From: Myxococcota bacterium
GTDB taxonomy: Bacteria; Myxococcota; B64-G9
Assembly (NCBI GenBank): GCA_022710975.1
Contig: JAKLGA010000012.1
Coordinates: 124,001 to 188,000 of the forward strand
Length of the DNA stretch: 64,000 nt
Direction of reading: 5' to 3'
Below the pieces are notes generated by a model. That model did no database searches and was not told the origin of the DNA. It saw nothing but the letters and a program-made list of their open reading frames with translations. Position 1 is the stretch's first letter. Every line of letters starts with the position of its first letter. This document shows, piece by piece, positions 1 to 64,000 of the stretch. Position numbers and translations under genes: made by a program.

Positions 1-1
1 T

Positions 2-982
2 CCCGTGGCGCGTCCCTTCCCCAGCGCGCTCGACTGGCTCTCGGCCCTGGGCTCGCGCCGGGCGCGGGAGCTGCTCGAGCCCGAGGTGCAGCGGATGCCG
101 GCGCTGGCCGCGCGGCTGGAGGCCACGGCCCTGGAGCTGCGCGCGCGGGGCCTGACGGGCTCGCTGTCCGATCGCTGGCTGCTGGCCCTGCGCTGGCTGG
201 TGCTGCCGTTCCCCGCGGGCTACGCCGCCTTCCAGCGCTCGCCGCCCTGGGCCGAACGCGGCCTGGTCGCGGCCGCCGCCTCCTGGGCCGAGCTCCGGCG
301 GGACACCGTCCTGTACGTGGAGCCGCCCGTGGTGTGGATGGAGGGCGGCGAGGAGGAGCGCCTGCCGCCGTCTCGGGCCGGCTTCGTCGAGCCGCTGCCC
401 GAGCTGTACGCGGAGCTGGGCGCGCTGCTCGGCGCGGCCCGGCAGGCGCTGCTCGAGCTGGGCGGGCCCGGGGTGGTGGAGCCCGGCTGGGAGGCGCGCC
501 TGGCCAGCCCGTCCCGCAAGCTCGAGGAGATGGGGGAGCTGGTCGCCTTCCTGGAGCGGGCCGCCCGGAAGGAGCTCCTCGGGCAGGGGCTCGGGCGCGA
601 GGAGCACGAGCGGCTGCACACCATCGGCGGCTGGCTCGAGGGGTTGCTGGCCGGGAAGGGCAAGCTGCACCTCGATCCCGCGCCCGTGGCGTCCGACGTG
701 TACTACCTGGGGGACCCCGAGACCGGCCAGCGCCGGCCGCTCATCGCCGCCACCGGCCCGGTGGATCACCTGTGGGTGGCCCTGCCGCTCGGCAGGCGGG
801 TGGTGCTGGCGCGCGGGGCCGTGTCGTCCTACTGGGAGTTCCCGGCCGACGCGCCGCTGTCCGACGAGGCCTGGCGCGGGATGCTCGAGCAGGGCCAGGC
901 CCCTCCCCAGCCCGCCTGGGCCAGGCCGCAGGCCACCACGCCGCGCAAGCCCGGATCGACCCGCCCGCGTGCCCGGGAGTGA
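2..982 (+). CDS. DUF3160-family protein, C-terminal part
   Basis: C-terminal end of a DUF3160-type protein. The frame is open to the left edge of the window, so the GTG at 5 is only the first possible start and the gene very likely begins upstream. The last third carries the ending typical of this family: HTIGGWLEGLL, then LHLDPAPVASDVYYL, a degenerate dipeptide-rich stretch, and VVLARGAVSSYWEF near residues 270-285, followed by a basic Pro-rich tail. The family is usually 700-1000 residues long and found in exported proteins of Myxococcota and related groups. Its biochemical role is not established, so none is assigned. The stop is TGA at 980. Confidence 0.7.
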   Translation, partial: PVARPFPSALDWLSALGSRRARELLEPEVQRMPALAARLEATALELRARGLTGSLSDRWLLALRWLVLPFPAGYAAFQRSPPWAERGLVAAAASWAELRRDTVLYVEPPVVWMEGGEEERLPPSRAGFVEPLPELYAELGALLGAARQALLELGGPGVVEPGWEARLASPSRKLEEMGELVAFLERAARKELLGQGLGREEHERLHTIGGWLEGLLAGKGKLHLDPAPVASDVYYLGDPETGQRRPLIAATGPVDHLWVALPLGRRVVLARGAVSSYWEFPADAPLSDEAWRGMLEQGQAPPQPAWARPQATTPRKPGSTRPRARE

Positions 983-988
983 GCCTCG

Positions 989-1000
989 TCACGCGCGTGA
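989..1000. promoter_or_regulatory. 12-bp palindrome, candidate activator site
   Basis: TCACGCGCGTGA is a perfect 12-bp palindrome lying about 115 bp upstream of the sigma-54-type promoter at 1112. That is the usual distance for the upstream binding site of a sigma-54 enhancer-binding protein. The sequence and spacing are visible; binding is inferred. Confidence 0.35.
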
Positions 1001-1111
1001 ACTCCATTCACAGGCGCGCGACGCCGCGGGCGCTCGCGCGGGTAGCCCGTGGAGCCCTCATGTGCGTCTGCCATCGGTGAATTCCGGCCCGCCCGCCGGG
1101 CGCCGCAGGGG

Positions 1112-1128
1112 CTGGCACGCGCCTTGCT
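1112..1128 (+). promoter_or_regulatory. sigma-54 (-24/-12) promoter for the methyltransferase gene
   Basis: The sequence CTGGCACGCGCCTTGCT matches the sigma-54 consensus TGGCACG-N4-TTGCW at every position. The GG is at 1114-1115 and the GC at 1126-1127. Transcription would begin near 1139, giving a leader of about 45 bases before the ATG at 1184. RpoN itself is encoded at 17731 and a candidate activator of the right class at 63137, though nothing ties that activator to this promoter. Confidence 0.75.
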
Positions 1129-1183
1129 GATGGACAGCACCGGGCTCGCGCGGATCGATCCGGAGCCCGGAGGCGAGGCTGCC

Positions 1184-1765
1184 ATGAAGTCCATCCTGAC
1201 CCGTGCCCGCAGGCGCTTCCAGATCGGCAAGGCCTACTGCATGGCCAAGGAGATCGCGCCCCACCTGCCAGCCAAGGCGAGCATCGTGGACATCGGCTGC
1301 GGGAGCGGGTTCATCGCCTTCCACCTGCGCGGGCTGCGGGGCGGAGAGGTGATGGGCGTGGACGTGCTCGACGTGCTGCAGGCTCCCATCCCGTTCCAGC
1401 CCTTCGACGGGCAGACGCTGCCCTTCACCGACAGCACCTTCGACGCGGCCCTGTTCTGCTACGTGCTGCACCACACCCGGGAGCCGCAGGCGCTGCTGGC
1501 CGAGGCCCGGCGGGTGGTCAGGCCGGGCGGGGTGATCGTGATCTACGAGGACGTGCCCCACTCCTGGTGGGACTGGGCGTTCGCCTGGCGCCACTCGCTC
1601 GCCTGGACCTCCCGCACGGGGCCCTGCCGCTTCCGATCGTTCCTGGGCTGGCAGGAACTGTTCGGCCGGCTGCGGCTCAGCGTGCGCCGCTGCCGGCTCC
1701 TGTCGCGCTGGAGGAACCTCGGCCACCCCGTGCAGCGGGCCTTCTACGTGCTCCAGGTGCCCTGA
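1184..1765 (+). CDS. class I SAM-dependent methyltransferase
   Basis: A 193-residue methyltransferase of the Methyltransf_11 type. Motif I is IVDIGCGSGFIAFHL near residues 28-42, the motif II/III region is FDAALFCYVLHHT near 87-99, and the post-motif is VVRPGGVIVIYED near 109-121. Together they form the SAM-binding Rossmann fold. The substrate cannot be read from the sequence. The frame is open further upstream to 1049, but the ATG at 1184 (MKSILTRARRRF) sits about 45 bases after a consensus sigma-54 promoter that would lie inside the longer version, so 1184 is preferred. It stands alone, before a larger gene at 1833. Sigma-54 control suggests conditional expression. Confidence 0.8.
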   Translation: MKSILTRARRRFQIGKAYCMAKEIAPHLPAKASIVDIGCGSGFIAFHLRGLRGGEVMGVDVLDVLQAPIPFQPFDGQTLPFTDSTFDAALFCYVLHHTREPQALLAEARRVVRPGGVIVIYEDVPHSWWDWAFAWRHSLAWTSRTGPCRFRSFLGWQELFGRLRLSVRRCRLLSRWRNLGHPVQRAFYVLQVP

Positions 1766-1832
1766 CTGCGCGCTGGCAGGAGGCGGCCCGCCCGGGGTAC
1801 GATGGGCGGCATCGCCGGGGAGGGCGAGCCGC

Positions 1833-4154
1833 ATGATCCTGATCGCGCGCACCTCACGCTACCGGGAGTACCTCCAGGAGAACCTGCGCCTGCTGGCCGG
1901 AGCCCGCGGGGAGACCTTCGTGGTGCGCGTCCGGCGGGAGCGGGTCGAGTCCGGCCTGCTCGAGCGCTCGCTCGCCCAGGAGCCGGTGCTGCTGCTGCTC
2001 AGCGAGGCGCCCCACGAGCGCCCGGCCGCCGTGCGCCTGGCGCGGGTGGCCGAGGCCCGCCTGGAGGACGACCGCCTGACCCTGCGCCTGCTGCTGGGGG
2101 GCTACCCGATCCCCGAGGCGTCCACCGCCGCGCTGGGAGCCCGCCTGGCGGGTGCCGCGCCGGGCGCGCTGCTGGAGCTCCCGGAGGGTAACCTCGTGGT
2201 GGAGGCCGAGGGCGTGGACGAGGAGCGGGCCTGGCGGGCGGCCGTGGACCGGCTGCTCGACGGCGAGGCCGCGCCCTTCTTCAAGGACAGCGTGTTCATG
2301 CGCCCGGTCGGCCTGTGGGAGGTCGAGGGCGGCGCCGAGGCCGAGCCGCTCGCGCTGCGCACCGACGGGCTGTACGAGCTGGCCCTCGACTGCCACAACC
2401 CCCACCTCGCGCCCGAGGCCCGCGCGGCCTGCCGGCTGGGCGCCGGGCACGATCCGGCCGAGCTGGAGCTGCTGCCGCTGCCTCGCCCGTCGCCCTGGGG
2501 TCAGGTGCGCGTGCGGGTGCGGCCGCTGGTGCCCGGCTCGGCCCGGCTGCAGCTCTTCGTCCGGCCGGGCGCCGAGGTGAGCACCCGGCTGGCCCTCGAG
2601 CTGCACGCCACCGGCGCGCAGGCCGTCCGTCCGGCGGCCTGCGGCGAGGTGGCCGGCGAGGCCCTGCGGCGGGGCGTGCGGGCCGTGTGGGGCGTGCTCG
2701 CCCGCCGCGACGCCCTGCGCGCGCCGGGGCTCGAGCGCGAGGTCCTGGAGACCATGCTGGGGCTGCTGCCCGAGGACGGCGAGCTGCGCCGGGCGCTGGC
2801 GCTGTGCCACCACCGCGCGGGGGCGCACGCCGAGGCCTGGCGCCTGTTCGACGAGCTGGGCGCCCAGCACCTGCTGCCCGAGGACCGCCTGCCGCACCTG
2901 CTGTCCGCCTGCGCGGTGGGCGCCCCGCCCGAGGCGCTGCTCGAGCTGGCCGGCAGACTGCCCTGGGACCAGGTGGACGCGGACGCGGCCCGGCGCCTGG
3001 GCGCGGCGGTGGCCGGCCTGCCCGAGCGGGCGCTGCTGCCGCTGCTCGAGTCGCTGGCCTACTTCGGCACCGAGCGGTTCCTGGCGGACATCTGGCGCGA
3101 GGCGCGGGACGCGATCCGCAGCCCGGGCGCGCTGCTGAAGACCAGCGCGCTGCTCCACGAGACCGGGCTGCTCACCCCGGCCGAGATCGCCCGCTACCTG
3201 GTCGAGCGCGTCCAGGTGCTGGAGCTGCGCGACCCGGGCGTGGACGCGCGCCTGGTGGAGCTCGGGCTGGAGGCGCCCCAGGCTCCGCCCGGCTTCGGCG
3301 AGGCCCTGGCGCGCGAGCTCGCGCGGCTGGCGGCGGAGGGGGAGCCCGGTGAGGCCCGGGCGCGCCTGGAGGCCGCCCGCGCCCGCCTCACCCCGGCCGC
3401 CCACGAGCAAGCCCGCCTCGGCCTGGCCGAGGCGCTGCTGGGGGCGGGCGGCGAGGAGGCGGCGGGCGTGGCCGCCGCCCTGCTGGTGGCCGCCGGGGAG
3501 TCGGCCCGGCGGCGCGGGGACCTGGAGGCGACCGCCGAGCTCCTGGAGCGCGCCGCGGCGGCCGATCCGGGGGAGCCCGGCCTGCCCGCGGCCCAGGCCG
3601 CGCTGGAGCGCGCGGTCGGCGCCCAGGAGCCGTTGCTGCTGCTGGGCGAGGCCCTCCAGGGGCAGCGCCTGGCGCGCCTGCGCGAGCGGCTGGCCGGCCA
3701 GCGCCTGGTGGTGGTGGGCGGCCCCCAGGCCCGCCCCTGGGTCGAGGAGCTGCGGCGCGAGCTGGCGCTGGCCGAGGTCACCTGGTTCCCCTCGCGGCTG
3801 GGCGAGCCGCCGCGGCCCGAGGCCGTGCGCGAGGCGCTCTCCGGCGCGGCCGGGCTGGTGGCGGTCCTGACCTTCTACGTCGGCCACCACGTGGCCGAGG
3901 CGGTGCGCGACGAGGCCCGCCGGCGCGCTCTGCCCTGCGCCTTCGTGACGGCGGGGACCTCCAAGGCCGCACTCCTGCGAGCGCTGCTGCGCGCCGGTCT
4001 GGACGGGCCCGCGGGCCCGCCCGAGTCTGCTCAGACGGCGCCGTCAGGTGCGCTGGACGCAGGCGCCGAGGGCTCGCCACCGCCGGCCGGACCGCGGCGC
4101 ACCCAGAGGATCAGGGGAGCGAAGGGCGCGAAGAAGAAGGCCAGGGAGCGGTAG
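1833..4154 (+). CDS. large alpha-helical repeat protein with DUF2325-like C-terminal domain
   Basis: A 773-residue cytoplasmic-looking protein without signal peptide or membrane segments. Residues 1-260 are a mixed alpha/beta region I do not recognise. Residues 265-590 are Ala/Leu/Glu-rich helical repeats resembling TPR. Residues 620-720 look like DUF2325: a first strand RLVVVGG, the segment GLVAVLTFYVGHHVAEAV, and a last strand PCAFVTAGTSK, matching that family's GG near the start and H in the middle. DUF2325 is a small Rossmann-like domain of unknown function. The C-terminal 50 residues are low-complexity and basic, and overlap the convergent gene at 4031 by 124 bp. That could mean the true stop is read correctly but the tail is disordered. 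Function unknown. Confidence 0.7.
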   Translation: MILIARTSRYREYLQENLRLLAGARGETFVVRVRRERVESGLLERSLAQEPVLLLLSEAPHERPAAVRLARVAEARLEDDRLTLRLLLGGYPIPEASTAALGARLAGAAPGALLELPEGNLVVEAEGVDEERAWRAAVDRLLDGEAAPFFKDSVFMRPVGLWEVEGGAEAEPLALRTDGLYELALDCHNPHLAPEARAACRLGAGHDPAELELLPLPRPSPWGQVRVRVRPLVPGSARLQLFVRPGAEVSTRLALELHATGAQAVRPAACGEVAGEALRRGVRAVWGVLARRDALRAPGLEREVLETMLGLLPEDGELRRALALCHHRAGAHAEAWRLFDELGAQHLLPEDRLPHLLSACAVGAPPEALLELAGRLPWDQVDADAARRLGAAVAGLPERALLPLLESLAYFGTERFLADIWREARDAIRSPGALLKTSALLHETGLLTPAEIARYLVERVQVLELRDPGVDARLVELGLEAPQAPPGFGEALARELARLAAEGEPGEARARLEAARARLTPAAHEQARLGLAEALLGAGGEEAAGVAAALLVAAGESARRRGDLEATAELLERAAAADPGEPGLPAAQAALERAVGAQEPLLLLGEALQGQRLARLRERLAGQRLVVVGGPQARPWVEELRRELALAEVTWFPSRLGEPPRPEAVREALSGAAGLVAVLTFYVGHHVAEAVRDEARRRALPCAFVTAGTSKAALLRALLRAGLDGPAGPPESAQTAPSGALDAGAEGSPPPAGPRRTQRIRGAKGAKKKARER

Positions 4155-5527
4155 CGCAGCCCCGTCAGCACGGCGTCTGCTCCCGCGGCCGCCCGGGCGC
4201 GGAGCGCGTCCGTCACGTCCTGGAACATCGCCACGGGCTGGAGGCCCGGCGCCCCCGCCCGGGCCAGGGCGCGCAGCTCCTCCCACCAGTCCGCCCCCAG
4301 GGCCCAGACCACCAGCAGCCCGAGCGCCCCGGGCCAGAAGAGCTCGGCCGCCAGGCCCAGGCCGCGCTGCACGGCCAGGTCGCACAGCGCCAGCCCGACC
4401 AGGAAGGCCGAGCTCCAGGCCCGCGCGCGGAGCCACGCCCGCCGCTGCGCTCCCTGGCGCCAGGCCCGCCGGTGGCGCCAGTGGAACCAGGCCGAGGCCG
4501 GGACCGCCAGCAGCGCCACCAGGCCGGCGATCGAGGCCAGGTAGGTGCCGCTGCCCGGCGCGACGAGCTGGGAGAACCGCGTGAGCCAGTCGCCCTCGAA
4601 GAAGGTGGCCAGCACGGAGGGCGCCAGCGCCAGGACGAGCGCGACCTCCAGGGGCAGCGTCCCGCAGGTGGGCAGGCGCGCGGGCAGGCCGGCGCCCAGG
4701 CGCTCGCCCTGCCGCCACAGCCGTCCGAAGGCCCACAGCAGGCCGCCCAGCGCGGCCACGAGGGCCGCCAGCGCGAGCGGGGCGAGCAGCTCCTGGCGGA
4801 CCGCCCGCTGCGCGCCCCACACGCCCCAGGGCAGCCCGGACAGGAGGTCCACCAGCAGCACGACCGCGAAGCCGCGGCCCAGCCCGAAACGATCGACCAG
4901 CCAGGCGCCCAGCGCCCAGACGCACGCCCCGGCGGTGAGCACCAGCGCGGTGCCCAGGCGGAAGAGCTGCCCGGGATCGGCCACCAGGTCCGGGGCCGAG
5001 GGGTTGTGGAACCGCAAGGTCCAGGTGAGCTGCTCGAGCTGCCAGGCGGTCAGGTAGCCCCGGGCGAGGGACCAGGCCAGCCCCAGCCCGAGCCCGACCT
5101 GGGTCAGGCGGTGCCGGAAGGCGAGATCGTCGCGCCGCCTGGCGCGCCAGCGAGGCCGGATCAGGGCGGCCAGCTCCACCAGGACGAGCCCCACCAGGAA
5201 CGGGGTGGGGCCCAGGCTGAGCGCCCCCCGGGCGACGGCGTCCAGGCGCCACGGGCCGCCCGCGAGCGAGGCGAGCCCCTCGGTGTCCACCAGCGGCATG
5301 GGCAGCCAGATCCCCAGCCAGAGCGCGACGGCCACCCCGAGGGTCCAGGCCAGCCGGCGTGTCAGGGCGCGGGGCCAGGGTGGCGCGGGCGGGGCCGGTG
5401 TCGGCGCGGGCAGCCGCGCGACCAGGACGGCGCCGCAGTCCGGGCAGCGGCTGATCTCCGGGCGGCACTCGGCCGGGCGCCCGGTCCGCGCCCGGTGGGG
5501 GCAGGCCGGGTCAGGGCAGAAAGGCAT
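4031..5527 (-). CDS. zinc-ribbon membrane protein, divergent SecY-like translocase homologue
   Basis: A 498-residue protein starting at the ATG at 5527 (MPFCPDPACPH). Residues 4-40 hold four Cys in two pairs (CPDPAC and CPDC), a zinc ribbon. The rest is about ten hydrophobic helices. Several segments align by eye with SecY landmarks in the right order: LPMPLVDTEGLA resembles the IPxPGVD after TM1, ALSLGPTPFLVGLVLVELA resembles the FALGIMPYISASIIVQLL helix, WLVDRFGLGRGFAVVLL resembles WLGEQITERGIGNGISLII, and GTLPLEVALVLALAPSV resembles the plug-proximal GVIPIIFASSLL. The usual cytoplasmic loop Arg residues are not conserved. I infer a SecY paralogue rather than the housekeeping channel, which sits in a ribosomal operon. 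An uncharacterised polytopic protein is the alternative. It is divergent from the ECF sigma gene across 57 bp. Confidence 0.6.
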   Translation of the reverse strand: MPFCPDPACPHRARTGRPAECRPEISRCPDCGAVLVARLPAPTPAPPAPPWPRALTRRLAWTLGVAVALWLGIWLPMPLVDTEGLASLAGGPWRLDAVARGALSLGPTPFLVGLVLVELAALIRPRWRARRRDDLAFRHRLTQVGLGLGLAWSLARGYLTAWQLEQLTWTLRFHNPSAPDLVADPGQLFRLGTALVLTAGACVWALGAWLVDRFGLGRGFAVVLLVDLLSGLPWGVWGAQRAVRQELLAPLALAALVAALGGLLWAFGRLWRQGERLGAGLPARLPTCGTLPLEVALVLALAPSVLATFFEGDWLTRFSQLVAPGSGTYLASIAGLVALLAVPASAWFHWRHRRAWRQGAQRRAWLRARAWSSAFLVGLALCDLAVQRGLGLAAELFWPGALGLLVVWALGADWWEELRALARAGAPGLQPVAMFQDVTDALRARAAAGADAVLTGLRYRSLAFFFAPFAPLILWVRRGPAGGGEPSAPASSAPDGAV

Positions 5528-5550
5528 GCGGTCCTCCGCCTCCTGTGTAC

Positions 5551-5556
5551 GGAACC
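5551..5556 (+). promoter_or_regulatory. GGAACC, candidate ECF-type -35 box
   Basis: The 57-bp gap between the divergent genes at 5527 and 5585 contains GGAACC, the -35 core of many ECF-sigma promoters, in the orientation that would serve the sigma gene itself. No clear matching -10 element is visible in the AT-rich stretch that follows, so autoregulation is only suggested. Confidence 0.3.
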
Positions 5557-5584
5557 GCTTGATTATTTTCGAAAAGAAAAGGAA

Positions 5585-6223
5585 ATGGAAGCGGAGGCAA
5601 CCCGTGCGGGCCTGGTCCGGTCCAAGCCTGTGATGCTGTCGCTGATCGCCACGAACCCGGAGGTGCGCTTGGTGGTCCCGCCCGAGGCCGTCGCTGCCGC
5701 GGGACCCGCGGAGGACCGCGCGCTGCTCGAGCGCTGCCGGGCCGGCGACGAGCGGGCCATGCAGCAGCTCTACACGCGGCACGCCGGCCGGCTGTTCGCG
5801 CTGGCCCGGCGCATGACCGGCAGCCGGGCGGACGCCGAGGACGTGGTGCAGGAGACCTTCCTGCGCGCCTGGCGCAGCCTGGACGGCTTCCGCGGCGAGG
5901 CCGCCGTGGGCACCTGGCTGTACCGCATCGCCCTGAACCGGTGCCGGGACGCCTTCGCCCGCCGGCGGCCCACCGTGCCCGAGGTCGAGGGCGCCGCCCC
6001 GCCGCAGGCGGGTGACGCCATGGCGCGCCGCTCGCTCGAGGCCGCGCTCGGCGAGCTGCCCGAGGGCTACCGGGAGGTGCTGGTGTTGCACGACGTGATG
6101 GAGCTGGAGCACCCGGAGATCGCCGCCATCCTGGGGGTCGAGGTGGGCACCTCGAAGAGCCAGCTCCACAAGGCCCGCAGCAAGATGCGGGAGCTCCTGG
6201 CCGCCCGCGGCCAGGCGGCCTGA
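5585..6223 (+). CDS. ECF-family RNA polymerase sigma factor
   Basis: A 212-residue group IV sigma factor. Region 2 spans about residues 58-118 (LYTRHAGRLFALARRMTG, DAEDVVQETFLRAWRSLD, TWLYRIALNRCRD) and recognises the -10 element. Region 4 spans about 152-208 (LGELPEGYREVLVLHDVM, then a helix-turn-helix ending SKSQLHKARSKMREL). The ATG at 5585 follows AAAAGGA closely. An internal ATG at 5633 would still keep both domains but has no ribosome site. The next gene, 17 bp downstream, encodes a zinc-finger membrane anti-sigma factor, so this is a sigma/anti-sigma pair. A GGAACC box upstream hints at autoregulation. Confidence 0.9.
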   Translation: MEAEATRAGLVRSKPVMLSLIATNPEVRLVVPPEAVAAAGPAEDRALLERCRAGDERAMQQLYTRHAGRLFALARRMTGSRADAEDVVQETFLRAWRSLDGFRGEAAVGTWLYRIALNRCRDAFARRRPTVPEVEGAAPPQAGDAMARRSLEAALGELPEGYREVLVLHDVMELEHPEIAAILGVEVGTSKSQLHKARSKMRELLAARGQAA

Positions 6224-6240
6224 GGTACGAGGAGGACGCC

Positions 6241-6912
6241 ATGGACGACACGAGAGACACCCGCTGCTTGGTCCAGGCGAGCCCCGAGGAGCTGTCGGCC
6301 CTGCTGGACGGCGATCTGGAGCCGGCCCGGGCCGCGGAGCTCGCCGCCCACCTGGATCGTTGCCCGGCCTGCTGCCAGATCGCGGCCGAGCTCGGCGCGG
6401 TGCGGGGCGGGTTGCGGGCGCTCGGCGACGCGGACCGCGCCGAGGCTGCCCAGGCGCGCGACCTGTGGGCGGACATCCGCCGCGAGCGCCGCCGCGAGGT
6501 GCGCGCGGAGCGCGGCGAGGGCCAGGCCTGGTGGCGGCGGTACTGGCTGGCGCCGGCGGGCGCGCTGCTGGGCGCGGCGGCCGCGGCGCTGGTCCTCTGG
6601 CTGGTGTTCGTGCCGGGTCCGCAGACGGGGCGCGCGCCGGTGGAGGCGCTGACCGCGGTGCTGGACGCCGAGCGGACCTACCAGCTGGCCATCGCCGGGC
6701 TGGAGGGCTCGCTGGCCCAGCCGCAGGCCGGGTACGACAGCGAGACCCAGCGGACCATCAGGCAGGGGCTGGCGGACATCGACACGGTGATCGAGCGCTG
6801 CCGCGAGGCGCTGCGGGCGTCCCCGGACGACCTGGGCGCGCACCGGGCCATGCTGGCCGCCTACCAGCACAAGGTGGACTTCCTGAGCGATCTGGTGGGC
6901 GAGGCCCTCTAG
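6241..6912 (+). CDS. membrane anti-sigma factor with zf-HC2 domain
   Basis: A 223-residue partner of the ECF sigma factor. Residues 10-50 form the zinc-finger anti-sigma domain, with the H-x3-C-x2-C core AHLDRCPACC near residues 37-46. One hydrophobic segment, LAPAGALLGAAAAALVLWLV, lies near residues 102-122, leaving a periplasmic region of about 100 residues that is mostly helical. In this family the cytoplasmic N-terminus binds and silences the sigma factor until an envelope signal releases it. The ATG at 6241 lies 17 bp after the sigma gene with GAGGA upstream. The gene is followed 15 bp later by the DUF4097 gene, so the three form one operon. Confidence 0.85.
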   Translation: MDDTRDTRCLVQASPEELSALLDGDLEPARAAELAAHLDRCPACCQIAAELGAVRGGLRALGDADRAEAAQARDLWADIRRERRREVRAERGEGQAWWRRYWLAPAGALLGAAAAALVLWLVFVPGPQTGRAPVEALTAVLDAERTYQLAIAGLEGSLAQPQAGYDSETQRTIRQGLADIDTVIERCREALRASPDDLGAHRAMLAAYQHKVDFLSDLVGEAL

Positions 6913-6927
6913 AGGAGGCGTGAGGCC

Positions 6928-7761
6928 ATGAGAACCCTGAAGCGAACGTGCTGGCTGGTCCTGCCCGGGCTGCTGCTGGCGGCCCCGGCGCTGGCCGGGG
7001 AGCGCACCTGGCCCGCCACGGGGCTGAGCGCGGTGGAGCTGCTGACGACCTCGGCGGACCTCGAGCTGCGCGGCTGGGACCATCCCGAGGTGAAGCTCGA
7101 ATCGGAGGAGGCCGGGCGGGTGGGCGACGAGTCCCAGGCGGGCGTGCTCAAGCTGCGCGGGGACGTCGATCTGGTGCTCTACCTGCCCGCCGGGCTCAAG
7201 GTCGGCGTGCAGGGGGTCAGCGGGGACGTGCGGGTCCGCGGCCTGGGCGGCCGGCTGCGCGTCCAGACCGTCAGCGGCGACGTGGCCGTGGACGGCGCCG
7301 GCCAGGGGCTCGAGGTGATCACCGTGAGCGGGGACGTCGAGGCCCAGCGGGTTCGCGGCGAGGTGCTGCTGAAGACGGTCAGCGGCGAGCAGAGCGTGGC
7401 CGACCTCTCGGGCGAGCGCCTGGAGGCGTCCTCTGTCAGCGGGGAGATCCGCGTGCGCGCGGCCGAGCTGCGCGAGCTGCGGGTCAAGAGCCACAGCGGG
7501 GACGTGGACTTCGACGGCCGGCTGGACCCCGGGGGCCAGGCGCGGCTGTCCAGCTTCAGCGGGGACGTGCGCGTCAACCTGCCCCGCGGCTCCGGCTTCG
7601 AGCTGGAGGCCGAGACCACCAGCGGCGAGATCCGCGTGGCCGGCGAGCTGGTCTGGTCCGAGCGCAGCGCGGAGCGGGCCGTGGGCCGGTGCGGCGCGGG
7701 CGGGACCGAGCTGCGGCTGTCCTCCCGGAGCGGCGACCTGGTCGTGCGCGTCGGCGACTGA
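6928..7761 (+). CDS. exported DUF4097 beta-helix protein
   Basis: A 277-residue protein with a signal peptide (residues 1-23, ending PALAGE). The body is a run of VSGDV-type repeats (GVSGDVRVRGL, TVSGDVAVDGA, TVSGDVEAQRV, SVSGEIRVRA, SHSGDVDFDG, SFSGDVRVNL), the hallmark of DUF4097, which builds a short right-handed beta-helix resembling bactofilin or adhesin cores. Such proteins often sit next to anti-sigma factors or transmembrane regulators and are thought to act in the envelope; no activity is established. It is third in the ECF operon, 15 bp after the anti-sigma gene, so it is a likely structural or sensory element of that pathway. Confidence 0.8.
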   Translation: MRTLKRTCWLVLPGLLLAAPALAGERTWPATGLSAVELLTTSADLELRGWDHPEVKLESEEAGRVGDESQAGVLKLRGDVDLVLYLPAGLKVGVQGVSGDVRVRGLGGRLRVQTVSGDVAVDGAGQGLEVITVSGDVEAQRVRGEVLLKTVSGEQSVADLSGERLEASSVSGEIRVRAAELRELRVKSHSGDVDFDGRLDPGGQARLSSFSGDVRVNLPRGSGFELEAETTSGEIRVAGELVWSERSAERAVGRCGAGGTELRLSSRSGDLVVRVGD

Positions 7762-7843
7762 ACGCCGGCGGCCCGGAGCACCCCACCGAAAAGCCTTGCC
7801 GGCCCCCCCCTGCTCGGGCAGGTAGTTGCCCTGAGGTGATCCG

Positions 7844-10324
7844 ATGCGCCCGCCCCGTCCGGCCCACCTGCTGCTGGTCGCCCTGCTGGGCGCGCTGCCG
7901 GTCGCCGGGCGCGGGGCCGAGCCCGCGCCCGAGCCGGGCGCGCCGCTCCACCAGGCGGTCCGGGCCTCCGGGCCGGTGGTCCTCGACGGCCGGCTCGACG
8001 AGCCCGCCTGGCAGGCCGCGCCAGCCCTGGATGCGTTCGTGCAGTCCTTCCCCAGGGCCGGCGCGCCGGCCAGCCTGCCGAGCGAGGTGCGGGTGGTGTT
8101 CGACGACCAGGCCCTGTACGTGGGCGCGCGCCTGCGGGACCCCGAGCCAGACGGCATCCTGGCCCGGGTGGCGCGGCGCGACCAGTGGGTCGAGTCGGAC
8201 AGTTTCCGCGTGGAGCTCGACTCCCGCCTGGATCGCCGCACGGCCGTGTGGTTCGAGGTGAACGCGGCCGGCACCCGCCGGGACGGGACCTTCCACGACG
8301 AGCGCCTGGAGAGCCTGGACTGGGACGGGGTGTGGGCCGCCGAGGTGGGCGTGGACGCGCAGGGCTGGGTGGCGGAGCTGCGCGTCCCGCTGCGCCTGCT
8401 GCGCTTCACGCCCGGCCAGGAGGTGCGTTTCGGGGCGCATTTCGTGCGCTACGTCTCGCGCCTGCACGAGTACTCCGGCTGGCCCCTCATCCCGCCCGCC
8501 AGCGGGCTGAAGGTGTCGCGCTTCGGGCTGCTGGCGGGCTTCGACCTCGCGCAGCGGCCGGCCCAGCTCGAGCTCGCGCCCTTCCTGGTGCTCCGCCACC
8601 GGCCCGGGGGCGGGGGGAGCGAACGGCCGCTGGACGTCGGCCTGGACGCGCGCACGGGGCTGGGCGGGCGCTTCACCCTGACGCTCGCGCTCAACCCGGA
8701 CTTCGGCCAGGTGGAGGCGGACCCGGCGGTGCTGAACCTGTCCACCTACGAGACCTTCTACCCCGAGAAGCGGCCCTTCTTCCTGGAGGACCGGTCCGTG
8801 TTCGAGCTGGCCACCACCAGCGGGGTGAACCCGCTCTTCTACACCCGCCGCATCGGCCGCGCGCCGCGCAGCCCCGACGAGGTGGGGGACGAGGCGCTGG
8901 TCGCCGAGCCGCCGGTGCCGGCCATCTACGCGGCCGCCAAGCTGGCCGGGCAGACCGAGGACGGCCTGAGCCTGGGCCTCATCCAGGCGGTCACCTCCGA
9001 GGAACAGGCGGTTTTCGAGCGGCCGGACGGGCGCCGGCTCACCCGGGTGGCCGAGCCGCTCTCGAGCTTCACCGTGGCCCGGCTGAAGACCGACTTCTGG
9101 GACCACTCCAGCGCGGGCCTGATGCTGCTCGGCCTCGCCACCCCCGAGGACGGCGCGGCGCTGAGCGGGGGGGTCGACACCCGGCTGGAGCTCGGCGGCC
9201 CGGACTACCACCTGCTGGCCAACGCGCTGTGGAGCTACCTGACGCCCGAGCGCGTGCCCTGGCACGACGACTTCACCCGGGCCGGCGTCGAGCGCGACGG
9301 GCCCCTCGGCTACGGCGGCGAGCTGGCGCTGAGCAAGGACGGCGGCGAGTACGTGACCGGGCAGGCCCGCGTCCGCTTCCGCTCGCGCTCGCTGGCGCTC
9401 AACGACCTCGGCTACCTGGACCGGCCGGACGTGATCGAGGCGGTGACCACGCTGCAGCACCGCCGGCTGCAGCCGCTGGGCGATCTCAGCCGCTACTCGC
9501 TCACCCTGAACTTCTGGCTGCGCCGCAACCAGGCCGGCCAGGCCCTGGGCCAGGGCTTCTGGGTGGACGCCTGGAGCCTGTGGAAGGACGCCTGGGGGCT
9601 GGGGGTGTGGTTCGGGGTGGACGCCCCGACCTGCGACGATCGCGAGACCCGCACCGCGGGCGAGGTCGTCTTCTGCCTGCACGAGCCCTGGATCGGCGGC
9701 GGCCTGTACGGCACCACCGACCCGGCGGCGCCGGTGGCCGCGAGCCTCGATCTCACGGCCTCCAACACCGAGCGCGGCTGGGGCCTGTCGAGCATGCTGG
9801 TGCTGGCCATCCACCCCTGGGAGCGGCTGCAGCTCTCGCTCGAGCCGACCTACCGGCGCTGGCGGGGGAGCCTGGTCTGGGTGGACACGCTGGCCTCGGC
9901 CGGCGGCGAGCGGCTGGTGTTCGCCGACCGCCACTCGGAGACCTGGGACGTCACCCTGCGCGGGAGCCTGACGCTGGCGCGCGACTTCACCTTCCAGCTC
10001 TACACCCAGGTCTACCTGGTCTCGGTCGACCACCGCGAGAAGCTCGCCGCCCCCCGGCCGAGCTCCGGCGCGCTGCTGGCCGAGGCCCTCGCGCCCGCCC
10101 TGGACGTGCCAGACGACTACGATCAGCGCTACTCTGCCTGGAACCTGAACGCGGTGCTGCGCTGGGAGTTCGCCCCGGGCTCGGTCGGCTTCCTGGTGTA
10201 CACCCTGGGGCTGGCCGCGGACGGGGAGCGGGCCGAGTTCCGCTTCGGCCGCTCCCTGGACGAGCTCGTCCAGGCGGCCGGGCAGCACGTGCTCATGCTC
10301 AAGCTGTCCTACCTGTTCGGCTAG
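7844..10324 (+). CDS. DUF5916 protein with CBM9-like N-terminal domain
   Basis: An 826-residue exported protein with a signal peptide at 1-25 (GALPVAGRGA). Residues 45-210 resemble the family 9 carbohydrate-binding fold (VVLDGRLDEPAWQAAP, then DQALYVGARLRDPEPDGI), which always precedes DUF5916. From about residue 230 to the end are alternating aromatic beta-strands, with the family landmark FYPEKRPFFLEDRSVFE near residues 305-321 and a C-terminal strand ending in Phe-Gly. This is consistent with an outer-membrane beta-barrel. Function in the family is unknown; it is frequent in Myxococcota and Bacteroidota. It starts at an ATG with GAGGTGAT upstream, 82 bp after the ECF operon, and could be a target or member of it. 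Confidence 0.75.
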   Translation: MRPPRPAHLLLVALLGALPVAGRGAEPAPEPGAPLHQAVRASGPVVLDGRLDEPAWQAAPALDAFVQSFPRAGAPASLPSEVRVVFDDQALYVGARLRDPEPDGILARVARRDQWVESDSFRVELDSRLDRRTAVWFEVNAAGTRRDGTFHDERLESLDWDGVWAAEVGVDAQGWVAELRVPLRLLRFTPGQEVRFGAHFVRYVSRLHEYSGWPLIPPASGLKVSRFGLLAGFDLAQRPAQLELAPFLVLRHRPGGGGSERPLDVGLDARTGLGGRFTLTLALNPDFGQVEADPAVLNLSTYETFYPEKRPFFLEDRSVFELATTSGVNPLFYTRRIGRAPRSPDEVGDEALVAEPPVPAIYAAAKLAGQTEDGLSLGLIQAVTSEEQAVFERPDGRRLTRVAEPLSSFTVARLKTDFWDHSSAGLMLLGLATPEDGAALSGGVDTRLELGGPDYHLLANALWSYLTPERVPWHDDFTRAGVERDGPLGYGGELALSKDGGEYVTGQARVRFRSRSLALNDLGYLDRPDVIEAVTTLQHRRLQPLGDLSRYSLTLNFWLRRNQAGQALGQGFWVDAWSLWKDAWGLGVWFGVDAPTCDDRETRTAGEVVFCLHEPWIGGGLYGTTDPAAPVAASLDLTASNTERGWGLSSMLVLAIHPWERLQLSLEPTYRRWRGSLVWVDTLASAGGERLVFADRHSETWDVTLRGSLTLARDFTFQLYTQVYLVSVDHREKLAAPRPSSGALLAEALAPALDVPDDYDQRYSAWNLNAVLRWEFAPGSVGFLVYTLGLAADGERAEFRFGRSLDELVQAAGQHVLMLKLSYLFG

Positions 10325-10383
10325 AGGAGTTTCTTGGGCCGCTTGCCTCGCCTGCGGGCCTGGGCCACAATACGGACGGTGCT

Positions 10384-10468
10384 GGAGGGATGGCCGAGCG
10401 GTCGATGGCGGCGGTCTTGAAAACCGTTGGCCCGCAAGGGCCCGGGGGTTCGAATCCCTCTCCCTCCG
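10384..10468 (+). tRNA. tRNA-Ser (anticodon UGA)
   Basis: An 85-nt class II tRNA. The acceptor GGAGGGA (10384-10390) pairs with TCCCTCC (10461-10467), G is the discriminator base, and CCA is not encoded. The D-arm TGGCCGAGCGGTC, the anticodon loop with TGA, a long variable arm with stem GCCC/GGGC and a GCAA tetraloop (10430-10441), and the T-loop GTTCGAATC all fit serine tRNA. Its 3' part from 10417 is the left boundary repeat of the integrative element, so the present 3' half came in with the element. Confidence 0.95.
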
Positions 10469-10469
10469 T
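10417..10469 (+). repeat. attL: 3' half of tRNA-Ser
   Basis: The left copy of the 53-bp direct repeat, forming the anticodon loop to the end of tRNA-Ser. It differs from the right copy at five positions, all in the variable arm (10430-10441); everything else is identical. Confidence 0.85.
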
Positions 10470-10619
10470 CTTGTCAACACGCGCGAATCCCCTTGCCTGG
10501 CGCGGCAGCCCGCCTGCCTGCCGCTTCGGGCAAGGTCGCTCGCGCCTACGCTTGCCAACACGCGCCGACGGCTTCCGTAGGTCACGCTCGGGTCGCATTC
10601 TGGGCCCCAGCTCGGCGGG

Positions 10620-11639
10620 CTACTCGGCCGCGGACTTGGCTGGCGTCCGACCTTGCGCGTGGTCGGCCTCCCTGGCGTCACCAGATGCCCCAGGAACCGC
10701 CCCGGCACCTGGGCCGCCCTCCTGGTCGGCCGGGGCATCCGCCGCACCTTCCGGCCGCGCCTCGCCAGCCCGGCCGCCTTCCAACACCCGCAGGCCGCCC
10801 GCCCGGCAGGGCTTGCCCGTCAGGTAGGCGCCGAGCCCCGCCGAGGCTGCTACCACGTCCGACGAAAGTGCATGCGTGTAGCGCGCGGCCATGGCCAGGG
10901 TCTTGTGCCCGAGCATCGCGGCGATCGCCGGCTGGCTCGCGCCGGCCGACGCCATGGCCGAGCCTGCGACGTGGCGCAGGTCGTGCACGCGCAACCGCGG
11001 GAGTTTCGCCGTCTCGCAGGCCGCGCGGAACTGCGGCAGGATGGTTGGCCTCACCTTGCCATGGTGCGGGAACACCAGGCCGGCGCCCTCCAGCTTCCGC
11101 CCCGCGGCCTCGGTCTCCCGGGCCCGCGCCTGGCGCCGTGCCTGTGCCTCACAGAGCACCCCAAGCGCGACATCGTTGAGCTGGACCTTTCGCGGCTCGC
11201 CGTTCTTCGAGCGCTCGGCTGGTAGCCGGATCACCCTGCGGTCCAGGTCCACCTCGGCCCAGCGCAGGCCCGCGGCCTCGGTGTAGCGCATGCCGGTCGC
11301 GACCAGCAGGGTCACGATCGGCCGGATGCCGTCGCCACAGGCCTTGAGTAGCCGGCGCACCTCATCCGGCTCAAGGGCCGCCTCGCGCGCGTCGGGTTCT
11401 GTCAGCAACCGCAGCCGGCGCGCGAGCGGATTCTGGTCCAGCTCGCCCCATTCGACCGCCAGGGACAGCATGCGCGCCAGGCAGCGCAGCTCCCGGTTGA
11501 CGGTCGCCGGCCCCGGCTTCCGCTTGCCGAACATCAAGCCGCCGCTCTGGCGCCTCGCCTTGTACGTCTCGACCTGCCCTGGTCCGACCTCGGCCAGCGT
11601 CAGCCGGCCAAAGTGACCCAGCAGATTCCGAACAAGACC
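10620..11639 (-). pseudogene. tyrosine recombinase (phage-type integrase), 5' end missing
   Basis: The catalytic domain of a tyrosine integrase is intact: the first Arg in TGMRYTEAAGLRW, the HDLRH box, the second His in MLGHKTL and the nucleophilic Tyr in AMAARYTHAL. A core-binding segment (HFGRLTLAEVGPGQVETYKA) precedes it. Upstream of about 11639 the frame stays open but turns into Arg/Pro-rich sequence unlike an integrase, and no ATG, GTG or TTG lies in frame between the end of the upstream gene (11752) and an internal ATG at 11534. The arm-type DNA-binding domain (usually 60-100 residues) is absent. The gene therefore looks truncated, or starts at a non-standard codon. Its place beside tRNA-Ser fits site-specific integration there. 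The C-terminal 65 residues are an unusual charged tail. Confidence 0.75.
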
Positions 11640-11751
11640 GCCGCCAAGCCCGCGGAACCCTAAGCCGCAAAGGTGTTTTCCCGAGGTCGCCGGACGGGCT
11701 GTGACCCGAACCGCGACCCGAGGGGCGCCAGCGCGCCGGGACTGAGCCTTC

Positions 11752-12024
11752 CTACTCGAACACCTTGGGGCAGGAGTACGTGAGGTCCTGATACCTGCCC
11801 GTGAGTGGATCGAAGTCCTTCGGCACGCAGGCCCAGCACCAGCGCGCGCCGGTCTCTTGGTTGTCAACGCAGGTGCACGTGTCGGATTTGCAGTCGTCGG
11901 GCAAAAAGCAATCCCAGCACAGTAGCTTCTTGTCCTCTCCCAACCCGCAACCCGGTTCGTCGGTGGACGCGCCGAGCAGGGCCAGGGCCAGCACAGCCAT
12001 AGCAAGGCGGATCGCGCTTCGCAT
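11752..12024 (-). CDS. small secreted Cys-rich protein, element cargo
   Basis: A 90-residue protein from the ATG at 12024 with a strong ribosome site (GGAGGAGGGCGACC). Residues 1-20 are a signal peptide (MAVLALALLGAS). The mature part of about 70 residues has nine Cys (for example LLCWDCF, DTCTC, WCWAC), pointing to a disulfide-rich extracytoplasmic domain. I do not recognise the family. It lies between the integrase remnant and the control region of the element and is read away from the regulator gene at 12465, so it is probably cargo with its own promoter. Confidence 0.6.
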   Translation of the reverse strand: MRSAIRLAMAVLALALLGASTDEPGCGLGEDKKLLCWDCFLPDDCKSDTCTCVDNQETGARWCWACVPKDFDPLTGRYQDLTYSCPKVFE

Positions 12025-12464
12025 GGTCGCCCTCCTCCCGAATGGCCCGAGACCGCCGGGCCATCATGTCCAGCCGCACCATGCGCCGCGAAACGAAAAA
12101 GGCCCGCAGGTGGCTCGCGGCGGCACTGGTCGGCGAGACTCAGGGCAACCCGAAATCCGCCTGCGGACCAACTTGGGTTGGCCGCAGGCCGCCGCGCACA
12201 CACGCCGCGCGTGCGCTCGGGTTGCCTTTTCTCCGGCGGGCCCTGGTCGGGACCGCCGGATGAGTCTCGCCAAGGCCAGGATAGCCGAAGTTGAGGGGCG
12301 CAGTAAACGGTCTGGAAGGCGACCGCCGGCGTCAACCGAGGCCGCGACCTGGCGGGCGCGGGGCGGGTGCGACCCACACGGCTTGGCGCTGTTTGACTAC
12401 CAGAGCCGACCGCCGACCCCGGACGCGAGGTTGAGCTTGGCGCAGGTGGCAGGAGGTGCCTGCC
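12025..12464. other. 440-bp divergent control region of the element
   Basis: No gene is visible. It separates the leftward cargo gene from the rightward regulator and holds a nested inverted-repeat structure at 12144-12226 (separate entry). Its base composition is less biased than the flanking coding DNA. Promoters for both directions, or an origin, would have to be here; no convincing -35/-10 pair was found. Confidence 0.5.
12144..12226. repeat. nested inverted repeats (possible operator or origin)
   Basis: The outer arms GGCAACCCGA (12144-12153) and TCGGGTTGCC (12217-12226) are a perfect 10-bp inverted repeat. Between them a second hairpin, CCTGCGG-A-CCAAC (12160-12172) and GTTGGCCGCAGG (12177-12188), pairs 12 bp with one bulge around a TTGG loop. 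Such a cruciform-like structure in the control region of a mobile element could be an origin or operator. Confidence 0.6.
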
Positions 12465-12869
12465 ATGTCGCGCGAACGAATCCCGACCCAAGCGACCGAA
12501 TCCCCGACCCTGCCGGAGCCCGAGCTGTGGTCACGCGCTGAGCTGGCGCGCCGGCTCGGCCTCCGACCCGCGACCCTGCGGGAGTGGTCCTGGCGCGCGC
12601 GCCAGGGGCTCCGGCTGCCCGAGGGCGCGCGCGAGTTGATGACCTTGGAGCGCCGTCCCGCCGGGCGGGTCATGTTCGCCCGGGTCGAGGTCGAGGCGCT
12701 GTGGGCCCGCCAGCGGGAGCGCGCCGCAGAGGATGCCGCGATCCGCTCGGCAGACGGGCGCGGGGAGGCCGCCGGCCTGGCGCGCGACCTGGCGACGCGG
12801 CTTCGGGTGCTCGGACAGCCGGCGCTCGCCGGCATGGCGGATGCCCTCGCGGGAGCACTGGTCGGTTGA
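12465..12869 (+). CDS. helix-turn-helix DNA-binding protein (AlpA/MerR-like, possible excisionase)
   Basis: A 134-residue protein. The ATG at 12465 lies eight bases after AGGAGG and is better supported than the GTG at 12456. Residues 18-75 read as a winged-helix DNA-binding domain of the excisionase/MerR kind: LWSRAELARRLGLRPATLRE is a helix-turn-helix, followed by a beta-wing (RRPAGRVMFARVEVEALWA). The C-terminal half is helical and Ala/Arg-rich. In integrative elements this gene class controls excision or replication genes, and it lies just upstream of the possible rep gene in the same direction. The assignment to a precise family is tentative. Confidence 0.6.
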   Translation: MSRERIPTQATESPTLPEPELWSRAELARRLGLRPATLREWSWRARQGLRLPEGARELMTLERRPAGRVMFARVEVEALWARQRERAAEDAAIRSADGRGEAAGLARDLATRLRVLGQPALAGMADALAGALVG

Positions 12870-12989
12870 GCTGAAACGAAAACGCCGCGCGGCCTTTGTG
12901 GGGGCATGCGCGCGGCACGAGGTCAACGATGCCAAACGTAGCATGGCGAAGGGCCATCTGCAAGCGCCTCGCGGCCAGGCGGTGACGCT

Positions 12990-13751
12990 GTGGGGCGCGA
13001 GCGAGGCCCGGCGGTCCACCCGCTCGCCAGGCCGACCCGCGACTGCGGGGCGTTGATTCGCGGCGAAGGTTGCGGCCGGCTTGACTGCACCTCGCCAGTC
13101 TGCCGCGCGCGTGTCGCCTGCCGGCGGGCTCGCGCCCTCCAGCGCGCATGGGAGCGCGCGGACCGGGAAACCGGCCGGCGCGTCCCGCTGTACGTGGTGA
13201 CGCTGACCCTGCCGGCCAACTGCCGCCAGCGTGTCGCCACGCCCGATGCCGCGCAGGCTCTCGCCCGGGCGGCGTGGCAGGTCGCGGCGGGTTGGTTGAG
13301 GGGGGCCTGTGGCATCCCACACGGCGCGGCGCTGGCAGGTCGCGCGGTGCTGCATCAACCGGACGGCGCACCTCATGTGATGGTTGTCGGCTCCGTCGGA
13401 GGGCGCGCCCTCCCGCGGCGGCTGCGCGGAAACCTGGGCGAGCTGCGGGCGCGATGGGGGAAGGTGCTGGCCGGCTTGCTCGGCTGGGCAGGCGAACCGG
13501 GCTCACTTGTTGTGCGGCCCGAGGTGGCGCGCAACCGCCTGCGGGCCGCGCGTTACTCACTCAGAAGTCAACCCGGCTGGAGTCGCGCGGCGACCCGGCC
13601 GGTGGCACACAGGGCCGCCGCCTATCTTGACAGGGGAACGATTCGCGCCCCGCAAGCCGACCTGGAGCCCCGCAATAAACCCGGGTTCATTCCTGCCGTG
13701 CTTAGAGACCTGTGGGCCGAGCTGAGTTTCCAAGAAAGGGGGATCCGATGA
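12990..13751 (+). CDS. possible replication initiator of the element
   Basis: A 253-residue protein of uncertain class. A Cys pair region (CGRLDCTSPVC) is followed by LYVVTLTLPA, similar to motif I of rolling-circle Rep proteins and IS91-type transposases, then APHVMVVGSVGG where a HUH motif (H-x-H) would be expected, and RAARYSLRSQ, where the catalytic Tyr helix would be. Only one His of the HUH pair is present, so the enzyme could be divergent or inactive. The start is uncertain: GTG at 12990, or TTG at 13053 just before the Cys region. The stop overlaps the next ATG (ATGA at 13748), showing coupling to the downstream ORFs. The alternative is an unknown element protein. Confidence 0.4.
   Translation: MGRERGPAVHPLARPTRDCGALIRGEGCGRLDCTSPVCRARVACRRARALQRAWERADRETGRRVPLYVVTLTLPANCRQRVATPDAAQALARAAWQVAAGWLRGACGIPHGAALAGRAVLHQPDGAPHVMVVGSVGGRALPRRLRGNLGELRARWGKVLAGLLGWAGEPGSLVVRPEVARNRLRAARYSLRSQPGWSRAATRPVAHRAAAYLDRGTIRAPQADLEPRNKPGFIPAVLRDLWAELSFQERGIR
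13673..13687. repeat. CAATAAACCCGGGTT, copy 1
   Basis: A 15-bp sequence repeated exactly at 14610-14624. Its core AACCCGGGTT is palindromic. This copy lies inside the 3' part of the putative rep gene. Confidence 0.6.
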
Positions 13752-13931
13752 GTGACCCGTTCGACGTTGGCGAGTTGCGGCGGCTTCTGGACGAAGTCGA
13801 GAGGGGCAGCGACGAGACGTGGGAAAAGCTGCGGCAGATCGTCGCAGACCCCGAGCCGTGGGAATGGCTGCGGCGGTTCGTCGCCAACTCCGAGACGTTC
13901 GAGCTGTCCGGCTTCGAGCCGGAGGGAGGTG
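13748..13931 (+). CDS. small acidic ORF of the element, without its own stop
   Basis: From the ATG at 13748 (ATGA overlap with the previous stop) the frame encodes a plausible acidic helical peptide of about 61 residues rich in Glu, Trp and Leu (LRRLLDEVERGSDETWEKL, PWEWLRRFV). After about 13931 the same frame stays open but becomes Gly/Arg-rich, while coding character passes to the ORF at 13935 in another frame. There is no stop until 14930. A lost stop codon or a frameshift joining it to the next ORF would explain this. The end given is where coding character changes. Function unknown. Confidence 0.4.
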
Positions 13932-13934
13932 GGC

Positions 13935-14150
13935 ATGCTGTTGCGAAGTCCAAAGGGCGAGGTGGTCGCGGTGAGGGTCACGACGGAGCACGCGGCGAGC
14001 TGCTACGGGCGGCCGGTGGTGGTCCTGCCGGACGGGACGGCGCTGGGGCTGGGCGATGTGCGGGGCTGGGCGATCGTCGAGGCGAGCGACGCGGAGCGCG
14101 CCGAGCTGGCCGCGGGCGGCTACGTGCGGCCGGCGGGTGGTGCGCCGTGA
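13935..14150 (+). CDS. small hypothetical protein of the element
   Basis: A 71-residue protein starting at an ATG preceded by GGAGGGAGGTGGGC. The sequence (MLLRSPKGEVVAVRV, RPVVVLPDGTALGLGDVRGW) looks like a small beta-rich fold of the kind found in phage and element accessory proteins; no family is recognised. It ends in a GTGA overlap with the next ORF, indicating translational coupling in the chain rep-ORF-ORF-ORF. Confidence 0.5.
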   Translation: MLLRSPKGEVVAVRVTTEHAASCYGRPVVVLPDGTALGLGDVRGWAIVEASDAERAELAAGGYVRPAGGAP

Positions 14151-14932
14151 GCCGGCCGGGTTGCGACCGTGGGGCGCCTGGGGCCGGCCGTGGCGCGTCC
14201 GCTGAGTCGGCCGGGCCCGAGGGGCGCACACTGTGCGGCCGGGTGCATCCTGCGGCTCCTGGCGCCCTCCGAGGGGGCGTCCAGGCAGACCCCGGCCAGG
14301 CACAGGCGGTGCTCGCGGTGCGCCTGCTGCGGGAGCTGGCGCGCGGCGGGTGCGCTCTCCCGTTGACGGCGGGCCTGCTGGCCGAGGTGCTGGGCACGGG
14401 GGAGGCCGAGGTACGCGGGGCGCTTGCGGCGCTGAGCGGGGCCGGGCTGGAGGTGCGCACGCGGCGCGAGCCGACCGGCGAGGTGTTCGCCGTCGAGGCG
14501 GCCGAGCTGCGATGTTGGTTGGGCGGGGGTTGTTCCGGCGCTGGTCTTGGACTCCACCTTCCCGCCCGGGAAAAACCACGAGACTCGCGCGCGTCGGCCG
14601 GTGGTGGCACAATAAACCCGGGTTTAGTCCGGGGCTCTTTGAAAACCGTTGCACCGAAAGGTGCCGGGGGTTCGAATCCCTCTCCCTCCGTTTTCCTGTC
14701 TGCGAAAGGCCTTGACCCGCGAGACGAAACTCAACCTCGCGGCCCTGGACAGGCCTGGTCCTCAGCCCTCGCCCTCAGCCGAGGTGCCAGGGGAGGAGGG
14801 ACACACCCTCGCGCATCCCCTTCACCGCGCCCCCGGTCACGAGCACGCCTTCCCGGTGGGGGTTGCCCGGCAGGGACCGCCACCACAGCAGCGAGCGCAG
14901 CATGTCGTCGGCCACGGTGGCGCCGGACTTGA
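14147..14932 (+). CDS. winged-helix-like protein running through attR
   Basis: A GTG at 14147 overlaps the preceding TGA. Residues 45-130 look like a DNA-binding winged helix (AVLAVRLLRELARGG, AGLLAEVLGTGEAEVRGALA, GLEVRTRREPTGEVFAVEA). After about residue 140 the frame runs across the right attachment site and into flanking DNA until TGA at 14930, so the last ~90 residues are not native to the gene. In the excised circle it would read through attP into element DNA beyond the integrase end instead. Likely a regulator of the element; the family is uncertain. Confidence 0.45.
   Translation: MSRPGCDRGAPGAGRGASAESAGPEGRTLCGRVHPAAPGALRGGVQADPGQAQAVLAVRLLRELARGGCALPLTAGLLAEVLGTGEAEVRGALAALSGAGLEVRTRREPTGEVFAVEAAELRCWLGGGCSGAGLGLHLPAREKPRDSRASAGGGTINPGLVRGSLKTVAPKGAGGSNPSPSVFLSAKGLDPRDETQPRGPGQAWSSALALSRGARGGGTHPRASPSPRPRSRARLPGGGCPAGTATTAASAACRRPRWRRT
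14610..14624. repeat. CAATAAACCCGGGTT, copy 2
   Basis: The second exact copy of the 15-bp repeat. Here it extends to a perfect 14-bp palindrome, TAAACCCGGGTTTA, 15 bp outside attR. This could be an accessory binding site for recombination or replication. Confidence 0.6.
14639..14691 (+). repeat. attR: displaced original 3' half of tRNA-Ser
   Basis: The right copy of the direct repeat, a tRNA fragment starting in the anticodon loop and ending at the discriminator base. No 5' half precedes it, so it is not a tRNA gene. Its variable arm is CACC-GAAA-GGTG (14652-14663) against GCCC-GCAA-GGGC in the intact gene. Confidence 0.85.
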
Positions 14933-15977
14933 TCTCGACCGGGACCAGGCGCGGGCCATCCTCCACCAGGAGATCGATCTCGTGGCCCGTGGCGTCCCGC
15001 CAGTGGAACAGGCGCGGCTCGCGGCCCTGGTGCACGCGGGCCTTGACGAACTCCGCGACCACGAAGCTCTCGAAGATCGCGCCGCGCTGGGGGTGGCGGG
15101 CCAGGGTGGCGGGGCTGTCGATGCCCAGCAGGTAGCACACCAGCCCCGCGTCCAGGAAGTGGATCTTCGGCCGCTTGCGCAGGCGCTTGCGGAAGTTCTC
15201 GCGATGCGGCGGGAGCAGGAACAGCAGGCCCCCGGCCTGCAGCGCCGTGAGCCAGTGGCGCGCGGTGGGCTGGCTGATGCCGACGTCCTCGGCCAGCGAG
15301 CTCAGGCTGAGCTCCCCGGCCGTGCGGGCCGCGGTCAGGCGGACGAAACGGTCGAAGGCGTCCAGGTCCATCACCTTGAGCACGTCCCTGAGGTCGCGCT
15401 CCACGTAGGTGCGGTAGTAGTCGCCCAGCCAGCGGACCGGGTCGAGGCCGCGGTCATGCACCGGAGGGTAGGCGCTCCTCCACAGGGTCTCCCAGAGCCC
15501 TTCCGCCGGGACCGTGCCCGCGCTCCCGCCCGCAGCGGGTCTGCCCAGCGTGGACAGGTCCAGCGGGGGCTGGCCCAGGATCTCGGCGAGCGAGAAGGGC
15601 AGGAGCTCGAGCAGGGCCAGCCTGCCGGCCAGCGTCTGCGAGACTCCTTCCATGAGCAGGAGGTTTTGGGAGCCGGTCAGCACGAAGCGGCCCGGGCTGG
15701 CGTGCTCGTCGACCTCGACCTGGATGTAGCTCAGCAGGGCGGGAGCGCGTTGCACCTCGTCGAGGATGACCGGCCTGGGCAGCCCGGCCAGGAACCCGAG
15801 GGGATCCGCGAGGGCGTGCCTGCGGAGGTCGGGCCGCTCGAGCGAGACGTAGGCCAGGTCCTCGAAGCAGGCGCGGACCAGGGTGGTCTTCCCTGACTGG
15901 CGGGGACCCGTGAGCACGACAACCGGGTTCCGGAGGGCCTCGCGCTTCAGGACGCTCGCCAGGTGTCTTTCTATCAT
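14775..15977 (-). CDS. AAA_14/DUF4143 ATP-binding protein
   Basis: A 400-residue member of the widespread ATPase family with an AAA_14 N-terminal domain and DUF4143 C-terminal domain. Walker A is GPRQSGKTTL near residues 25-34, Walker B is PVILDEVQRAP near 72-82, and the arginine-sensor-type segment is FVLTGSQNLLLM near 98-109. A helix-turn-helix-like segment (LSLSSLAEDVGISQPTARHW) precedes the C-terminal part, which has a nuclease-like motif, WRDATGHEIDLLVEDGPRLV and VPVEIKSGAT. That pattern resembles a PD-(D/E)xK fold. The role of the family is unknown; genes are patchily distributed and often horizontally acquired. ATG 15977 is preferred over TTG 15989. The AT-rich upstream region contrasts with its surroundings. 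Confidence 0.85.
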   Translation of the reverse strand: MIERHLASVLKREALRNPVVVLTGPRQSGKTTLVRACFEDLAYVSLERPDLRRHALADPLGFLAGLPRPVILDEVQRAPALLSYIQVEVDEHASPGRFVLTGSQNLLLMEGVSQTLAGRLALLELLPFSLAEILGQPPLDLSTLGRPAAGGSAGTVPAEGLWETLWRSAYPPVHDRGLDPVRWLGDYYRTYVERDLRDVLKVMDLDAFDRFVRLTAARTAGELSLSSLAEDVGISQPTARHWLTALQAGGLLFLLPPHRENFRKRLRKRPKIHFLDAGLVCYLLGIDSPATLARHPQRGAIFESFVVAEFVKARVHQGREPRLFHWRDATGHEIDLLVEDGPRLVPVEIKSGATVADDMLRSLLWWRSLPGNPHREGVLVTGGAVKGMREGVSLLPWHLG

Positions 15978-15983
15978 GACGAT

Positions 15984-16012
15984 ATTCAACGCCTATTTTC
16001 TCGTCGTGTCAA
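15984..16012 (-). promoter_or_regulatory. candidate promoter of the DUF4143 gene
   Basis: On the minus strand TTGACA (16012-16007), a 17-bp spacer and TTGAAT (15989-15984). Initiation would fall close to the ATG at 15977, which would make the mRNA nearly leaderless; no ribosome site is visible upstream of that ATG. Confidence 0.4.
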
Positions 16013-16119
16013 ATTCAAAATCAGATTTTCAATTTGGATCCACGGGCTCTTGCCGGTGGCTCGGGGTCGGGCAAGGACTCGCGTTGACCGGCGTGAAAGC
16101 GCCATGGTATGCCCGGGGC

Positions 16120-16416
16120 ATGGACCGCGACCCGATCCTCCCGCCGGCCCGGCTCCTGGCGGGCGTGCTGCTGGCCGCCCTCCTGCCGGGCTGCGGCGGA
16201 TCGCCGCCGCCCGCCGGGGCGCGCCTGGCCTCCGCCGTCGAGGTGCGGGCCGAGGTCGTGGTCGTGCGCCAGTACGAGGGCGCCGAGCTGCGGCTCGAGG
16301 CGCGGGCCGAGCGCCTGCGCCTGGACGAGCGCGCGGGCAGCCTGGAGATCGAGGGCGGCGTCCAGGGCGAGCTGGCGCCCGCCCTGCTGCAGGCGGCCGC
16401 GGAGGACGGGCCGTGA
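16120..16416 (+). CDS. small lipoprotein, LptC-like
   Basis: A 98-residue lipoprotein. The signal ends in a lipobox, LLAALLPGC, with the modified Cys near residue 27. The rest (VEVRAEVVVVRQYEGAELRL then LRLDERAGSLEIEGGVQGEL) has the alternating strand pattern of the OstA/LptC jellyroll, shorter than typical LptC (about 190 residues). It overlaps lptA by four bases and precedes lptB, which is the usual position of lptC. I infer a reduced LptC that links the LptB2FG transporter to LptA, anchored by lipid rather than by a helix. The start is the ATG at 16120; a TTGACC...TATGCC pair just upstream may be its promoter. Confidence 0.6.
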   Translation: MDRDPILPPARLLAGVLLAALLPGCGGSPPPAGARLASAVEVRAEVVVVRQYEGAELRLEARAERLRLDERAGSLEIEGGVQGELAPALLQAAAEDGP

Positions 16417-16976
16417 GGCACACGCGCTGCCTGGCCTGGCTCGCGGCGCTGCTCGCGCCGGCGCTGGCCGCGGCCGGCGAGCCGCCCGCGCCACCGCGCC
16501 CGGCCGCCGACCCGCCGGTCCAGATCCGCTCGGAGCGCCTGCGCGTGCTGCAGCGCGAGGGGCGGGCGGTGTTCTCCGGGCAGGTGGAGGCCGTCCAGGG
16601 AGAGCTGCGCGTCCGCTGCGACGAGCTCGAGGTGCGCTACGCCCGGGGCGGGCAGGCCGGCCCTGGCAAGGCCCCCGCCTCCGGGGAGGTCGAGCGCATG
16701 TGGTTCCGCGGCCAGGTGGACATCACCCAGGCGGCCGTCGAGGGCCGGGCCGCCCGCCATGGACGCTGCCGCGAGGCCGAATACGATCGGCCGGCCCAGC
16801 GCCTGGTGTGCACCGGCGACCCCTGGGTCGAGGAGGGGCCGAACCGGATCGAGGGCGAGCGCATCGTCTACCTGCTCGGGCGCGACGAGGTCCAGGTGGT
16901 GCGGCCGAGGGCGGTGCTCGAGCTGCCGCCGCCCCGGCCGGGCGCGCCCGCGGGGCCCGGGAAGGCGGGCCGGTGA
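16413..16976 (+). CDS. lptA: LPS transport periplasmic protein LptA-like (OstA domain)
   Basis: A 187-residue protein with a signal peptide (residues 1-21, LAPALAAAGEP). The body follows the OstA/LptA pattern: VQIRSERLRVLQREGRAVFSG, QVEAVQGELRVRCDELEVRY, MWFRGQVDITQAAVEGRAAR and NRIEGERIVYLL. These give stacked beta-strands of the jellyroll that bridges inner and outer membranes for LPS transport. GTG at 16413 overlaps the stop of the previous gene. It is followed by lptB with another 4-bp overlap, so the three are coupled. A Pro-rich C-terminus replaces the usual short tail. Confidence 0.85.
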   Translation: MRHTRCLAWLAALLAPALAAAGEPPAPPRPAADPPVQIRSERLRVLQREGRAVFSGQVEAVQGELRVRCDELEVRYARGGQAGPGKAPASGEVERMWFRGQVDITQAAVEGRAARHGRCREAEYDRPAQRLVCTGDPWVEEGPNRIEGERIVYLLGRDEVQVVRPRAVLELPPPRPGAPAGPGKAGR

Positions 16977-17734
16977 GCGCGGTGGGCACCGACGGCGCCG
17001 CGCTGAGCGGCCGGGAGCTGGTCAAGATCTACGGCGGCCGGCGCGTGGTGGACGGCGTGAGCCTGCACCTCCTGCCGGGCGAGGTGGTCGGCCTGCTCGG
17101 GCCCAACGGGGCGGGCAAGACCACGTCCTTCCACCTGCTCATGGGGCTGGTGCGTCCCGACGGCGGCGAGGTCCGGCTGGGGTCGGAGCAGATCACGCGC
17201 TGGCCCATGCACCGCCGGGTGCGGGCCGGCGTCGGCTACCTCGCCCAGGAGCCCTCGGTCTTCCGCCGCCTGTCGGTCGGCGACAACCTGCGCCTGTACC
17301 TGGAGGCCAGCGGCGTGCGCGGCCGGGCGGCCGAGGAGCGCGTGGAGCGTTGCCTGGCCGAATTCGAGCTGGGCAGGCTCTCGGGCGCCCTGGGCGCCAC
17401 GCTCTCGGGCGGCGAGCGCCGCCGGCTGGAGATCGCCCGGGCCATGATCCAGGCCCCGCGTTTCCTGCTGCTGGACGAGCCGTTCTCCGGCGTGGACCCG
17501 CTGGCGGTGGAGGAGATCCGCGCCCAGATCCTCAGGCTGGCGCGCTCCGGGGTGGGGCTGCTCGTCACCGATCACAACGTCAGAGAGACCTTGTCAACCT
17601 GCGACAGAGCGTATATCGTCAAGGACGGTAAGATCCTCGAGGAGGGCGCTCCCGCGGCCATCGCCCAGAGCCCGCAGGCGCGGGCCATGTACCTGGGTTC
17701 GCGATTCCGCCTCGACGATGAGGCTCCTGTATGA
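16973..17734 (+). CDS. lptB: LPS export ABC transporter ATPase LptB
   Basis: A 253-residue ABC ATPase. Walker A is GPNGAGKTT near residues 43-51, the Q-loop is AQEPSVFRRLSVGDNL, the signature is LSGGERRRLEIARAM, Walker B is FLLLDEPFSGVDP, and the H-loop is VTDHNVRETL. The EPSVFRRL and DHNVRETL forms are characteristic of LptB. It powers extraction of LPS from the inner membrane. GTG at 16973 overlaps lptA, and its stop overlaps the rpoN start (ATGA at 17731). This is the conserved lptA-lptB-rpoN order of many Proteobacteria and Myxococcota. Confidence 0.95.
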   Translation: MSAVGTDGAALSGRELVKIYGGRRVVDGVSLHLLPGEVVGLLGPNGAGKTTSFHLLMGLVRPDGGEVRLGSEQITRWPMHRRVRAGVGYLAQEPSVFRRLSVGDNLRLYLEASGVRGRAAEERVERCLAEFELGRLSGALGATLSGGERRRLEIARAMIQAPRFLLLDEPFSGVDPLAVEEIRAQILRLARSGVGLLVTDHNVRETLSTCDRAYIVKDGKILEEGAPAAIAQSPQARAMYLGSRFRLDDEAPV

Positions 17735-19242
17735 CCGAGATCCGTCAGGTCCTGTCGCTCAAGCAGACCCTCCAGCTGGTCATGACGCCCCAGCTGCAGC
17801 AGGCCATCAAGCTGCTGCAGCTCTCGCGCCTGGAGCTGGTGGACATGGTCCACCAGGAGATGCTGGAGAACCCGGTGCTCGAGGAGGGCCAGGAGGACGC
17901 CGCCCCGGAGAAACCCGCCGAGGGCACCCGCACCGAGTCCGAGGAGGCCGCCGATCGCGACCACGCCGAGGCCGAGAAGGAGGCCGCCGACGCGCCGCCC
18001 GAGGCCCCGGCCCAGCGCGATCAGCTCAACGAGATCGACTGGGAGAAGTACCTCGAGAACTACACCGCCTACGTGCCGGTCGGCAGCGCCGTGCGGCCCT
18101 CGGGCGACGAGCTGCCGTCCTTCGAGAACGTGCTGACCAAGAAGACCTCGCTGTCCGACCACCTGATGTGGCAGCTGCGCATGTCGGAGCTCAGCGAGGA
18201 GGACCAGGTCATCGGCGCCCAGATCATCATGAGCCTCAACGAGGACGGCTACCTGGAGGCCGACGACGAGGACCGGCTGGCGGGCCGCTCACCCACCGCG
18301 AGCCTGGCCGCCACCATGGAGGTGCCGATCGAGCAGGTGGAGCGCGTGCTGGCCGCGGTGCAGAACTTCGATCCGGTCGGCGTGGGCGCGCGCGACCTGC
18401 GCGAGTGCCTGCTGGCCCAGGCGCGGCACCTGGGGGTGGAGAACGGTTTGGTGTACGCCATCATCGGCGCGCACCTGCCGGCCGTCGAGCGCAAGAACTT
18501 CCAGGCCATCGCCCGGGCCCTCAAGGTGCCCAAGGAGGAGGTGCTCGAGGCGGTCAAGATCATCGTCCAGCTCGAGCCCAAGCCCGGCCGCCTGTACATC
18601 GAGGAGGAGCCGCAGTACATCACGCCGGACATCTACGTGGTCAAGGTGGGCGAGGACTATGTGATCCTGCTGAACGAGGACGGCCTGCCCAAGCTCAAGG
18701 TCAGCAACTACTACCGCCGGGCGCTCGCGGATGCGGAGCGCGGGGGCGAGACCCGCAACTACATCCAGGACAAGCTGCGCTCGGCGGTCTGGCTGATCCG
18801 CTCCATCCACCAGCGCCAGCGCACCATTTACCGCGTCACCGAGAGCATCGTGAAGTTCCAGCGCGAGTTCCTCGACAAGGGCATCGCCTTCCTGCGGCCG
18901 CTGGTCCTGCGCGACGTGGCCGAGGACGTGAGCCTGCACGAGTCGACCGTCAGCCGGGTGACGACCAACAAGTACGTCCACACCCCCCAGGGCATCTACG
19001 AGCTCAAGTTCTTCTTCAACTCGAGCATCAGCCGCGTGGTGGGCGAGGACCTCGCCAGCGAGGCGGTCAAGGACAAGATCCGCCAGATCTGCGGGGCGGA
19101 GGATCCGGCCAAGCCGCTGTCGGATCGCGAGATCGTCGATCTGCTCAAGGGCCAGAACATCGACATCGCCCGCCGCACGGTGGCGAAGTACAGGGAGATG
19201 CTCGGCATCTTGCCCTCGAGCAAGCGCAAGAAGGTCTACTGA
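17731..19242 (+). CDS. rpoN: RNA polymerase sigma-54 factor RpoN
   Basis: A 503-residue sigma-54. Region I is the Gln/Leu-rich N-terminus (LKQTLQLVMTPQLQQAIKLL), region II is acidic (residues 50-100), followed by the core-binding domain, a helix-turn-helix, and the invariant RpoN box as ARRTVAKYREMLGI near residues 480-493. It recognises -24/-12 promoters and needs an AAA+ activator. Two such promoters are visible in this window (1112 and 26946) and an NtrC-type activator begins at 63137. The acidic linker with repeated Glu/Ala is longer than in E. coli. Confidence 0.97.
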   Translation: MTEIRQVLSLKQTLQLVMTPQLQQAIKLLQLSRLELVDMVHQEMLENPVLEEGQEDAAPEKPAEGTRTESEEAADRDHAEAEKEAADAPPEAPAQRDQLNEIDWEKYLENYTAYVPVGSAVRPSGDELPSFENVLTKKTSLSDHLMWQLRMSELSEEDQVIGAQIIMSLNEDGYLEADDEDRLAGRSPTASLAATMEVPIEQVERVLAAVQNFDPVGVGARDLRECLLAQARHLGVENGLVYAIIGAHLPAVERKNFQAIARALKVPKEEVLEAVKIIVQLEPKPGRLYIEEEPQYITPDIYVVKVGEDYVILLNEDGLPKLKVSNYYRRALADAERGGETRNYIQDKLRSAVWLIRSIHQRQRTIYRVTESIVKFQREFLDKGIAFLRPLVLRDVAEDVSLHESTVSRVTTNKYVHTPQGIYELKFFFNSSISRVVGEDLASEAVKDKIRQICGAEDPAKPLSDREIVDLLKGQNIDIARRTVAKYREMLGILPSSKRKKVY

Positions 19243-19305
19243 ACCGAGGCCGAACACGGGCCCCGGCGAGCGAGGAGCTCGTACCGGCCTGCCCCAGGAG
19301 GATCC

Positions 19306-19857
19306 ATGCAGATTTCGGTCACCTTCCGCAACATGGAGTCGAGCGACACGCTCAAGGACTACGCCAGCGACAAGATCCTGAGGCTCAAGAAGTACGTCCC
19401 GTCGCCCACCGACGTGCACGTGGTCATGTCCAAGCACAAGTACCGCAGCACCGTGGATATCAAGGTGGTCTCCAAGGGCATCGTGCTGCGCGGCGAGGAG
19501 AACACCGAGGACATGTACTCGGCCATCGACCTCGCGGTCGACAAGATCGAGCGCCAGGCCCGCAAGTACAAGGACCGGATCCGCGACTACGCCCCCGTGG
19601 GCCTGGCCGACGAGATCCCGGTGCGCCTGGACGTGATCGATCAGGAGAGCATGGAGGAGGAGAGCGGCCCGCGCATCATCCAGACCTCCGAGTTCCACGC
19701 CAAGCCCATGACCGTCGACGAGGCGGTCATGCAGATGGACCTGATGAACAACGACTTCCTCGTGTTCATGAACGCCCAGAGCAGGGACGTCAACGTCGTG
19801 TACCGGCGCCAGGACGGGAACTACGGCCTGATCGAGGCCAAGACCTCCCCGCGCTGA
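19306..19857 (+). CDS. hpf: ribosome hibernation promoting factor, long form
   Basis: A 183-residue HPF. Residues 1-100 are the ribosome-binding alpha/beta domain (QISVTFRNMESSDTLKDYA, KHKYRSTVDIKVVSKGIVL), and residues 125-182 are the dimerisation domain of the long form (KPMTVDEAVMQMDLMNNDFL, NVVYRRQDGNYGLIE). Long HPF forms 100S ribosome dimers by itself. It starts at an ATG with AGGAGGATCC upstream. It is placed between rpoN and ptsN, the standard order in this gene cluster. Confidence 0.95.
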   Translation: MQISVTFRNMESSDTLKDYASDKILRLKKYVPSPTDVHVVMSKHKYRSTVDIKVVSKGIVLRGEENTEDMYSAIDLAVDKIERQARKYKDRIRDYAPVGLADEIPVRLDVIDQESMEEESGPRIIQTSEFHAKPMTVDEAVMQMDLMNNDFLVFMNAQSRDVNVVYRRQDGNYGLIEAKTSPR

Positions 19858-19909
19858 GCCCGTGCGCCCCCGGCCCGCGTCTGGGGGCGGAGAGGTCGGC
19901 CCGGTCGCC

Positions 19910-20371
19910 ATGCGCATCGCCTCGATCCTCGACCGCAACGACGTGACCGCCGCGGTGCCCGTGGGGACCAAGCGCGAGGTCCTGGCCGCCCTCGTGGACC
20001 TCATCCAGGGCAACCACCCCGAGCTGGATCGGGCGCAGCTGCTGAACGTGCTGCTGCGCCGCGAGGAGCTGCGCTCGACGGGCATCGAGGCGGGCGTCGC
20101 CTTCCCCCACGGGCGGGTGCCCCACCTCAAGAACCTGCTGGCCTGCTTCGGCCGCTGCCGCAAGGGGGTCCCGTTCGACTCCTTCGATGGCCGGCCGACC
20201 CACTTCTTCGTCGTCCTGCTGGTGCCCGAGGACGCCGAGGGCAGCCACCTGAAGGCCCTGGCCAGGCTGAACCGCATGTTCCAGGACGCCGGGTTCCGCG
20301 AGCGGCTGCTGGCGGCCCCCGACGCCGGGGCGCTGCACGCGCTGATCCTGGAACAGGACGAGAAGGGCTAG
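19910..20371 (+). CDS. ptsN: nitrogen-type PTS EIIA protein PtsN
   Basis: A 153-residue EIIA of the fructose/nitrogen type. The phosphorylated His lies in GVAFPHGRV at residue 67. ATG at 19910 is chosen because upstream codons do not look like protein and the known family starts 10-15 residues before the first helix. It receives phosphate from HPr and acts on regulators, not sugar import. It ends three bases before hprK. Confidence 0.9.
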   Translation: MRIASILDRNDVTAAVPVGTKREVLAALVDLIQGNHPELDRAQLLNVLLRREELRSTGIEAGVAFPHGRVPHLKNLLACFGRCRKGVPFDSFDGRPTHFFVVLLVPEDAEGSHLKALARLNRMFQDAGFRERLLAAPDAGALHALILEQDEKG

Positions 20372-20374
20372 GGC

Positions 20375-21342
<968 letters not shown>

Positions 21343-21346
<4 letters not shown>

Positions 21347-22227
21347 GCGAGCTCGGTTCCTATTCCCGCCCCATCCGGGTGGTGGTCATCACCGGCCTGA
21401 GCGGCTCGGGCAAGTCGACCGCCATCCGGGCGCTGGAGGACCTGGGCTTCTTCTGCATCGACAACCTGCCGGTGGTGCTGCTGCCCAAGCTGATGGAGCT
21501 GTTCCCCTCCCAGCCCGACGAGATCGAGCAGGTGGCGCTGGTGGTGGACGCCCGCGAGGCGCGCTTCCTGGACGGCGCCCGGGAGGCCATCGAGCGCGTC
21601 CGGGCCGCGGGCGGGCGCCTGCAGATCCTCTTCCTGGAGACCGCGGACGCGGTCCTGCTCAGGCGCTACTCGGAGACGCGCCGGCGCCACCCGCTGTCGC
21701 CGGCGGGCTCGGTCGAGGAGGGCATCGCCCGCGAGCGGCAGGTGCTGCAGGGCCTGCGCGAGGCGGCCGACTGGGTGATCGACACCTCCGAGATGACCGT
21801 CCACCAGCTGCGCGAGATGATCCAGCGCTACTTCGAGCGGCAGGACCAGGGCGTCGGCATGAACCTGGCCGTCGTCAGCTTCGGCTTCAAGCACGGCCTG
21901 CCGCCCATGGCCGATCTGGTGTTCGACGTGCGCTTCCTGCCCAACCCGTACTTCGTGCCGGAGCTGCGCGATCACCCGGGCACCGAGGCGGCGGTGCGCG
22001 ACCACGTGCTGGCCAACCCGGCCGCACAGGAGCTGCTCGGGCAGGTCGAGAACTTCGTCAGCACCTTCCGGCCGCTGTACGACCGGGAGGGCAAGAGCTA
22101 CCTGACGGTGGCCATCGGCTGCACCGGCGGCCGCCACCGCTCGGTGGTGATCGCCGAGGAGCTCGGCAAGCGCTTGCGTCGCGGTGGTTCGGTCGTGGTG
22201 CGTCACCGCGACCTGGAGCGGAGCTAG
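21343..22227 (+). CDS. rapZ: RNase adapter / nucleotide-binding protein RapZ
   Basis: A 294-residue RapZ/YvcJ family protein. Walker A is ITGLSGSGKSTAIRALED at residues 16-33, and FCIDNLPVVLLP follows. The C-terminal domain has FGFKHGLPPMADLVFDVRFL and GCTGGRHRSV, the latter forming the small-molecule or RNA-binding pocket. In E. coli it controls amino-sugar synthesis through sRNAs; here its role is unknown but its position among PTS genes is conserved. GTG at 21343 overlaps hprK. Confidence 0.93.
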
Positions 22228-22252
22228 GGGCGTCGAGGGAGAGGAGCTTGGC

Positions 22253-22702
22253 ATGATCGGGCTGGTGCTGTTCACCCACTCCGGGCTCGCCCGGGCCTTC
22301 CAGGAGAGTATCGAGATGGTGGCCGGGCCCCAGGCGCAGGTGGCCACGGTCGGGGTGGACAAGGGCGTGTCGCCTGACGTCTTCGAGCGCGAGCTGGAGC
22401 GAGCCATCAAGAAGATGGACACGGGCCACGGGGTGATCGTGCTGACCGATCTCTTCGGCGGCTCGCCGGCCAACCTGTCGCTGGCCCGGTTGGTACCGGG
22501 CCGGGTGGAGGTGATCTCGGGCCTCAACCTGGCCATGCTGCTGAAGGCGGTCGATCTGCGCATGCGCAACCTGACCGACCCGGCGGTGATGGCCCGCGCC
22601 GTGGCACGCGAGGGGCGGGAGAACATCGTGCTGGCCTCCGATCTGCTCTCGGGGCAGGCCGAGCCGCCGCGGGCCCGCTCCAGCCAAGGAGGTGGTGGTT
22701 GA
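22253..22702 (+). CDS. PTS EIIA protein, mannose family
   Basis: A 149-residue EIIA-Man-type protein. The phospho-acceptor His is H9 in LVLFTHSGLA, followed by the typical LTDLFGGSPANLSLARL near residues 64-80. No EIIB, EIIC or EIID of the mannose family lies in the window, which is usual for the regulatory PTS of delta-type bacteria. GGAGAGGAGC precedes the ATG. The stop overlaps the TTG start of ptsH. Confidence 0.9.
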   Translation: MIGLVLFTHSGLARAFQESIEMVAGPQAQVATVGVDKGVSPDVFERELERAIKKMDTGHGVIVLTDLFGGSPANLSLARLVPGRVEVISGLNLAMLLKAVDLRMRNLTDPAVMARAVAREGRENIVLASDLLSGQAEPPRARSSQGGGG

Positions 22703-22971
22703 TCCGCGGCGCACGCATGCGCATCCGCAACCGGCTGGGCATGCACGCCCGGGCGGCGACGGTGTTCGTCCAGCTGGCCAGCCGCTTCGTCTGCGAGCTG
22801 CGGGTGCGCAAGGACGACATCGAGGTGAACGGAAAGAGCATCATGGGCGTGCTGCAGCTCGCGGCCGCGCAAGGCACGGACATCGAGGTGGAGGCCGACG
22901 GGCCGGACGCCGACCAGGCCCTGGCCGCCCTGGCCAGACTGGTCGAGGACCGCTTCGGGGAGGACGAGTAA
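22699..22971 (+). CDS. ptsH: phosphocarrier protein HPr
   Basis: A 90-residue HPr. The active His is H16 in NRLGMHARAA, and the regulatory Ser is S47 in NGKSIMGVL, the HprK target. The TTG at 22699 is chosen because AAGGAGGT lies seven bases upstream and it overlaps the previous stop (TTGA); the ATG at 22717 would remove the first strand. It transfers phosphate from enzyme I to the two EIIA proteins encoded just upstream. Confidence 0.93.
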   Translation: MIRGARMRIRNRLGMHARAATVFVQLASRFVCELRVRKDDIEVNGKSIMGVLQLAAAQGTDIEVEADGPDADQALAALARLVEDRFGEDE

Positions 22972-22975
22972 GGGC

Positions 22976-24718
22976 ATGTCCGGCGCCAAGCCAAGGGTCC
23001 TGCGCGGCATCCCGGCCTCGCCGGGCATCCACGTAGGGGCGGCCTTCATGGTCGATCGACGCCGGCTCAAGATCCGCCGCCGGACCGTGCCCCGCGGGCG
23101 CCTCGACGAGGAGACCGCCCGATTCCGGGCCGCGCTCGAGACCAGCGTGCGGCAGCTCGAGGCCATCCGGGCCCGCTCCCAGCAGGCCGGGGAGCGCCAG
23201 CCGGTGGCGGTGCTGGAGGCCCACCTGCTCATGCTGCGCGACGAGAGCCTGGTCCAGGGCACGCTGGACATCATCCGGCGCGACGCGGTCAACGCCGAGT
23301 GGGCCCTGGGCGCGACCCTGGCCAAGGTCCTGCGCGCCTTCGAGGACATCCAGGACGAGTACTTCCGCGAGCGGCGCGCGGACGTGGAGTTCGTGGGCGA
23401 GCGCGTCATGCGCAACCTGCTCGGGCAGGCGGCCGATCTGCGTCCGCCCGCGGGCGGCCACGCGGTGCTGGTGGCCCACGAGCTGTCGCCGGCGGACACG
23501 GCCGGGCTGGGACGGGACGCGGTGGGCGCCCTGGTCACCGCGGCGGGCAGCCGCACCGCGCACACTGCCATCGTCGCCCGCGCGCTCGAGCTGCCGGCCG
23601 TGGTGGGCGTGGCGGGGCTGCTGGGCGCCGTGGGCGCCGGCGATCGGGTGATCGTCGATGGGTACCGCGGCGAGATCGTGGTGCGCCCGACCCGCGCCAT
23701 GGTGCGGGAGGCCGAGGAGCGCGCCGCCTGCCTGCGCTCGCGGGCCCTGGCGCTGGTGGACGAGGCGGCCGGCCCGGCCGAGACACCCATGTGCCTGTCG
23801 GCCAACATCGAGCTGGAGGAGGAGGTCGAGGCGGCCCTGCGCTACGGCGCCGAGGGCGTGGGCCTGTTCCGCACCGAGTTCCTGTTCATGGGCCGCGGGG
23901 CGCCCAACGAGTCCCAGCAGCACCGCCTGTACGAGCGCATCCTCAAGCGCCTGGGCGACCGTCCGGCCACCATCCGCACCCTCGACATGGGCGGCGACAA
24001 GAACCCCGAGCTGTTCCGGCCTGCACCCGAGCTCAACCCGGCCATGGGTTTGCGCTCCATCCGCCTGTCGCTGCGCCACCCCGGCCTGTTCCTGGCCCAG
24101 CTGCGCGCGCTGCTGAGGGCCAGCACGGCCGGCACGCTGCGCATCCTGTTCCCGCTGATCGCCTGCCCGAGCGAGCTGGAGCGGGCGCTGGAGTACCTCG
24201 ACCAGGCCCGCGCCCAGCTGCGCGCCCGCGGGCAGGCCATGGCCGGGCGCATCGAGGTGGGCATGATGGTCGAGGTGCCCTCGGCGGTCATGCTGGCCGA
24301 CAGCTTCGCGCGCCAGGTAGACTTCTTCTCGCTGGGAACCAACGATCTGATCCAGTACGCGCTGGCGGTGGACCGCCACAACGAGCAGCTGGCCTACCTG
24401 AACGAGCCCCTGCACCCGGCCGTGCTGCGCATGCTCGATCAGGTCGTGCGCGCTGCCCGCCAGGCCGGCATCCGGGTCGCCCTGTGCGGCGAGATGGCCG
24501 GCGAGCCGCAGAACCTGCCAGTGCTGCTCGGCCTGGGGCTGGACGAGATCTCCATGACCCCGGCCTCGCTGCCGCTCGCCCGGCACGTGCTGCGGCGGCT
24601 CTCGCCCGAGGCCACCCAGGCGCTCTGGCGGGATCTGCGGATGTGCACCCACCCGCGCGAGACCGAGCGCCTGGTGAAGGAGTTCCTGGCCGCCCACCTG
24701 CCGGATCTGGCCTGCTGA
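22976..24718 (+). CDS. ptsI: phosphoenolpyruvate-protein phosphotransferase (enzyme I)
   Basis: A 580-residue PTS enzyme I of normal length. The N-terminal HPr-binding domain is followed by the active His (H196) in GSRTAHTAIVARALELPAVV. The C-terminal PEP-binding barrel shows LFRTEFLFMGR, TLDMGGDKNPE, FFSLGTNDLIQYALAVDR and the catalytic Cys in ALCGEMAGE (near residue 503). It takes phosphate from PEP and passes it to HPr. Four bases separate it from ptsH. It is the last PTS gene before a new promoter. Confidence 0.96.
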   Translation: MSGAKPRVLRGIPASPGIHVGAAFMVDRRRLKIRRRTVPRGRLDEETARFRAALETSVRQLEAIRARSQQAGERQPVAVLEAHLLMLRDESLVQGTLDIIRRDAVNAEWALGATLAKVLRAFEDIQDEYFRERRADVEFVGERVMRNLLGQAADLRPPAGGHAVLVAHELSPADTAGLGRDAVGALVTAAGSRTAHTAIVARALELPAVVGVAGLLGAVGAGDRVIVDGYRGEIVVRPTRAMVREAEERAACLRSRALALVDEAAGPAETPMCLSANIELEEEVEAALRYGAEGVGLFRTEFLFMGRGAPNESQQHRLYERILKRLGDRPATIRTLDMGGDKNPELFRPAPELNPAMGLRSIRLSLRHPGLFLAQLRALLRASTAGTLRILFPLIACPSELERALEYLDQARAQLRARGQAMAGRIEVGMMVEVPSAVMLADSFARQVDFFSLGTNDLIQYALAVDRHNEQLAYLNEPLHPAVLRMLDQVVRAARQAGIRVALCGEMAGEPQNLPVLLGLGLDEISMTPASLPLARHVLRRLSPEATQALWRDLRMCTHPRETERLVKEFLAAHLPDLAC

Positions 24719-24726
24719 GCCTCGAG

Positions 24727-24755
24727 TTGACACCTGCCACGGCATTGGCCATAGT
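24727..24755 (+). promoter_or_regulatory. sigma-70-type promoter of metK
   Basis: TTGACA (24727-24732), a 17-bp spacer and CATAGT (24750-24755). This predicts transcription from about 24762, with a 40-base leader carrying AAGGAGA before the ATG at 24801. There is too little room for a SAM riboswitch. Confidence 0.6.
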
Positions 24756-24800
24756 GGCCCGACCGCCCGGCGGACCGGGCGCAGATGAAGGAGAATCCAT

Positions 24801-25967
<1,167 letters not shown>

Positions 25968-25980
25968 GCCGCCCCGGCCC

Positions 25981-26805
25981 ATGGATCCACTGCAGGCCAT
26001 TGTGCTCGGGCTGGTACAGGGCCTGACCGAGTACCTGCCCATCTCCTCCACCGCCCACCTCAGGATCGTCCCGGCCCTGGCCGGCTGGCCGGATCCGGGC
26101 GCGGCCTTCTCGGCCGTGGTCCAGCTCGGCACGCTGCTGGCCGTGGTGGTCTACTTCGCCCGGGACCTGTGGCGCCTCGCGCGCGCCTTCGCCCTGGGCC
26201 TGGCGCGGCGGCGCCCCTTCGCGGAGCCAGACGCGCGGCTGGCCTGGCTCCTGCTGCTCGGCACCCTGCCCATCGGCCTGGCCGGGCTCGCCTGCCAGGA
26301 CGCCATCGAGGGCGCCCTGCGCTCGCTGTGGGTGGTCAGCGTGTCGCTGGCGGCGCTGGCCCTGGTGCTCGCGCTGGCCGAGCGGGTCGGGCGCCGCAGC
26401 TCCGCGCTCGCGGGCCTCGGCTGGGGAGGAGGGCTGGCCATCGGGCTCGCGCAGGCCCTGGCGCTCGTGCCGGGCGTGTCGCGCTCCGGGGTGACCATCA
26501 CCGCCGGGCTGTTCGCCGGGCTGACCCGGGCCGACGCGGCCCGTTTCTCCTTCCTGCTGTCGGTGCCGGCGGTGGCCGCCAGCGGGCTGTACGAGCTGCT
26601 CCAGCTCGTGCGCGAGCTGCCCGAGGGCGTGCCCTGGCTGGCGGTGGGGCTGGGCACGGCCGCGGCCTTCGCCTCGGGCCTGGGCGCCATCGCGTTCCTG
26701 ATGCGCTTCCTGGCCCGGCACTCCACCTGGGTGTTCGTGATCTACCGCCTGGTCCTGGCCGCGGTCCTGGTCGTGCTCCTTTCCTGCGGCATCCTGCCTC
26801 CTTGA
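25981..26805 (+). CDS. uppP: undecaprenyl-diphosphate phosphatase UppP/BacA
   Basis: A 274-residue polytopic membrane protein. It carries the two family motifs, GLTEYLPISSTAHLRI (residues 15-30, with Glu and Ser of the active site) and VPGVSRSGVTITAGLFAGL (about 161-179, with the catalytic Arg/Ser). It recycles the undecaprenyl carrier for cell-wall and O-antigen synthesis. It starts 13 bp after metK, probably in the same transcript. Confidence 0.95.
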   Translation: MDPLQAIVLGLVQGLTEYLPISSTAHLRIVPALAGWPDPGAAFSAVVQLGTLLAVVVYFARDLWRLARAFALGLARRRPFAEPDARLAWLLLLGTLPIGLAGLACQDAIEGALRSLWVVSVSLAALALVLALAERVGRRSSALAGLGWGGGLAIGLAQALALVPGVSRSGVTITAGLFAGLTRADAARFSFLLSVPAVAASGLYELLQLVRELPEGVPWLAVGLGTAAAFASGLGAIAFLMRFLARHSTWVFVIYRLVLAAVLVVLLSCGILPP

Positions 26806-26891
26806 CCGATCGTAGCCCCAGGACTCCAGCAATCCGGCCGACTGTATCCCGTGGGACGCATCCCTCTTGCCTGGTTCCCTTCTCCCAGATG

Positions 26892-26903
26892 AAGAAACTT
26901 CTT
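26892..26903. promoter_or_regulatory. inverted repeat AAGAA-AC-TTCTT
   Basis: A short inverted repeat about 45 bp upstream of the sigma-54-like promoter at 26946. It could bind an activator, though it is close for an enhancer site. Confidence 0.25.
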
Positions 26904-26945
26904 TCTTGAAGAGATATTGCGGTCGAGGCAGGGCAGCCCGGGCGG

Positions 26946-26961
26946 TGGCCCAGGAGTTGCT
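26946..26961 (+). promoter_or_regulatory. sigma-54-like promoter for the transglutaminase gene
   Basis: TGGCCCA-GGAG-TTGCT keeps the invariant GG (26947-26948) and GC (26959-26960) at the right distance and differs from the consensus TGGCACG-N4-TTGCT in the -24 block only. The start would be near 26972, 35 bases before the ATG with AAGGAG in between. Confidence 0.5.
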
Positions 26962-27006
26962 GGGTGGCGTGCGCGTTCGAGCTTCCTCTCAGCAAGGAGT
27001 GGTTCG

Positions 27007-29049
27007 ATGACAAAGTTCCTCGCGATCATCCCGGTCGTCGCCCTGGTCGGTATGGGCTGTGGCCCCGATTCCGACGTCACCGACCCGTCCGACTGCAACG
27101 CGCTGCCCGAGGGCAAGATCTACCAGGCCTGCATCGACAAGCTGGCCCCCAAGGCGGATCGCATGGACGCCGAGAACGACCCGAAGCTCTTCGGCGTCGA
27201 GCTCGAGGCCCGGTGGGCCGCGCTCGGCCAGACCGGTCGCGCGCTGCGCACCCCCTGGCCCGACACCTACTGGCCGACCTACGCGGACGCGGTCAACGCG
27301 CGCTGGCAGGGCCAGGCCACGAAGTCGCCGCTCGAGAAGTACGACATGGCCTTCAACGGCTGGACCCCTCCGGCGGGCTTCGACAACCTGGTGCCCTTCA
27401 AGGGCTGCGGCCAGGAGTTCGACGCGGACTACTACACCCAGCTCGGCCCGGCCGCCAAGTACTGGTCCGATAACAAGGGCAACAAGGCCCAGCGCGACGC
27501 CTGGCAGGCGGCGGACTGCGAGGAGAAGATCGAGGGCTGGTGGGGCCTGTGCCACGCCTGGGTGCCGGCCGCCATCCTGGAGGACGAGCCCGTCAAGGCC
27601 GTGACCTACAACGGCGTGACCTTCGAGGTCGGCGACATGAAGGCCCTGATGGTCATGATGTACGACCGCTCCAGCACCCGCTTCGTCGGGCAGCGCTGCA
27701 ACGCCAAGAACGAAGAGATCAAGCGGGACGAGAACGGCCGCATCATCGACGACGGGTGCCGCGACACCAACCCGGGCACGCTCCACCTGCTGGTGACCAA
27801 CCTGCTCGGCCGGGACAAGCGCGCCTTCGCCGAGGACCGCACCATGGACTACCAGGTCTGGAACCAGCCGGTGCTCGGTTACCGCATCACCCAGCAGGCC
27901 GAGATCGCCGAGAACGCGGCCGCCAAGCTGCTCAACGCGGACTGCGAGACCGACGGCTCCAACTGCGAGTACACCTGGGACGCCGACGCCACGAAGTTCG
28001 TCGAGGTCATGATGGAGGTGGACTACATCACCGAGAGCGACGCCTCGACCGAGCCGATGATCCCGGACATCGCCTCCTACACCCGCACCGACCGCTACCA
28101 CTACGTGCTGGAGACCCTGGACGACGGAACCATCATCGGCGGCGAGTGGATCTCCGTCAGCGCCACCGCCTTCCCGCAGCGCGTGTACGGGCTGCCCAAC
28201 AGCCAGAGCACTCACGCCGACTTCCTGTGGCTGCCGCTCTCGGCCGGCCGCAGCTCGAACCCGTACGCGAACCTCGAGAAGATCCGCATGCTGGTCGCGA
28301 TGAGCAAGGACGACCAGCCGGGCGAGACCCGCGAGGGCAAGAGCTTCGTCAACGCCACGCCGGTCAGCATCCCCGACAACGCCGCCGCCGGCGCCACCTC
28401 CAGCATCCAGGTGGACGAGGACGTGACCATCGCCGGCCTCAAGGTGACCGTGACCGTGACCCACACCTACATGGGCGACCTCGCCCTGCGGTTGGAGCAC
28501 GACGGCCACACGGTCGAGCTGCAGAAGAACGCCGGCGGCTCCACCGCCAACCTGTACAAGACCTTCGACGTGGACGACTTCAACAACGCCTCGGCCCGGG
28601 GCGAGTGGAGGCTGGTGGCGGTGGACAACGCCAGCCGCGACGTGGGCACCATCGACAAGTTCGAGCTGTTCGTGGTGGGCGGCAACGCCAGCGCCCCGAC
28701 CGCCGAGGTGTTCACCGCCAGCCCGGCCAAGAAGATCCCGGACAGCAGCGCGACGGGCATCACCTCGGCCATCCAGGTGACCGGCACGGGCGCGGTGAGG
28801 GAGCTCAAGGTCACCCTCGACATCAAGCACACCTACGTCAGTGACCTCATCGTGGAGCTGAAGCACGGCACCGGCACCAGCACGCTGCACAACCGCGAGG
28901 GCGACGACAGCGACGACCTGGTGAAGACCTACACCGTGACCGACTTCCAGAACGTCGACAGCGCCGGCGAGTGGAAGCTGGTGGTCAAGGATCGCGCCCG
29001 GCAGGACACCGGCACGCTGAACGCCTGGCAGCTGGAGATCAAGCGCTGA
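27007..29049 (+). CDS. secreted transglutaminase (GP42-elicitor type) with two C-terminal P-like domains
   Basis: A 680-residue exported protein. Residues 1-18 form a signal with a possible lipobox ending at C18 (VALVGMGC). Residues 50-430 resemble the transglutaminase-elicitor family first known from Phytophthora GP42. The catalytic Cys is C182 in GWWGLCHAWVPAAI, and VWNQPVLGYRI and RYHYVLETLDDGTIIGGEW follow further on. The C-terminal part has two repeats of about 110 residues (near 447-560 and 568-680), each starting IPDN/IPDS and ending LVAVDN or LVVKDR plus DxGT. They have the pattern of proprotein-convertase P domains, used as adhesion or secretion modules. It would crosslink proteins outside the cell. 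The start ATG has AAGGAGTGG upstream, and a strong terminator follows the stop. Confidence 0.7.
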   Translation: MTKFLAIIPVVALVGMGCGPDSDVTDPSDCNALPEGKIYQACIDKLAPKADRMDAENDPKLFGVELEARWAALGQTGRALRTPWPDTYWPTYADAVNARWQGQATKSPLEKYDMAFNGWTPPAGFDNLVPFKGCGQEFDADYYTQLGPAAKYWSDNKGNKAQRDAWQAADCEEKIEGWWGLCHAWVPAAILEDEPVKAVTYNGVTFEVGDMKALMVMMYDRSSTRFVGQRCNAKNEEIKRDENGRIIDDGCRDTNPGTLHLLVTNLLGRDKRAFAEDRTMDYQVWNQPVLGYRITQQAEIAENAAAKLLNADCETDGSNCEYTWDADATKFVEVMMEVDYITESDASTEPMIPDIASYTRTDRYHYVLETLDDGTIIGGEWISVSATAFPQRVYGLPNSQSTHADFLWLPLSAGRSSNPYANLEKIRMLVAMSKDDQPGETREGKSFVNATPVSIPDNAAAGATSSIQVDEDVTIAGLKVTVTVTHTYMGDLALRLEHDGHTVELQKNAGGSTANLYKTFDVDDFNNASARGEWRLVAVDNASRDVGTIDKFELFVVGGNASAPTAEVFTASPAKKIPDSSATGITSAIQVTGTGAVRELKVTLDIKHTYVSDLIVELKHGTGTSTLHNREGDDSDDLVKTYTVTDFQNVDSAGEWKLVVKDRARQDTGTLNAWQLEIKR

Positions 29050-29097
29050 GGAGCGGTGCTCTTTCCCGGGGGGGCACCTGGGGACGCACACCGAGGC

Positions 29098-29132
29098 GGC
29101 CCTCCGGACCACGCGGTCCGGGGGGCCTTTTT
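29098..29132 (+). terminator. rho-independent terminator after the transglutaminase gene
   Basis: GGCCCTCCGGACC (29098-29110) pairs with GGTCCGGGGGGCC (29115-29127) over 13 bp with one G-T pair. A four-base loop separates the arms and TTTTT follows. It is the clearest terminator in the window. Confidence 0.85.
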
Positions 29133-29139
29133 GTGCTCC

Positions 29140-29211
29140 CACTCTTGGTGCCAGGGACTTTCTTGAGGTGTGGCAGACCCCCCCCACTCTTGGTGCCAGT
29201 GACTTTCTTGA
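29140..29211. repeat. pair of 27-bp repeats, CACTCTTGGTGCCAG type
   Basis: Copies at 29140-29166 and 29185-29211, identical except one base (CACTCTTGGTGCCAG then G or T, then GACTTTCTTGA). Related sequences occur at 31216-31267 on the other side of the transposase and cassette-like gene. From 29212 to 29418 I see nothing else of note. Confidence 0.75.
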
Positions 29212-29418
29212 AAGCGCCAGACGATCCGGGCCAGAGGCCAAGGTGCTGACAGGCGTGGAAGACCGGATCCACCCTTCGACGGGCTGCGGGATGCTGGTTT
29301 GTGGTCGGATCTCGATCGGGTCGGAACGAATTTCTGGCTGTAAACCGGGATCCGGGCAAGGGTCAGCCTTCGAGAGGGTCACCAGGTCGAGATCATCTCC
29401 ATCGAATAGGCCGAGTCC

Positions 29419-30402
29419 TCACGGTGGGCCGGCGCCCTGGTAGGCCAGGGCCGGCGGGAAGCAGTGCTCCGGGAAGGTCGCGGTCAGGTCGCCCGCTCTA
29501 AGCCTGGCTGAGGCCTCCCGGAACGCGCTCGCGAACGCCCGGTAGGCGGCGCGGTAGGCCTTCCATAGCACAGCGCTCGCGGCGTGGCAGGAGGGCGCCT
29601 TCGAGCGCTTCACCTCCTTCGGCGTGCCGTGCGGGTGCTGGGCCAGGATGCGGCGCACTCCCATCGGTCGGGTGCCCTGCTCCTCGTGGTTTTTCCTCGC
29701 GTCGGCCTCGATGTCCGCGACCATGGCCTGGACCTTTGCCCGGCGCTCTTCCTCGGTGAGATCCTCCCAGCAGGGCAGGGGAGAGAGCGGGATCGGGTAG
29801 CGGATGTACGCCTCCTCGGGCTTCAGGCCATCCTCGCAGCCCATCGGATCCTGGCTCGGGTCGCTGGAGCTTCTCGGCTTCCGGTGCAGGGCGGTGTGAT
29901 CGACCCACACGCCCTCGAGCTGCTTCCCCTCGAGGAGGGCGGGCAGGCAGCTGACCCCGGGCCAGTCCCCGGGCATCATCACCAGGCCCTCCTTGCAGCC
30001 GTGGGAGAGGATGTATCGCAAGCGGGCGACCAGTGCCTCGTCGTCGCGGATGGGGATGGCGCGGTAGCGCCTCTCCCAGAAGGGCCCGTGCCAGCCGTGG
30101 AGCTTGTTCACCTGGCGGGCGATGTTGGACTCGAGATAGCCCATGAAGGCGGAGATGGCCTGGGAACTCTGGCCCCTGAGGAGCAGGTGGAAGTGGTTGG
30201 AGGCCCAGAAGAAGGCGAACAGGCTGATCTCGGGGAACTGGTCCAGGGCCCGGCCGAGGCAGCCGCGGATGATGGCGTTGAGCTCTTCGGAGGGGCGGAG
30301 CAGGAGGCGGCCCATGACGGTGCGGTTGGTGATCTCGAACAGGGTGCCCGGCTCGGGCATGAAGCGCAGCGGTCTCGGCAAGGCACGTCTCCCCCCGTGC
30401 AT
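29419..30402 (-). CDS. REP-associated (Y1, IS200-like) transposase
   Basis: A 327-residue Y1-type transposase of the RAYT family. It begins with the family opening (RPLRFMPEPGTLFEITNRT), carries the HUH motif as SNHFHLLLRG near residues 92-101, and has LRYILSHGCKEGLV where the helix with the nucleophile region lies. RAYTs nick single-stranded DNA at palindromic REP sequences. ATG at 30402 is chosen to match family starts; the frame is open 29 codons further up. The C-terminal 100 residues are longer than the core family. A cluster of palindromes lies 160-210 bp upstream of its start (30559-30610), as expected for its substrate. Confidence 0.8.
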   Translation of the reverse strand: MHGGRRALPRPLRFMPEPGTLFEITNRTVMGRLLLRPSEELNAIIRGCLGRALDQFPEISLFAFFWASNHFHLLLRGQSSQAISAFMGYLESNIARQVNKLHGWHGPFWERRYRAIPIRDDEALVARLRYILSHGCKEGLVMMPGDWPGVSCLPALLEGKQLEGVWVDHTALHRKPRSSSDPSQDPMGCEDGLKPEEAYIRYPIPLSPLPCWEDLTEEERRAKVQAMVADIEADARKNHEEQGTRPMGVRRILAQHPHGTPKEVKRSKAPSCHAASAVLWKAYRAAYRAFASAFREASARLRAGDLTATFPEHCFPPALAYQGAGPP

Positions 30403-30558
30403 GACCTCTAGCAAACCGCTTGCCAGTGTGAACCGGATGAGGACGAAGGCGATGGCCTGGATGAGGTCGTGGGCTGACAATGGAGGCATGTCAAAGGGTT
30501 GCGAAGATCGGGGAGGGAAGGGTCAGGCGGTAGATCGGCGGCAGTGGGCCATTCCCGC

Positions 30559-30610
30559 GGTGACCGGCGTGACCGGAATCCGGTCACCGTGGATGAAAAA
30601 ACCGGTCACC
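30559..30610. repeat. REP-like palindrome cluster
   Basis: Four copies of GTGACCGG in the order forward, forward, reverse, reverse: 30559-30567, 30569-30576, 30580-30588, 30602-30610. The middle pair forms GTGACCGG-AAT-CCGGTCAC, a perfect 8-bp hairpin with a 3-base loop. It is close to a RAYT gene and is a probable REP-type substrate. Confidence 0.6.
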
Positions 30611-30656
30611 CTGGTCCGGGAGCCTAGGTTTGGATTGACCGCTCAGAAAATGGGCT

Positions 30657-30684
30657 GGCACCTGCAGCAGGGCACCTGCAGCAG
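30657..30684. repeat. tandem 14-bp duplication
   Basis: GGCACCTGCAGCAG occurs twice in direct tandem (30657-30670 and 30671-30684). No gene is involved. The 30403-30780 stretch holds only this, the palindrome cluster and the attC-like site. Confidence 0.7.
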
Positions 30685-30714
30685 GGGTGCGTCAGCCATG
30701 CTCACCCCTCGTCC

Positions 30715-30786
30715 GCCGAACGCCGCCGCTGTGCCGCGAGCAGCGGCGCTTCGCCGATTCGAGTCGGAACCAGCGGCTTGTTAGGT
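30715..30786 (-). other. attC-like recombination site (integron cassette type)
   Basis: Read on the minus strand just after the stop of the gene at 30781: ACCTAAC (fits RYYYAAC), AA, GCCGCTG, a 39-base imperfect hairpin region, CAGCGGC (exact complement of GCCGCTG), GCG, GTTCGGC. The last box differs from GTTRRRY at one base. The 72-bp length is within the attC range. The spacers are shorter than in most attC sites, so this may be a degenerate or unusual one. Confidence 0.4.
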
Positions 30787-31134
30787 TGCATCGCTAAACT
30801 CCATCTGGCGCAGAGACTCACAGAAGTCGTAGAACTCTGCCTTGTTGCCAGATCTACGATAGATCAGGATGTCCCCGTAACTCGACATGATTGCGAACTC
30901 GATCGTCCCGAGCCGCACGGGAATGCCCACCTCCACCAGATTTCCATAGCCCGGTCGCTTCCAACTGGCATCGCTGATCTTACAGTTCTCCTGGCGCTCC
31001 AGATGCTCAAGCAACTGAGCTGCTGCCGGCATGGAATACCCATGAGGTACGGAGAAGATCTCAGGGTCTCCATACGGAGTCGATGAAGGAAGGAGTTTTA
31101 CCACTGACCTGCCCCCGATCTCTGGTCCAGGCAT
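30781..31134 (-). CDS. hypothetical protein, possible gene cassette
   Basis: A 117-residue protein from the ATG at 31134, with AAGGAAG ten bases upstream. No family recognised. Its sequence is balanced and globular (SSTPYGDPEIFSVPHGYSMP, GNLVEVGIPVRLGTIEFAIM, DILIYRRSGNKAEFYDF), with lower GC than its neighbours, which suggests acquisition. Its stop codon lies inside the first box of an attC-like site, the usual arrangement in integron gene cassettes. No integron integrase is in the window. An internal in-frame GTG could be the start instead. Confidence 0.6.
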   Translation of the reverse strand: MPGPEIGGRSVVKLLPSSTPYGDPEIFSVPHGYSMPAAAQLLEHLERQENCKISDASWKRPGYGNLVEVGIPVRLGTIEFAIMSSYGDILIYRRSGNKAEFYDFCESLRQMEFSDAT

Positions 31135-31215
31135 TGTAAGGGGCTTCCTTGGTTGATGTCCATTCCAGGCAGCAGGGCGAAGGGTGCCGAAGGCGCCCGG
31201 AGCTCTGCTGCCCCT

Positions 31216-31267
31216 CACTCCGGTGGTGCCAACCGATTTCCCCACTCCGATGGTGCCAACCGATTTC
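31216..31267. repeat. pair of 25-bp repeats, CACTCCGGTGGTGCC type
   Basis: Copies at 31216-31240 and 31243-31267 differ at one base (CACTCCG, G or A, TGGTGCCAACCGATTTC). They resemble the pair at 29140-29211 in the shared block CACTC..TGGTGCCA and the following GA.TTTC. Confidence 0.75.
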
Positions 31268-31274
31268 TGAAAGA

Positions 31275-31300
31275 GCCCCGGCCCGCTTGACAGCCGGGGC
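31275..31300 (+). other. GC-rich hairpin upstream of ahcY
   Basis: GCCCCGG (31275-31281) and CCGGGGC (31294-31300) form a 7-bp stem around 12 bases. A TTGACA lies in the loop and right side at 31287, but no well-spaced -10 follows. I compared the leader with the SAH-riboswitch core and did not find it. It may be the terminator of an upstream transcript or a structural leader. Confidence 0.35.
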
Positions 31301-31369
31301 GGACGCGCAGCAAGGTAGAACGGCTCAGCGCGCCGGCGCCCACGCGCCGGGGGAAAGGACGGGCAGGAC

Positions 31370-32803
<1,434 letters not shown>

Positions 32804-32821
32804 CGGGGGAGGACGTCGCCC

Positions 32822-33223
32822 ATGAAGAGCGCGCCGACAGGGGCCAGGGGCTGGCGTTGGTCGGATCGGGACGGCAAGTTCGGGCTGGGCAAGGTGATCA
32901 TGCTGCTCGTCCTGGCCGTGGCGGTCTGGCTGGGGGTGGTCTTCGCCCCGCCCTACATCGAGAACTTCAAGTTCCAGAAGGCGCTCGACGCCGCGGCCCG
33001 GCACAGCAAGCTGGAGGCGGACGACAACATCCTGCTGACCACCCTGCAAAAGGAGGCCGACCAGCTCGGACTCCGCCTGCCGGCCGAGCAGATCAAGATC
33101 GTCCGCAGGCCCTTCAATACCGGCATCCAGATCGACACCTCGTACGTGCGCGCGGTGCGGATGAAGCCGCTGTCCAAGGTCGTCGAGCTGACTTTCAAGA
33201 ACGACGCCAACGAGCGCTACTGA
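32822..33223 (+). CDS. small inner-membrane protein, DUF4845-like
   Basis: A 133-residue protein with one transmembrane helix (VIMLLVLAVAVWLGVVFAPP, about residues 25-44) and a periplasmic domain of about 90 residues. The segment PPYIENFKFQKALDAAARH, the internal basic helix and the end VELTFKNDANERY resemble DUF4845 proteins, single-pass membrane proteins of unknown role often encoded near signal peptidase. The match is by pattern only. Spaced 18 bp after ahcY, probably co-transcribed. Confidence 0.55.
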   Translation: MKSAPTGARGWRWSDRDGKFGLGKVIMLLVLAVAVWLGVVFAPPYIENFKFQKALDAAARHSKLEADDNILLTTLQKEADQLGLRLPAEQIKIVRRPFNTGIQIDTSYVRAVRMKPLSKVVELTFKNDANERY

Positions 33224-33250
33224 GCCTGCGCGTCCAGGCTCAGGGGATGC

Positions 33251-33281
33251 TTGATCGCCCGGGCCGGGCCCGGGGTATACT
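33251..33281 (+). promoter_or_regulatory. candidate promoter of the PilZ gene
   Basis: TTGATC (33251-33256) and TATACT (33276-33281) flank a 19-bp spacer, which is long. The -10 matches five of six bases. It would start transcription about 35 bases before the GTG at 33324. Confidence 0.35.
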
Positions 33282-33323
33282 GCCAGCCGACACCCGAACG
33301 CGACCCACACGGGACGGGCAGCG

Positions 33324-36300
33324 GTGAGCGAGCCGAATCCGACCGAGACATCCACGACGCCGCAGGCGGAGCCCCGGGCCCCAGGAGCAGCCGCCCCTCC
33401 CGCGCGGAACCGGCGCCGCCACCTGCGGCTGAACGCCAGCCGGCGGGTGACCTTCGAGCACGAGGGCAAGTCCACCCTGGCCTTCACCCGCGATCTCAGC
33501 GCGGGCGGGCTGTTCCTGCGCACCTCACGAGAGGTGCCGCTCGGCGCCGTGCTGGAGCTGTCGCTCGCCCTGGACCCGAAGGCCGAACCGCTCGCGGTGC
33601 GCGGCCGGGTGACCCGGGTGGATCGCGGCCGCGAGACCGGCCTGGTGGTCCAGATCGATCCGCAGGAGCAGCCCGACCAGGCCGCCGCCATCGCCGAGCA
33701 CGTGCTGTCTGCCATCGAGGCCCGCGCCCGCGAGCGCACCCAGCGCAACCCGCGCGACACCCGCTCGCTGCTCGATCTGGTCGAGGTGTCCCGCGAGCGC
33801 GGCGACCTCGCTCAGGCCGAGGAGCTGCTGCGCGAGGTGCTGCGCCTCGATCCGCGCTCGGCGGCCGGCGGCCTGCTGGCCGAGCTGCTGCTCTCCGCGG
33901 CCGGGGGCGAGGCCTCGGAGGAGCTGCTGCGCGAGGTGCTGGCCCTCCTGGAGACCTCGCTCCGCCACCACGCGGGTGCCGACCTCGAGGCGCTCAAGCA
34001 GGACTGCCAGGCACGGCTGGAGCGGGTCGCGCGCGGGCGACAGGCGGACGTGCAGCGCCTGTCGCAGGAGGCGGAGGCTAGGCGCCGGGAGGCGGAGACG
34101 GCCCGGCAGGCGCTCGAGCGGAGGGAGGAGACCCTCGCCGGGAAGGAGCGCGCCCTCGAGGAGCTGGGCAGGGAGATCCGGGAGAGGGAGGCCTCCTGCG
34201 AGGAGCGGGACCGGACCCTCGCGGAGAGAGAGCGGGCCCTCGCGGGGAAGGAGCGGGCCCTCGAGGGGAGAGAGGTGGCCTGCGAGGGGTTGGCGAGGGC
34301 CCTCGCGGAGAAGGGCGCTGCCTGCGAGGAACGGGCAGGGGCCCTCGAGGAGAGGGAGGGAGGCCTCGAGGCGCGGGCGGCAGAGCTCCTGGCGAAGGAG
34401 CAGGCCTGCGAGCAGGCGGCCGAGGCCGGCGCGGAGAAGAGCCGGGCGCTCGAGGCGCAGGCGGAGGCGCTCGCGGCGCTGGGGCGGGAGCTCGAGCAGA
34501 AGCAGGCCGCGCTGACCGCCTCCACGCGGGCGCTCGAGGACGGGCTGCAAGCCCTCGAGGCGCGGCGGCGGGAGCTCGAGGCGCACGACCAGGGCCTCGG
34601 CCAGAAGCGCCAGGAGCTGGAGGGCTGGGAGCGGGCGCTCGACCTGCAGCGCCAGGAGCTCGAGGAGCGCGGGCAGGCGCAGGAGCGGACGCGCGGGGAG
34701 CTCGAGGCGGAGGCCAGGCGGCTGCGGGCCGAGGAGGAGGGACAGCGCGAGGAGCGCGAGGGGCTCGATCGGCGCGACCAGACCCTGGGCCGGCAGCACG
34801 CCGCGCTCGAGCAGCTCGAGACCGAGCTCGAGGCGCGCCGCAAGGCGCAGGCGCAGCAGCTCCAGGAGATGTCCGCCGAGCTGATCGCCGCCCAGGAGGA
34901 CCTCGCGAGGAAGACGGGCGAGCTGCAGGCGGACAGGTCCTCCCTCGCGGAGGAGTGGAAGAGGCTGGAGGCAGACAGGGCCGCCTGCGAGCAGACGAGG
35001 GGGGAGCTGGAGGCGGGCAGGCTGCCCCTCGAGGAGGAGCGGCAGGCGCTGGAGGCCGCGCGGCTCGCCTGCGCGAACGAGCGGGATGGGCTGCGCGCGG
35101 AGCGGCTCGCCCTCGAGGAGCTGCAGCACGGCCTGGAGACCGAGAACCTCGCGCTCGAGGCGGACCGGAGCTCGCTGCGGGCAGAGCGGTCCGCCCTCGA
35201 GGAGCTCCAGCGCGGCCTGGAGGCCGAGGGCCTCTCGCTCGAGGGCAAGCGGGCGGCGCTGCTGGCGGAGACGACCTCCTTCGAGAAGATGCAGCGCGGC
35301 CTGGAGTCGAGCCTCCGCTCCCTCGAGGGGCAGAGGCAGGCGCTGGACGCCAGCGAGGCCTCCCTCGAAGAGCGGCGCAAGGCGCTCGAGGCGGACCGGA
35401 CCTCCTGCGAGGCGGCGAGCCGGGCCCTGGAGTCGGAGCGCGCCTCCCTCGAGGAGAGGCAGCGGGCGCTCGAGGCGGACCGGACCTCCCTCGAGGGCAC
35501 GCGGCAGGCCCTGGAGGCGGACCGGGCCTCCCTCGAGGAGGGGCGGAGGGAGCTGGAGGCGACCAGGGCCTCCTTCGAGGGGAGGCTGCGGGAGCTGGAG
35601 GCGGCCAGGACCTCCTGCGAGGAGGGGCAGAAGGAGCTGGAGGCGGCCAGGGCCTCCTGCGAGGAGGGGCAGAGGGAGCTGGAAGCGGCCAGGACCTCCT
35701 GCGAGCAGAGGCAGAAGGAGCTGGAAGCCCTGAGGGTATCCCTCGAGGAGAAGGGCCGCGCGCAGGAGGCCGAGAAGCTTTCCCTCGAGGAGGTGAGGCG
35801 TGGCCAGGAGGCCGAGCGCCTCGCCCTCGAGGAGAAGGGCCGCGCGCTGGAGGCCGAGAAGCTCTCGTTCGAGGAGGTGAAGCGCGGCCAGGAGGCCGAG
35901 CGCCTCGCCCTCGAGGAGAAGGGCCGCGCGCTGGAGGCCGAGAAGCTCTCGTTCGAGGAGGTGAAGCGCGGCCAGGAGGCCGAGCGCCTCGCCCTCGAGG
36001 AGAAGGGCCGCGCGCTGGAGGCCGAGAAGCTCTCGTTCGAGGAGGTGAAGCGCGGCCAGGAGGCTGAGCGCCTCGCCCTCGAGGAGAAGGGTCACGCGCT
36101 GGAGGCCGAGAAGCTCTCGTTCGAGGAGGTGAGGCGCGGCCAGGAGGCCGAGCGCCTCGCCCTCGAGGAGAAGGGACGCGCGCTGGAGGCCGAGCGGCTC
36201 TCCCTCGAGGAGGTGAAGCGCGGCCTGGAGGCCGAGCGCCAGACCCTGGAGGGCAGGCGGCAGGAGCTGGAGCGGCGCGAGGACGCCTTGCGGGCCGAGG

Positions 36301-36821
36301 AGCAGCGCCTGGACGCGGAGCACAAGGCGCGCAACGAGCGGCTGCGCGCGGCGGTGCTCGAGCTGGAGGAGCGCCTCGGGCGGCAGGCCGAGCGCGAGCG
36401 GGCCGCCGAGGAGCAGTCGAACGCCCTGGCCGGGGAGCTGGCCGCCAGCCAGCAGCGCCTGCTCGAGCTCAAGGCCGAGGCGCAGCAGGCGGAGGACGAC
36501 CTCGCGGCCAAGCGCCAGGAGCTGCAGGCCGTCACCAGCCAGGCCGAGGCCTCGGTCCAGCGCGCCCAGGCCGAGCTGGAGGCGCGCAAGGCCGAGCTGG
36601 TGGCCTCGGTGAGGCAGGTCGAGCAGGATCAGGCCGCGCGCGAGGCGGAGTTCCAGGCCTCGGTCGCCAGGGCCGAGGCGGAGCTGGCGGCCAAGCGCAA
36701 GGAGCAGCAGGACACCGTGGCCAAGATCGCCCAGTACGCCAGCAAGGTGAAGAAGGACCGCGAGGAGCTGGAGCGGATGCGGAAGGAGGCGCCTGCCGGC
36801 GCCCCCAAGCCTAGTACCTGA
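33324..36821 (+). CDS. PilZ-domain protein with very long coiled coil
   Basis: 1165 residues in three parts. Residues 28-140 are a PilZ domain: the RRHLRLNASRRVTFEHEG start and TRDLSAGGLFLRT match the RxxxR and D/NxSxxG motifs that bind cyclic-di-GMP. Residues 140-235 are helical, with two TPR-like repeats (LLDLVEVSRERGDLAQAEELL). Residues 235 to the end are an unbroken Glu/Leu/Arg coiled coil built of 14-residue units (for example LEADRTSCEAASRA, LEAARTSCEEGQKE), later duplicated to 28-residue units. Six nearly identical units lie at 35741-36244. It would be a rod of the order of 100 nm, perhaps part of motility, polarity or a scaffold. GTG at 33324 is the start; the stop overlaps the convergent gene by 11 bp. 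The length may vary between strains. Confidence 0.8.
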   Translation: MSEPNPTETSTTPQAEPRAPGAAAPPARNRRRHLRLNASRRVTFEHEGKSTLAFTRDLSAGGLFLRTSREVPLGAVLELSLALDPKAEPLAVRGRVTRVDRGRETGLVVQIDPQEQPDQAAAIAEHVLSAIEARARERTQRNPRDTRSLLDLVEVSRERGDLAQAEELLREVLRLDPRSAAGGLLAELLLSAAGGEASEELLREVLALLETSLRHHAGADLEALKQDCQARLERVARGRQADVQRLSQEAEARRREAETARQALERREETLAGKERALEELGREIREREASCEERDRTLAERERALAGKERALEGREVACEGLARALAEKGAACEERAGALEEREGGLEARAAELLAKEQACEQAAEAGAEKSRALEAQAEALAALGRELEQKQAALTASTRALEDGLQALEARRRELEAHDQGLGQKRQELEGWERALDLQRQELEERGQAQERTRGELEAEARRLRAEEEGQREEREGLDRRDQTLGRQHAALEQLETELEARRKAQAQQLQEMSAELIAAQEDLARKTGELQADRSSLAEEWKRLEADRAACEQTRGELEAGRLPLEEERQALEAARLACANERDGLRAERLALEELQHGLETENLALEADRSSLRAERSALEELQRGLEAEGLSLEGKRAALLAETTSFEKMQRGLESSLRSLEGQRQALDASEASLEERRKALEADRTSCEAASRALESERASLEERQRALEADRTSLEGTRQALEADRASLEEGRRELEATRASFEGRLRELEAARTSCEEGQKELEAARASCEEGQRELEAARTSCEQRQKELEALRVSLEEKGRAQEAEKLSLEEVRRGQEAERLALEEKGRALEAEKLSFEEVKRGQEAERLALEEKGRALEAEKLSFEEVKRGQEAERLALEEKGRALEAEKLSFEEVKRGQEAERLALEEKGHALEAEKLSFEEVRRGQEAERLALEEKGRALEAERLSLEEVKRGLEAERQTLEGRRQELERREDALRAEEQRLDAEHKARNERLRAAVLELEERLGRQAERERAAEEQSNALAGELAASQQRLLELKAEAQQAEDDLAAKRQELQAVTSQAEASVQRAQAELEARKAELVASVRQVEQDQAAREAEFQASVARAEAELAAKRKEQQDTVAKIAQYASKVKKDREELERMRKEAPAGAPKPST
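35741..36244 (+). repeat. 84-bp coding minisatellite, six units
   Basis: Unit starts at 35741, 35825, 35909, 35993, 36077 and 36161, each encoding 28 residues of LEEKGRALEAEKLSFEEVKR plus GQEAERLA. Units 2-4 are almost identical, and units 1, 5 and 6 carry substitutions at the edges. The phase keeps the reading frame (84 = 3 x 28), so loss or gain of units would change rod length without frameshift. Confidence 0.9.
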
Positions 36822-38481
36822 AGCTCGAGCCGCCGATGAACTCGCGCAGCACGGAGTTCTGCGGCACCTTGTCCGGGAAGATGCCCACGATCAGCGACAG
36901 GAACTTCATCAACCGGTGCACCTCGCTGTAGGTCGGGTGCTCCTGGGACACCTCCAGCAGGAAGCGCTCCGCGTAGGTCTTCAGCACCGCCACCTCGTAC
37001 GACAGGGCCGTGTTGAACATCTCGTCGGCCGACTCCTGGAAGGGGAAGATGTTGCGCGCCTCCCCGCGGCGCACCGACGGCCAGGCCTCCAGGGTCTGGC
37101 CGGCCGAGTAGCCGCGGTACAGCCGGTCGCGCACGATGCGCCGCAGCAGCCGCAGATCGGTGGTCTGGATGCGGTTGGCGTCGTCCAGGCAGAGCTGGGT
37201 GAGCGCGCTCACGTAGATCTTGAACTTGTTCGCCGGCGGCACGTCCTGGGTCAGGCGGTCGTTCAGCCCGTGGATGCCCTCGACCACCAGGATGTCCCGC
37301 GGGCCGATGCGCATGCTGCTCCACTTGGCCTGCGAGCAGCGCAGGCCGCTCTCGAAGTCGAAGCGCGGGGTGAGCACCTCCTCGCCCTTGAGCAGCCGCA
37401 CCAGGTGGTCGTTGAACAGCGGCAGATCGATGGCCTCGATGGATTCGAAGTCGAACTTGCCGTGCTCGTCCCGGGGGGAGCACTCCCGGTCCACGTAGTA
37501 GTTGTCGATGCTCAGGCCCACCGGGCGCAGGCCCGAGACCTGGAGCTGGACCGACAGGCGCTTGAGGAAGGTGGTCTTGCCCGAGCTGGACGGGCCGGCG
37601 ATCAGCACGATGCGCACCCGGTCCTTGCGCTCCTCGATCTCGCGGGCGATTTCGACGATGCGCTTCTCGTGGAAGCCCTCGCTGATGCGGATCACCTCGT
37701 CGATGCCGCCGTGGACCACCAGCCGGTTCAACGTGCCCAGGTTCTCCAGGCCGAGCGTGCGGTTCCAGTCCTTGGACTCCCGGTGGATCTGGTAGAGCTT
37801 GGTGGTGCGCTCGGGCGGCTGATCCAGATCGCGGGCCTCCTCGCTCTCCGGGAAGCGCAGCACGAAGCCGGGCGGGTAGGGGGCCAGGCCGAAGCGCTGC
37901 AGGTAGCTCGTGGAGGGCGGGAACGGCCCGTGGTGGATGTCCACGCTGCTGCCCAGGTGGATGAGCCGGATGGTCTCGTGCCAGAAGGTGTGGAGCAGCG
38001 ACACCCGGTCGGGCATGCCCAGGGCCTCGAAGCGCCGCCGGGCCTCCTGCACCCCGCAGCGCTCCTGCTCGAAGGGCACGTCCTCCTCCACCTGGCGTGC
38101 CATCTCGGTCCGCACCGCGCCGAGCTCCGCCGGGCCGAGGGCCGGCTCGCCGCGCCAGTCGAAGTAGTAGCCGTCGGCCAGGCTCTGCCCGACCACCAGG
38201 CGCACGCCGGGGTAGAGCCGGCGGGTGGCCTCGAGCAGCAGCAGGATGCAGCCCCGCCGGTAGACCTTCTGGCCGTCCTCGGTCAGCGCGTTGATGAGCC
38301 TCACCTCGGCCGCCTCGTGCAGGCCCGAGTCGAGCGGCACCATGCGGTTGTTGACCAGCGCGGCGATCGGCCGGCGCAGACCCAGGCCGGGATCGGACTC
38401 CGAGGCCACCAGGGCCAGGATGCTGGAGGAGCTGGGCACCTTGAGGGGTTGGCCTTCGAGGGTGATCTGCAGCATCTTCAT
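36811..38481 (-). CDS. TGS-domain uridine kinase-like protein
   Basis: A 556-residue protein from the ATG at 38481. Residues 1-65 look like a TGS domain (KMLQITLEGQPLKVPSSSSI), and residues 75-230 like the second additional domain of threonyl-tRNA synthetase (GQSLADGYYFDW, MARQVEEDVPF). Residues 285-480 are a P-loop kinase of the uridine/phosphoribulokinase class with IAGPSSSGKTTFLKRLSVQL, SIDNYYVDREC and VVEGIHGLN. The same fusion is seen in many bacteria, where it is annotated as a nucleoside kinase. A true substrate is not established. It ends convergently with the PilZ gene and is divergent from the Nudix gene. Confidence 0.85.
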   Translation of the reverse strand: MKMLQITLEGQPLKVPSSSSILALVASESDPGLGLRRPIAALVNNRMVPLDSGLHEAAEVRLINALTEDGQKVYRRGCILLLLEATRRLYPGVRLVVGQSLADGYYFDWRGEPALGPAELGAVRTEMARQVEEDVPFEQERCGVQEARRRFEALGMPDRVSLLHTFWHETIRLIHLGSSVDIHHGPFPPSTSYLQRFGLAPYPPGFVLRFPESEEARDLDQPPERTTKLYQIHRESKDWNRTLGLENLGTLNRLVVHGGIDEVIRISEGFHEKRIVEIAREIEERKDRVRIVLIAGPSSSGKTTFLKRLSVQLQVSGLRPVGLSIDNYYVDRECSPRDEHGKFDFESIEAIDLPLFNDHLVRLLKGEEVLTPRFDFESGLRCSQAKWSSMRIGPRDILVVEGIHGLNDRLTQDVPPANKFKIYVSALTQLCLDDANRIQTTDLRLLRRIVRDRLYRGYSAGQTLEAWPSVRRGEARNIFPFQESADEMFNTALSYEVAVLKTYAERFLLEVSQEHPTYSEVHRLMKFLSLIVGIFPDKVPQNSVLREFIGGSSFRY

Positions 38482-38515
38482 GGCGCGGATGGTACTCTGG
38501 CCTGGGCCGGGCGTG

Positions 38516-38530
38516 CCAGGAAATTCCTGG
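38516..38530. promoter_or_regulatory. 15-bp palindrome in the divergent promoter region
   Basis: CCAGGAA-A-TTCCTGG is a perfect inverted repeat in the 115-bp gap between the kinase-like gene (leftward) and the Nudix gene (rightward). It could be the operator of a shared regulator. Confidence 0.4.
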
Positions 38531-38596
38531 ACGGCCAGGGCCGGCGTGGTAAAAACGGGCTCGACTCCAGCCCGGGCGATGGCGAGGTGCCGCGGC

Positions 38597-39172
38597 ATGT
38601 ACGACCACGTGCGCAAGGTGCTCAGCCGGCGGGAACGCCACCGCATCGCGGAGCCCGGCCTCACCCCGGCGGCCGTGCTGGTGCCGCTGTTCGCGCGGGC
38701 CGGCGAACCGCACGTGCTGCTCGAGCAGCGTACCCACACGGTCGACCACCACAAGGGTCAGATCTCCTTCCCGGGCGGGGTGCAGGATCCCGGCGACCGG
38801 GACGAGGTGGCCACCGCGCTGCGCGAGGCGTCCGAGGAGGTGGGCCTGCCGCCCACGGCGGTCGAGGTGCTGGGGCTGATGGACGACACCCTGACCGTGA
38901 CCGGCTTCCGCATCACGCCCGTGGTGGGGCGCATCCCGCACCCCTTCGAGGCGCGCCTGAGCGACGGGGAGGTGGCCCGGCTGCTGGAGATCCCCTGGCG
39001 CGTGTTCGCCGAGGGCCGCACCCACCGCCAGGAGCGGATCGAGCACGAGGGCCAGTCCTTCGAGGTGGACTTCTATACCTGGGATGAGCACATCATCTGG
39101 GGCGCCACGGCGCGCGTCATCCGGCAGCTCGTGGCGCTCACCCGGGAGCCGGTGGAGGAGGAGGGGGCATGA
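38597..39172 (+). CDS. Nudix hydrolase, CoA-pyrophosphatase (NudL-like)
   Basis: A 191-residue Nudix enzyme. The Nudix box is visible as GGVQDPGDRDEVATALREAS followed by EEVGL, and the preceding LLEQRTHTVDHHKGQISFPG is typical of the NudL/YeaB type, which hydrolyses CoA and its esters. The frame is open further up, but the ATG at 38597 (MYDHVRKVLSRRER) fits family length. It overlaps the nucleotidyltransferase gene by four bases. Confidence 0.85.
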   Translation: MYDHVRKVLSRRERHRIAEPGLTPAAVLVPLFARAGEPHVLLEQRTHTVDHHKGQISFPGGVQDPGDRDEVATALREASEEVGLPPTAVEVLGLMDDTLTVTGFRITPVVGRIPHPFEARLSDGEVARLLEIPWRVFAEGRTHRQERIEHEGQSFEVDFYTWDEHIIWGATARVIRQLVALTREPVEEEGA

Positions 39173-40242
39173 ACCTGTACTGCGTGATCCTGGCCGGGGG
39201 CTCGGGCACCCGCTTCTGGCCGCTGAGCCGCGGGCGCAGGCCCAAGCAGCTCCTGGCCATCGGCGGACCGCGCAGCCTGCTGCGGGAAACCGCCGAGCGG
39301 CTGCTGCCCATGTGCGGCTGGGCGCGCACGCTGGTGGTGGCCTCGGCGCCGCTGGCCGCGGCCATCCGGGCCGAGCTGCCGGAGATGCCGGCCGAGAATC
39401 TGCTGCTCGAGCCGGTGCCGCGCAACACCGCCCCGGCCATCGGCCTGGCGGCCCTCGAGGTGATGCGGCGCGATCCGGCGGGCGTGCTGGCCGTGCTGCC
39501 CTCGGATCACCTGGTGCGCCCTGCGGCGCGCTTCCGGCGGCTCATCCGGGCCGCCGCGCTCGAGGCCCGCGCGGGCCAGGCGCTGGTCACCCTGGGCGTC
39601 ACCCCGGCGCGGCCGGAGACCGGCTACGGCTACATCCGCCGCGGCCGCCCGGCCGGCCGCCGCCTGGGCCTGCCGGTGTTCGAGGTGCGCGGCTTCTTCG
39701 AGAAGCCCGCCAGGCGCCGGGCCGAGGCCTTCGTGCGCGCGGGCGACTACCTGTGGAACTCGGGCATGTTCGTGTTCACCGCCCAGGCCGCGCTGAAGGC
39801 CCTCGCCGACGCCATGCCGGCGCTGCGCACGGGCCTGCTGGAGGTGGCCGCCGCGCCGGCCCGGGCTCGCGCGGGCGTGCTCAGGCGGGTGTTCGAGCGC
39901 ACCGAGGCCCTGTCCTTCGATCAGGGCGTGATGGAGCGCCTGGGCGGCGGACGGGTGCTGCCGTTCGAGGCCGAGTGGAGCGACGTGGGCTCGTGGAACG
40001 CGCTGCGCGAGGTGCTGCCCCTCGACAGGCACGGCAACGCGGTCGAGGGTGACGCCCTGGCGCTGGACTGCCGCGGCTGCGTGGTGCGCTCCACGGGCCG
40101 GCTGGTGGCGGCCGTGGGGCTCACGGAGCTGGCGGTGGTGGAGACCGAGGACGCGGTGCTGGTCTGCCCGCTGGACCAGGCCCAGGCGGTGCGCAAGGTG
40201 GTGGAGGCGCTGCGGGCCCGCGGTCGGCGGGAGCTCCTGTGA
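39169..40242 (+). CDS. mannose-1-phosphate guanylyltransferase-type nucleotidyltransferase
   Basis: A 357-residue enzyme with the ManC signature AGGSGTRFWPLSRGRRPKQL (residues 9-28), VLPSDHLV, ETGYGYI, EKPARRRAEAF, YLWNSGMFVF and EWSDVGSWNAL. It makes GDP-mannose (or a related sugar nucleotide) for exopolysaccharide or LPS. The C-terminal isomerase domain of bifunctional ManC is absent, so it is the monofunctional form. It overlaps the Nudix gene at ATGA (39169) and ends four bases into the next frame. Confidence 0.88.
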   Translation: MNLYCVILAGGSGTRFWPLSRGRRPKQLLAIGGPRSLLRETAERLLPMCGWARTLVVASAPLAAAIRAELPEMPAENLLLEPVPRNTAPAIGLAALEVMRRDPAGVLAVLPSDHLVRPAARFRRLIRAAALEARAGQALVTLGVTPARPETGYGYIRRGRPAGRRLGLPVFEVRGFFEKPARRRAEAFVRAGDYLWNSGMFVFTAQAALKALADAMPALRTGLLEVAAAPARARAGVLRRVFERTEALSFDQGVMERLGGGRVLPFEAEWSDVGSWNALREVLPLDRHGNAVEGDALALDCRGCVVRSTGRLVAAVGLTELAVVETEDAVLVCPLDQAQAVRKVVEALRARGRRELL

Positions 40243-40268
40243 GCGCGGGCGGTCCCCGAGGAGGCGGT

Positions 40269-41231
40269 ATGCCTGGAGAGCGGATGGCCCTGGGGGTGGA
40301 CCTCGGCGCGACCAACGCGCGCGTGGCCGTGGTGGACGCGAGCGGCCGGGTGCGCGCCGCGCGCCGCGCGCGGCTGGGAGAGGATCGCTCGCCCGAGGCG
40401 GTGACCGAGCAGGTGGCCGGGCTCGTGGGCCCTTGCCTGGACGAGCTCGGGCTCGGCCAGGACGCGCTGGCCGGGGTCGGGGTCGGCGCCGCCGCCCAGG
40501 TGCGCGGGGCGAGCGGGGTGATCGCGCTCGCCCCCAACCTGGGCTGGCGCGAGGTGCCCTTCGGGGCGCTCCTGGCCGCGCGCCTGGGCCGGCCGGTGCG
40601 GGTGCTCAACGATCTCGACGCCATCGCCTGGGGCGAGGTGCGCCACGGCGCGGCCCGGGGTCTCCGGGACGTCCTGGTGGTGTTCTGCGGCACGGGCATC
40701 GGCGGCGGGCTGGTCCTGGGTGGCCGGCTCCACAGCGGCGCCGGCGGGGTGGCCGGGGAGATCGGGCACGTCAAGGTGCGTGGGTCCGACGGCGCCCTGT
40801 GCGGCTGCGGCGGCCGCGGGTGCGTGGAGGCCTACCTGGGCGGGAAGAACCTGAGCGACTGGCTGCGGGCGGTGGCCCCGGGCTGGCCGGCGCTCGCCGA
40901 GGTGTGCGGCGGAGACCTGTCCGGCCTGCACCCGGGCTGCGTGGAGACGCTGGCCCAGCGCGGGGAGGCCCGCGCCTGCGCGCTGTGGGCCGAGCGGGGC
41001 GGCATGCTGGGCGAGGTGCTGGCCAACGCGGTGACGCTGCTGAACCCCTCCGCGCTGGTGCTGGGCGGCACGGTGCTCGCGGGCGCCCCGGGCCTGCGCC
41101 AGGAGGTGGAGCGCGTGCTGCGCGCGCGGGTGCTGGCCGTGTCGGGGGAGGGGCTGCAGCTCCTGTCCGCGGCCCTGGGCGACGACGCGGGGCTGGTGGG
41201 CGCGGCGGCCCATGTGCTGGAGGAGCGATGA
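40269..41231 (+). CDS. ROK-family sugar kinase (glucokinase-like)
   Basis: A 320-residue ROK kinase. The phosphate-binding loop is VDLGATNARVAVVDASG near the N-terminus, followed by [27 protein letters not shown], and the zinc site made of GEIGHVKV and CGCGGRGCVEAYL near residues 155-190. It probably phosphorylates glucose or a related hexose. ATG at 40269 has GAGGAGGCGGT upstream; a GTG at 40239 overlaps the previous stop and is a weaker choice. It overlaps the next gene at ATGA. Confidence 0.87.
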   Translation: MPGERMALGVDLGATNARVAVVDASGRVRAARRARLGEDRSPEAVTEQVAGLVGPCLDELGLGQDALAGVGVGAAAQVRGASGVIALAPNLGWREVPFGALLAARLGRPVRVLNDLDAIAWGEVRHGAARGLRDVLVVFCGTGIGGGLVLGGRLHSGAGGVAGEIGHVKVRGSDGALCGCGGRGCVEAYLGGKNLSDWLRAVAPGWPALAEVCGGDLSGLHPGCVETLAQRGEARACALWAERGGMLGEVLANAVTLLNPSALVLGGTVLAGAPGLRQEVERVLRARVLAVSGEGLQLLSAALGDDAGLVGAAAHVLEER

Positions 41232-41698
41232 GGGCGCGGGTGGCGGGATGGCTGGGGCTGGGGCTCGCGCTGCTCGCCCCGGGCTGCGAGCGGGCCGCGG
41301 ACGAGGGCGGGACCACCGTGGTGGACAGCGGCGTCGAGCTGGACACCTCGTCCCGGCCGGGCCGGGTGTTCGTCTACCTGGGCGCCGGGGGCGAGGTGGT
41401 GCGTACCGCCCGCTACGAGTCGATCCCCGCGGAGCGCCGCGGGATGGTCATGGTGCTCGAGGGGGACGGCCGGAGAGGCCAGGCCCGGCCCGGCGCCGAC
41501 GGCCAGCCCCGGATCGAGGTCGGCAAGCTCGACGTCCGCAGGGCGCCCGACGGGGGCGGGGACGAGGCGCGCCTGGGCGAGGAGGCGGCCAAGGAGATCC
41601 TGGCCGCTGGCGCCAGGACGGACGAGCAGATCGGGGACGAGGAGCTGAAGAAGGAGCTCGAGGAGCTGGAGCAGGAGCAGGCGAAGGAGACGCCCTAG
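41228..41698 (+). CDS. small lipoprotein with coiled-coil tail
   Basis: A 156-residue protein with a lipobox (LALLAPGC, Cys at about residue 20), a beta-rich middle (RPGRVFVYLGAGGEVVRTAR) and a Glu/Lys coiled tail (EELKKELEELEQEQAKE). No family recognised. It is the fourth gene of the Nudix-nucleotidyltransferase-ROK chain, coupled by ATGA. Three bases separate its stop from the convergent TolC gene. Confidence 0.6.
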   Translation: MRARVAGWLGLGLALLAPGCERAADEGGTTVVDSGVELDTSSRPGRVFVYLGAGGEVVRTARYESIPAERRGMVMVLEGDGRRGQARPGADGQPRIEVGKLDVRRAPDGGGDEARLGEEAAKEILAAGARTDEQIGDEELKKELEELEQEQAKETP

Positions 41699-41701
41699 CT
41701 T

Positions 41702-43183
41702 CTACATCCCCATCCCGCCGCTGGTGGACATGCCACCCATGCTCCCACCCTGACTCTCTCCACCGCCGCTCATCGACCCACCGACCGAAGCGTTGCTGGT
41801 CGGGCTGAAGGAGCGTGTGGCCTTGTGCAGGGCGCGGATGGCCAGCTCCAGGTTGACCTCTTCCTGGGCCACCGTCACCTCGGATACGAACAGGCCGAGG
41901 TTGGCGTCGGTCACCTCGAGGCTGGTGATCGCGCCGGCGTCGAAGCTGACCTTGGCCAACTCCACCTGCTCCTGGGCCAGGGTCAGCGCCTCGCGGGCTT
42001 TGGCCAGGTTGGCCTCGGCGCGCTCCATTTTTAGCCAGGATTGCCGGATCTCGGAGGCGATAGAGGCACGGATCTGTTCGATGGCGATCTGGGACTCGCG
42101 GATCTTGCTCTCGGCCTCGTCGAGGTAGGCGTAGCGCAGCCCACCGTCGTAGAGCGGCAGGCTCAGGGTGAGGCCCACGTTCCAGGAGTAGTACTCGCCG
42201 GTGAAGCCCTTGGTGTCGGTCGCGCGGAACATGCCGGTCAGGAAGAGCGAGGGCGCGAAGCGCAGCCAGGCGTCCAGCTTGGTCTTCTCGTTGAGCTCAA
42301 GGCTAAGGTTGGCGATGGCCAGGTCGCGACGGTTGCCGAGCGCCTTCTGGATGATGTCCTCCACGGTCCCCGTGGGTCGCTCGACCAGCGCGGGCTTCTC
42401 GATCTCGAAGTTCGCGTCCGCACGGCCGATGAGCAGAGCGATGGCCTCCTTGGTCTGGGCCAGGGCGTTGGCGGCCGTGAGGACGTCCTGCTCGGCCTTT
42501 TTCAAATCGATCTCGGCGGCCAGCACGCTCAATTTGGGCTGGTCGCCCACCTCGAACTTGGCTGTTGCGACTTTGAGGTGCTCCCCGCGTACCTCCACCG
42601 CGTGAGCCGCGATGGCCTGGTACTTCTGGGCGAGCAGCGCCCCGAGGTAGGCCAGCTCCAGGGAGTCGAGGAGGTAGTCTTGCAGGTTGTCGATGCTCAG
42701 CTTGGTCAGCTCGTAGGCCTGGTTGGCCATCTTGATCGAGGTGTAGGCCCGCGCCAGGAACAGGGGCTGGGAGAGCTGGGCGGCGAAGCCGAACGAATCC
42801 TTCTTGACGATTTCGGTGGTGCTCGTGCGCACCTGGGTCCAGTCCACGCAGATGGGGTGCTCCGGATCTGTGCAGATGGCCGGGTCCGTGGTGATGTTGT
42901 CGAAGATGTCGTTGAAGTTCGGGAACGTCAAGCTCGCGTCGGGCGCGCTGTGGGTGTAGGTGCCGACCGCGTTGAGCTGCGGCTTGACCATGACCCAGGC
43001 CTTGTCGATCAGCGTGCTGGCCTGGACGAGCTTCTCCTGCGCCGAGCGCAGGGTGTAGCTGTTCTTCTTGCACTGCTCCTTGGCCTGCTCCAGGGTCAGC
43101 ACCGGGGCGTCCTCGGCCCGGACCGCCGGGGCCGCCGTGAGCAGCGCCAACCCGCAAGCCAGTGTGCGCAACGTGTGGTTCAT
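41702..43183 (-). CDS. TolC-family outer membrane efflux protein
   Basis: A 493-residue protein with a signal peptide (residues 1-22, PAVRAE). The pattern is of two helical-hairpin repeats: LTLEQAKEQCKKNSYTLRSA near residue 30 and the second half from about 230, with long coiled helices and beta segments between. This is an outer-membrane channel for drug or metabolite efflux. The Gly/Met/Ser-rich tail (SMSGGGESQGGSMGG) is an unusual addition. It starts in a 4-bp overlap with the tetR-type gene, so they are co-transcribed. The inner-membrane pump is not in the window. Confidence 0.85.
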   Translation of the reverse strand: MNHTLRTLACGLALLTAAPAVRAEDAPVLTLEQAKEQCKKNSYTLRSAQEKLVQASTLIDKAWVMVKPQLNAVGTYTHSAPDASLTFPNFNDIFDNITTDPAICTDPEHPICVDWTQVRTSTTEIVKKDSFGFAAQLSQPLFLARAYTSIKMANQAYELTKLSIDNLQDYLLDSLELAYLGALLAQKYQAIAAHAVEVRGEHLKVATAKFEVGDQPKLSVLAAEIDLKKAEQDVLTAANALAQTKEAIALLIGRADANFEIEKPALVERPTGTVEDIIQKALGNRRDLAIANLSLELNEKTKLDAWLRFAPSLFLTGMFRATDTKGFTGEYYSWNVGLTLSLPLYDGGLRYAYLDEAESKIRESQIAIEQIRASIASEIRQSWLKMERAEANLAKAREALTLAQEQVELAKVSFDAGAITSLEVTDANLGLFVSEVTVAQEEVNLELAIRALHKATRSFSPTSNASVGGSMSGGGESQGGSMGGMSTSGGMGM

Positions 43184-43800
43184 CGCGAGGTCTCCTCTCC
43201 GGCCTTGATCCCCACCCCTTGGATGTACCTGTCCACCAGCCGCTCGGCCGCGGCGCGGTCGAGCGTGTAGTCCGGCTCCCGCAGCCGTTTCACCAGCATC
43301 ATGTGCATGGCCCCGATGAAGTGCAGGCCCGCCTCCTCGGGGGAGGCCGGACCAAGCTCGCCCTGCGCGTGGGCCTCGTCCAGGATGCGCACGAAGATCC
43401 CCGCGTTGAAGCGGTGGAACTCGGGGAAGCGCACCTCGGGGATGCCCTGCTCGGGAGCGAACAGCGCGTACAGGATGAAGCGGAGCTGCTCCGGGTGCTG
43501 GTTGCAGAAGGCGAAGTTGCGCTCGACCAGGTCGAGCAGGCGCGCGCGCAGGCCCCCGGGGTGCTCGGCGGCCTCCTGGGTCAAGCGCTGCAGGGAGAGG
43601 AAGGCGTCGCCCAGCAGGGCGTCGAACAGCCCGGCCTTGCTGCCGAAGTAGTAGTACAGCACCGGCTTGGTGACCCCGGCCGCCCGCACGATGTCGTTCA
43701 CCGAGGTGGCCACGTAGCCCTTGGCGCAGAAGAGCTGGATCGCCTCCGCGCGGATGCGGTGCTGGACGTCCTGCTGATCGGGTGCCTTGAGACGCGGCAA
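43180..43800 (-). CDS. TetR-family transcriptional regulator
   Basis: A 206-residue regulator. The N-terminal helix-turn-helix is AIQLFCAKGYVATSVNDIVR then AAGVTKPVLYYYFGSKAGLF, typical of TetR. The C-terminal ligand-binding region is helical. The start chosen is TTG at 43800 with GGAG nine bases upstream; two GTG codons further up lie inside the promoter. A TetR-like palindromic operator lies 18-29 bp upstream of the start, and the next gene is tolC, so autoregulated repression of an efflux channel is likely. Confidence 0.88.
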   Translation of the reverse strand: MPRLKAPDQQDVQHRIRAEAIQLFCAKGYVATSVNDIVRAAGVTKPVLYYYFGSKAGLFDALLGDAFLSLQRLTQEAAEHPGGLRARLLDLVERNFAFCNQHPEQLRFILYALFAPEQGIPEVRFPEFHRFNAGIFVRILDEAHAQGELGPASPEEAGLHFIGAMHMMLVKRLREPDYTLDRAAAERLVDRYIQGVGIKAGEETSR

Positions 43801-43817
43801 GTCGGGTGTCTCCAGTC

Positions 43818-43829
43818 TACCGCCCGGTA
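43818..43829. promoter_or_regulatory. TetR-type operator TACCG-CC-CGGTA
   Basis: TACCGCCCGGTA is a near-perfect 12-bp palindrome (arms TACCG and CGGTA), like operators of drug-efflux TetR repressors. Just upstream on the minus strand TTGACT (43860-43855), a 17-bp spacer and TAGATG (43837-43832) form a weak promoter that the operator would block. Confidence 0.6.
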
Positions 43830-44024
43830 AGCATCTATCCCAGGCCACATTCACAGTCAATAGGCGATCGCGCCGGCGTTCGGGATCCAGACGTGTCTGT
43901 CGAGAATCCGACCGGCGCTGCCTGGAGAATGCTCGGTTTTCCATGGCCCTCTGTCCCGCGGGCCGGAGATGCCAGGAGCGTGCCAGCCAGGAGGACCAGG
44001 TGGCCAGAAATCCGACCTTTTTCG

Positions 44025-44054
44025 TTGACTCCCCGGTCGCAGGCGTGATACCGT
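44025..44054 (+). promoter_or_regulatory. candidate promoter of the CarD gene
   Basis: TTGACT (44025-44030), an 18-bp spacer and TACCGT (44049-44054), about 50 bases before the ATG at 44102. The -35 is good and the -10 poor. Confidence 0.35.
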
Positions 44055-44101
44055 GCCCGAACCTCGGGGTCTGTATTCCAGCATCACACAAAGGAGGCCC
44101 C

Positions 44102-44593
44102 ATGCAACTCGGCTTCAGGATCGGCGACAAGGCGGTCTATCCGGCCCACGGCGTGGGGGAGGTCGAGGGCATCGAGTCCCGGGAGATCCTCGGCTTGAAG
44201 CAGAAGGTCTACGTGCTGCGTATCCTCGAGAACGGCATGAAGATCATGATCCCCACCGACAAGGTCGACTCGGTCGGCCTGCGGGGCGTGATCCCCAAGG
44301 CCAAGGTCAAGGACGTCTACCGCATCCTCAAGGAGAAGACCTCGGCCGGGCTGAAGAGCCAGACCTGGAACCGCAGGTACCGGGAGTACATGGAGAAGAT
44401 CAAGACCGGCTCGATCTTCGACATCGCCGAGGTGCTGCGCGACCTGTACGTGCTGAAGTTCGACAAGGACCTCTCCTTCGGCGAGCGCAAGATGCTCGAC
44501 ACCGCCCGCTCCCTGCTGATCAAGGAGATCAGCGTGGCCCGCAACGTGAAGGAGCAGGTGGTCGAGAAAGAGCTGGAGAAGATCTTCAACTGA
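44102..44593 (+). CDS. cdnL: CarD-like RNA polymerase-binding transcription regulator (CdnL)
   Basis: A 163-residue protein matching CdnL/CarD of Myxococcus and mycobacteria. The N-terminal Tudor-like RNA polymerase interaction domain is FRIGDKAVYPAHGVGEVEGI (residues 5-24), then LENGMKIMIPTDKVDSVGLR. The C-terminal basic helical domain (AGLKSQTWNRRYREYMEKIK) includes the conserved Trp that stabilises the open promoter at rRNA and other genes. ATG with AAAGGAGG upstream is certain. Stand-alone gene, as in other Myxococcota. Confidence 0.93.
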   Translation: MQLGFRIGDKAVYPAHGVGEVEGIESREILGLKQKVYVLRILENGMKIMIPTDKVDSVGLRGVIPKAKVKDVYRILKEKTSAGLKSQTWNRRYREYMEKIKTGSIFDIAEVLRDLYVLKFDKDLSFGERKMLDTARSLLIKEISVARNVKEQVVEKELEKIFN

Positions 44594-44678
44594 CCTGGAA
44601 TTCCTACCCGCGATTCCGTAGCATGGGGCGCGACCCGGTGGACTCCGGGCGCCGTGACCAACCTACTGGAGGGCTCCG

Positions 44679-45002
44679 ATGAAGAAGGCGATCGCGATCG
44701 CGGTGGCGCTGGCGTTCTGTCTGGCGAGCAGCCTGGCCCTGGCCAACGCCGTGGGCTCGGACTGCACGTTCAAGGGCAAGAAGCTCCAGGGCAAGATCCA
44801 GGTGGTGGACTCCTTCCCTGACATCAAGGTGCAGGTGGTGTCCTCCTTCCCCGATCTCAAGGTGCAGAAGGTGTCCTCCTTCCCGGACTCCTGCGGCAAG
44901 TGGCAGATGGTCGACTCCTTCCCGGACATCAAGATCCAGTTCGTGGACAGCTTCCCGGACATCAAGATCCAGTACGTGGATTCGTTCCCCGGCGTGCCCT
45001 GA
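44679..45002 (+). CDS. secreted SFPD-repeat protein, 7(1) septoil-knot family
   Basis: A 107-residue protein with a signal peptide (residues 1-23, SSLALANA). The mature 84 residues are a run of short strands with the repeated unit VxSFPDxKxQ: VVDSFPDIKV, VVSSFPDLKV, KVSSFPDSCG, MVDSFPDIKI, FVDSFPDIKI, YVDSFPGVP. This is the family known for a seven-crossing knotted fold (7(1) septoil knot). The function in any bacterium is unknown. The pair of Cys (after GSD, and in SFPDSCGK) would be disulfide-capable in the periplasm. The start has CTGGAGGG upstream, 85 bp after cdnL. Confidence 0.75.
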   Translation: MKKAIAIAVALAFCLASSLALANAVGSDCTFKGKKLQGKIQVVDSFPDIKVQVVSSFPDLKVQKVSSFPDSCGKWQMVDSFPDIKIQFVDSFPDIKIQYVDSFPGVP

Positions 45003-45041
45003 GCGCGCCCGCCTGCCCCCGCCCGCCGACCCGCTCGAGCC

Positions 45042-45974
45042 TCAGCCGACGACCTGATCGCCCCCGTCCTGCCGGGCGGCCAGGAGGTTGGAGTGGGCCG
45101 CCCGCAGCAGCTCCGTGGGACCCTCGGCCTCCTCGGCCAGCGAGGCGATCCCCACCGACAGGTGGAGGGGGGGCAGGTCGCGAGCGTCCTTGGTGACGCG
45201 CACGGGCCGGAGCTCGGCCGCCGCGGCGCGCAGCGCCTCGGCCTGGCGCCGGGCCGCCTCCAGGTCCGTCTCCGGCAGCACCACCGCGAAGTCGTCCGCG
45301 CCCACCCGGCCGGCGGTGTCGTCCCGCCCGCACGAGCGGTGGATCAGCCGGCCGAGCTGGCGGGCCAGCAGATCGCCCCCCAGCCCGCCCAGCACCTCGT
45401 GGAACCGGTCCCAGTCGTCCACGCCCGCCAGCATGACCACCAGCTCGCGCCCGTACCGCTCGCAGCGCTGGAACTCGCGCTCCAGGGTCTGCTCGAAGTA
45501 GCGCTTGTTGAGCAGGCCGGTCAGCGTGTCGTGGGTCTGGAGGCGCTTGAGCTCGGCGTCCACCAGGACGCGCGGGTCCGGTCCCTCCAGGAAGCGGAAC
45601 AGGTTGCGCCCGACGCGGATCTCGTCGCCGCTCGCCAGCACCGCCTCGGCCACGCTCTCCTCGTTGACGTAGGTGCCCAGGTGGCTGCCCAGGTCCTGGA
45701 GGTGGATCGCCAACCCCTCGGCCAGGAACTGGGCGTGGCAGGGGGACACCTCGGGCTGGGGGATGTGCAGGTTGCAGCCCTGGCCGCTGCCCACCACGTA
45801 GCGCAGGGCGGCCTCGGGCGGTTCTCCCTCGCGCGGGCAGCGGGGGAAGAGGTCGATCGGCTTCCCCACGTTGGGGCCGTGCAGCACCAGGAGCAGCGAG
45901 CGGGCCTCGTCGATCCGGGCCGAGACCTGCGTGCCGCGCGGGCGGGGACGCTTGTGTGTGCTCGACTCGCCCAT
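45042..45974 (-). CDS. FHA-domain protein with GGDEF-like domain
   Basis: A 310-residue protein, cytoplasmic. Residues 25-125 are a forkhead-associated domain that binds phosphothreonine (YVVGSGQGCNLHIPQPEVSP with the conserved Ser and His region, LGTYVNEESV). Residues 140-305 are GGDEF-like (HDTLTGLLNKRYFEQTLERE), but the signature is RVGADDFAVVLP, that is GADDF in place of GG(D/E)EF, so cyclase activity is doubtful. Such FHA-GGDEF fusions link Ser/Thr kinases to c-di-GMP signalling in Myxococcota. It starts at 45974, divergent from no near gene, and follows the nuclease gene by seven bases. Confidence 0.85.
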   Translation of the reverse strand: MGESSTHKRPRPRGTQVSARIDEARSLLLVLHGPNVGKPIDLFPRCPREGEPPEAALRYVVGSGQGCNLHIPQPEVSPCHAQFLAEGLAIHLQDLGSHLGTYVNEESVAEAVLASGDEIRVGRNLFRFLEGPDPRVLVDAELKRLQTHDTLTGLLNKRYFEQTLEREFQRCERYGRELVVMLAGVDDWDRFHEVLGGLGGDLLARQLGRLIHRSCGRDDTAGRVGADDFAVVLPETDLEAARRQAEALRAAAAELRPVRVTKDARDLPPLHLSVGIASLAEEAEGPTELLRAAHSNLLAARQDGGDQVVG

Positions 45975-45980
45975 CCTGCC

Positions 45981-46385
45981 TCAGCGGAGATCCAGGCCGA
46001 AGTAGAGCCGCAGCCAGGTCTCCAGATCCTCCAGATAGATCACCTTGCCGGTGGAGAGCAAGTAGGCCTTCATGTGCTCCGAGAACCCCTCCCCGGACAC
46101 CACCACCAGGCCGTCGATGGGCCAGGCCTCGATGTCGCGCAGCGTGGCCGGGATCTTCTCCTCGGCGGAGCCCGGGGTGCCCTGGAACTTGCACTCCAGC
46201 CCGAGCCTCCGGCCCGTGGAGCGGAGGCAGAGCACCAGATCGATGTGCCGCTCCGCCCCCCACACCCGCCGCCCCACGCGGACCTGGCGCGCGACCTCCA
46301 GCCCCAGCCCCGCGGCGACGGCCTCCACCTGCTCCTCGAGCGCCTTGCCGGTGGCCGGCGCCTCGCCTCGGCCTGGCATGTTCAC
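45981..46385 (-). CDS. PD-(D/E)xK nuclease-like protein, possible restriction enzyme
   Basis: A 134-residue protein. The core ERHIDLVLCLRSTGRRLGLE then CKF reads as the nuclease motif D-(x)n-E-x-K. The segment LEDLETWLRLYFGL closes the fold. It overlaps the stop of the preceding Dam-type methyltransferase (ATG at 46385 over 46382), so the two are coupled, which is the layout of a type II restriction-modification unit. It is shorter than most type II enzymes. A Holliday-junction or repair nuclease is an alternative. Confidence 0.6.
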   Translation of the reverse strand: MNMPGRGEAPATGKALEEQVEAVAAGLGLEVARQVRVGRRVWGAERHIDLVLCLRSTGRRLGLECKFQGTPGSAEEKIPATLRDIEAWPIDGLVVVSGEGFSEHMKAYLLSTGKVIYLEDLETWLRLYFGLDLR

Positions 46386-47212
46386 CCCTCCCCGGTCGGG
46401 TAGCTGGTCACGATCACCTCCGCCACCGGTCCGCGCTTGTCCGCTCGCGAATTGACCCTGCGTCGAGCGAGCACACGAGAGACAGAATACTGCTTGTATC
46501 GCTCCAGGACCCAGGCATCGCTCGAGTTGGAGAGCATGACCAGGACACCTCTCCTGGAGAGGTTGTCAAAGAGGTCGGCGAGCTTCTCTTGATCCTCCAT
46601 CGAGAAGCCCACGGAGGTGTAGGAGACGAAGTTCGCGGTCGAGGTCAGGGGGACGTAGGGGGGATCGAAGTAGACGAGGTCCCCCTTGCGAGCGCGCTTG
46701 GATACCTCTTCGAAGGAGGATTGGTAGAGCGTGGCGGCTTGCAGGGCAAGCGACGCGGCCGTCAGGTTCTCGACGTCGCAGATGCGCGGGTTCTTGTAGC
46801 GGCCGAAGGGCACGTTGAACTCGCCCTTGCTGTTGACTCGGTAGAGTCCGTTGTAGCCTGTGCGGTTGAGGAAGATCATGCGCGCTGCAGCCTCTGCGCG
46901 CGACAGCTCTCGCCAGTTTCTCTTGCGGAGCTCGTAGAAGAGCTTGGAGTCATAGCGCAGCTTGTGGCTCGCAAGCTCTTCGATGACCCGGCCTGGCTCG
47001 TCTCGCACAGCGCCGTAGGTGAGCACCAGCTCGGCGTTCAGATCCGCGAGACTCACCCTCTTACCTCGAAGAAGTCCTTGCCGCGAGAGCGCAAAGAAGA
47101 GCGCTCCACCTCCGAGGAATGGCTCATGGTAGGCGTGGAACTTCCGCGGAAGCCGTACCAGCAGCTCGGGCAGCAGTTGGCTCTTGCCTCCAGCCCACTT
47201 GAGGACTGGCAT
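46382..47212 (-). CDS. D12-class (Dam-type) DNA adenine methyltransferase
   Basis: A 276-residue enzyme from the ATG at 47212 (MPVLKWAGGKSQLL). Motif I PFLGGGALFFAL follows, and the catalytic motif IV is VYFDPPYVPL near residues 168-177, with a NRTGYNGLYRVN segment between, all of the Dam family. It transfers a methyl group to adenine N6. The codon use is clearly less GC-rich than its neighbours, indicating acquisition. It is coupled to a small nuclease-like gene, so it is probably the modification half of a restriction system. Confidence 0.88.
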   Translation of the reverse strand: MPVLKWAGGKSQLLPELLVRLPRKFHAYHEPFLGGGALFFALSRQGLLRGKRVSLADLNAELVLTYGAVRDEPGRVIEELASHKLRYDSKLFYELRKRNWRELSRAEAAARMIFLNRTGYNGLYRVNSKGEFNVPFGRYKNPRICDVENLTAASLALQAATLYQSSFEEVSKRARKGDLVYFDPPYVPLTSTANFVSYTSVGFSMEDQEKLADLFDNLSRRGVLVMLSNSSDAWVLERYKQYSVSRVLARRRVNSRADKRGPVAEVIVTSYPTGEG

Positions 47213-47311
47213 CGGCAATCGATCGCTGCGGGCGCGTTGTGGACCCAACTCCCAGGCCTCCTCGTGGACGGCCCGGGATTGTAGCGGGCGGGTCTGACAG
47301 GAGCAAGGGCG

Positions 47312-48313
47312 TCAGGGCGTGGCCGGAGCAGGGGCCGGGGGCGGCAAGGGGGCCTCGGCCGGCGGGGCGGGCGGCGGGGGGGCCTCGGCCGGCGGGGCGG
47401 GCGGCAGGGGGGCCTCGGCCGGCAGCGGCGGGACCGGGGCCTCCGGCGCCTGCAGCCCGATGTCGATCGCGCCCACCCCGCCCTCCACCTCGAGCTCCAG
47501 GCGCTCGCTGGCGGCCTCGAACCCGGGGCTGATGTACCGTTCGCCGTCCCGCTGGAAGTCCCCGGACACGCTCACCGCGCCCAGGCCCGTGCGCGCTTCG
47601 ACCCGGACCGGGAACCCGCGCGGGAGCAGCACCTCGAGCCGTCCCACGCCGCCCTCCACCTGGGCCCGGTAGCGCCCGCGCCCGGGCAGCTCCAGGCGCA
47701 CCTGGCCCACGCCGCAGTCGACCTTGAGGCGGGACAGGGTCAGCGCCCGCAGGTCGAGCTGGGTCTCACCCACGCCGGCCTCGACGCGCAGGTCCGTGGG
47801 CACGTCGGGCGCGAGCTGCAGGCGCCACTCCGGTCCGTGCCCGGGGCCGACCAGCCAGCCCAGATCGCCGTCGGACTGATCCAGGCGGACCTCCATGCGC
47901 TCGCCGCTCAGCTCCGCGCGCAGCTCGGGCGGCGCGTCCTCGGGGTGCTCGATCGTGCCCGCGAGCAGGGGCCCGCCGGCCGGGCCGGACCCGACCTGCA
48001 GGGCGGCCACCCCGGCGTCCAGGCGCACCCGGGCGAGCGTGGCGCCCTCGGTCGGGACCCCGACCTGCATGCCCACCAGCGCCACCGGGCGGACGTGCCT
48101 GAGGGCGGTGGCGCCGGCCACGATGCCCAGCAGCAGCACGGCCACCACCACCGCGGCCACGCGGCGCTTCTTGAGCATGAGATCGAAGCCGATGCCGATC
48201 AGCAGCAGCGGCCAGAGCTTGGACAGCGTCTGCCAGACTCCCCAGTCGAGCACGGCCAGGTTGTTGAGCAGCAGCACCAGGCCGACGGCGATGAGCAGGA
48301 TGGCGCCGATCAT
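47312..48313 (-). CDS. LiaF/toast-rack-domain membrane protein
   Basis: A 333-residue protein. Residues 1-70 have three hydrophobic helices (GAILLIAVGLVLLLNNLAVL, LWPLLLIGIGFDLML, VAAVVVAVLLLGIVAG) like the LiaI/LiaF membrane region. Residues 75-275 are beta-strands of the toast-rack kind (GVAALQVGSGPAGG, VEAGVGETQLDLRALTLSR, VDCGVGQVRLELPG, VEGGVGRLEVLLPRG). The last 60 residues are Pro/Ala repeats. Toast-rack proteins partner PspC in cell-envelope stress systems, and a pspC gene lies immediately upstream with a 4-bp gap. Confidence 0.75.
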   Translation of the reverse strand: MIGAILLIAVGLVLLLNNLAVLDWGVWQTLSKLWPLLLIGIGFDLMLKKRRVAAVVVAVLLLGIVAGATALRHVRPVALVGMQVGVPTEGATLARVRLDAGVAALQVGSGPAGGPLLAGTIEHPEDAPPELRAELSGERMEVRLDQSDGDLGWLVGPGHGPEWRLQLAPDVPTDLRVEAGVGETQLDLRALTLSRLKVDCGVGQVRLELPGRGRYRAQVEGGVGRLEVLLPRGFPVRVEARTGLGAVSVSGDFQRDGERYISPGFEAASERLELEVEGGVGAIDIGLQAPEAPVPPLPAEAPLPPAPPAEAPPPPAPPAEAPLPPPAPAPATP

Positions 48314-48317
48314 GGCC

Positions 48318-48917
48318 TCACCTCCGCGCTCGCCGCAGGAGCAGCATGGCGCCCAGGCCCACCAGCACGAGCGGCCACAGCGCCTCGAGCCGGAGGAACC
48401 AGGGCATGTGCAGCCCCAGGTTGCGCAGCAGGAACCACACGCCGATCAGCACCAGCACCAGCCCGGCGAAGAAGGCCCCGCCGCGGCGCTCGCCCGGGGG
48501 CGCCGCCGCCGGTGGGGGCCCGTCCGGCGGGCTGGGCGCCCCGGCCGGGGCCGGCGGGTCCACGGGGGCGGCCGGCTCACCAGGGGGCGCCTGCGCCGTG
48601 GACGGGGCGCTCCCGTCGGGCGCGGACTTGCGGAACACCTCGGCCACCTGGGAGGCGGCCGCCTTGGCCTGCGCGCCCAGCTCGGCCGCGCCGGCCTTGA
48701 CCGTCTCGCGCGGATCGCGGCCGGCCTGGTCCTCGGCCGGCACCAGGATGGCCAGCGCCAGGTACAGGAACAGGCCGATGCCGCCCGCCAGCAGCAGCAG
48801 CAGGAAGGCCAGCCGCACCAGCAGCGGGTCGATCCCCAGGTGCTTGCCCAGCCCGCCGCACACGCCGCTCAGCACGCGGTCGCTGCGGCTGCGGGTCAGC
48901 CGTGCTTGATCTGCCAT
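48318..48917 (-). CDS. PspC-domain membrane protein
   Basis: A 199-residue protein. The N-terminal PspC domain is RLTRSRSDRVLSGVCGGLGK then HLGIDPLLVRLAFLLLLLAG, with one or two helices. A Pro/Ala linker follows, and a second hydrophobic pair at the C-terminus (FFAGLVLVLIGVWFLLRNLG) resembles the LiaI-type domain. The ATG at 48917 has CAGGAGGTTG upstream. It forms an operon with the toast-rack gene and belongs to the phage-shock-type envelope network, as does the PspA homologue 11 kb away. Confidence 0.82.
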   Translation of the reverse strand: MADQARLTRSRSDRVLSGVCGGLGKHLGIDPLLVRLAFLLLLLAGGIGLFLYLALAILVPAEDQAGRDPRETVKAGAAELGAQAKAAASQVAEVFRKSAPDGSAPSTAQAPPGEPAAPVDPPAPAGAPSPPDGPPPAAAPPGERRGGAFFAGLVLVLIGVWFLLRNLGLHMPWFLRLEALWPLVLVGLGAMLLLRRARR

Positions 48918-49114
48918 CGACTCAACCTCCTGTTTCCCCGGTCTTTTCCCGGGCCATGCCGCGCTCCAGGCCACCCTCCCGAGCAGGGTAGCACCCCCTT
49001 GGACCGAGGGCGACCCCCAAGGGTTGCCTGGCCGGTCCGGCCCCCGCCCCCGCGCGACACCCCCGCCAGATGGCCCTTGTGCCACGGGGTCCGCGGCGCT
49101 ACCCTCCCGCCCCG

Positions 49115-50254
49115 ATGAGCGAGATGTTCGCCGTGACCCCCAAGGGGGTCGAGCAGGTCGCCGCCCGGGAGCTCGCCGCCCTGGGGGCCGAGGAGATCCT
49201 GCCGGACGCGGGCGGGGTGCACTTCCAGGGCGATCGGGCGCTGCTCTACCGCGCCAATCTGGAGCTGCGCACGGCCGAGCGGGTGCTCGTCTTCCTGCGC
49301 GAGTTCTCCGCGGCCACCCCCGAGATGCTCTACAACCAGGTGCGGCGCATCGACTGGCTGCAGTACCTGCGCCCCCACATGACCTTCGCGGTGAACTGCG
49401 TCATCTCGAAGCGCGGCGCGCCGGGCGGGCCCAACCACTCGCACTTCACCGCGCTGAAGATCAAGGACGGCATCGCCGACGACCTGCGCAAGCGGGCCGG
49501 AGAGCGGCCCGACGTGGACGTGGAGGCGCCGGACGTGCGCGTGCACGCCTACGTGCTGGGCAAGCGCTGCCGCCTGAGCCTGGACGCCACGGGCGAGGGG
49601 CTGCACCGCCGGGGGTACCGCCAGGCCACGGGTGCCGCCCCCCTGAAGGAGTCCCTGGCCGCCGCCCTGCTGGAGCTCTCTGGCTGGGACGGCGAGAGCC
49701 CGCTGGTGGACCCCATGTGCGGCGCGGGCACCATCCTGCTGGAGGCGGCCGCGCGGGCCCGCGGGCTCGCGCCGGGCCTGGGCCGCGAGCGCTTCGGCTT
49801 CATGGGCTGGACCGACTTCGACGCGGCCCTGTGGGCGCGGCTGGTGGCGGAGGCCCGCGCCCGGGCGCGCGCGACCGCGCCCGGCCCCCTGCTGGGCTTC
49901 GACCGGGATGGCCGCGCCGTGGAGCACGCCCGCGAGGCCGCCCGGGCCCTGGGGGTCGCCGGGGACGCGCGCTTCGAGGTGCAGGAGCTGGCCGCCTGCG
50001 CCCCCCCGGCGGGCGGCCGTCCCGGCCTGCTGCTGACCAACCCGCCCTACGGCGTGCGCCTGGGCGCCGAGGGCGGCCTGGAGGCGCTGTACCGGCAGCT
50101 CGGGGACGTACTCAAGCAGCGCTTCCGCGGCTGGCGCGCCGGCCTGCTCACCACCCCGGACATGGCGAAACACGTGGGCCTCAAGCCCTCGAGGCGCATC
50201 CCGCTCTTCAACGGCCCGATCGAGTGCCGGCTGCTGCTGTACGAGCTCTACTGA
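49115..50254 (+). CDS. THUMP-domain RNA guanine-N2 methyltransferase (RlmL N-terminal-like)
   Basis: A 379-residue methyltransferase. The N-terminal THUMP domain (residues 1-160) is followed by the family sequence LSLDATGEGLHRRGYRQATG, then SAM-binding DPMCGAGTILLEAA near 205-218 and the catalytic TNPPYGVRLG near 305-314, as in RlmL/YcbY and TrmN. It methylates a guanine in rRNA (or tRNA). ATG at 49115 fits. It is convergent with the radical SAM gene, overlapping by seven bases. Confidence 0.88.
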   Translation: MSEMFAVTPKGVEQVAARELAALGAEEILPDAGGVHFQGDRALLYRANLELRTAERVLVFLREFSAATPEMLYNQVRRIDWLQYLRPHMTFAVNCVISKRGAPGGPNHSHFTALKIKDGIADDLRKRAGERPDVDVEAPDVRVHAYVLGKRCRLSLDATGEGLHRRGYRQATGAAPLKESLAAALLELSGWDGESPLVDPMCGAGTILLEAAARARGLAPGLGRERFGFMGWTDFDAALWARLVAEARARARATAPGPLLGFDRDGRAVEHAREAARALGVAGDARFEVQELAACAPPAGGRPGLLLTNPPYGVRLGAEGGLEALYRQLGDVLKQRFRGWRAGLLTTPDMAKHVGLKPSRRIPLFNGPIECRLLLYELY

Positions 50255-51237
50255 GAGGTGAGCTCGCGGCGCCACTCGGCCTGGCAGGGGCAGGCCAGGC
50301 CGGCCAGCGGGCCCGGATCCTGGCTGCGGTTGAACTCGGCCAGGGCCGCGCGCACCCTCGGGGTGCAGGCGTCGCAGTTCCGCGCCGCCCGGGCGGGCTC
50401 GAGGCCCTCGTCCGACAGGCCCACGAACACCTCTCCCTGCCCGGCCACCCGCGAGACCACCTCGACCGCCGACCACAGCCAGGGCGGCCGGTAACGCCCG
50501 GCCTCGAACTCGCGCGACAGCCTCGTGCCAGGCGCCACGAAGCAGGGCTCGAGCGCCACCCGGGTCGGCATCCCCAGGGACGAGCCCAGGCCGAACACCC
50601 GCTCGGCGCTCAGGACGGCGTCCTCGAGCGCCGCGCCCTCCGGGGTGTCGAGCGGTTTCAGCAGCACGTAGGTGAGCAGGCTGACGCCGCAGGCGGCCAG
50701 CGTCTCCGCGGCGCGCGCGAAGTCCACCCAGGCGAAGCCCTTGTGGATGGCCACCGCCCGCAGGCGATCGTCGGCCGTCTCCAGGCCGACGGCCACCTCC
50801 AGGAGCTTGCCCCCGGCCGCCTGGCGCAGGCGCTGCACGCGCTCGCGGGTGACGTACTCGGGGCGGGTCTCCACGGTCAGCCGGGTGACGGACGGCACCG
50901 CGGCCGCGCGGGCCAGCAGCTCCCGCTGGGCCTCCTCCGGGACCTCGTCCGGGTTGAGGTAGGAGCCCGAGGCGTACAGATCCACGTGCACCGGCGGCTG
51001 GGCGTCCGCGGGCAGGCGCCGGAGCGCGTCCGCGATCTGGGCCCGGTACTCCTCGGTGGACACGGGCTCCGCGGTCCCCAGGGAGGAGGGGAAGGCGCAG
51101 TTCCAGCAGCCGCCCGCCTGGCGGTACCAGGCGCAGCCCGGCGCGGCCAGGACGACCATGAGGCGATGGCCCGGACTGCCGGCCACGCTGGCCTCGCTCC
51201 ACTCGACCAGCCTGGGCGCGCGGTGCATGCGGCTCAC
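50248..51237 (-). CDS. radical SAM enzyme, RaSEA/TIGR01210-like
   Basis: A 329-residue protein. The cluster-binding motif is APGCAWYRQAGGCWNC (C-x8-C-x2-C) near residues 31-46, characteristic of Elp3-like enzymes of the archaeosine-synthesis RaSEA type. YASGSYLNPDEVPEEA and TVETRPEYV follow, typical of that group, and NCDACTP and CPC appear near the end. RaSEA works with ArcS on lysine-modified deazaguanine tRNA, which bacteria lack, so bacterial homologues of this class have unknown substrates. GTG at 51237 overlaps the carbamoyltransferase stop (GTGA); ATG at 51228 is possible. It is last in the PspA operon. Confidence 0.72.
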   Translation of the reverse strand: MSRMHRAPRLVEWSEASVAGSPGHRLMVVLAAPGCAWYRQAGGCWNCAFPSSLGTAEPVSTEEYRAQIADALRRLPADAQPPVHVDLYASGSYLNPDEVPEEAQRELLARAAAVPSVTRLTVETRPEYVTRERVQRLRQAAGGKLLEVAVGLETADDRLRAVAIHKGFAWVDFARAAETLAACGVSLLTYVLLKPLDTPEGAALEDAVLSAERVFGLGSSLGMPTRVALEPCFVAPGTRLSREFEAGRYRPPWLWSAVEVVSRVAGQGEVFVGLSDEGLEPARAARNCDACTPRVRAALAEFNRSQDPGPLAGLACPCQAEWRRELTSQ

Positions 51238-52997
51238 GCCTTCTTCGGACGCTCGACCAGGAAGGGGCCCATGGCCAGCGCGTCCATCGAGGAGCGCAGG
51301 AAGGTGGCCACCGCCTCGTTGGGGGTGGTCACGATCGGCTCGGAGATGTTGAAGGAGGTGTTCAGCACCACCGGCAACCCGGTCAGCCCCTTGAACTCGT
51401 CGATCATCGCGGCGTAGGCCGGGCTGTGCTCGCGCTCGACCAGGTGGACGCGGGCCGTGGCCTGGCCGGTGGAGGCGTTCTCCTGGATGACCGCCGGCAG
51501 GACCTGCAGGTCGCGCCGATCCCGCAGCGGCAGGGCGAACAGCATGTAGCGGGCCGAGACCATGTCGGCCGGGGTGAGGAAGAAGCGCGTCAGCGCCTCG
51601 GGCAGCACGCTGGGGGCGAAGGGACGGAACGACTCGCGGTACTTGACCCGCGTGTTGATGCGGTTGCGGGTGTCGAAGCGGCTCGGATCGGCCACGATGC
51701 TGCGGTGGCCGAGCGCGCGGGGGCCGATCTCCTGGCGCCCCTCGAACCAGGCCACGATCTCCCCGCGCTCGATGCGCCGGGCGACCTCCGCGGGCAGGTT
51801 GGCGGGCCGCGCGGGGGAGAGGCCCTTGGCCTCGAGGGCCGCGCGCATGGCCGCCTCGTCGTAGCCGGGGCCCCAGTAGGCGTGCTCCATGCGCACCCGC
51901 GCGCCGCCCCCGCGGGCGTGGTGCAGCAGCAGCGCCGCGCCCAGCGCCGTGCCGGCGTCGTTGGCGGCCGGCTGGACCCACAGGCGCTTGAAGCCCGTGC
52001 GGGCGGCCAGCTCGTAGTTGGCCACGCAGTTGAGCGTCACCCCGCCGGCCAGGCACAGGTCGGTGACCGGGCCCCCCAGGCGGGACTCGGCCAGGGCCTG
52101 CGCCCGGCGGGCCAGGTGCACCAGGATCTCGGTCGTCAGCTCCTGCAGGGCCGAGGCCACCGAGGCGTCCTCGTAGCGGTCCACGGGTTGCTGGCGACGG
52201 GGGCCGAACAGCCGCTCCAGGCCGCGGAAGTCGTCGGTGCGGAAACGGAACGCCTCGTTGTCCACGAAGAAGGTGCCGTCGGGTACGGGGTGGAGCGCCT
52301 GGCGCAGGGCGGCCAGGTGGTCGCGGCCCGTCAGCTCGCCGATCGGATCGGACAGCGCCGCGTAGCCCATCACCTTGCCGGGGCCGCTGTACACGTCGAA
52401 GCCCAGGTACTCGGAGAACTTCTCCCACACGAAGCCGAGCGAGTGCGGGTAGGGGACCTCCTCCAGCCCGGTCAGCCCGGCTCCGTCGCCTGCGCCCAGC
52501 CAGGTGGAGTTGAGCTCGCCGATGCCGTCCACCACCAGCACCGCCGCGCGCTCGAAGGGCGAGGCCAGGTAGGCCGAGGCGGCGTGGCACAGGTGGTGGC
52601 CGAGGAACTGGAACTCGGCCTGGGGCGCCCGCTCGCGCAGCTTGGCCGCGGCCTTCAGGTTATGGGCGTGGAAGACGGCCTCGCCCTCCTCGGTGCCCCA
52701 GCCCCCGGGCGGCAGGCGCGTGCGATCGGGCAGCGTGCGCTGGCCGACCAGGCGGGCCTCCGGATCGAAGGAGTAGCCGATGGCGGCCAGGTCGCGGAAG
52801 CCGAGGCCCGCCTGGGCCAGGCACCAGGCCATGGCCGCCTCGGGCAGCTCGTCCGGGTTGTCCAGGCGGGACTTCTTGCCGTGGCGCACCCGGTTGAAAC
52901 GCTCCTCCTCGACGAAGGCCACCAGCTCGCCGTCCACCAGCAGGGCGGCGGACGACTCGTGGTAGGCGCTGTTCACCCCCAGGATGGCGCGGCTCAT
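51234..52997 (-). CDS. NodU/CmcH-type carbamoyltransferase
   Basis: A 587-residue enzyme. The N-terminal kinase-like half has LGVNSAYHESSAALLVDGEL (residues 6-25) and VDGIGELNSTWLG. The C-terminal half has DLCLAGGVTLNCVANYELA and ARGIETGPRALGHRS-type (here EIGPRALGHRSIVADPS). These are the marks of carbamoyl-phosphate-dependent O-carbamoyltransferases that decorate sugars, antibiotics or Nod factors. It starts at the ATG at 52997 with GGGAGGGAGC upstream and overlaps the AAA gene by four bases. Its substrate here is unknown. Confidence 0.88.
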   Translation of the reverse strand: MSRAILGVNSAYHESSAALLVDGELVAFVEEERFNRVRHGKKSRLDNPDELPEAAMAWCLAQAGLGFRDLAAIGYSFDPEARLVGQRTLPDRTRLPPGGWGTEEGEAVFHAHNLKAAAKLRERAPQAEFQFLGHHLCHAASAYLASPFERAAVLVVDGIGELNSTWLGAGDGAGLTGLEEVPYPHSLGFVWEKFSEYLGFDVYSGPGKVMGYAALSDPIGELTGRDHLAALRQALHPVPDGTFFVDNEAFRFRTDDFRGLERLFGPRRQQPVDRYEDASVASALQELTTEILVHLARRAQALAESRLGGPVTDLCLAGGVTLNCVANYELAARTGFKRLWVQPAANDAGTALGAALLLHHARGGGARVRMEHAYWGPGYDEAAMRAALEAKGLSPARPANLPAEVARRIERGEIVAWFEGRQEIGPRALGHRSIVADPSRFDTRNRINTRVKYRESFRPFAPSVLPEALTRFFLTPADMVSARYMLFALPLRDRRDLQVLPAVIQENASTGQATARVHLVEREHSPAYAAMIDEFKGLTGLPVVLNTSFNISEPIVTTPNEAVATFLRSSMDALAMGPFLVERPKKA

Positions 52998-54754
52998 GCT
53001 CCCTCCCCCAGCGCGAGCTTGAGCTCGCGGTAGCGCCGCAGCACGGCCATGCGGCCCTGCGGGCTGGAGAGCTCCTGGCGCATGTCCGCGGGCAGGAAGC
53101 TCTTGTCGGTGCACTCCAGGATGGCGGCCATGATCTGCAGCGTCTTCTCGTCGCCCTCGGTCGAGGGCATGAACTCGTCGAGCGCCGCCTGCAGGTGGGC
53201 CCGGGTCACGTCCTGGCCGCCCTCGAGCAGCGCCAGGCGCTTGGCCCGGGTGAGCACGCCCTCGACGTCTGCGCCCGAGAGCTTCTGCTCCTTGGGCACC
53301 TCGGGGACCTCGTCCGCGCTGACGTCGATGTGGTTCTTCTTCCCCAGCACCCGCAGCATGTCAGCGTACTCGGCCTGGGTGGAGGGGTAGAACAGCGGGA
53401 TGTGCACCTCGCAGCGGCCCTGCCGCTTGATGTCGATGGGCAGCAGATCCGGGCGGCAGGTGAGCAGGAACCAGATGATCTTGCCCCGGTAGAGCGTGTT
53501 GCCCATCTGGGAGGCGAACTGGCCGAACACCCGGCTCGAGGTGCCCGAGTCGCCGCCGGCGGCCCGGTCCCCCAGCATGGCGTCGGCCTCGTCGATGATC
53601 ACCACCACCGGGCCCATGACCCGCAGCACCTTGAGGATCTTCTCCAGGTTGCCCTCGGTCTCCCCCACGTACTTGGAGCGGAAGTTCAAGAGCTTCAGGC
53701 AGGGCACGCCCACCGAGCCGGCGTAGCACTCGGCCAGGAAGGTCTTGCCGGTGCCCACCGGGCCGCAGAACAGGTAGCCCATGGGCACCGAGTCCTGCCG
53801 GCCGCGCCGGATGAGCTCGGCGTCCGAGTTCAGGCGCGCCTTGCCGGCCTCGTGGCCCACCACCATGTCGAGCGTGTGCGGCGGCTCGATGAACTCCACC
53901 AGCCCCTGGCACTGGCCCTCGATCATGCGCTTCTTGTAGATCTTGAGGTCCGCCAGCGTGATGCGCTTGCCGGCGCGGATGGCCCGGTGCATCAGCCCCT
54001 GCAGATGCACCAGGGTGAGCCCGGCGGTCAGGTCGGCCAGCTGCTCGGCGCTGACCTCGCACAGGCCGGCGAAGTCCCGCCCGGCCGCGCTCCACAGGAT
54101 GAACTGCAGGCGGGCGGCCCGCTCGGGGTGGGGGAGCTCGACCTTGAGCGTATGGGCGTTCTGCACCAGCGAGGCGTGCAGGTCGCTCAGGCGCTCGGAG
54201 ATCAGGCAGAAGGCCAGCGGGATCTTCTTGAGGTGGGGGCTCTTGGACCAGTTGAGCAGCGTGGTCAGCGCCGAGGCCAGCTCGCGGCTGGTGTGCGACA
54301 CGTCGGTGGACGGCGCCAGGAAGTGGGCGTAGTCCAGGATGAGCGCCACCGAGGGGCGCTCCCCCTCGCGCAGCAGCACCAGGTCCAGGTAGCGGTTCAG
54401 CACCGGGAACACCTGGGCCGGCTGGCGGGTCTTGCGCAGCTCCTCCACCGGTCCGATGAAGCGCTCGATGTGCCGGTTCATCTTGTCCAGGCGCGCCTGG
54501 GTCGAGGCCAGCGGCCGCGGGCCGTTGACCTGGTCGTAGGCCAGCACGGCGTCCCACTGGCCGAAGACCTGGCTGGCCAGGAACTCGGGCAGCATGGCGT
54601 AGCGCACGCCGTCTTTGGTCTCCACCCGCACCAGGTCGTCCACGTTGCCGTGCAGGATGAAGGTCTGGGTCTGACCCGAGGCGTGGGTCTCGGCCAGGTG
54701 CTGGGCCCAGGGCGGGAACCACGGCTCCAGGCTGGGGGCGCTCTCTTCCGACAT
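52994..54754 (-). CDS. double AAA-domain ATPase with degenerate first module
   Basis: A 586-residue protein with two AAA+ modules. The N-terminal one (residues 25-260) has lost Walker A (TFILHGNVDDLVR in its place) and keeps only structural strands (VALILDYAHFLAP). The second (about 290-520) has Walker A GPVGTGKTFLAE, Walker B VVVIIDEADAMLG and a sensor-like LLTCRPDLLP, followed by a C-terminal lid. No protease or membrane segment is visible. It acts in the cytoplasm, perhaps as a remodeller for the PspA or membrane proteins of this operon. Coupled to the carbamoyltransferase (ATGA). Confidence 0.82.
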   Translation of the reverse strand: MSEESAPSLEPWFPPWAQHLAETHASGQTQTFILHGNVDDLVRVETKDGVRYAMLPEFLASQVFGQWDAVLAYDQVNGPRPLASTQARLDKMNRHIERFIGPVEELRKTRQPAQVFPVLNRYLDLVLLREGERPSVALILDYAHFLAPSTDVSHTSRELASALTTLLNWSKSPHLKKIPLAFCLISERLSDLHASLVQNAHTLKVELPHPERAARLQFILWSAAGRDFAGLCEVSAEQLADLTAGLTLVHLQGLMHRAIRAGKRITLADLKIYKKRMIEGQCQGLVEFIEPPHTLDMVVGHEAGKARLNSDAELIRRGRQDSVPMGYLFCGPVGTGKTFLAECYAGSVGVPCLKLLNFRSKYVGETEGNLEKILKVLRVMGPVVVIIDEADAMLGDRAAGGDSGTSSRVFGQFASQMGNTLYRGKIIWFLLTCRPDLLPIDIKRQGRCEVHIPLFYPSTQAEYADMLRVLGKKNHIDVSADEVPEVPKEQKLSGADVEGVLTRAKRLALLEGGQDVTRAHLQAALDEFMPSTEGDEKTLQIMAAILECTDKSFLPADMRQELSSPQGRMAVLRRYRELKLALGEGA

Positions 54755-54797
54755 GCTCGTCCCTCCCGGTCGGTGCTTCGGGGCGCTGGGCGGTGCG

Positions 54798-55682
54798 TTA
54801 CGAATCGGCCCCGGGGGTGGTCTGCTGATCCAGCAGGGCGGGCGGCGTCTCCTCCTGCCCGGAGGTCAGGCCGGTCAGCATCTCCAGCTCGCCCATGGCC
54901 TTCTCGGTCTGCTGGACGGAGACGGACACGCTGTCCACCTCCTGGGTGATGAACTCGGGGTCCTGGCGGCTGATGCTCATCTCGCCGAGCCCCGCGATGG
55001 TCGAGTAGACGCGGTCCAGCTCGAGCTCGAAGAACTCGTGCTTCTGCTTGGCCCGCTCGTAGTTGGCCAGGCGCGCCTCGGTGGTGGTGAGCGTGTCCTG
55101 GAGCGTCTTGCGGCGCTTGGCCACCTCGGGCGTGTCCTGCTCCTGCGCCGGGCCCATGGCTTCCAGCCGCTCCCTGGCCCGGTCGTGGGTCTCGCTAATC
55201 TCGTCCTGGTCGATGGTGGCGAAGAACTGCTCCAGGGCGTTCTTCGAGTACAGCAGCTTGAGGTAGATCCACAGCAGCCGGTTGATGTTGGAGGTGCGCA
55301 TGTCCTCCATGGCGCCGGTCTCCGCCTGCTCGCGGAAGCCCTGCGAGATGCGCCGGAGCTCGCCGCACAGCGTGCGCAGCTTGTCGTACTTCTCGCGATC
55401 CCTGCGCCCCAGGCTGGTCAGGATGGCCTCGGCCTTCTTGGAGGTCTCCTCGGAGGTCTGCGCGCGGGTGAGCTTGTGCTCCTCGGCGTCCACGGCCGAC
55501 TGGAACCTGGGGTGGGTGGTCAGGCCGGTGAGGTAGATGAGCTCTCCCGCGGCCACCAGCGGCAGGACCACGTCCGGGTGCCCGGACACGAAGCCGAGCG
55601 CCGTGCCGGCCGCCAGCGCCAGCACGTTCCAGTGCTGCAGGAAGGCCTTCTTCAGGTACTTCACAAACCGGGGCATCGCCAT
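54798..55682 (-). CDS. membrane-anchored coiled-coil protein of the PspA operon
   Basis: A 294-residue protein from the ATG at 55682. Two hydrophobic segments near residues 18-50 (NVLALAAGTALGFVSGHPD, VVLPLVAAGELIYLTGL) are followed by a charged helical region to residue 270 (RDREKYDKLRTLCGELRRIS, ERAKQKHEFFELELDRVY). I do not recognise a family. The placement between ABC ATPase and AAA ATPase suggests it links the transporter or membrane to the cytoplasmic ATPase. The tail is acidic. Confidence 0.65.
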   Translation of the reverse strand: MAMPRFVKYLKKAFLQHWNVLALAAGTALGFVSGHPDVVLPLVAAGELIYLTGLTTHPRFQSAVDAEEHKLTRAQTSEETSKKAEAILTSLGRRDREKYDKLRTLCGELRRISQGFREQAETGAMEDMRTSNINRLLWIYLKLLYSKNALEQFFATIDQDEISETHDRARERLEAMGPAQEQDTPEVAKRRKTLQDTLTTTEARLANYERAKQKHEFFELELDRVYSTIAGLGEMSISRQDPEFITQEVDSVSVSVQQTEKAMGELEMLTGLTSGQEETPPALLDQQTTPGADS

Positions 55683-55714
55683 GGGCCTGCTCTGCTTCCT
55701 GCGGGAACCCCCGC

Positions 55715-56608
<894 letters not shown>

Positions 56609-56611
56609 GGC

Positions 56612-57754
56612 TCAGCGCCTCCCGTACCGGTAGGGGAACAGCGCCTTCTGGGTGAAGAACAGCACGCGGTCGAACAAGAAGGCCACCATGGTGATGAACA
56701 GCAGGATCAGGTAGACGTGCTCCTTCGGCCCGCGGCGCTGGGAGTTGAGGATCAGCATGCCGATGCCCTCGGTGGCATTCACGATCTCGGCCATGATGAT
56801 GTAGCCGAAGGCCAGGCCGAACAGCAGCCGCACCGAGTTGAAGATGTCCGGGAGCGAGAGCGGGATGATCACCTTGAGCAGCACCTGCCAGCGCGAGGCG
56901 CCCAGGGTGTAGGCCGTGTCGAGGTAGTCCTGGCCCACGTCGCGCACGGCGCGCGAGGCGTCGAACATGATGAAGGCCACGCAGGCGATGAAGATGAAGG
57001 CGATCTTCTGCGCCTCGTCGATGCCGAAGAACAGCATGGACAGCGGCACCAGCGCGGCGATAGGCACGTTGCGCCCGAAGATGGAGATGGGGGCGAAGAA
57101 GGCGTCGATGCGCAGGAAGGTCCCGCCCAGGATCCCCAGCGGCACGCCCACCGCCACCGCCAGGCCGAAGCCCTCCAGCACCCGCACCAGGCTGGCGAAC
57201 AGGTTGCGCATCAGCGCGCGATCGAACCACAGGGAGCCGAAGGAGCCGAACACCTCCTCCGGGCTGCCGAGGGTGATGGCGTCGACGGCCCGCTCGTCAC
57301 CGTTCGGACCCCACCAGGGCCGGGTCGCCAGCCACCAGGCCAGGAAGATGAGCCCGATGCACACGGTCGCCATGAACAGGCGCCCCCAGATGCTCGGCTC
57401 GTTGCGGATCACGAAGAAGTTGCGCCAGAAGGTCCGGAACGGCGCCAGGAGGCCGCTCCCGGCACCGGGCTGTCCGGACGCCGCCTCGGTCTTCGCCTCG
57501 GCCTTCGCCTCGGCCTTCGGCGCCGGCGCCTTGGCCGGGGCGGGCTTCTTCGCCGCGGCCTCCCGGTCCTCGGCCTCGAAGGCGCGCAGCGCCGCCTCGG
57601 CTGCCGCCGGGTCCACCGGTGGGGCCGGCGGTGGGGCCGGCGGCGCGGCCGGCGGCGCAGCCGCCGGTCCGGGTGCGGCCGCCCGGGGCGCGGCGTCGTC
57701 GGGCGGCCTGGGGGCCGGTCGCCCGGGTGGAGTCGCCTTGGGGTCGTCGGTCAT
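56612..57754 (-). CDS. ABC transporter permease (nitrate/taurine type) with long N-terminal extension
   Basis: A 380-residue permease. The first ~95 residues are a disordered Pro/Ala tail (PPAAPPAPPPAPPVDPAAAE) with a lysine-rich end. The rest has six hydrophobic helices. The cytoplasmic EAA loop is YTLGASRWQVLLKVIIPLSL followed by PDIF, characteristic of SsuC/TauC. The extra N-terminal tail is on the cytoplasmic side and could bind PspA or the ATPase, which also has a Pro-rich leader. Upstream is the substrate-binding fusion. Confidence 0.87.
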   Translation of the reverse strand: MTDDPKATPPGRPAPRPPDDAAPRAAAPGPAAAPPAAPPAPPPAPPVDPAAAEAALRAFEAEDREAAAKKPAPAKAPAPKAEAKAEAKTEAASGQPGAGSGLLAPFRTFWRNFFVIRNEPSIWGRLFMATVCIGLIFLAWWLATRPWWGPNGDERAVDAITLGSPEEVFGSFGSLWFDRALMRNLFASLVRVLEGFGLAVAVGVPLGILGGTFLRIDAFFAPISIFGRNVPIAALVPLSMLFFGIDEAQKIAFIFIACVAFIMFDASRAVRDVGQDYLDTAYTLGASRWQVLLKVIIPLSLPDIFNSVRLLFGLAFGYIIMAEIVNATEGIGMLILNSQRRGPKEHVYLILLFITMVAFLFDRVLFFTQKALFPYRYGRR

Positions 57755-57776
57755 GCGGCCGGCTCCGGCTGCGGCC

Positions 57777-59534
57777 TCACTGGGCCTCGAGCGGGTAGAT
57801 CTTCACTTCCACCCGGCGGTTCTTGGCGTGGTTCATGGGGTCGTTGCCGTCCATGGGCTTGTCCCAGCCCTGGCCCACCGTGGAGAACTGGTTGGGCTGC
57901 AGCGACTTGAATTTCTTCAGCAGCGACTCCTTGACCGCGTTGGCGCGGTTCTGCGAGAGCTCCTTGACCGCCTCGGCGGGCACCGAGCCGCGCATGGAGG
58001 CGTCGGTGTGGCCCTCGATCACGATGCGGGCCGCGTTGTACTGGCCGGCCAGCCGGCCGATCTCCTCGAGCACGAACTTCACGTTGGGATCGTAGGGCAC
58101 GCGCACCACCTTGTCGCCCTCGCGCTTCTCGATCTCCATCTCCAGGTCCCAGGAGTTGGGGAAGAAGTGCACCACCACGGTCTTGGTCAGGATCTCGCCC
58201 GACTCGGCCTGGATGGAGCCGACGCTCTTGGGGGCGAAGGTGACCGTGTACTCGTCCTTCTGGGCGGAGTACTTGGTGTCCTTGCCGAGCTTCTGCAGCA
58301 CGGAGAAGTCGACCACCTGGTCGAACTCGGTCTTGGTGGTCACCTGGCCGATGCGCTTGTACAGGTAGTAGGCGGTCTCCCAGGTGCGCTCGAAGTTGGA
58401 CGGGTTGTTCTGGTTCAGGAAGAACTCGCGGTTCTCGGCGTAATTGGTGGGGTGCGCGTCCGCGAGCATCGAGAAGGCCTCGGTCGGCGGGATGGAGTAG
58501 CCGGCGGCCATGAACTCCGCCACCTTCTGCTTCTTGGTCTCGTCCTTCAGCTCCTCCATGGCGTCGAAGATGCCGCGCACCAGGCCCTCGATCACCTCGG
58601 GGTTGTCCTTGGCGAAGTCGGCCCGGGCGAACCACACGTCCGCGATCAGCTTGTTGGCGGTCTGGGTGCTGACCAGCAGCTTGTTGCCCTTCACCTCGGA
58701 CAGCTTGTAGATGTCCGGCGCCCAGGACACGCAGGCGGCGATGTCCTTCTGGGTGTTGAAGGCCGCGGCGGCCTCGAAGGCCGTCTGGGTGAACTTGAAG
58801 TTCACCTCGGCCGGCTGCACGCCGGCGTTGATCAGCGCGTTCAGCACGAAGTAGTGGGAGGGCGAGTTCTGCGCCAGCACGATGGTCTTGCCGCGCAGCT
58901 GGCCGATGTTGTCCACCCCGCGGCCGACGATGCCGTCGCCGCCGTTGGACCAGTCGATCTGCTGGAACACGCGCGGCATGACGCGGGTGTCCTTGCGCAG
59001 CTCCTCCATGAGCAGCGGCAGCATGTCCACGGTGGCCCAGCCGACGTGCACGTTGCCGGTGGCGTAGGCGTCGCGCATGGCCACCGGATCGTCGATCAGC
59101 ACCAGCTCCACCTTGAACTTCTTGCCGCCCGGCGCCTCCCACTCCTTGCCGGGCTTGAAGCCCTGGTTGGCCCACACGATGGGCGCCCAGCCGGCCCACA
59201 CGTTGAGCGCGAAGCGCAGCGTGTTGTTCTCCATCGGCTTGTAGGAGGAGGTGCCGGCCACGGGCGGCAGCTTGGCCGCGGAGACGAAGGTGTACTCCTT
59301 GACGGTGGTCGGGGCGTTGGCGTCGGGCGCCTCGGCGCCGCCGGCCCCGGCGGGCTGATCGCCGCCGCCCTGGATCTTCTTGATGGCGTTCGGATCGATG
59401 GGGTCGCCGCCCGCACCCTCTTGCGTGCCCGAGGGGGCCAGGATGCCAGCCCGGTACAGGGCGTAGCCGCCCAGGCCCAGGACCACCAAACCCACCACCA
59501 CCCAGAATCCTGCCTTAGGCTTGCCGATGGACAT
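57777..59534 (-). CDS. substrate-binding protein fused to OmpA peptidoglycan-binding domain
   Basis: A 585-residue protein. Residues 10-31 form a membrane anchor (VVVGLVVLGLGGYALYRAGI), not a cleaved signal. Residues 95-400 are a type II (NMT1/taurine-like) substrate-binding fold (LRFALNVWAGWAPIVWANQ, GNVHVGWATVDMLPLLMEE, SNGGDGIVGRGVDNIGQLRG). Residues 465-585 are an OmpA-C domain with EGHTDASMRGS, LSQNRANAVKESLLKKFK and NRRVEVKI. It would stretch from the inner membrane to the peptidoglycan while delivering ligand to the permease. This fusion is known in databases as a combined ABC substrate-binding/OmpA protein; its ligand is unknown to me. Confidence 0.85.
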   Translation of the reverse strand: MSIGKPKAGFWVVVGLVVLGLGGYALYRAGILAPSGTQEGAGGDPIDPNAIKKIQGGGDQPAGAGGAEAPDANAPTTVKEYTFVSAAKLPPVAGTSSYKPMENNTLRFALNVWAGWAPIVWANQGFKPGKEWEAPGGKKFKVELVLIDDPVAMRDAYATGNVHVGWATVDMLPLLMEELRKDTRVMPRVFQQIDWSNGGDGIVGRGVDNIGQLRGKTIVLAQNSPSHYFVLNALINAGVQPAEVNFKFTQTAFEAAAAFNTQKDIAACVSWAPDIYKLSEVKGNKLLVSTQTANKLIADVWFARADFAKDNPEVIEGLVRGIFDAMEELKDETKKQKVAEFMAAGYSIPPTEAFSMLADAHPTNYAENREFFLNQNNPSNFERTWETAYYLYKRIGQVTTKTEFDQVVDFSVLQKLGKDTKYSAQKDEYTVTFAPKSVGSIQAESGEILTKTVVVHFFPNSWDLEMEIEKREGDKVVRVPYDPNVKFVLEEIGRLAGQYNAARIVIEGHTDASMRGSVPAEAVKELSQNRANAVKESLLKKFKSLQPNQFSTVGQGWDKPMDGNDPMNHAKNRRVEVKIYPLEAQ

Positions 59535-59552
59535 TGGTTCCCTCCTCGATCT

Positions 59553-60335
59553 CTAGTTCGTCTCGGTCTGCTTGGACGCGGCGGTGATGGCCTTGTCTTC
59601 CTCGGCCACCGCCTCCTCGGGCCCCAGGGCCTTCACGCTCGTCTCGATCTTGGTCGACTCGGGCGTCTTCAGCCCCATGTCGACCTCGAACTTCGCCAGC
59701 AGATCCTCGGCCTGCGAGGCCTCCAGGGCCTTCTCGGCCTTGATCTCCTCGACGCCCTCCGAGCTGAGGTCGGAGGCCACCCGGACCGTGGCCCGGTTGA
59801 GGTCGATCTTCTCCTGGATGACCTGCTCGAGCTGCCCGAAGTCGGTGGTCACGTCGAAGTTGAAGGTCTGGCTGAGGCGGGCCAGCTCCGCCTCGGCGTT
59901 GGACATCTTCAGCTCCGCCTCGTACTTCTGGATCTTCTCGCGCACCTGCCCGAGCTTCTTGGTGGCGTGCTTGATCTTCTCGACGTTGTTCTGGTACGCG
60001 GCCTCGTGCAGCTTGAGCTGCTCCTTGTTCTCGGCCAGGTCCTTCTCGGCGCTCTGCAGCTGGATGGCCAGCTGGCCCGCCGTGGCCCTGTCGCCGGCCT
60101 TCAGGTAGGCCTTGATCTTGGCCGTGAGCTGCTGCACCCGCTTCTCGCCGTCGACCACCTGGCGGTTCACGCGCTCCACCAGCCCGCGGTACTGCTCCAG
60201 GCCCTTGCGCCCCTCCTTCATCTGCTCCACGGCGCGGTCGTACTCGAGCTGCATCTGGGCGATGGGATCGCGGGTCCAGAACCAGTTGGCTAGCTTGTTG
60301 AACTGGGCGCGGACGGCGTTCCATACCTTCCCCAT
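59553..60335 (-). CDS. PspA/IM30-family membrane-protection protein
   Basis: A 260-residue, largely helical protein with the PspA hairpin pattern: MQLEYDRAVEQMKEGRKGLE, LTAKIKAYLKAGDRATAGQ, NVEKIKHATKKLGQVREKIQ, KYEAELKMSNAEAELARLSQ. The N-terminal helix is amphipathic, as needed for membrane binding, though it starts at MGKVWNAVRAQFNKLANW instead of the usual MGIFSR. PspA proteins form ESCRT-III-like assemblies that stabilise stressed membranes. First gene of the eight-gene operon, with GAAGGAGG upstream and a candidate promoter at 60429-60457. Confidence 0.82.
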   Translation of the reverse strand: MGKVWNAVRAQFNKLANWFWTRDPIAQMQLEYDRAVEQMKEGRKGLEQYRGLVERVNRQVVDGEKRVQQLTAKIKAYLKAGDRATAGQLAIQLQSAEKDLAENKEQLKLHEAAYQNNVEKIKHATKKLGQVREKIQKYEAELKMSNAEAELARLSQTFNFDVTTDFGQLEQVIQEKIDLNRATVRVASDLSSEGVEEIKAEKALEASQAEDLLAKFEVDMGLKTPESTKIETSVKALGPEEAVAEEDKAITAASKQTETN

Positions 60336-60428
60336 GGCTGGCCTCCTTCGTGGCTCGCTTGACCCTCGGTCCTCCGCCCGCCCCGGCAGGGCGGCGCGAC
60401 CTTCCGGCGTGTTCCTCGATCCCGGGGG

Positions 60429-60457
60429 ACCGTAGCGCAAAGGCGTTGGTTCGTCAA
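60429..60457 (-). promoter_or_regulatory. candidate promoter of the PspA operon
   Basis: On the minus strand TTGACG (60457-60452), a 17-bp spacer and TACGGT (60434-60429). It would start about 90 bases before the pspA ATG. The 246-bp divergent gap to the kinase gene (60582) contains no other clear element. Confidence 0.4.
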
Positions 60458-60581
60458 CCGGTTGTGTGTGGCGGGGGGTGGCGTTTCTTGAACTCGCCGG
60501 CGACCGCGGGGTAGGCTTCGGGCAGATGATCGCTGATCCCGCAGAGCGACCCGCGGGCGGGGCCGCGCGACCGGTGGTCGG

Positions 60582-63137
60582 ATGAGGAACCACCTCCTGG
60601 TGGGCCTGGGCCTGCTGTTGCTCGGCCTGGGCGTCCTCGCCAGCCTCGATCTGCCCTCCCAGCGTCCGCGCCTGGGGGTGGCGCTGGGCGGCCCCGACGG
60701 CCTCGAGGTGCTCGAGGCGCCGGGGGCCGGCGAGCCGCCCGAGGGAGCCGAACCGGGGGCCGGTGCAGGGCTGCGGGTCGGCGACCGGCTGCTCTCCCTG
60801 GACGGCCGGGCGCTCACGGACGGCGGCTACCTGGGGTTCGTCCTGGACGGTCGGCGGGTGGGCGAGGTGGTGGAGCTCGAGCTCGAGCGCGGCGGCCTGC
60901 GCGCGCGCGCGCGGGCCGAGCTGCGGAGCTCCCTCGATCTCGGGTTGCTGATCGTCAACTTCATCACCGGGCTGCTGCTGTGGTCGCTCGGCATGCTGCT
61001 GGCGCTGAAGGGCGCCGGGCTCGGCAACCGCATGTTCTACCTGGCCTCGCTGTGCCTGTCCGCGGTCATGTTCCTGTACTGGCCCGAGAACCCCATGCGG
61101 TTGCCGCACGGGGAGAGGCTGGCCTGGGTCCTGACCCTCGCCCTCGGCCCGCTGGCGGCCGCTTGCCTGCTGCACTTCAGCCTGGTCTACCCGGAGGACC
61201 GGCGCGGTCGCCTGGGCCGTAACCTGACCCCGCTCCTGTACCTGCCGGCGCTGACGCTCGGCGCCCTGGGGATCTACTGGCTGGCCCGCGCCCGCGCGGG
61301 CCTGGCGCCGGAGGACGTGGCCTGCTACCAGGCCGTCCTGGCGCACGGCCTCAGCGCCCACCAGGCGCTGTACGTGGCCCTCAGCCTGCTGGCGCTGGGG
61401 TGCTCCTTCGCGCACGCCCAGGAGCAGAGCTCGCGCCAGCGCCTCAAGTGGCTGTTCTGGGGGCTGGCCCTGGGCATGGCCCCCCAGATCCTCGGCCGGG
61501 AGGTGCCCCTGGCCCTCGGGCTCACGCCCTGGCTGCCGGAGCACGCGACCTTCGCGTGCATCGGGGTGGCGCCCATCGCCTTCGCCATCTCGATTCGCCG
61601 CCACCGGCTGCTGGACGTGGATCTGGTCATCCAGCGCTCCCTGGTCTACTCGCTGGTCAGCGCCTTCGTGGTGGCCGCCTACCTGGGCCTGGTCGGGCTG
61701 GGCGACTTCGTCACCCAGCACCTGTGGGGGCAGACCTCCACCGGGGTGCGGGTGGTGGTCGTGCTGCTGCTGGCCGCGGCCTTCGCCCCGGCGCGCTCTC
61801 TCGCCCAGCGCCTGGTCGACCGGTCCCTGTTCCGCCAGCAGACCGACCAGCGCGCCGCGCTGCTCGGATTCAGCCGCTTCCTGGCCAAGGTCCCGGACCT
61901 GCAGGGGCTGCGCGCGGCCCTGGCCGAGCTGCTGCAGCGCGTGATGTCCACCGAGCGGCTGCGGGTGCTGGTGGCCGACGGCTCGGGCGAGGTGCTGCGC
62001 GAGCTCCAGCCGCCCGAGCAAGCCGGCCGGCAGGAGCCCGCCCGCGTGGAGGCCTCCAGCCTGGCCCTGCTGGACGCGGGGGCCAGATCCGGCGCCTTCA
62101 CCCCCGACGTCATCCCCACGGATCTGCGCGGCACCGAGGTGCTGGTGCCGCTGCGCACCGAGGGGCGGCTGGTGGGCCTGCTGACCCTGGGGCCCAAGTC
62201 CTCCGGGCTGGCCTACACCGACGAGGAGCGCGGCTTCGTCAACGCCGTGGGGGCGCAGACGGCTGTGGCCTTCGACCGCGCCCGCGCGCTCCAGCAGCTC
62301 CAGGAGGTGAACCTCCACCTGGAGCAGCTGGTCTTCGAGCGCACCCAGCAGCTCGCCCAGGCCAACGACCGGCTGGCCGAGCAGTGCTGCCGGCTGCAGC
62401 AGCTCGACGCCATGAAGGAGTCCCTGACCCGGATGGTGGTGCACGATCTGAAGAACCCGGTGGCCACCATCCTGCTCGGCCTGGAGATCCTCGACCGCGG
62501 CACCCTGGAGGGTGTGCCTCCGCACGTGGCCAGCACGCTGGAGATCATCTCCACCACGATGCGCGACATCCAGGATCTGGTGGCCAACCTGCTGGACGTG
62601 CACCGCATGGAGGCGGGGGAGCTGACCCTGGAGGCCGGACCCGTCGGCCTGGCGGAGCTGCTGTCCGAGTGCGCGCGCCGCGTGGAGGTGATCGCCCGCT
62701 ACCGCCAGGTGCGCGTGGTGATCCAGGCCGAGGCGCAGGGCGAGCTCCGGGCGGATCGGGCCCTGCTGGTGCGGCTGCTGGTGAACCTCTTGACCAACGC
62801 CGTCAAGTACGCCACCCGCGCCAGCGAGGTGGAGCTCGTGGCCGCCCCCGGCCCGGACGGCGGCGCCTGGCTGTCGGTCACCAACCGGGGCACGGTCATC
62901 CCGCCCGAGCTGCACGGGCGCATCTTCGAGAAGTTCTTCCAGGTCGACGGCCGCAGCAGCGGTCCCTTCGCCAGCACCGGCCTGGGGCTGACCTTCTGCA
63001 AGCTTGTGGCCGAGGCCCACGGGGGCCGCATCCAGGTGGAGTCGCCGCCCGCGGGCCGCGGCGACGGGGCGCGCTTCGCGCTCTGGCTGCCGGGTCTGAG
63101 CGCCGCCGCCGGCCCACCGGGCGGGGGAGGGGCCTGA
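60582..63137 (+). CDS. PDZ-membrane-GAF sensor histidine kinase
   Basis: An 851-residue kinase. Residues 1-25 are hydrophobic; residues 30-120 a PDZ-like domain ([30 protein letters not shown]) facing the periplasm; residues 125-400 about seven hydrophobic helices ([20 protein letters not shown] and others). Residues 425-580 are GAF-like, followed by a helical linker ([19 protein letters not shown]). The phospho-acceptor His is near residue 621 in [14 protein letters not shown], and the ATPase domain has [15 protein letters not shown] and [19 protein letters not shown] periplasmic PDZ suggests sensing of unfolded or cleaved envelope proteins. It overlaps the response regulator gene by one base. 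Confidence 0.85.
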
Positions 63138-64000
63138 TGGCCAGGCCGCCCCACGGGCTGGTGCTGATCGTGGAGGACGATCCGCGCCTGGGGCCCCTGC
63201 TGCAGAGCTGGCTGAGCGAGCGCGGTCTCGAGGCGCTGCTTGCCAGCGGGGGCGAGCAGGCCCTGGAGCTGTTCGGCCGCCAGGCGCCGGACGTGGTGCT
63301 GACCGATCTCGTCATGCCGGGCATGTCGGGCCTCGACCTGTGCCGGCGCCTGCGGGAGCTCGATCGCACGCTGCCGGTGCTGCTGCTGACCTCCTTCGGC
63401 TCGATCCCCTCGGCGGTGGACGCCATGCGGTCCGGGGCGACCGACTACCTGTGCAAGCCCATCCAGCCCGACGAGCTGCTGGTGGCCCTGGAGCGGGCGC
63501 TCGAGTCCCGCGCGCTCCTGCGCGAGGTGGCCCGCCTGCGCTCGGCGCTCGACGAGCGCTACTCCTTCGACACCCTGGTGGCCCGCTCGCCGGCCATGGC
63601 GGCGCTGGTCGCGGAGGCCCGCCGGTTGGCGTCCCGCGAGGTGACCGTGCTGATCTGCGGCGAGAGCGGCAGCGGCAAGGAGCACCTGGCGCGGGCCATC
63701 CACCTGGCCAGCCCGCGCCGCGACCAGGCCTTGGTCGCCGTGGACTGTGGCGGGTTGACCGAGTCGCTGCTCGAGTCGGAGCTCTTCGGCCACGAGCGGG
63801 GCGCCTTCAGCGGCGCGGTCTGCGCCCGCCCCGGCCTGTTCGTGGAGGCCGACGGCGGCAGCCTGCTGCTCGACGAGGTGGCCAACATGTCGGCCGGGCT
63901 CCAAGTCAAGCTGCTGCGCGCGCTCCAGGAGCGTGCGGTGCGCGCCGTGGGGGCCAACCGCGACCGGCCGGTGGACGTGCGCCTGCTGGCCTGCACCCAG
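63137..64000 (+). CDS. sigma-54-dependent response regulator (NtrC type), cut by window edge
   Basis: 288 residues are visible; the gene runs off the right edge. The receiver domain has [10 protein letters not shown], the phospho-Asp D57 in [13 protein letters not shown] and the Lys in YLCKPIQP. The AAA+ domain has Walker [18 protein letters not shown], Walker [13 protein letters not shown] and the sigma-54 contact loop as GAFSGA (in [15 protein letters not shown]), a T-to-S change from GAFTGA. The DNA-binding domain is beyond the window. It pairs with the kinase and would activate sigma-54 promoters such as those at 1112 and 26946, though no specific link is shown. Confidence 0.9.

Follow-up and report, generated by a model that had tools for sequence, protein, structure and literature searches.

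Apparent replacement of the variable arm of a tRNA-Ser(UGA) gene by an integrated element in a Myxococcota genome

Introduction

When an element inserts into a tRNA gene and two versions of the tRNA 3′ half are found at its ends, which version belonged to the host and which arrived with the element? This question is raised by a locus in a draft genome of the phylum Myxococcota, where a 4.2-kb element separates an intact tRNA-Ser(UGA) gene from a displaced copy of its 3′ half, with a tyrosine integrase encoded beside the intact gene. An earlier note, made from the sequence alone, described the two copies as identical save for the variable arm. It proposed that the incoming attP had carried a different arm, which the host now uses, and that the displaced copy is the ancestral version. 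Here we examine these claims using the surrounding 64,000 nucleotides (the window), the remainder of the genome and 195 genomes from the same phylum.

Results

The window hosts a single tRNA gene according to ARAGORN, the tRNA-Ser(UGA) at positions 10383-10470 of the plus strand. This is the attL end of the element; it is also matched by the Rfam model RF00005 (55.9 bits) and recovered by the genome search. The displaced 3′ half, attR, is found at 14639-14693 on the same strand, where it extends from the anticodon-loop base T33 to just after the final CCG, and is the second match in the genome searches. With a repeat finder, 10417-10472 and 14639-14694 match at 89%, and a direct reading places the limits of the common block at T33 (10417 and 14639) and at the T that follows CCG, just past the discriminator base. 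The block consists of 13 identical bases (TTGAAAACCGTTG, 10417-10429 and 14639-14651, plus strand), a 13-base stretch with five differences and a further 28 identical bases (CCGGGGG...CTCCGT). Both approaches bear out the claim that the copies differ in the variable arm only, and the 41 bases outside the arm are the same in the two.

The arm in present use, at 10429-10442 of the plus strand, reads GGCCC-GCAA-GGGCC and forms the variable arm of the ARAGORN cloverleaf. The displaced and, judging by the relatives discussed below, probably ancestral arm reads GCACC-GAAA-GGTGC (14651-14664, plus strand). The earlier note had the differences right, but described a stem of four pairs where there are in fact five. 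The outermost G-C pair is shared by both copies, the second pair is G-C in the intact gene and C-G in the displaced copy, and the third is C-G in the former and A-T in the latter. Two stem pairs have thus been altered on both sides, and the loops, GCAA and GAAA, are both of the GNRA type, as the note had it. Four of the five arm differences therefore belong to two compensated pairs. When five random substitutions were simulated in the 14-nucleotide arm, all five pairs were Watson-Crick in only 0.6% of cases.

We infer the following history from this arrangement. The element would have brought an attP carrying the 3′ half of a tRNA-Ser(UGA) from another host, and its tyrosine integrase would have exchanged strands in or beside the anticodon loop, in the 13-bp block TTGAAAACCGTTG. 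Joining of the host 5′ half to the element 3′ half would then have regenerated an intact gene at attL, with the original 3′ half of the host left at the opposite end of the element, as attR. As the variable arm falls 3′ of this exchange point, the host would have received the GGCCC-GCAA-GGGCC arm of the element, which would have replaced its own GCACC-GAAA-GGTGC. The present gene is then a probable mosaic, of host origin as far as the anticodon loop and element-borne in its 3′ half. We consider it quite likely that the intact gene now has the arm borne by the element, and that the displaced copy keeps that of the host.

The position of the exchange is central to this argument. Survival of the tRNA requires only that sequence 3′ of the exchange be preserved, and the exchange region is therefore marked by the point where the common block starts. 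Since the block begins at T33, the exchange most likely occurred 5′ of the arm, the 13-bp left block is the most likely site, and the arm very probably falls inside the exchanged segment. A block that starts at the anticodon loop, as at T33 here, characterizes the anticodon-loop attachment class, and is likewise found in the genomes G114 and G115 of the same phylum, where elements with related integrases reside at tRNA-Met genes and the displaced copies start at the anticodon loop. The window integrase groups with this tRNA-Met set in a phylogenetic tree (support 0.84, on long branches). The displaced tRNA-Ser(UGA) copies in two further genomes, G007 and G024, begin at the anticodon loop or slightly ahead of it.

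Had strands been exchanged 3′ of the arm, in the T loop or T stem, the assignment would be reversed: the intact arm would be the host's own and the displaced arm that of the element. The 28 identical bases past the arm offer enough room for such a core site. Exchange at the T loop is common, and in the genome G081 a more distantly related integrase acts in this way at a tRNA-Gly. However, the T loop is where the block of this tRNA-Gly element begins, and nothing tRNA-like precedes it. An integrase acting at the T loop has no need of an upstream stretch of 13 identical bases followed by an arm with perfect pairing, and the window integrase clusters with users of the anticodon loop. Furthermore, the arms of the family resemble the displaced version, not the intact one. 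We therefore regard an exchange 3′ of the arm as unlikely, and retain an exchange at the anticodon loop as the preferred reading.

The comparison with the family covers six genera, all other than the genus of the window, with arms of comparable length. For five of the six relatives the displaced arm is nearer than the intact one. The nearest is that of G003, GTACC-GAAA-GGTAC, with two differences to the displaced copy versus five to the intact one; the exception is G001, with an arm that is slightly nearer to the intact copy. The arms of these genera vary widely, and the comparison with them suggests that the displaced arm is the ancestral one. Across the phylum, about 1% of species pairs within genera differ at five or more arm bases, whereas differences of this size are the norm between genera of this family. 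For this reason the two arms of the window look like the arms of two genera.

This bears on a further possibility, that the element arrived with an arm identical to that of the host and the intact arm was later changed in place by compensatory substitutions. Paired substitutions do alter such arms quickly, and tRNA-Ser(GGA) arms, for which no displaced copies were seen, are equally variable. Yet the displaced copy, which is not under selection as a tRNA and should be free to drift, shows 41 unchanged bases outside the arm and an arm that is still perfectly paired. This identity implies that the displaced copy is young, and that a later change in situ is unlikely. The probability of the observed pattern under this scenario is about 2e-9 if drift and arm change proceed at equal rates, and 0.04 if drift runs at one fifth of the rate of the arm. 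Together with the rarity of five arm differences within genera, these values make a change in place very unlikely.

A misassembly, or a join between two strains, might also have set unrelated tRNA ends around the element, given that the genome is a draft. We find this scarcely credible, as both copies, the integrase and unbroken flanks are contained in a single 269-kb contig (C4), arranged as is usual for an integrated element.

The replacement of the host arm by that of the element thus remains our preferred reading, and its polarity is backed by three independent lines of evidence. The proposal that the incoming attP carried a different arm gains support from the T33 block start and the related integrases, and the proposal that the displaced copy is ancestral gains support from the five closer relatives and the unmutated bases outside the arm, although neither amounts to proof. 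In several relatives the tRNA-Ser(UGA) gene adjoins a Ser(GCT)-Arg-Ser(CGA)-Ser(GGA) cluster. In the window genome this cluster is on a different contig from tRNA-Ser(UGA), and as a consequence flanking genes are of no use for locating the empty site. The other genera of the family host no such element at tRNA-Ser(UGA), apart from G007, which has an island of its own.

The regenerated tRNA is predicted to be functional. The intact gene and a pre-insertion gene (attB) reconstructed from both flanks are each called as a normal tRNA-Ser(UGA) by ARAGORN, so the regenerated tRNA differs from the displaced copy and yet folds as a tRNA. A search of the 7.1-Mb, 29-contig draft genome found no second UGA gene. 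The mosaic gene therefore probably serves every UCA codon. The seryl-tRNA synthetase (SerRS) recognises the long variable arm mainly via its shape and orientation. The tRNA with the exchanged arm should remain a normal substrate for this enzyme, because stem pairing and a GNRA-type loop are kept in both arms. An interchangeable arm sequence fits recognition by shape and orientation.

Two further observations concern the folding and annotation of these copies. An energy-only fold of the new arm allows an alternative pairing with the D stem, but this is a prediction for unmodified RNA, to which we give no weight. The minus strands of both copies match the Rfam family Plastid-psbl-rps4 below the gathering score, and we reject this match, as it looks like the antisense of a tRNA-Ser.

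The element itself has the features of a tDNA island, with a regenerated tRNA at one end, a displaced fragment at the other and a tyrosine integrase inside. ARAGORN finds no tRNA gene within the element. The integrase (10620-11700, minus strand; PF00589, 3.5e-27; phrog_1, 5.6e-51) adjoins and faces the intact tRNA, and the catalytic R, HxxR and Y motifs are visible. The reading frame (10620-11750) is apparently short at the N terminus, where the start codon and the arm-binding domain are uncertain.

Next to the integrase is a 90-amino-acid, cysteine-rich ORF (11752-12024, minus strand) that has a signal-peptide-like start and is without a family match. It is followed by a 137-amino-acid helix-turn-helix protein (12456-12869, plus strand) with matches to phrog_66 and phrog_597 at about 1e-6, a candidate excisionase or regulator. 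A 253-amino-acid protein rich in cysteine and histidine (12990-13751, plus strand) matches the IS91 family weakly (E=0.013). Its structure model is of low confidence and has no significant fold match. A single relative was found, with 39% identity, in an integrase-bearing element of the family member G002. That the protein is a rolling-circle Rep of the HUH type, such as an integrated rolling-circle plasmid would encode, is a guess, for which the IS91 match is the strongest evidence. Finally, two inverted copies of a 27-bp sequence containing a palindrome (AATAAACCCGGGTTT; AAACCCGGGTTT) are located at 13665-13691 and 14611-14637 (the latter on the plus strand), the second directly left of the displaced tRNA copy. 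These may be binding sites for an element protein, one of them at the element end.

Searches of viral contigs, genome contigs and the 195 phylum genomes recovered no close relative of the whole element, and in the viral and genome contigs the integrase has remote relatives only. The searches revealed neither a free attP nor another copy of the element, and the element of G002 shares only the Rep-like protein. Neither version of the 3′ half has an exact match in the viral contigs. With a looser pattern three viral contigs were retrieved, two of which carry whole phage tRNA genes. In the third (L122, IMGVR_UViG_3300047494_000105) the contig ends with a tRNA-Ser(UGA) 3′ half, at 73-125, that starts at the anticodon loop and adjoins prophage tail-like genes. 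This is probably an attachment site, and its arm is unrelated to those of the window.

Related integrases are also found beside other tRNA genes. The genome of the window encodes a second one beside a tRNA-Met (G000:C2:82412-83176; L062), for which no displaced tRNA-Met copy was found within about 39 kb. Another related integrase is located beside a tRNA-Arg(ACG) directly after tRNA-Ser(UGA) and tRNA-Ser(GCT) (L077 in the genome G065, 2042-2375, and L054), with no displaced copy found in 39 kb.

Discussion

The locus described in this work clearly exemplifies a known mechanism and does not call for a new one. The mechanism itself has been published, as has one divergent but foldable tRNA half borne by a phage, that of Boilgate. 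The new aspects are that the part apparently exchanged is the variable arm of a class II tRNA, and that the differences are paired.

Anticodon-centred sites account for 2083 of the 3919 tDNA islands in one survey (PMC4383910). The window locus resembles the Islander 'A' site class, in which the integrase is located by the regenerated tRNA, a 3′ fragment marks the far end and the exchange is centred on the anticodon (PMC4383910). Nothing essential differs from this class, although the regenerated and displaced copies of the window differ in sequence. The elements at tRNA-Met in G114 and G115 share the arrangement, a related integrase and a block that runs from the anticodon loop. Unlike the window, both of their copies are identical, a different tRNA is targeted and the identity between the integrases is only about 35%.

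A parallel in sequence terms is the mycobacteriophage Boilgate, which integrates into a tRNA-Lys(UUU) at attB-4 with a 43-bp common core containing five differences, none of which blocks folding (PMC10865867). As proposed for the window, a tRNA 3′ half on attP with five differences from the host still allows a functional tRNA at attL (PMC10865867). However, Boilgate is an isolated phage for which integration was tested, and its target is a class I tRNA, which lacks a long variable arm (PMC10865867). The window hosts a small element in a class II tRNA, where four of the five differences form two compensated pairs. In phages with tRNA-dependent lysogeny, such as Fionnbharth, the integrase also acts within an essential single-copy tRNA gene (PMC10865867). 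The tRNA is not restored by these phages, which supply a complete substitute gene (PMC10865867), whereas the window tRNA is rebuilt. We reject tRNA-dependent lysogeny for the window, both for this reason and because the element itself contains no tRNA gene.

The locus has some implications for the study of tRNA evolution. A tRNA required to read UCA codons has apparently changed its variable arm in one step, with pairing kept, and the old version is still legible a few kilobases away. This illustrates that compensated changes between compared tRNA genes need not represent two successive mutations in one lineage, and that a displaced fragment can preserve the earlier sequence of a tRNA.

The example raises the possibility that elements carry tRNA 3′ halves between lineages, and so cause part of the fast change of Ser(UGA) arms in this family, in place of compensatory mutation step by step. 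If this were true, displaced copies would be fossils of earlier arms and the window locus a single such event. We find this idea doubtful. Among the 195 phylum genomes, three tRNA-Ser(UGA) genes have displaced copies, and the arms differ in the window case only. The identical arms of the other two islands indicate that arm replacement is not the rule. No displaced copies of Ser(CGA) or Ser(GGA) were found in 117 genomes. The mean number of arm differences in the family is 1.5 for Ser(CGA), which is nearly constant, 5.6 for Ser(UGA) and 7.1 for Ser(GGA). Islands are not favoured as the main cause of rapid arm change, as the Ser(GGA) arms are equally variable and no islands were seen there.

The other two islands have features of their own. 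In the family member G007 (L038, G007:C417:13000-24285, at about 9830-9890; L008, G007:C97), the displaced copy of tRNA-Ser(UGA) has stayed next to the Ser/Arg tRNA cluster and has the same arm as the intact gene. In G024 (L043, G024:C5:5000-24000), the tRNA-Ser(UGA) gene at 9310-9397 is followed 1.6 kb downstream by a displaced 3′ half at 10975-11060, with no integrase in between. The 3′ flank of this tRNA recurs almost identically after both copies, as if by repeated insertion or duplication.
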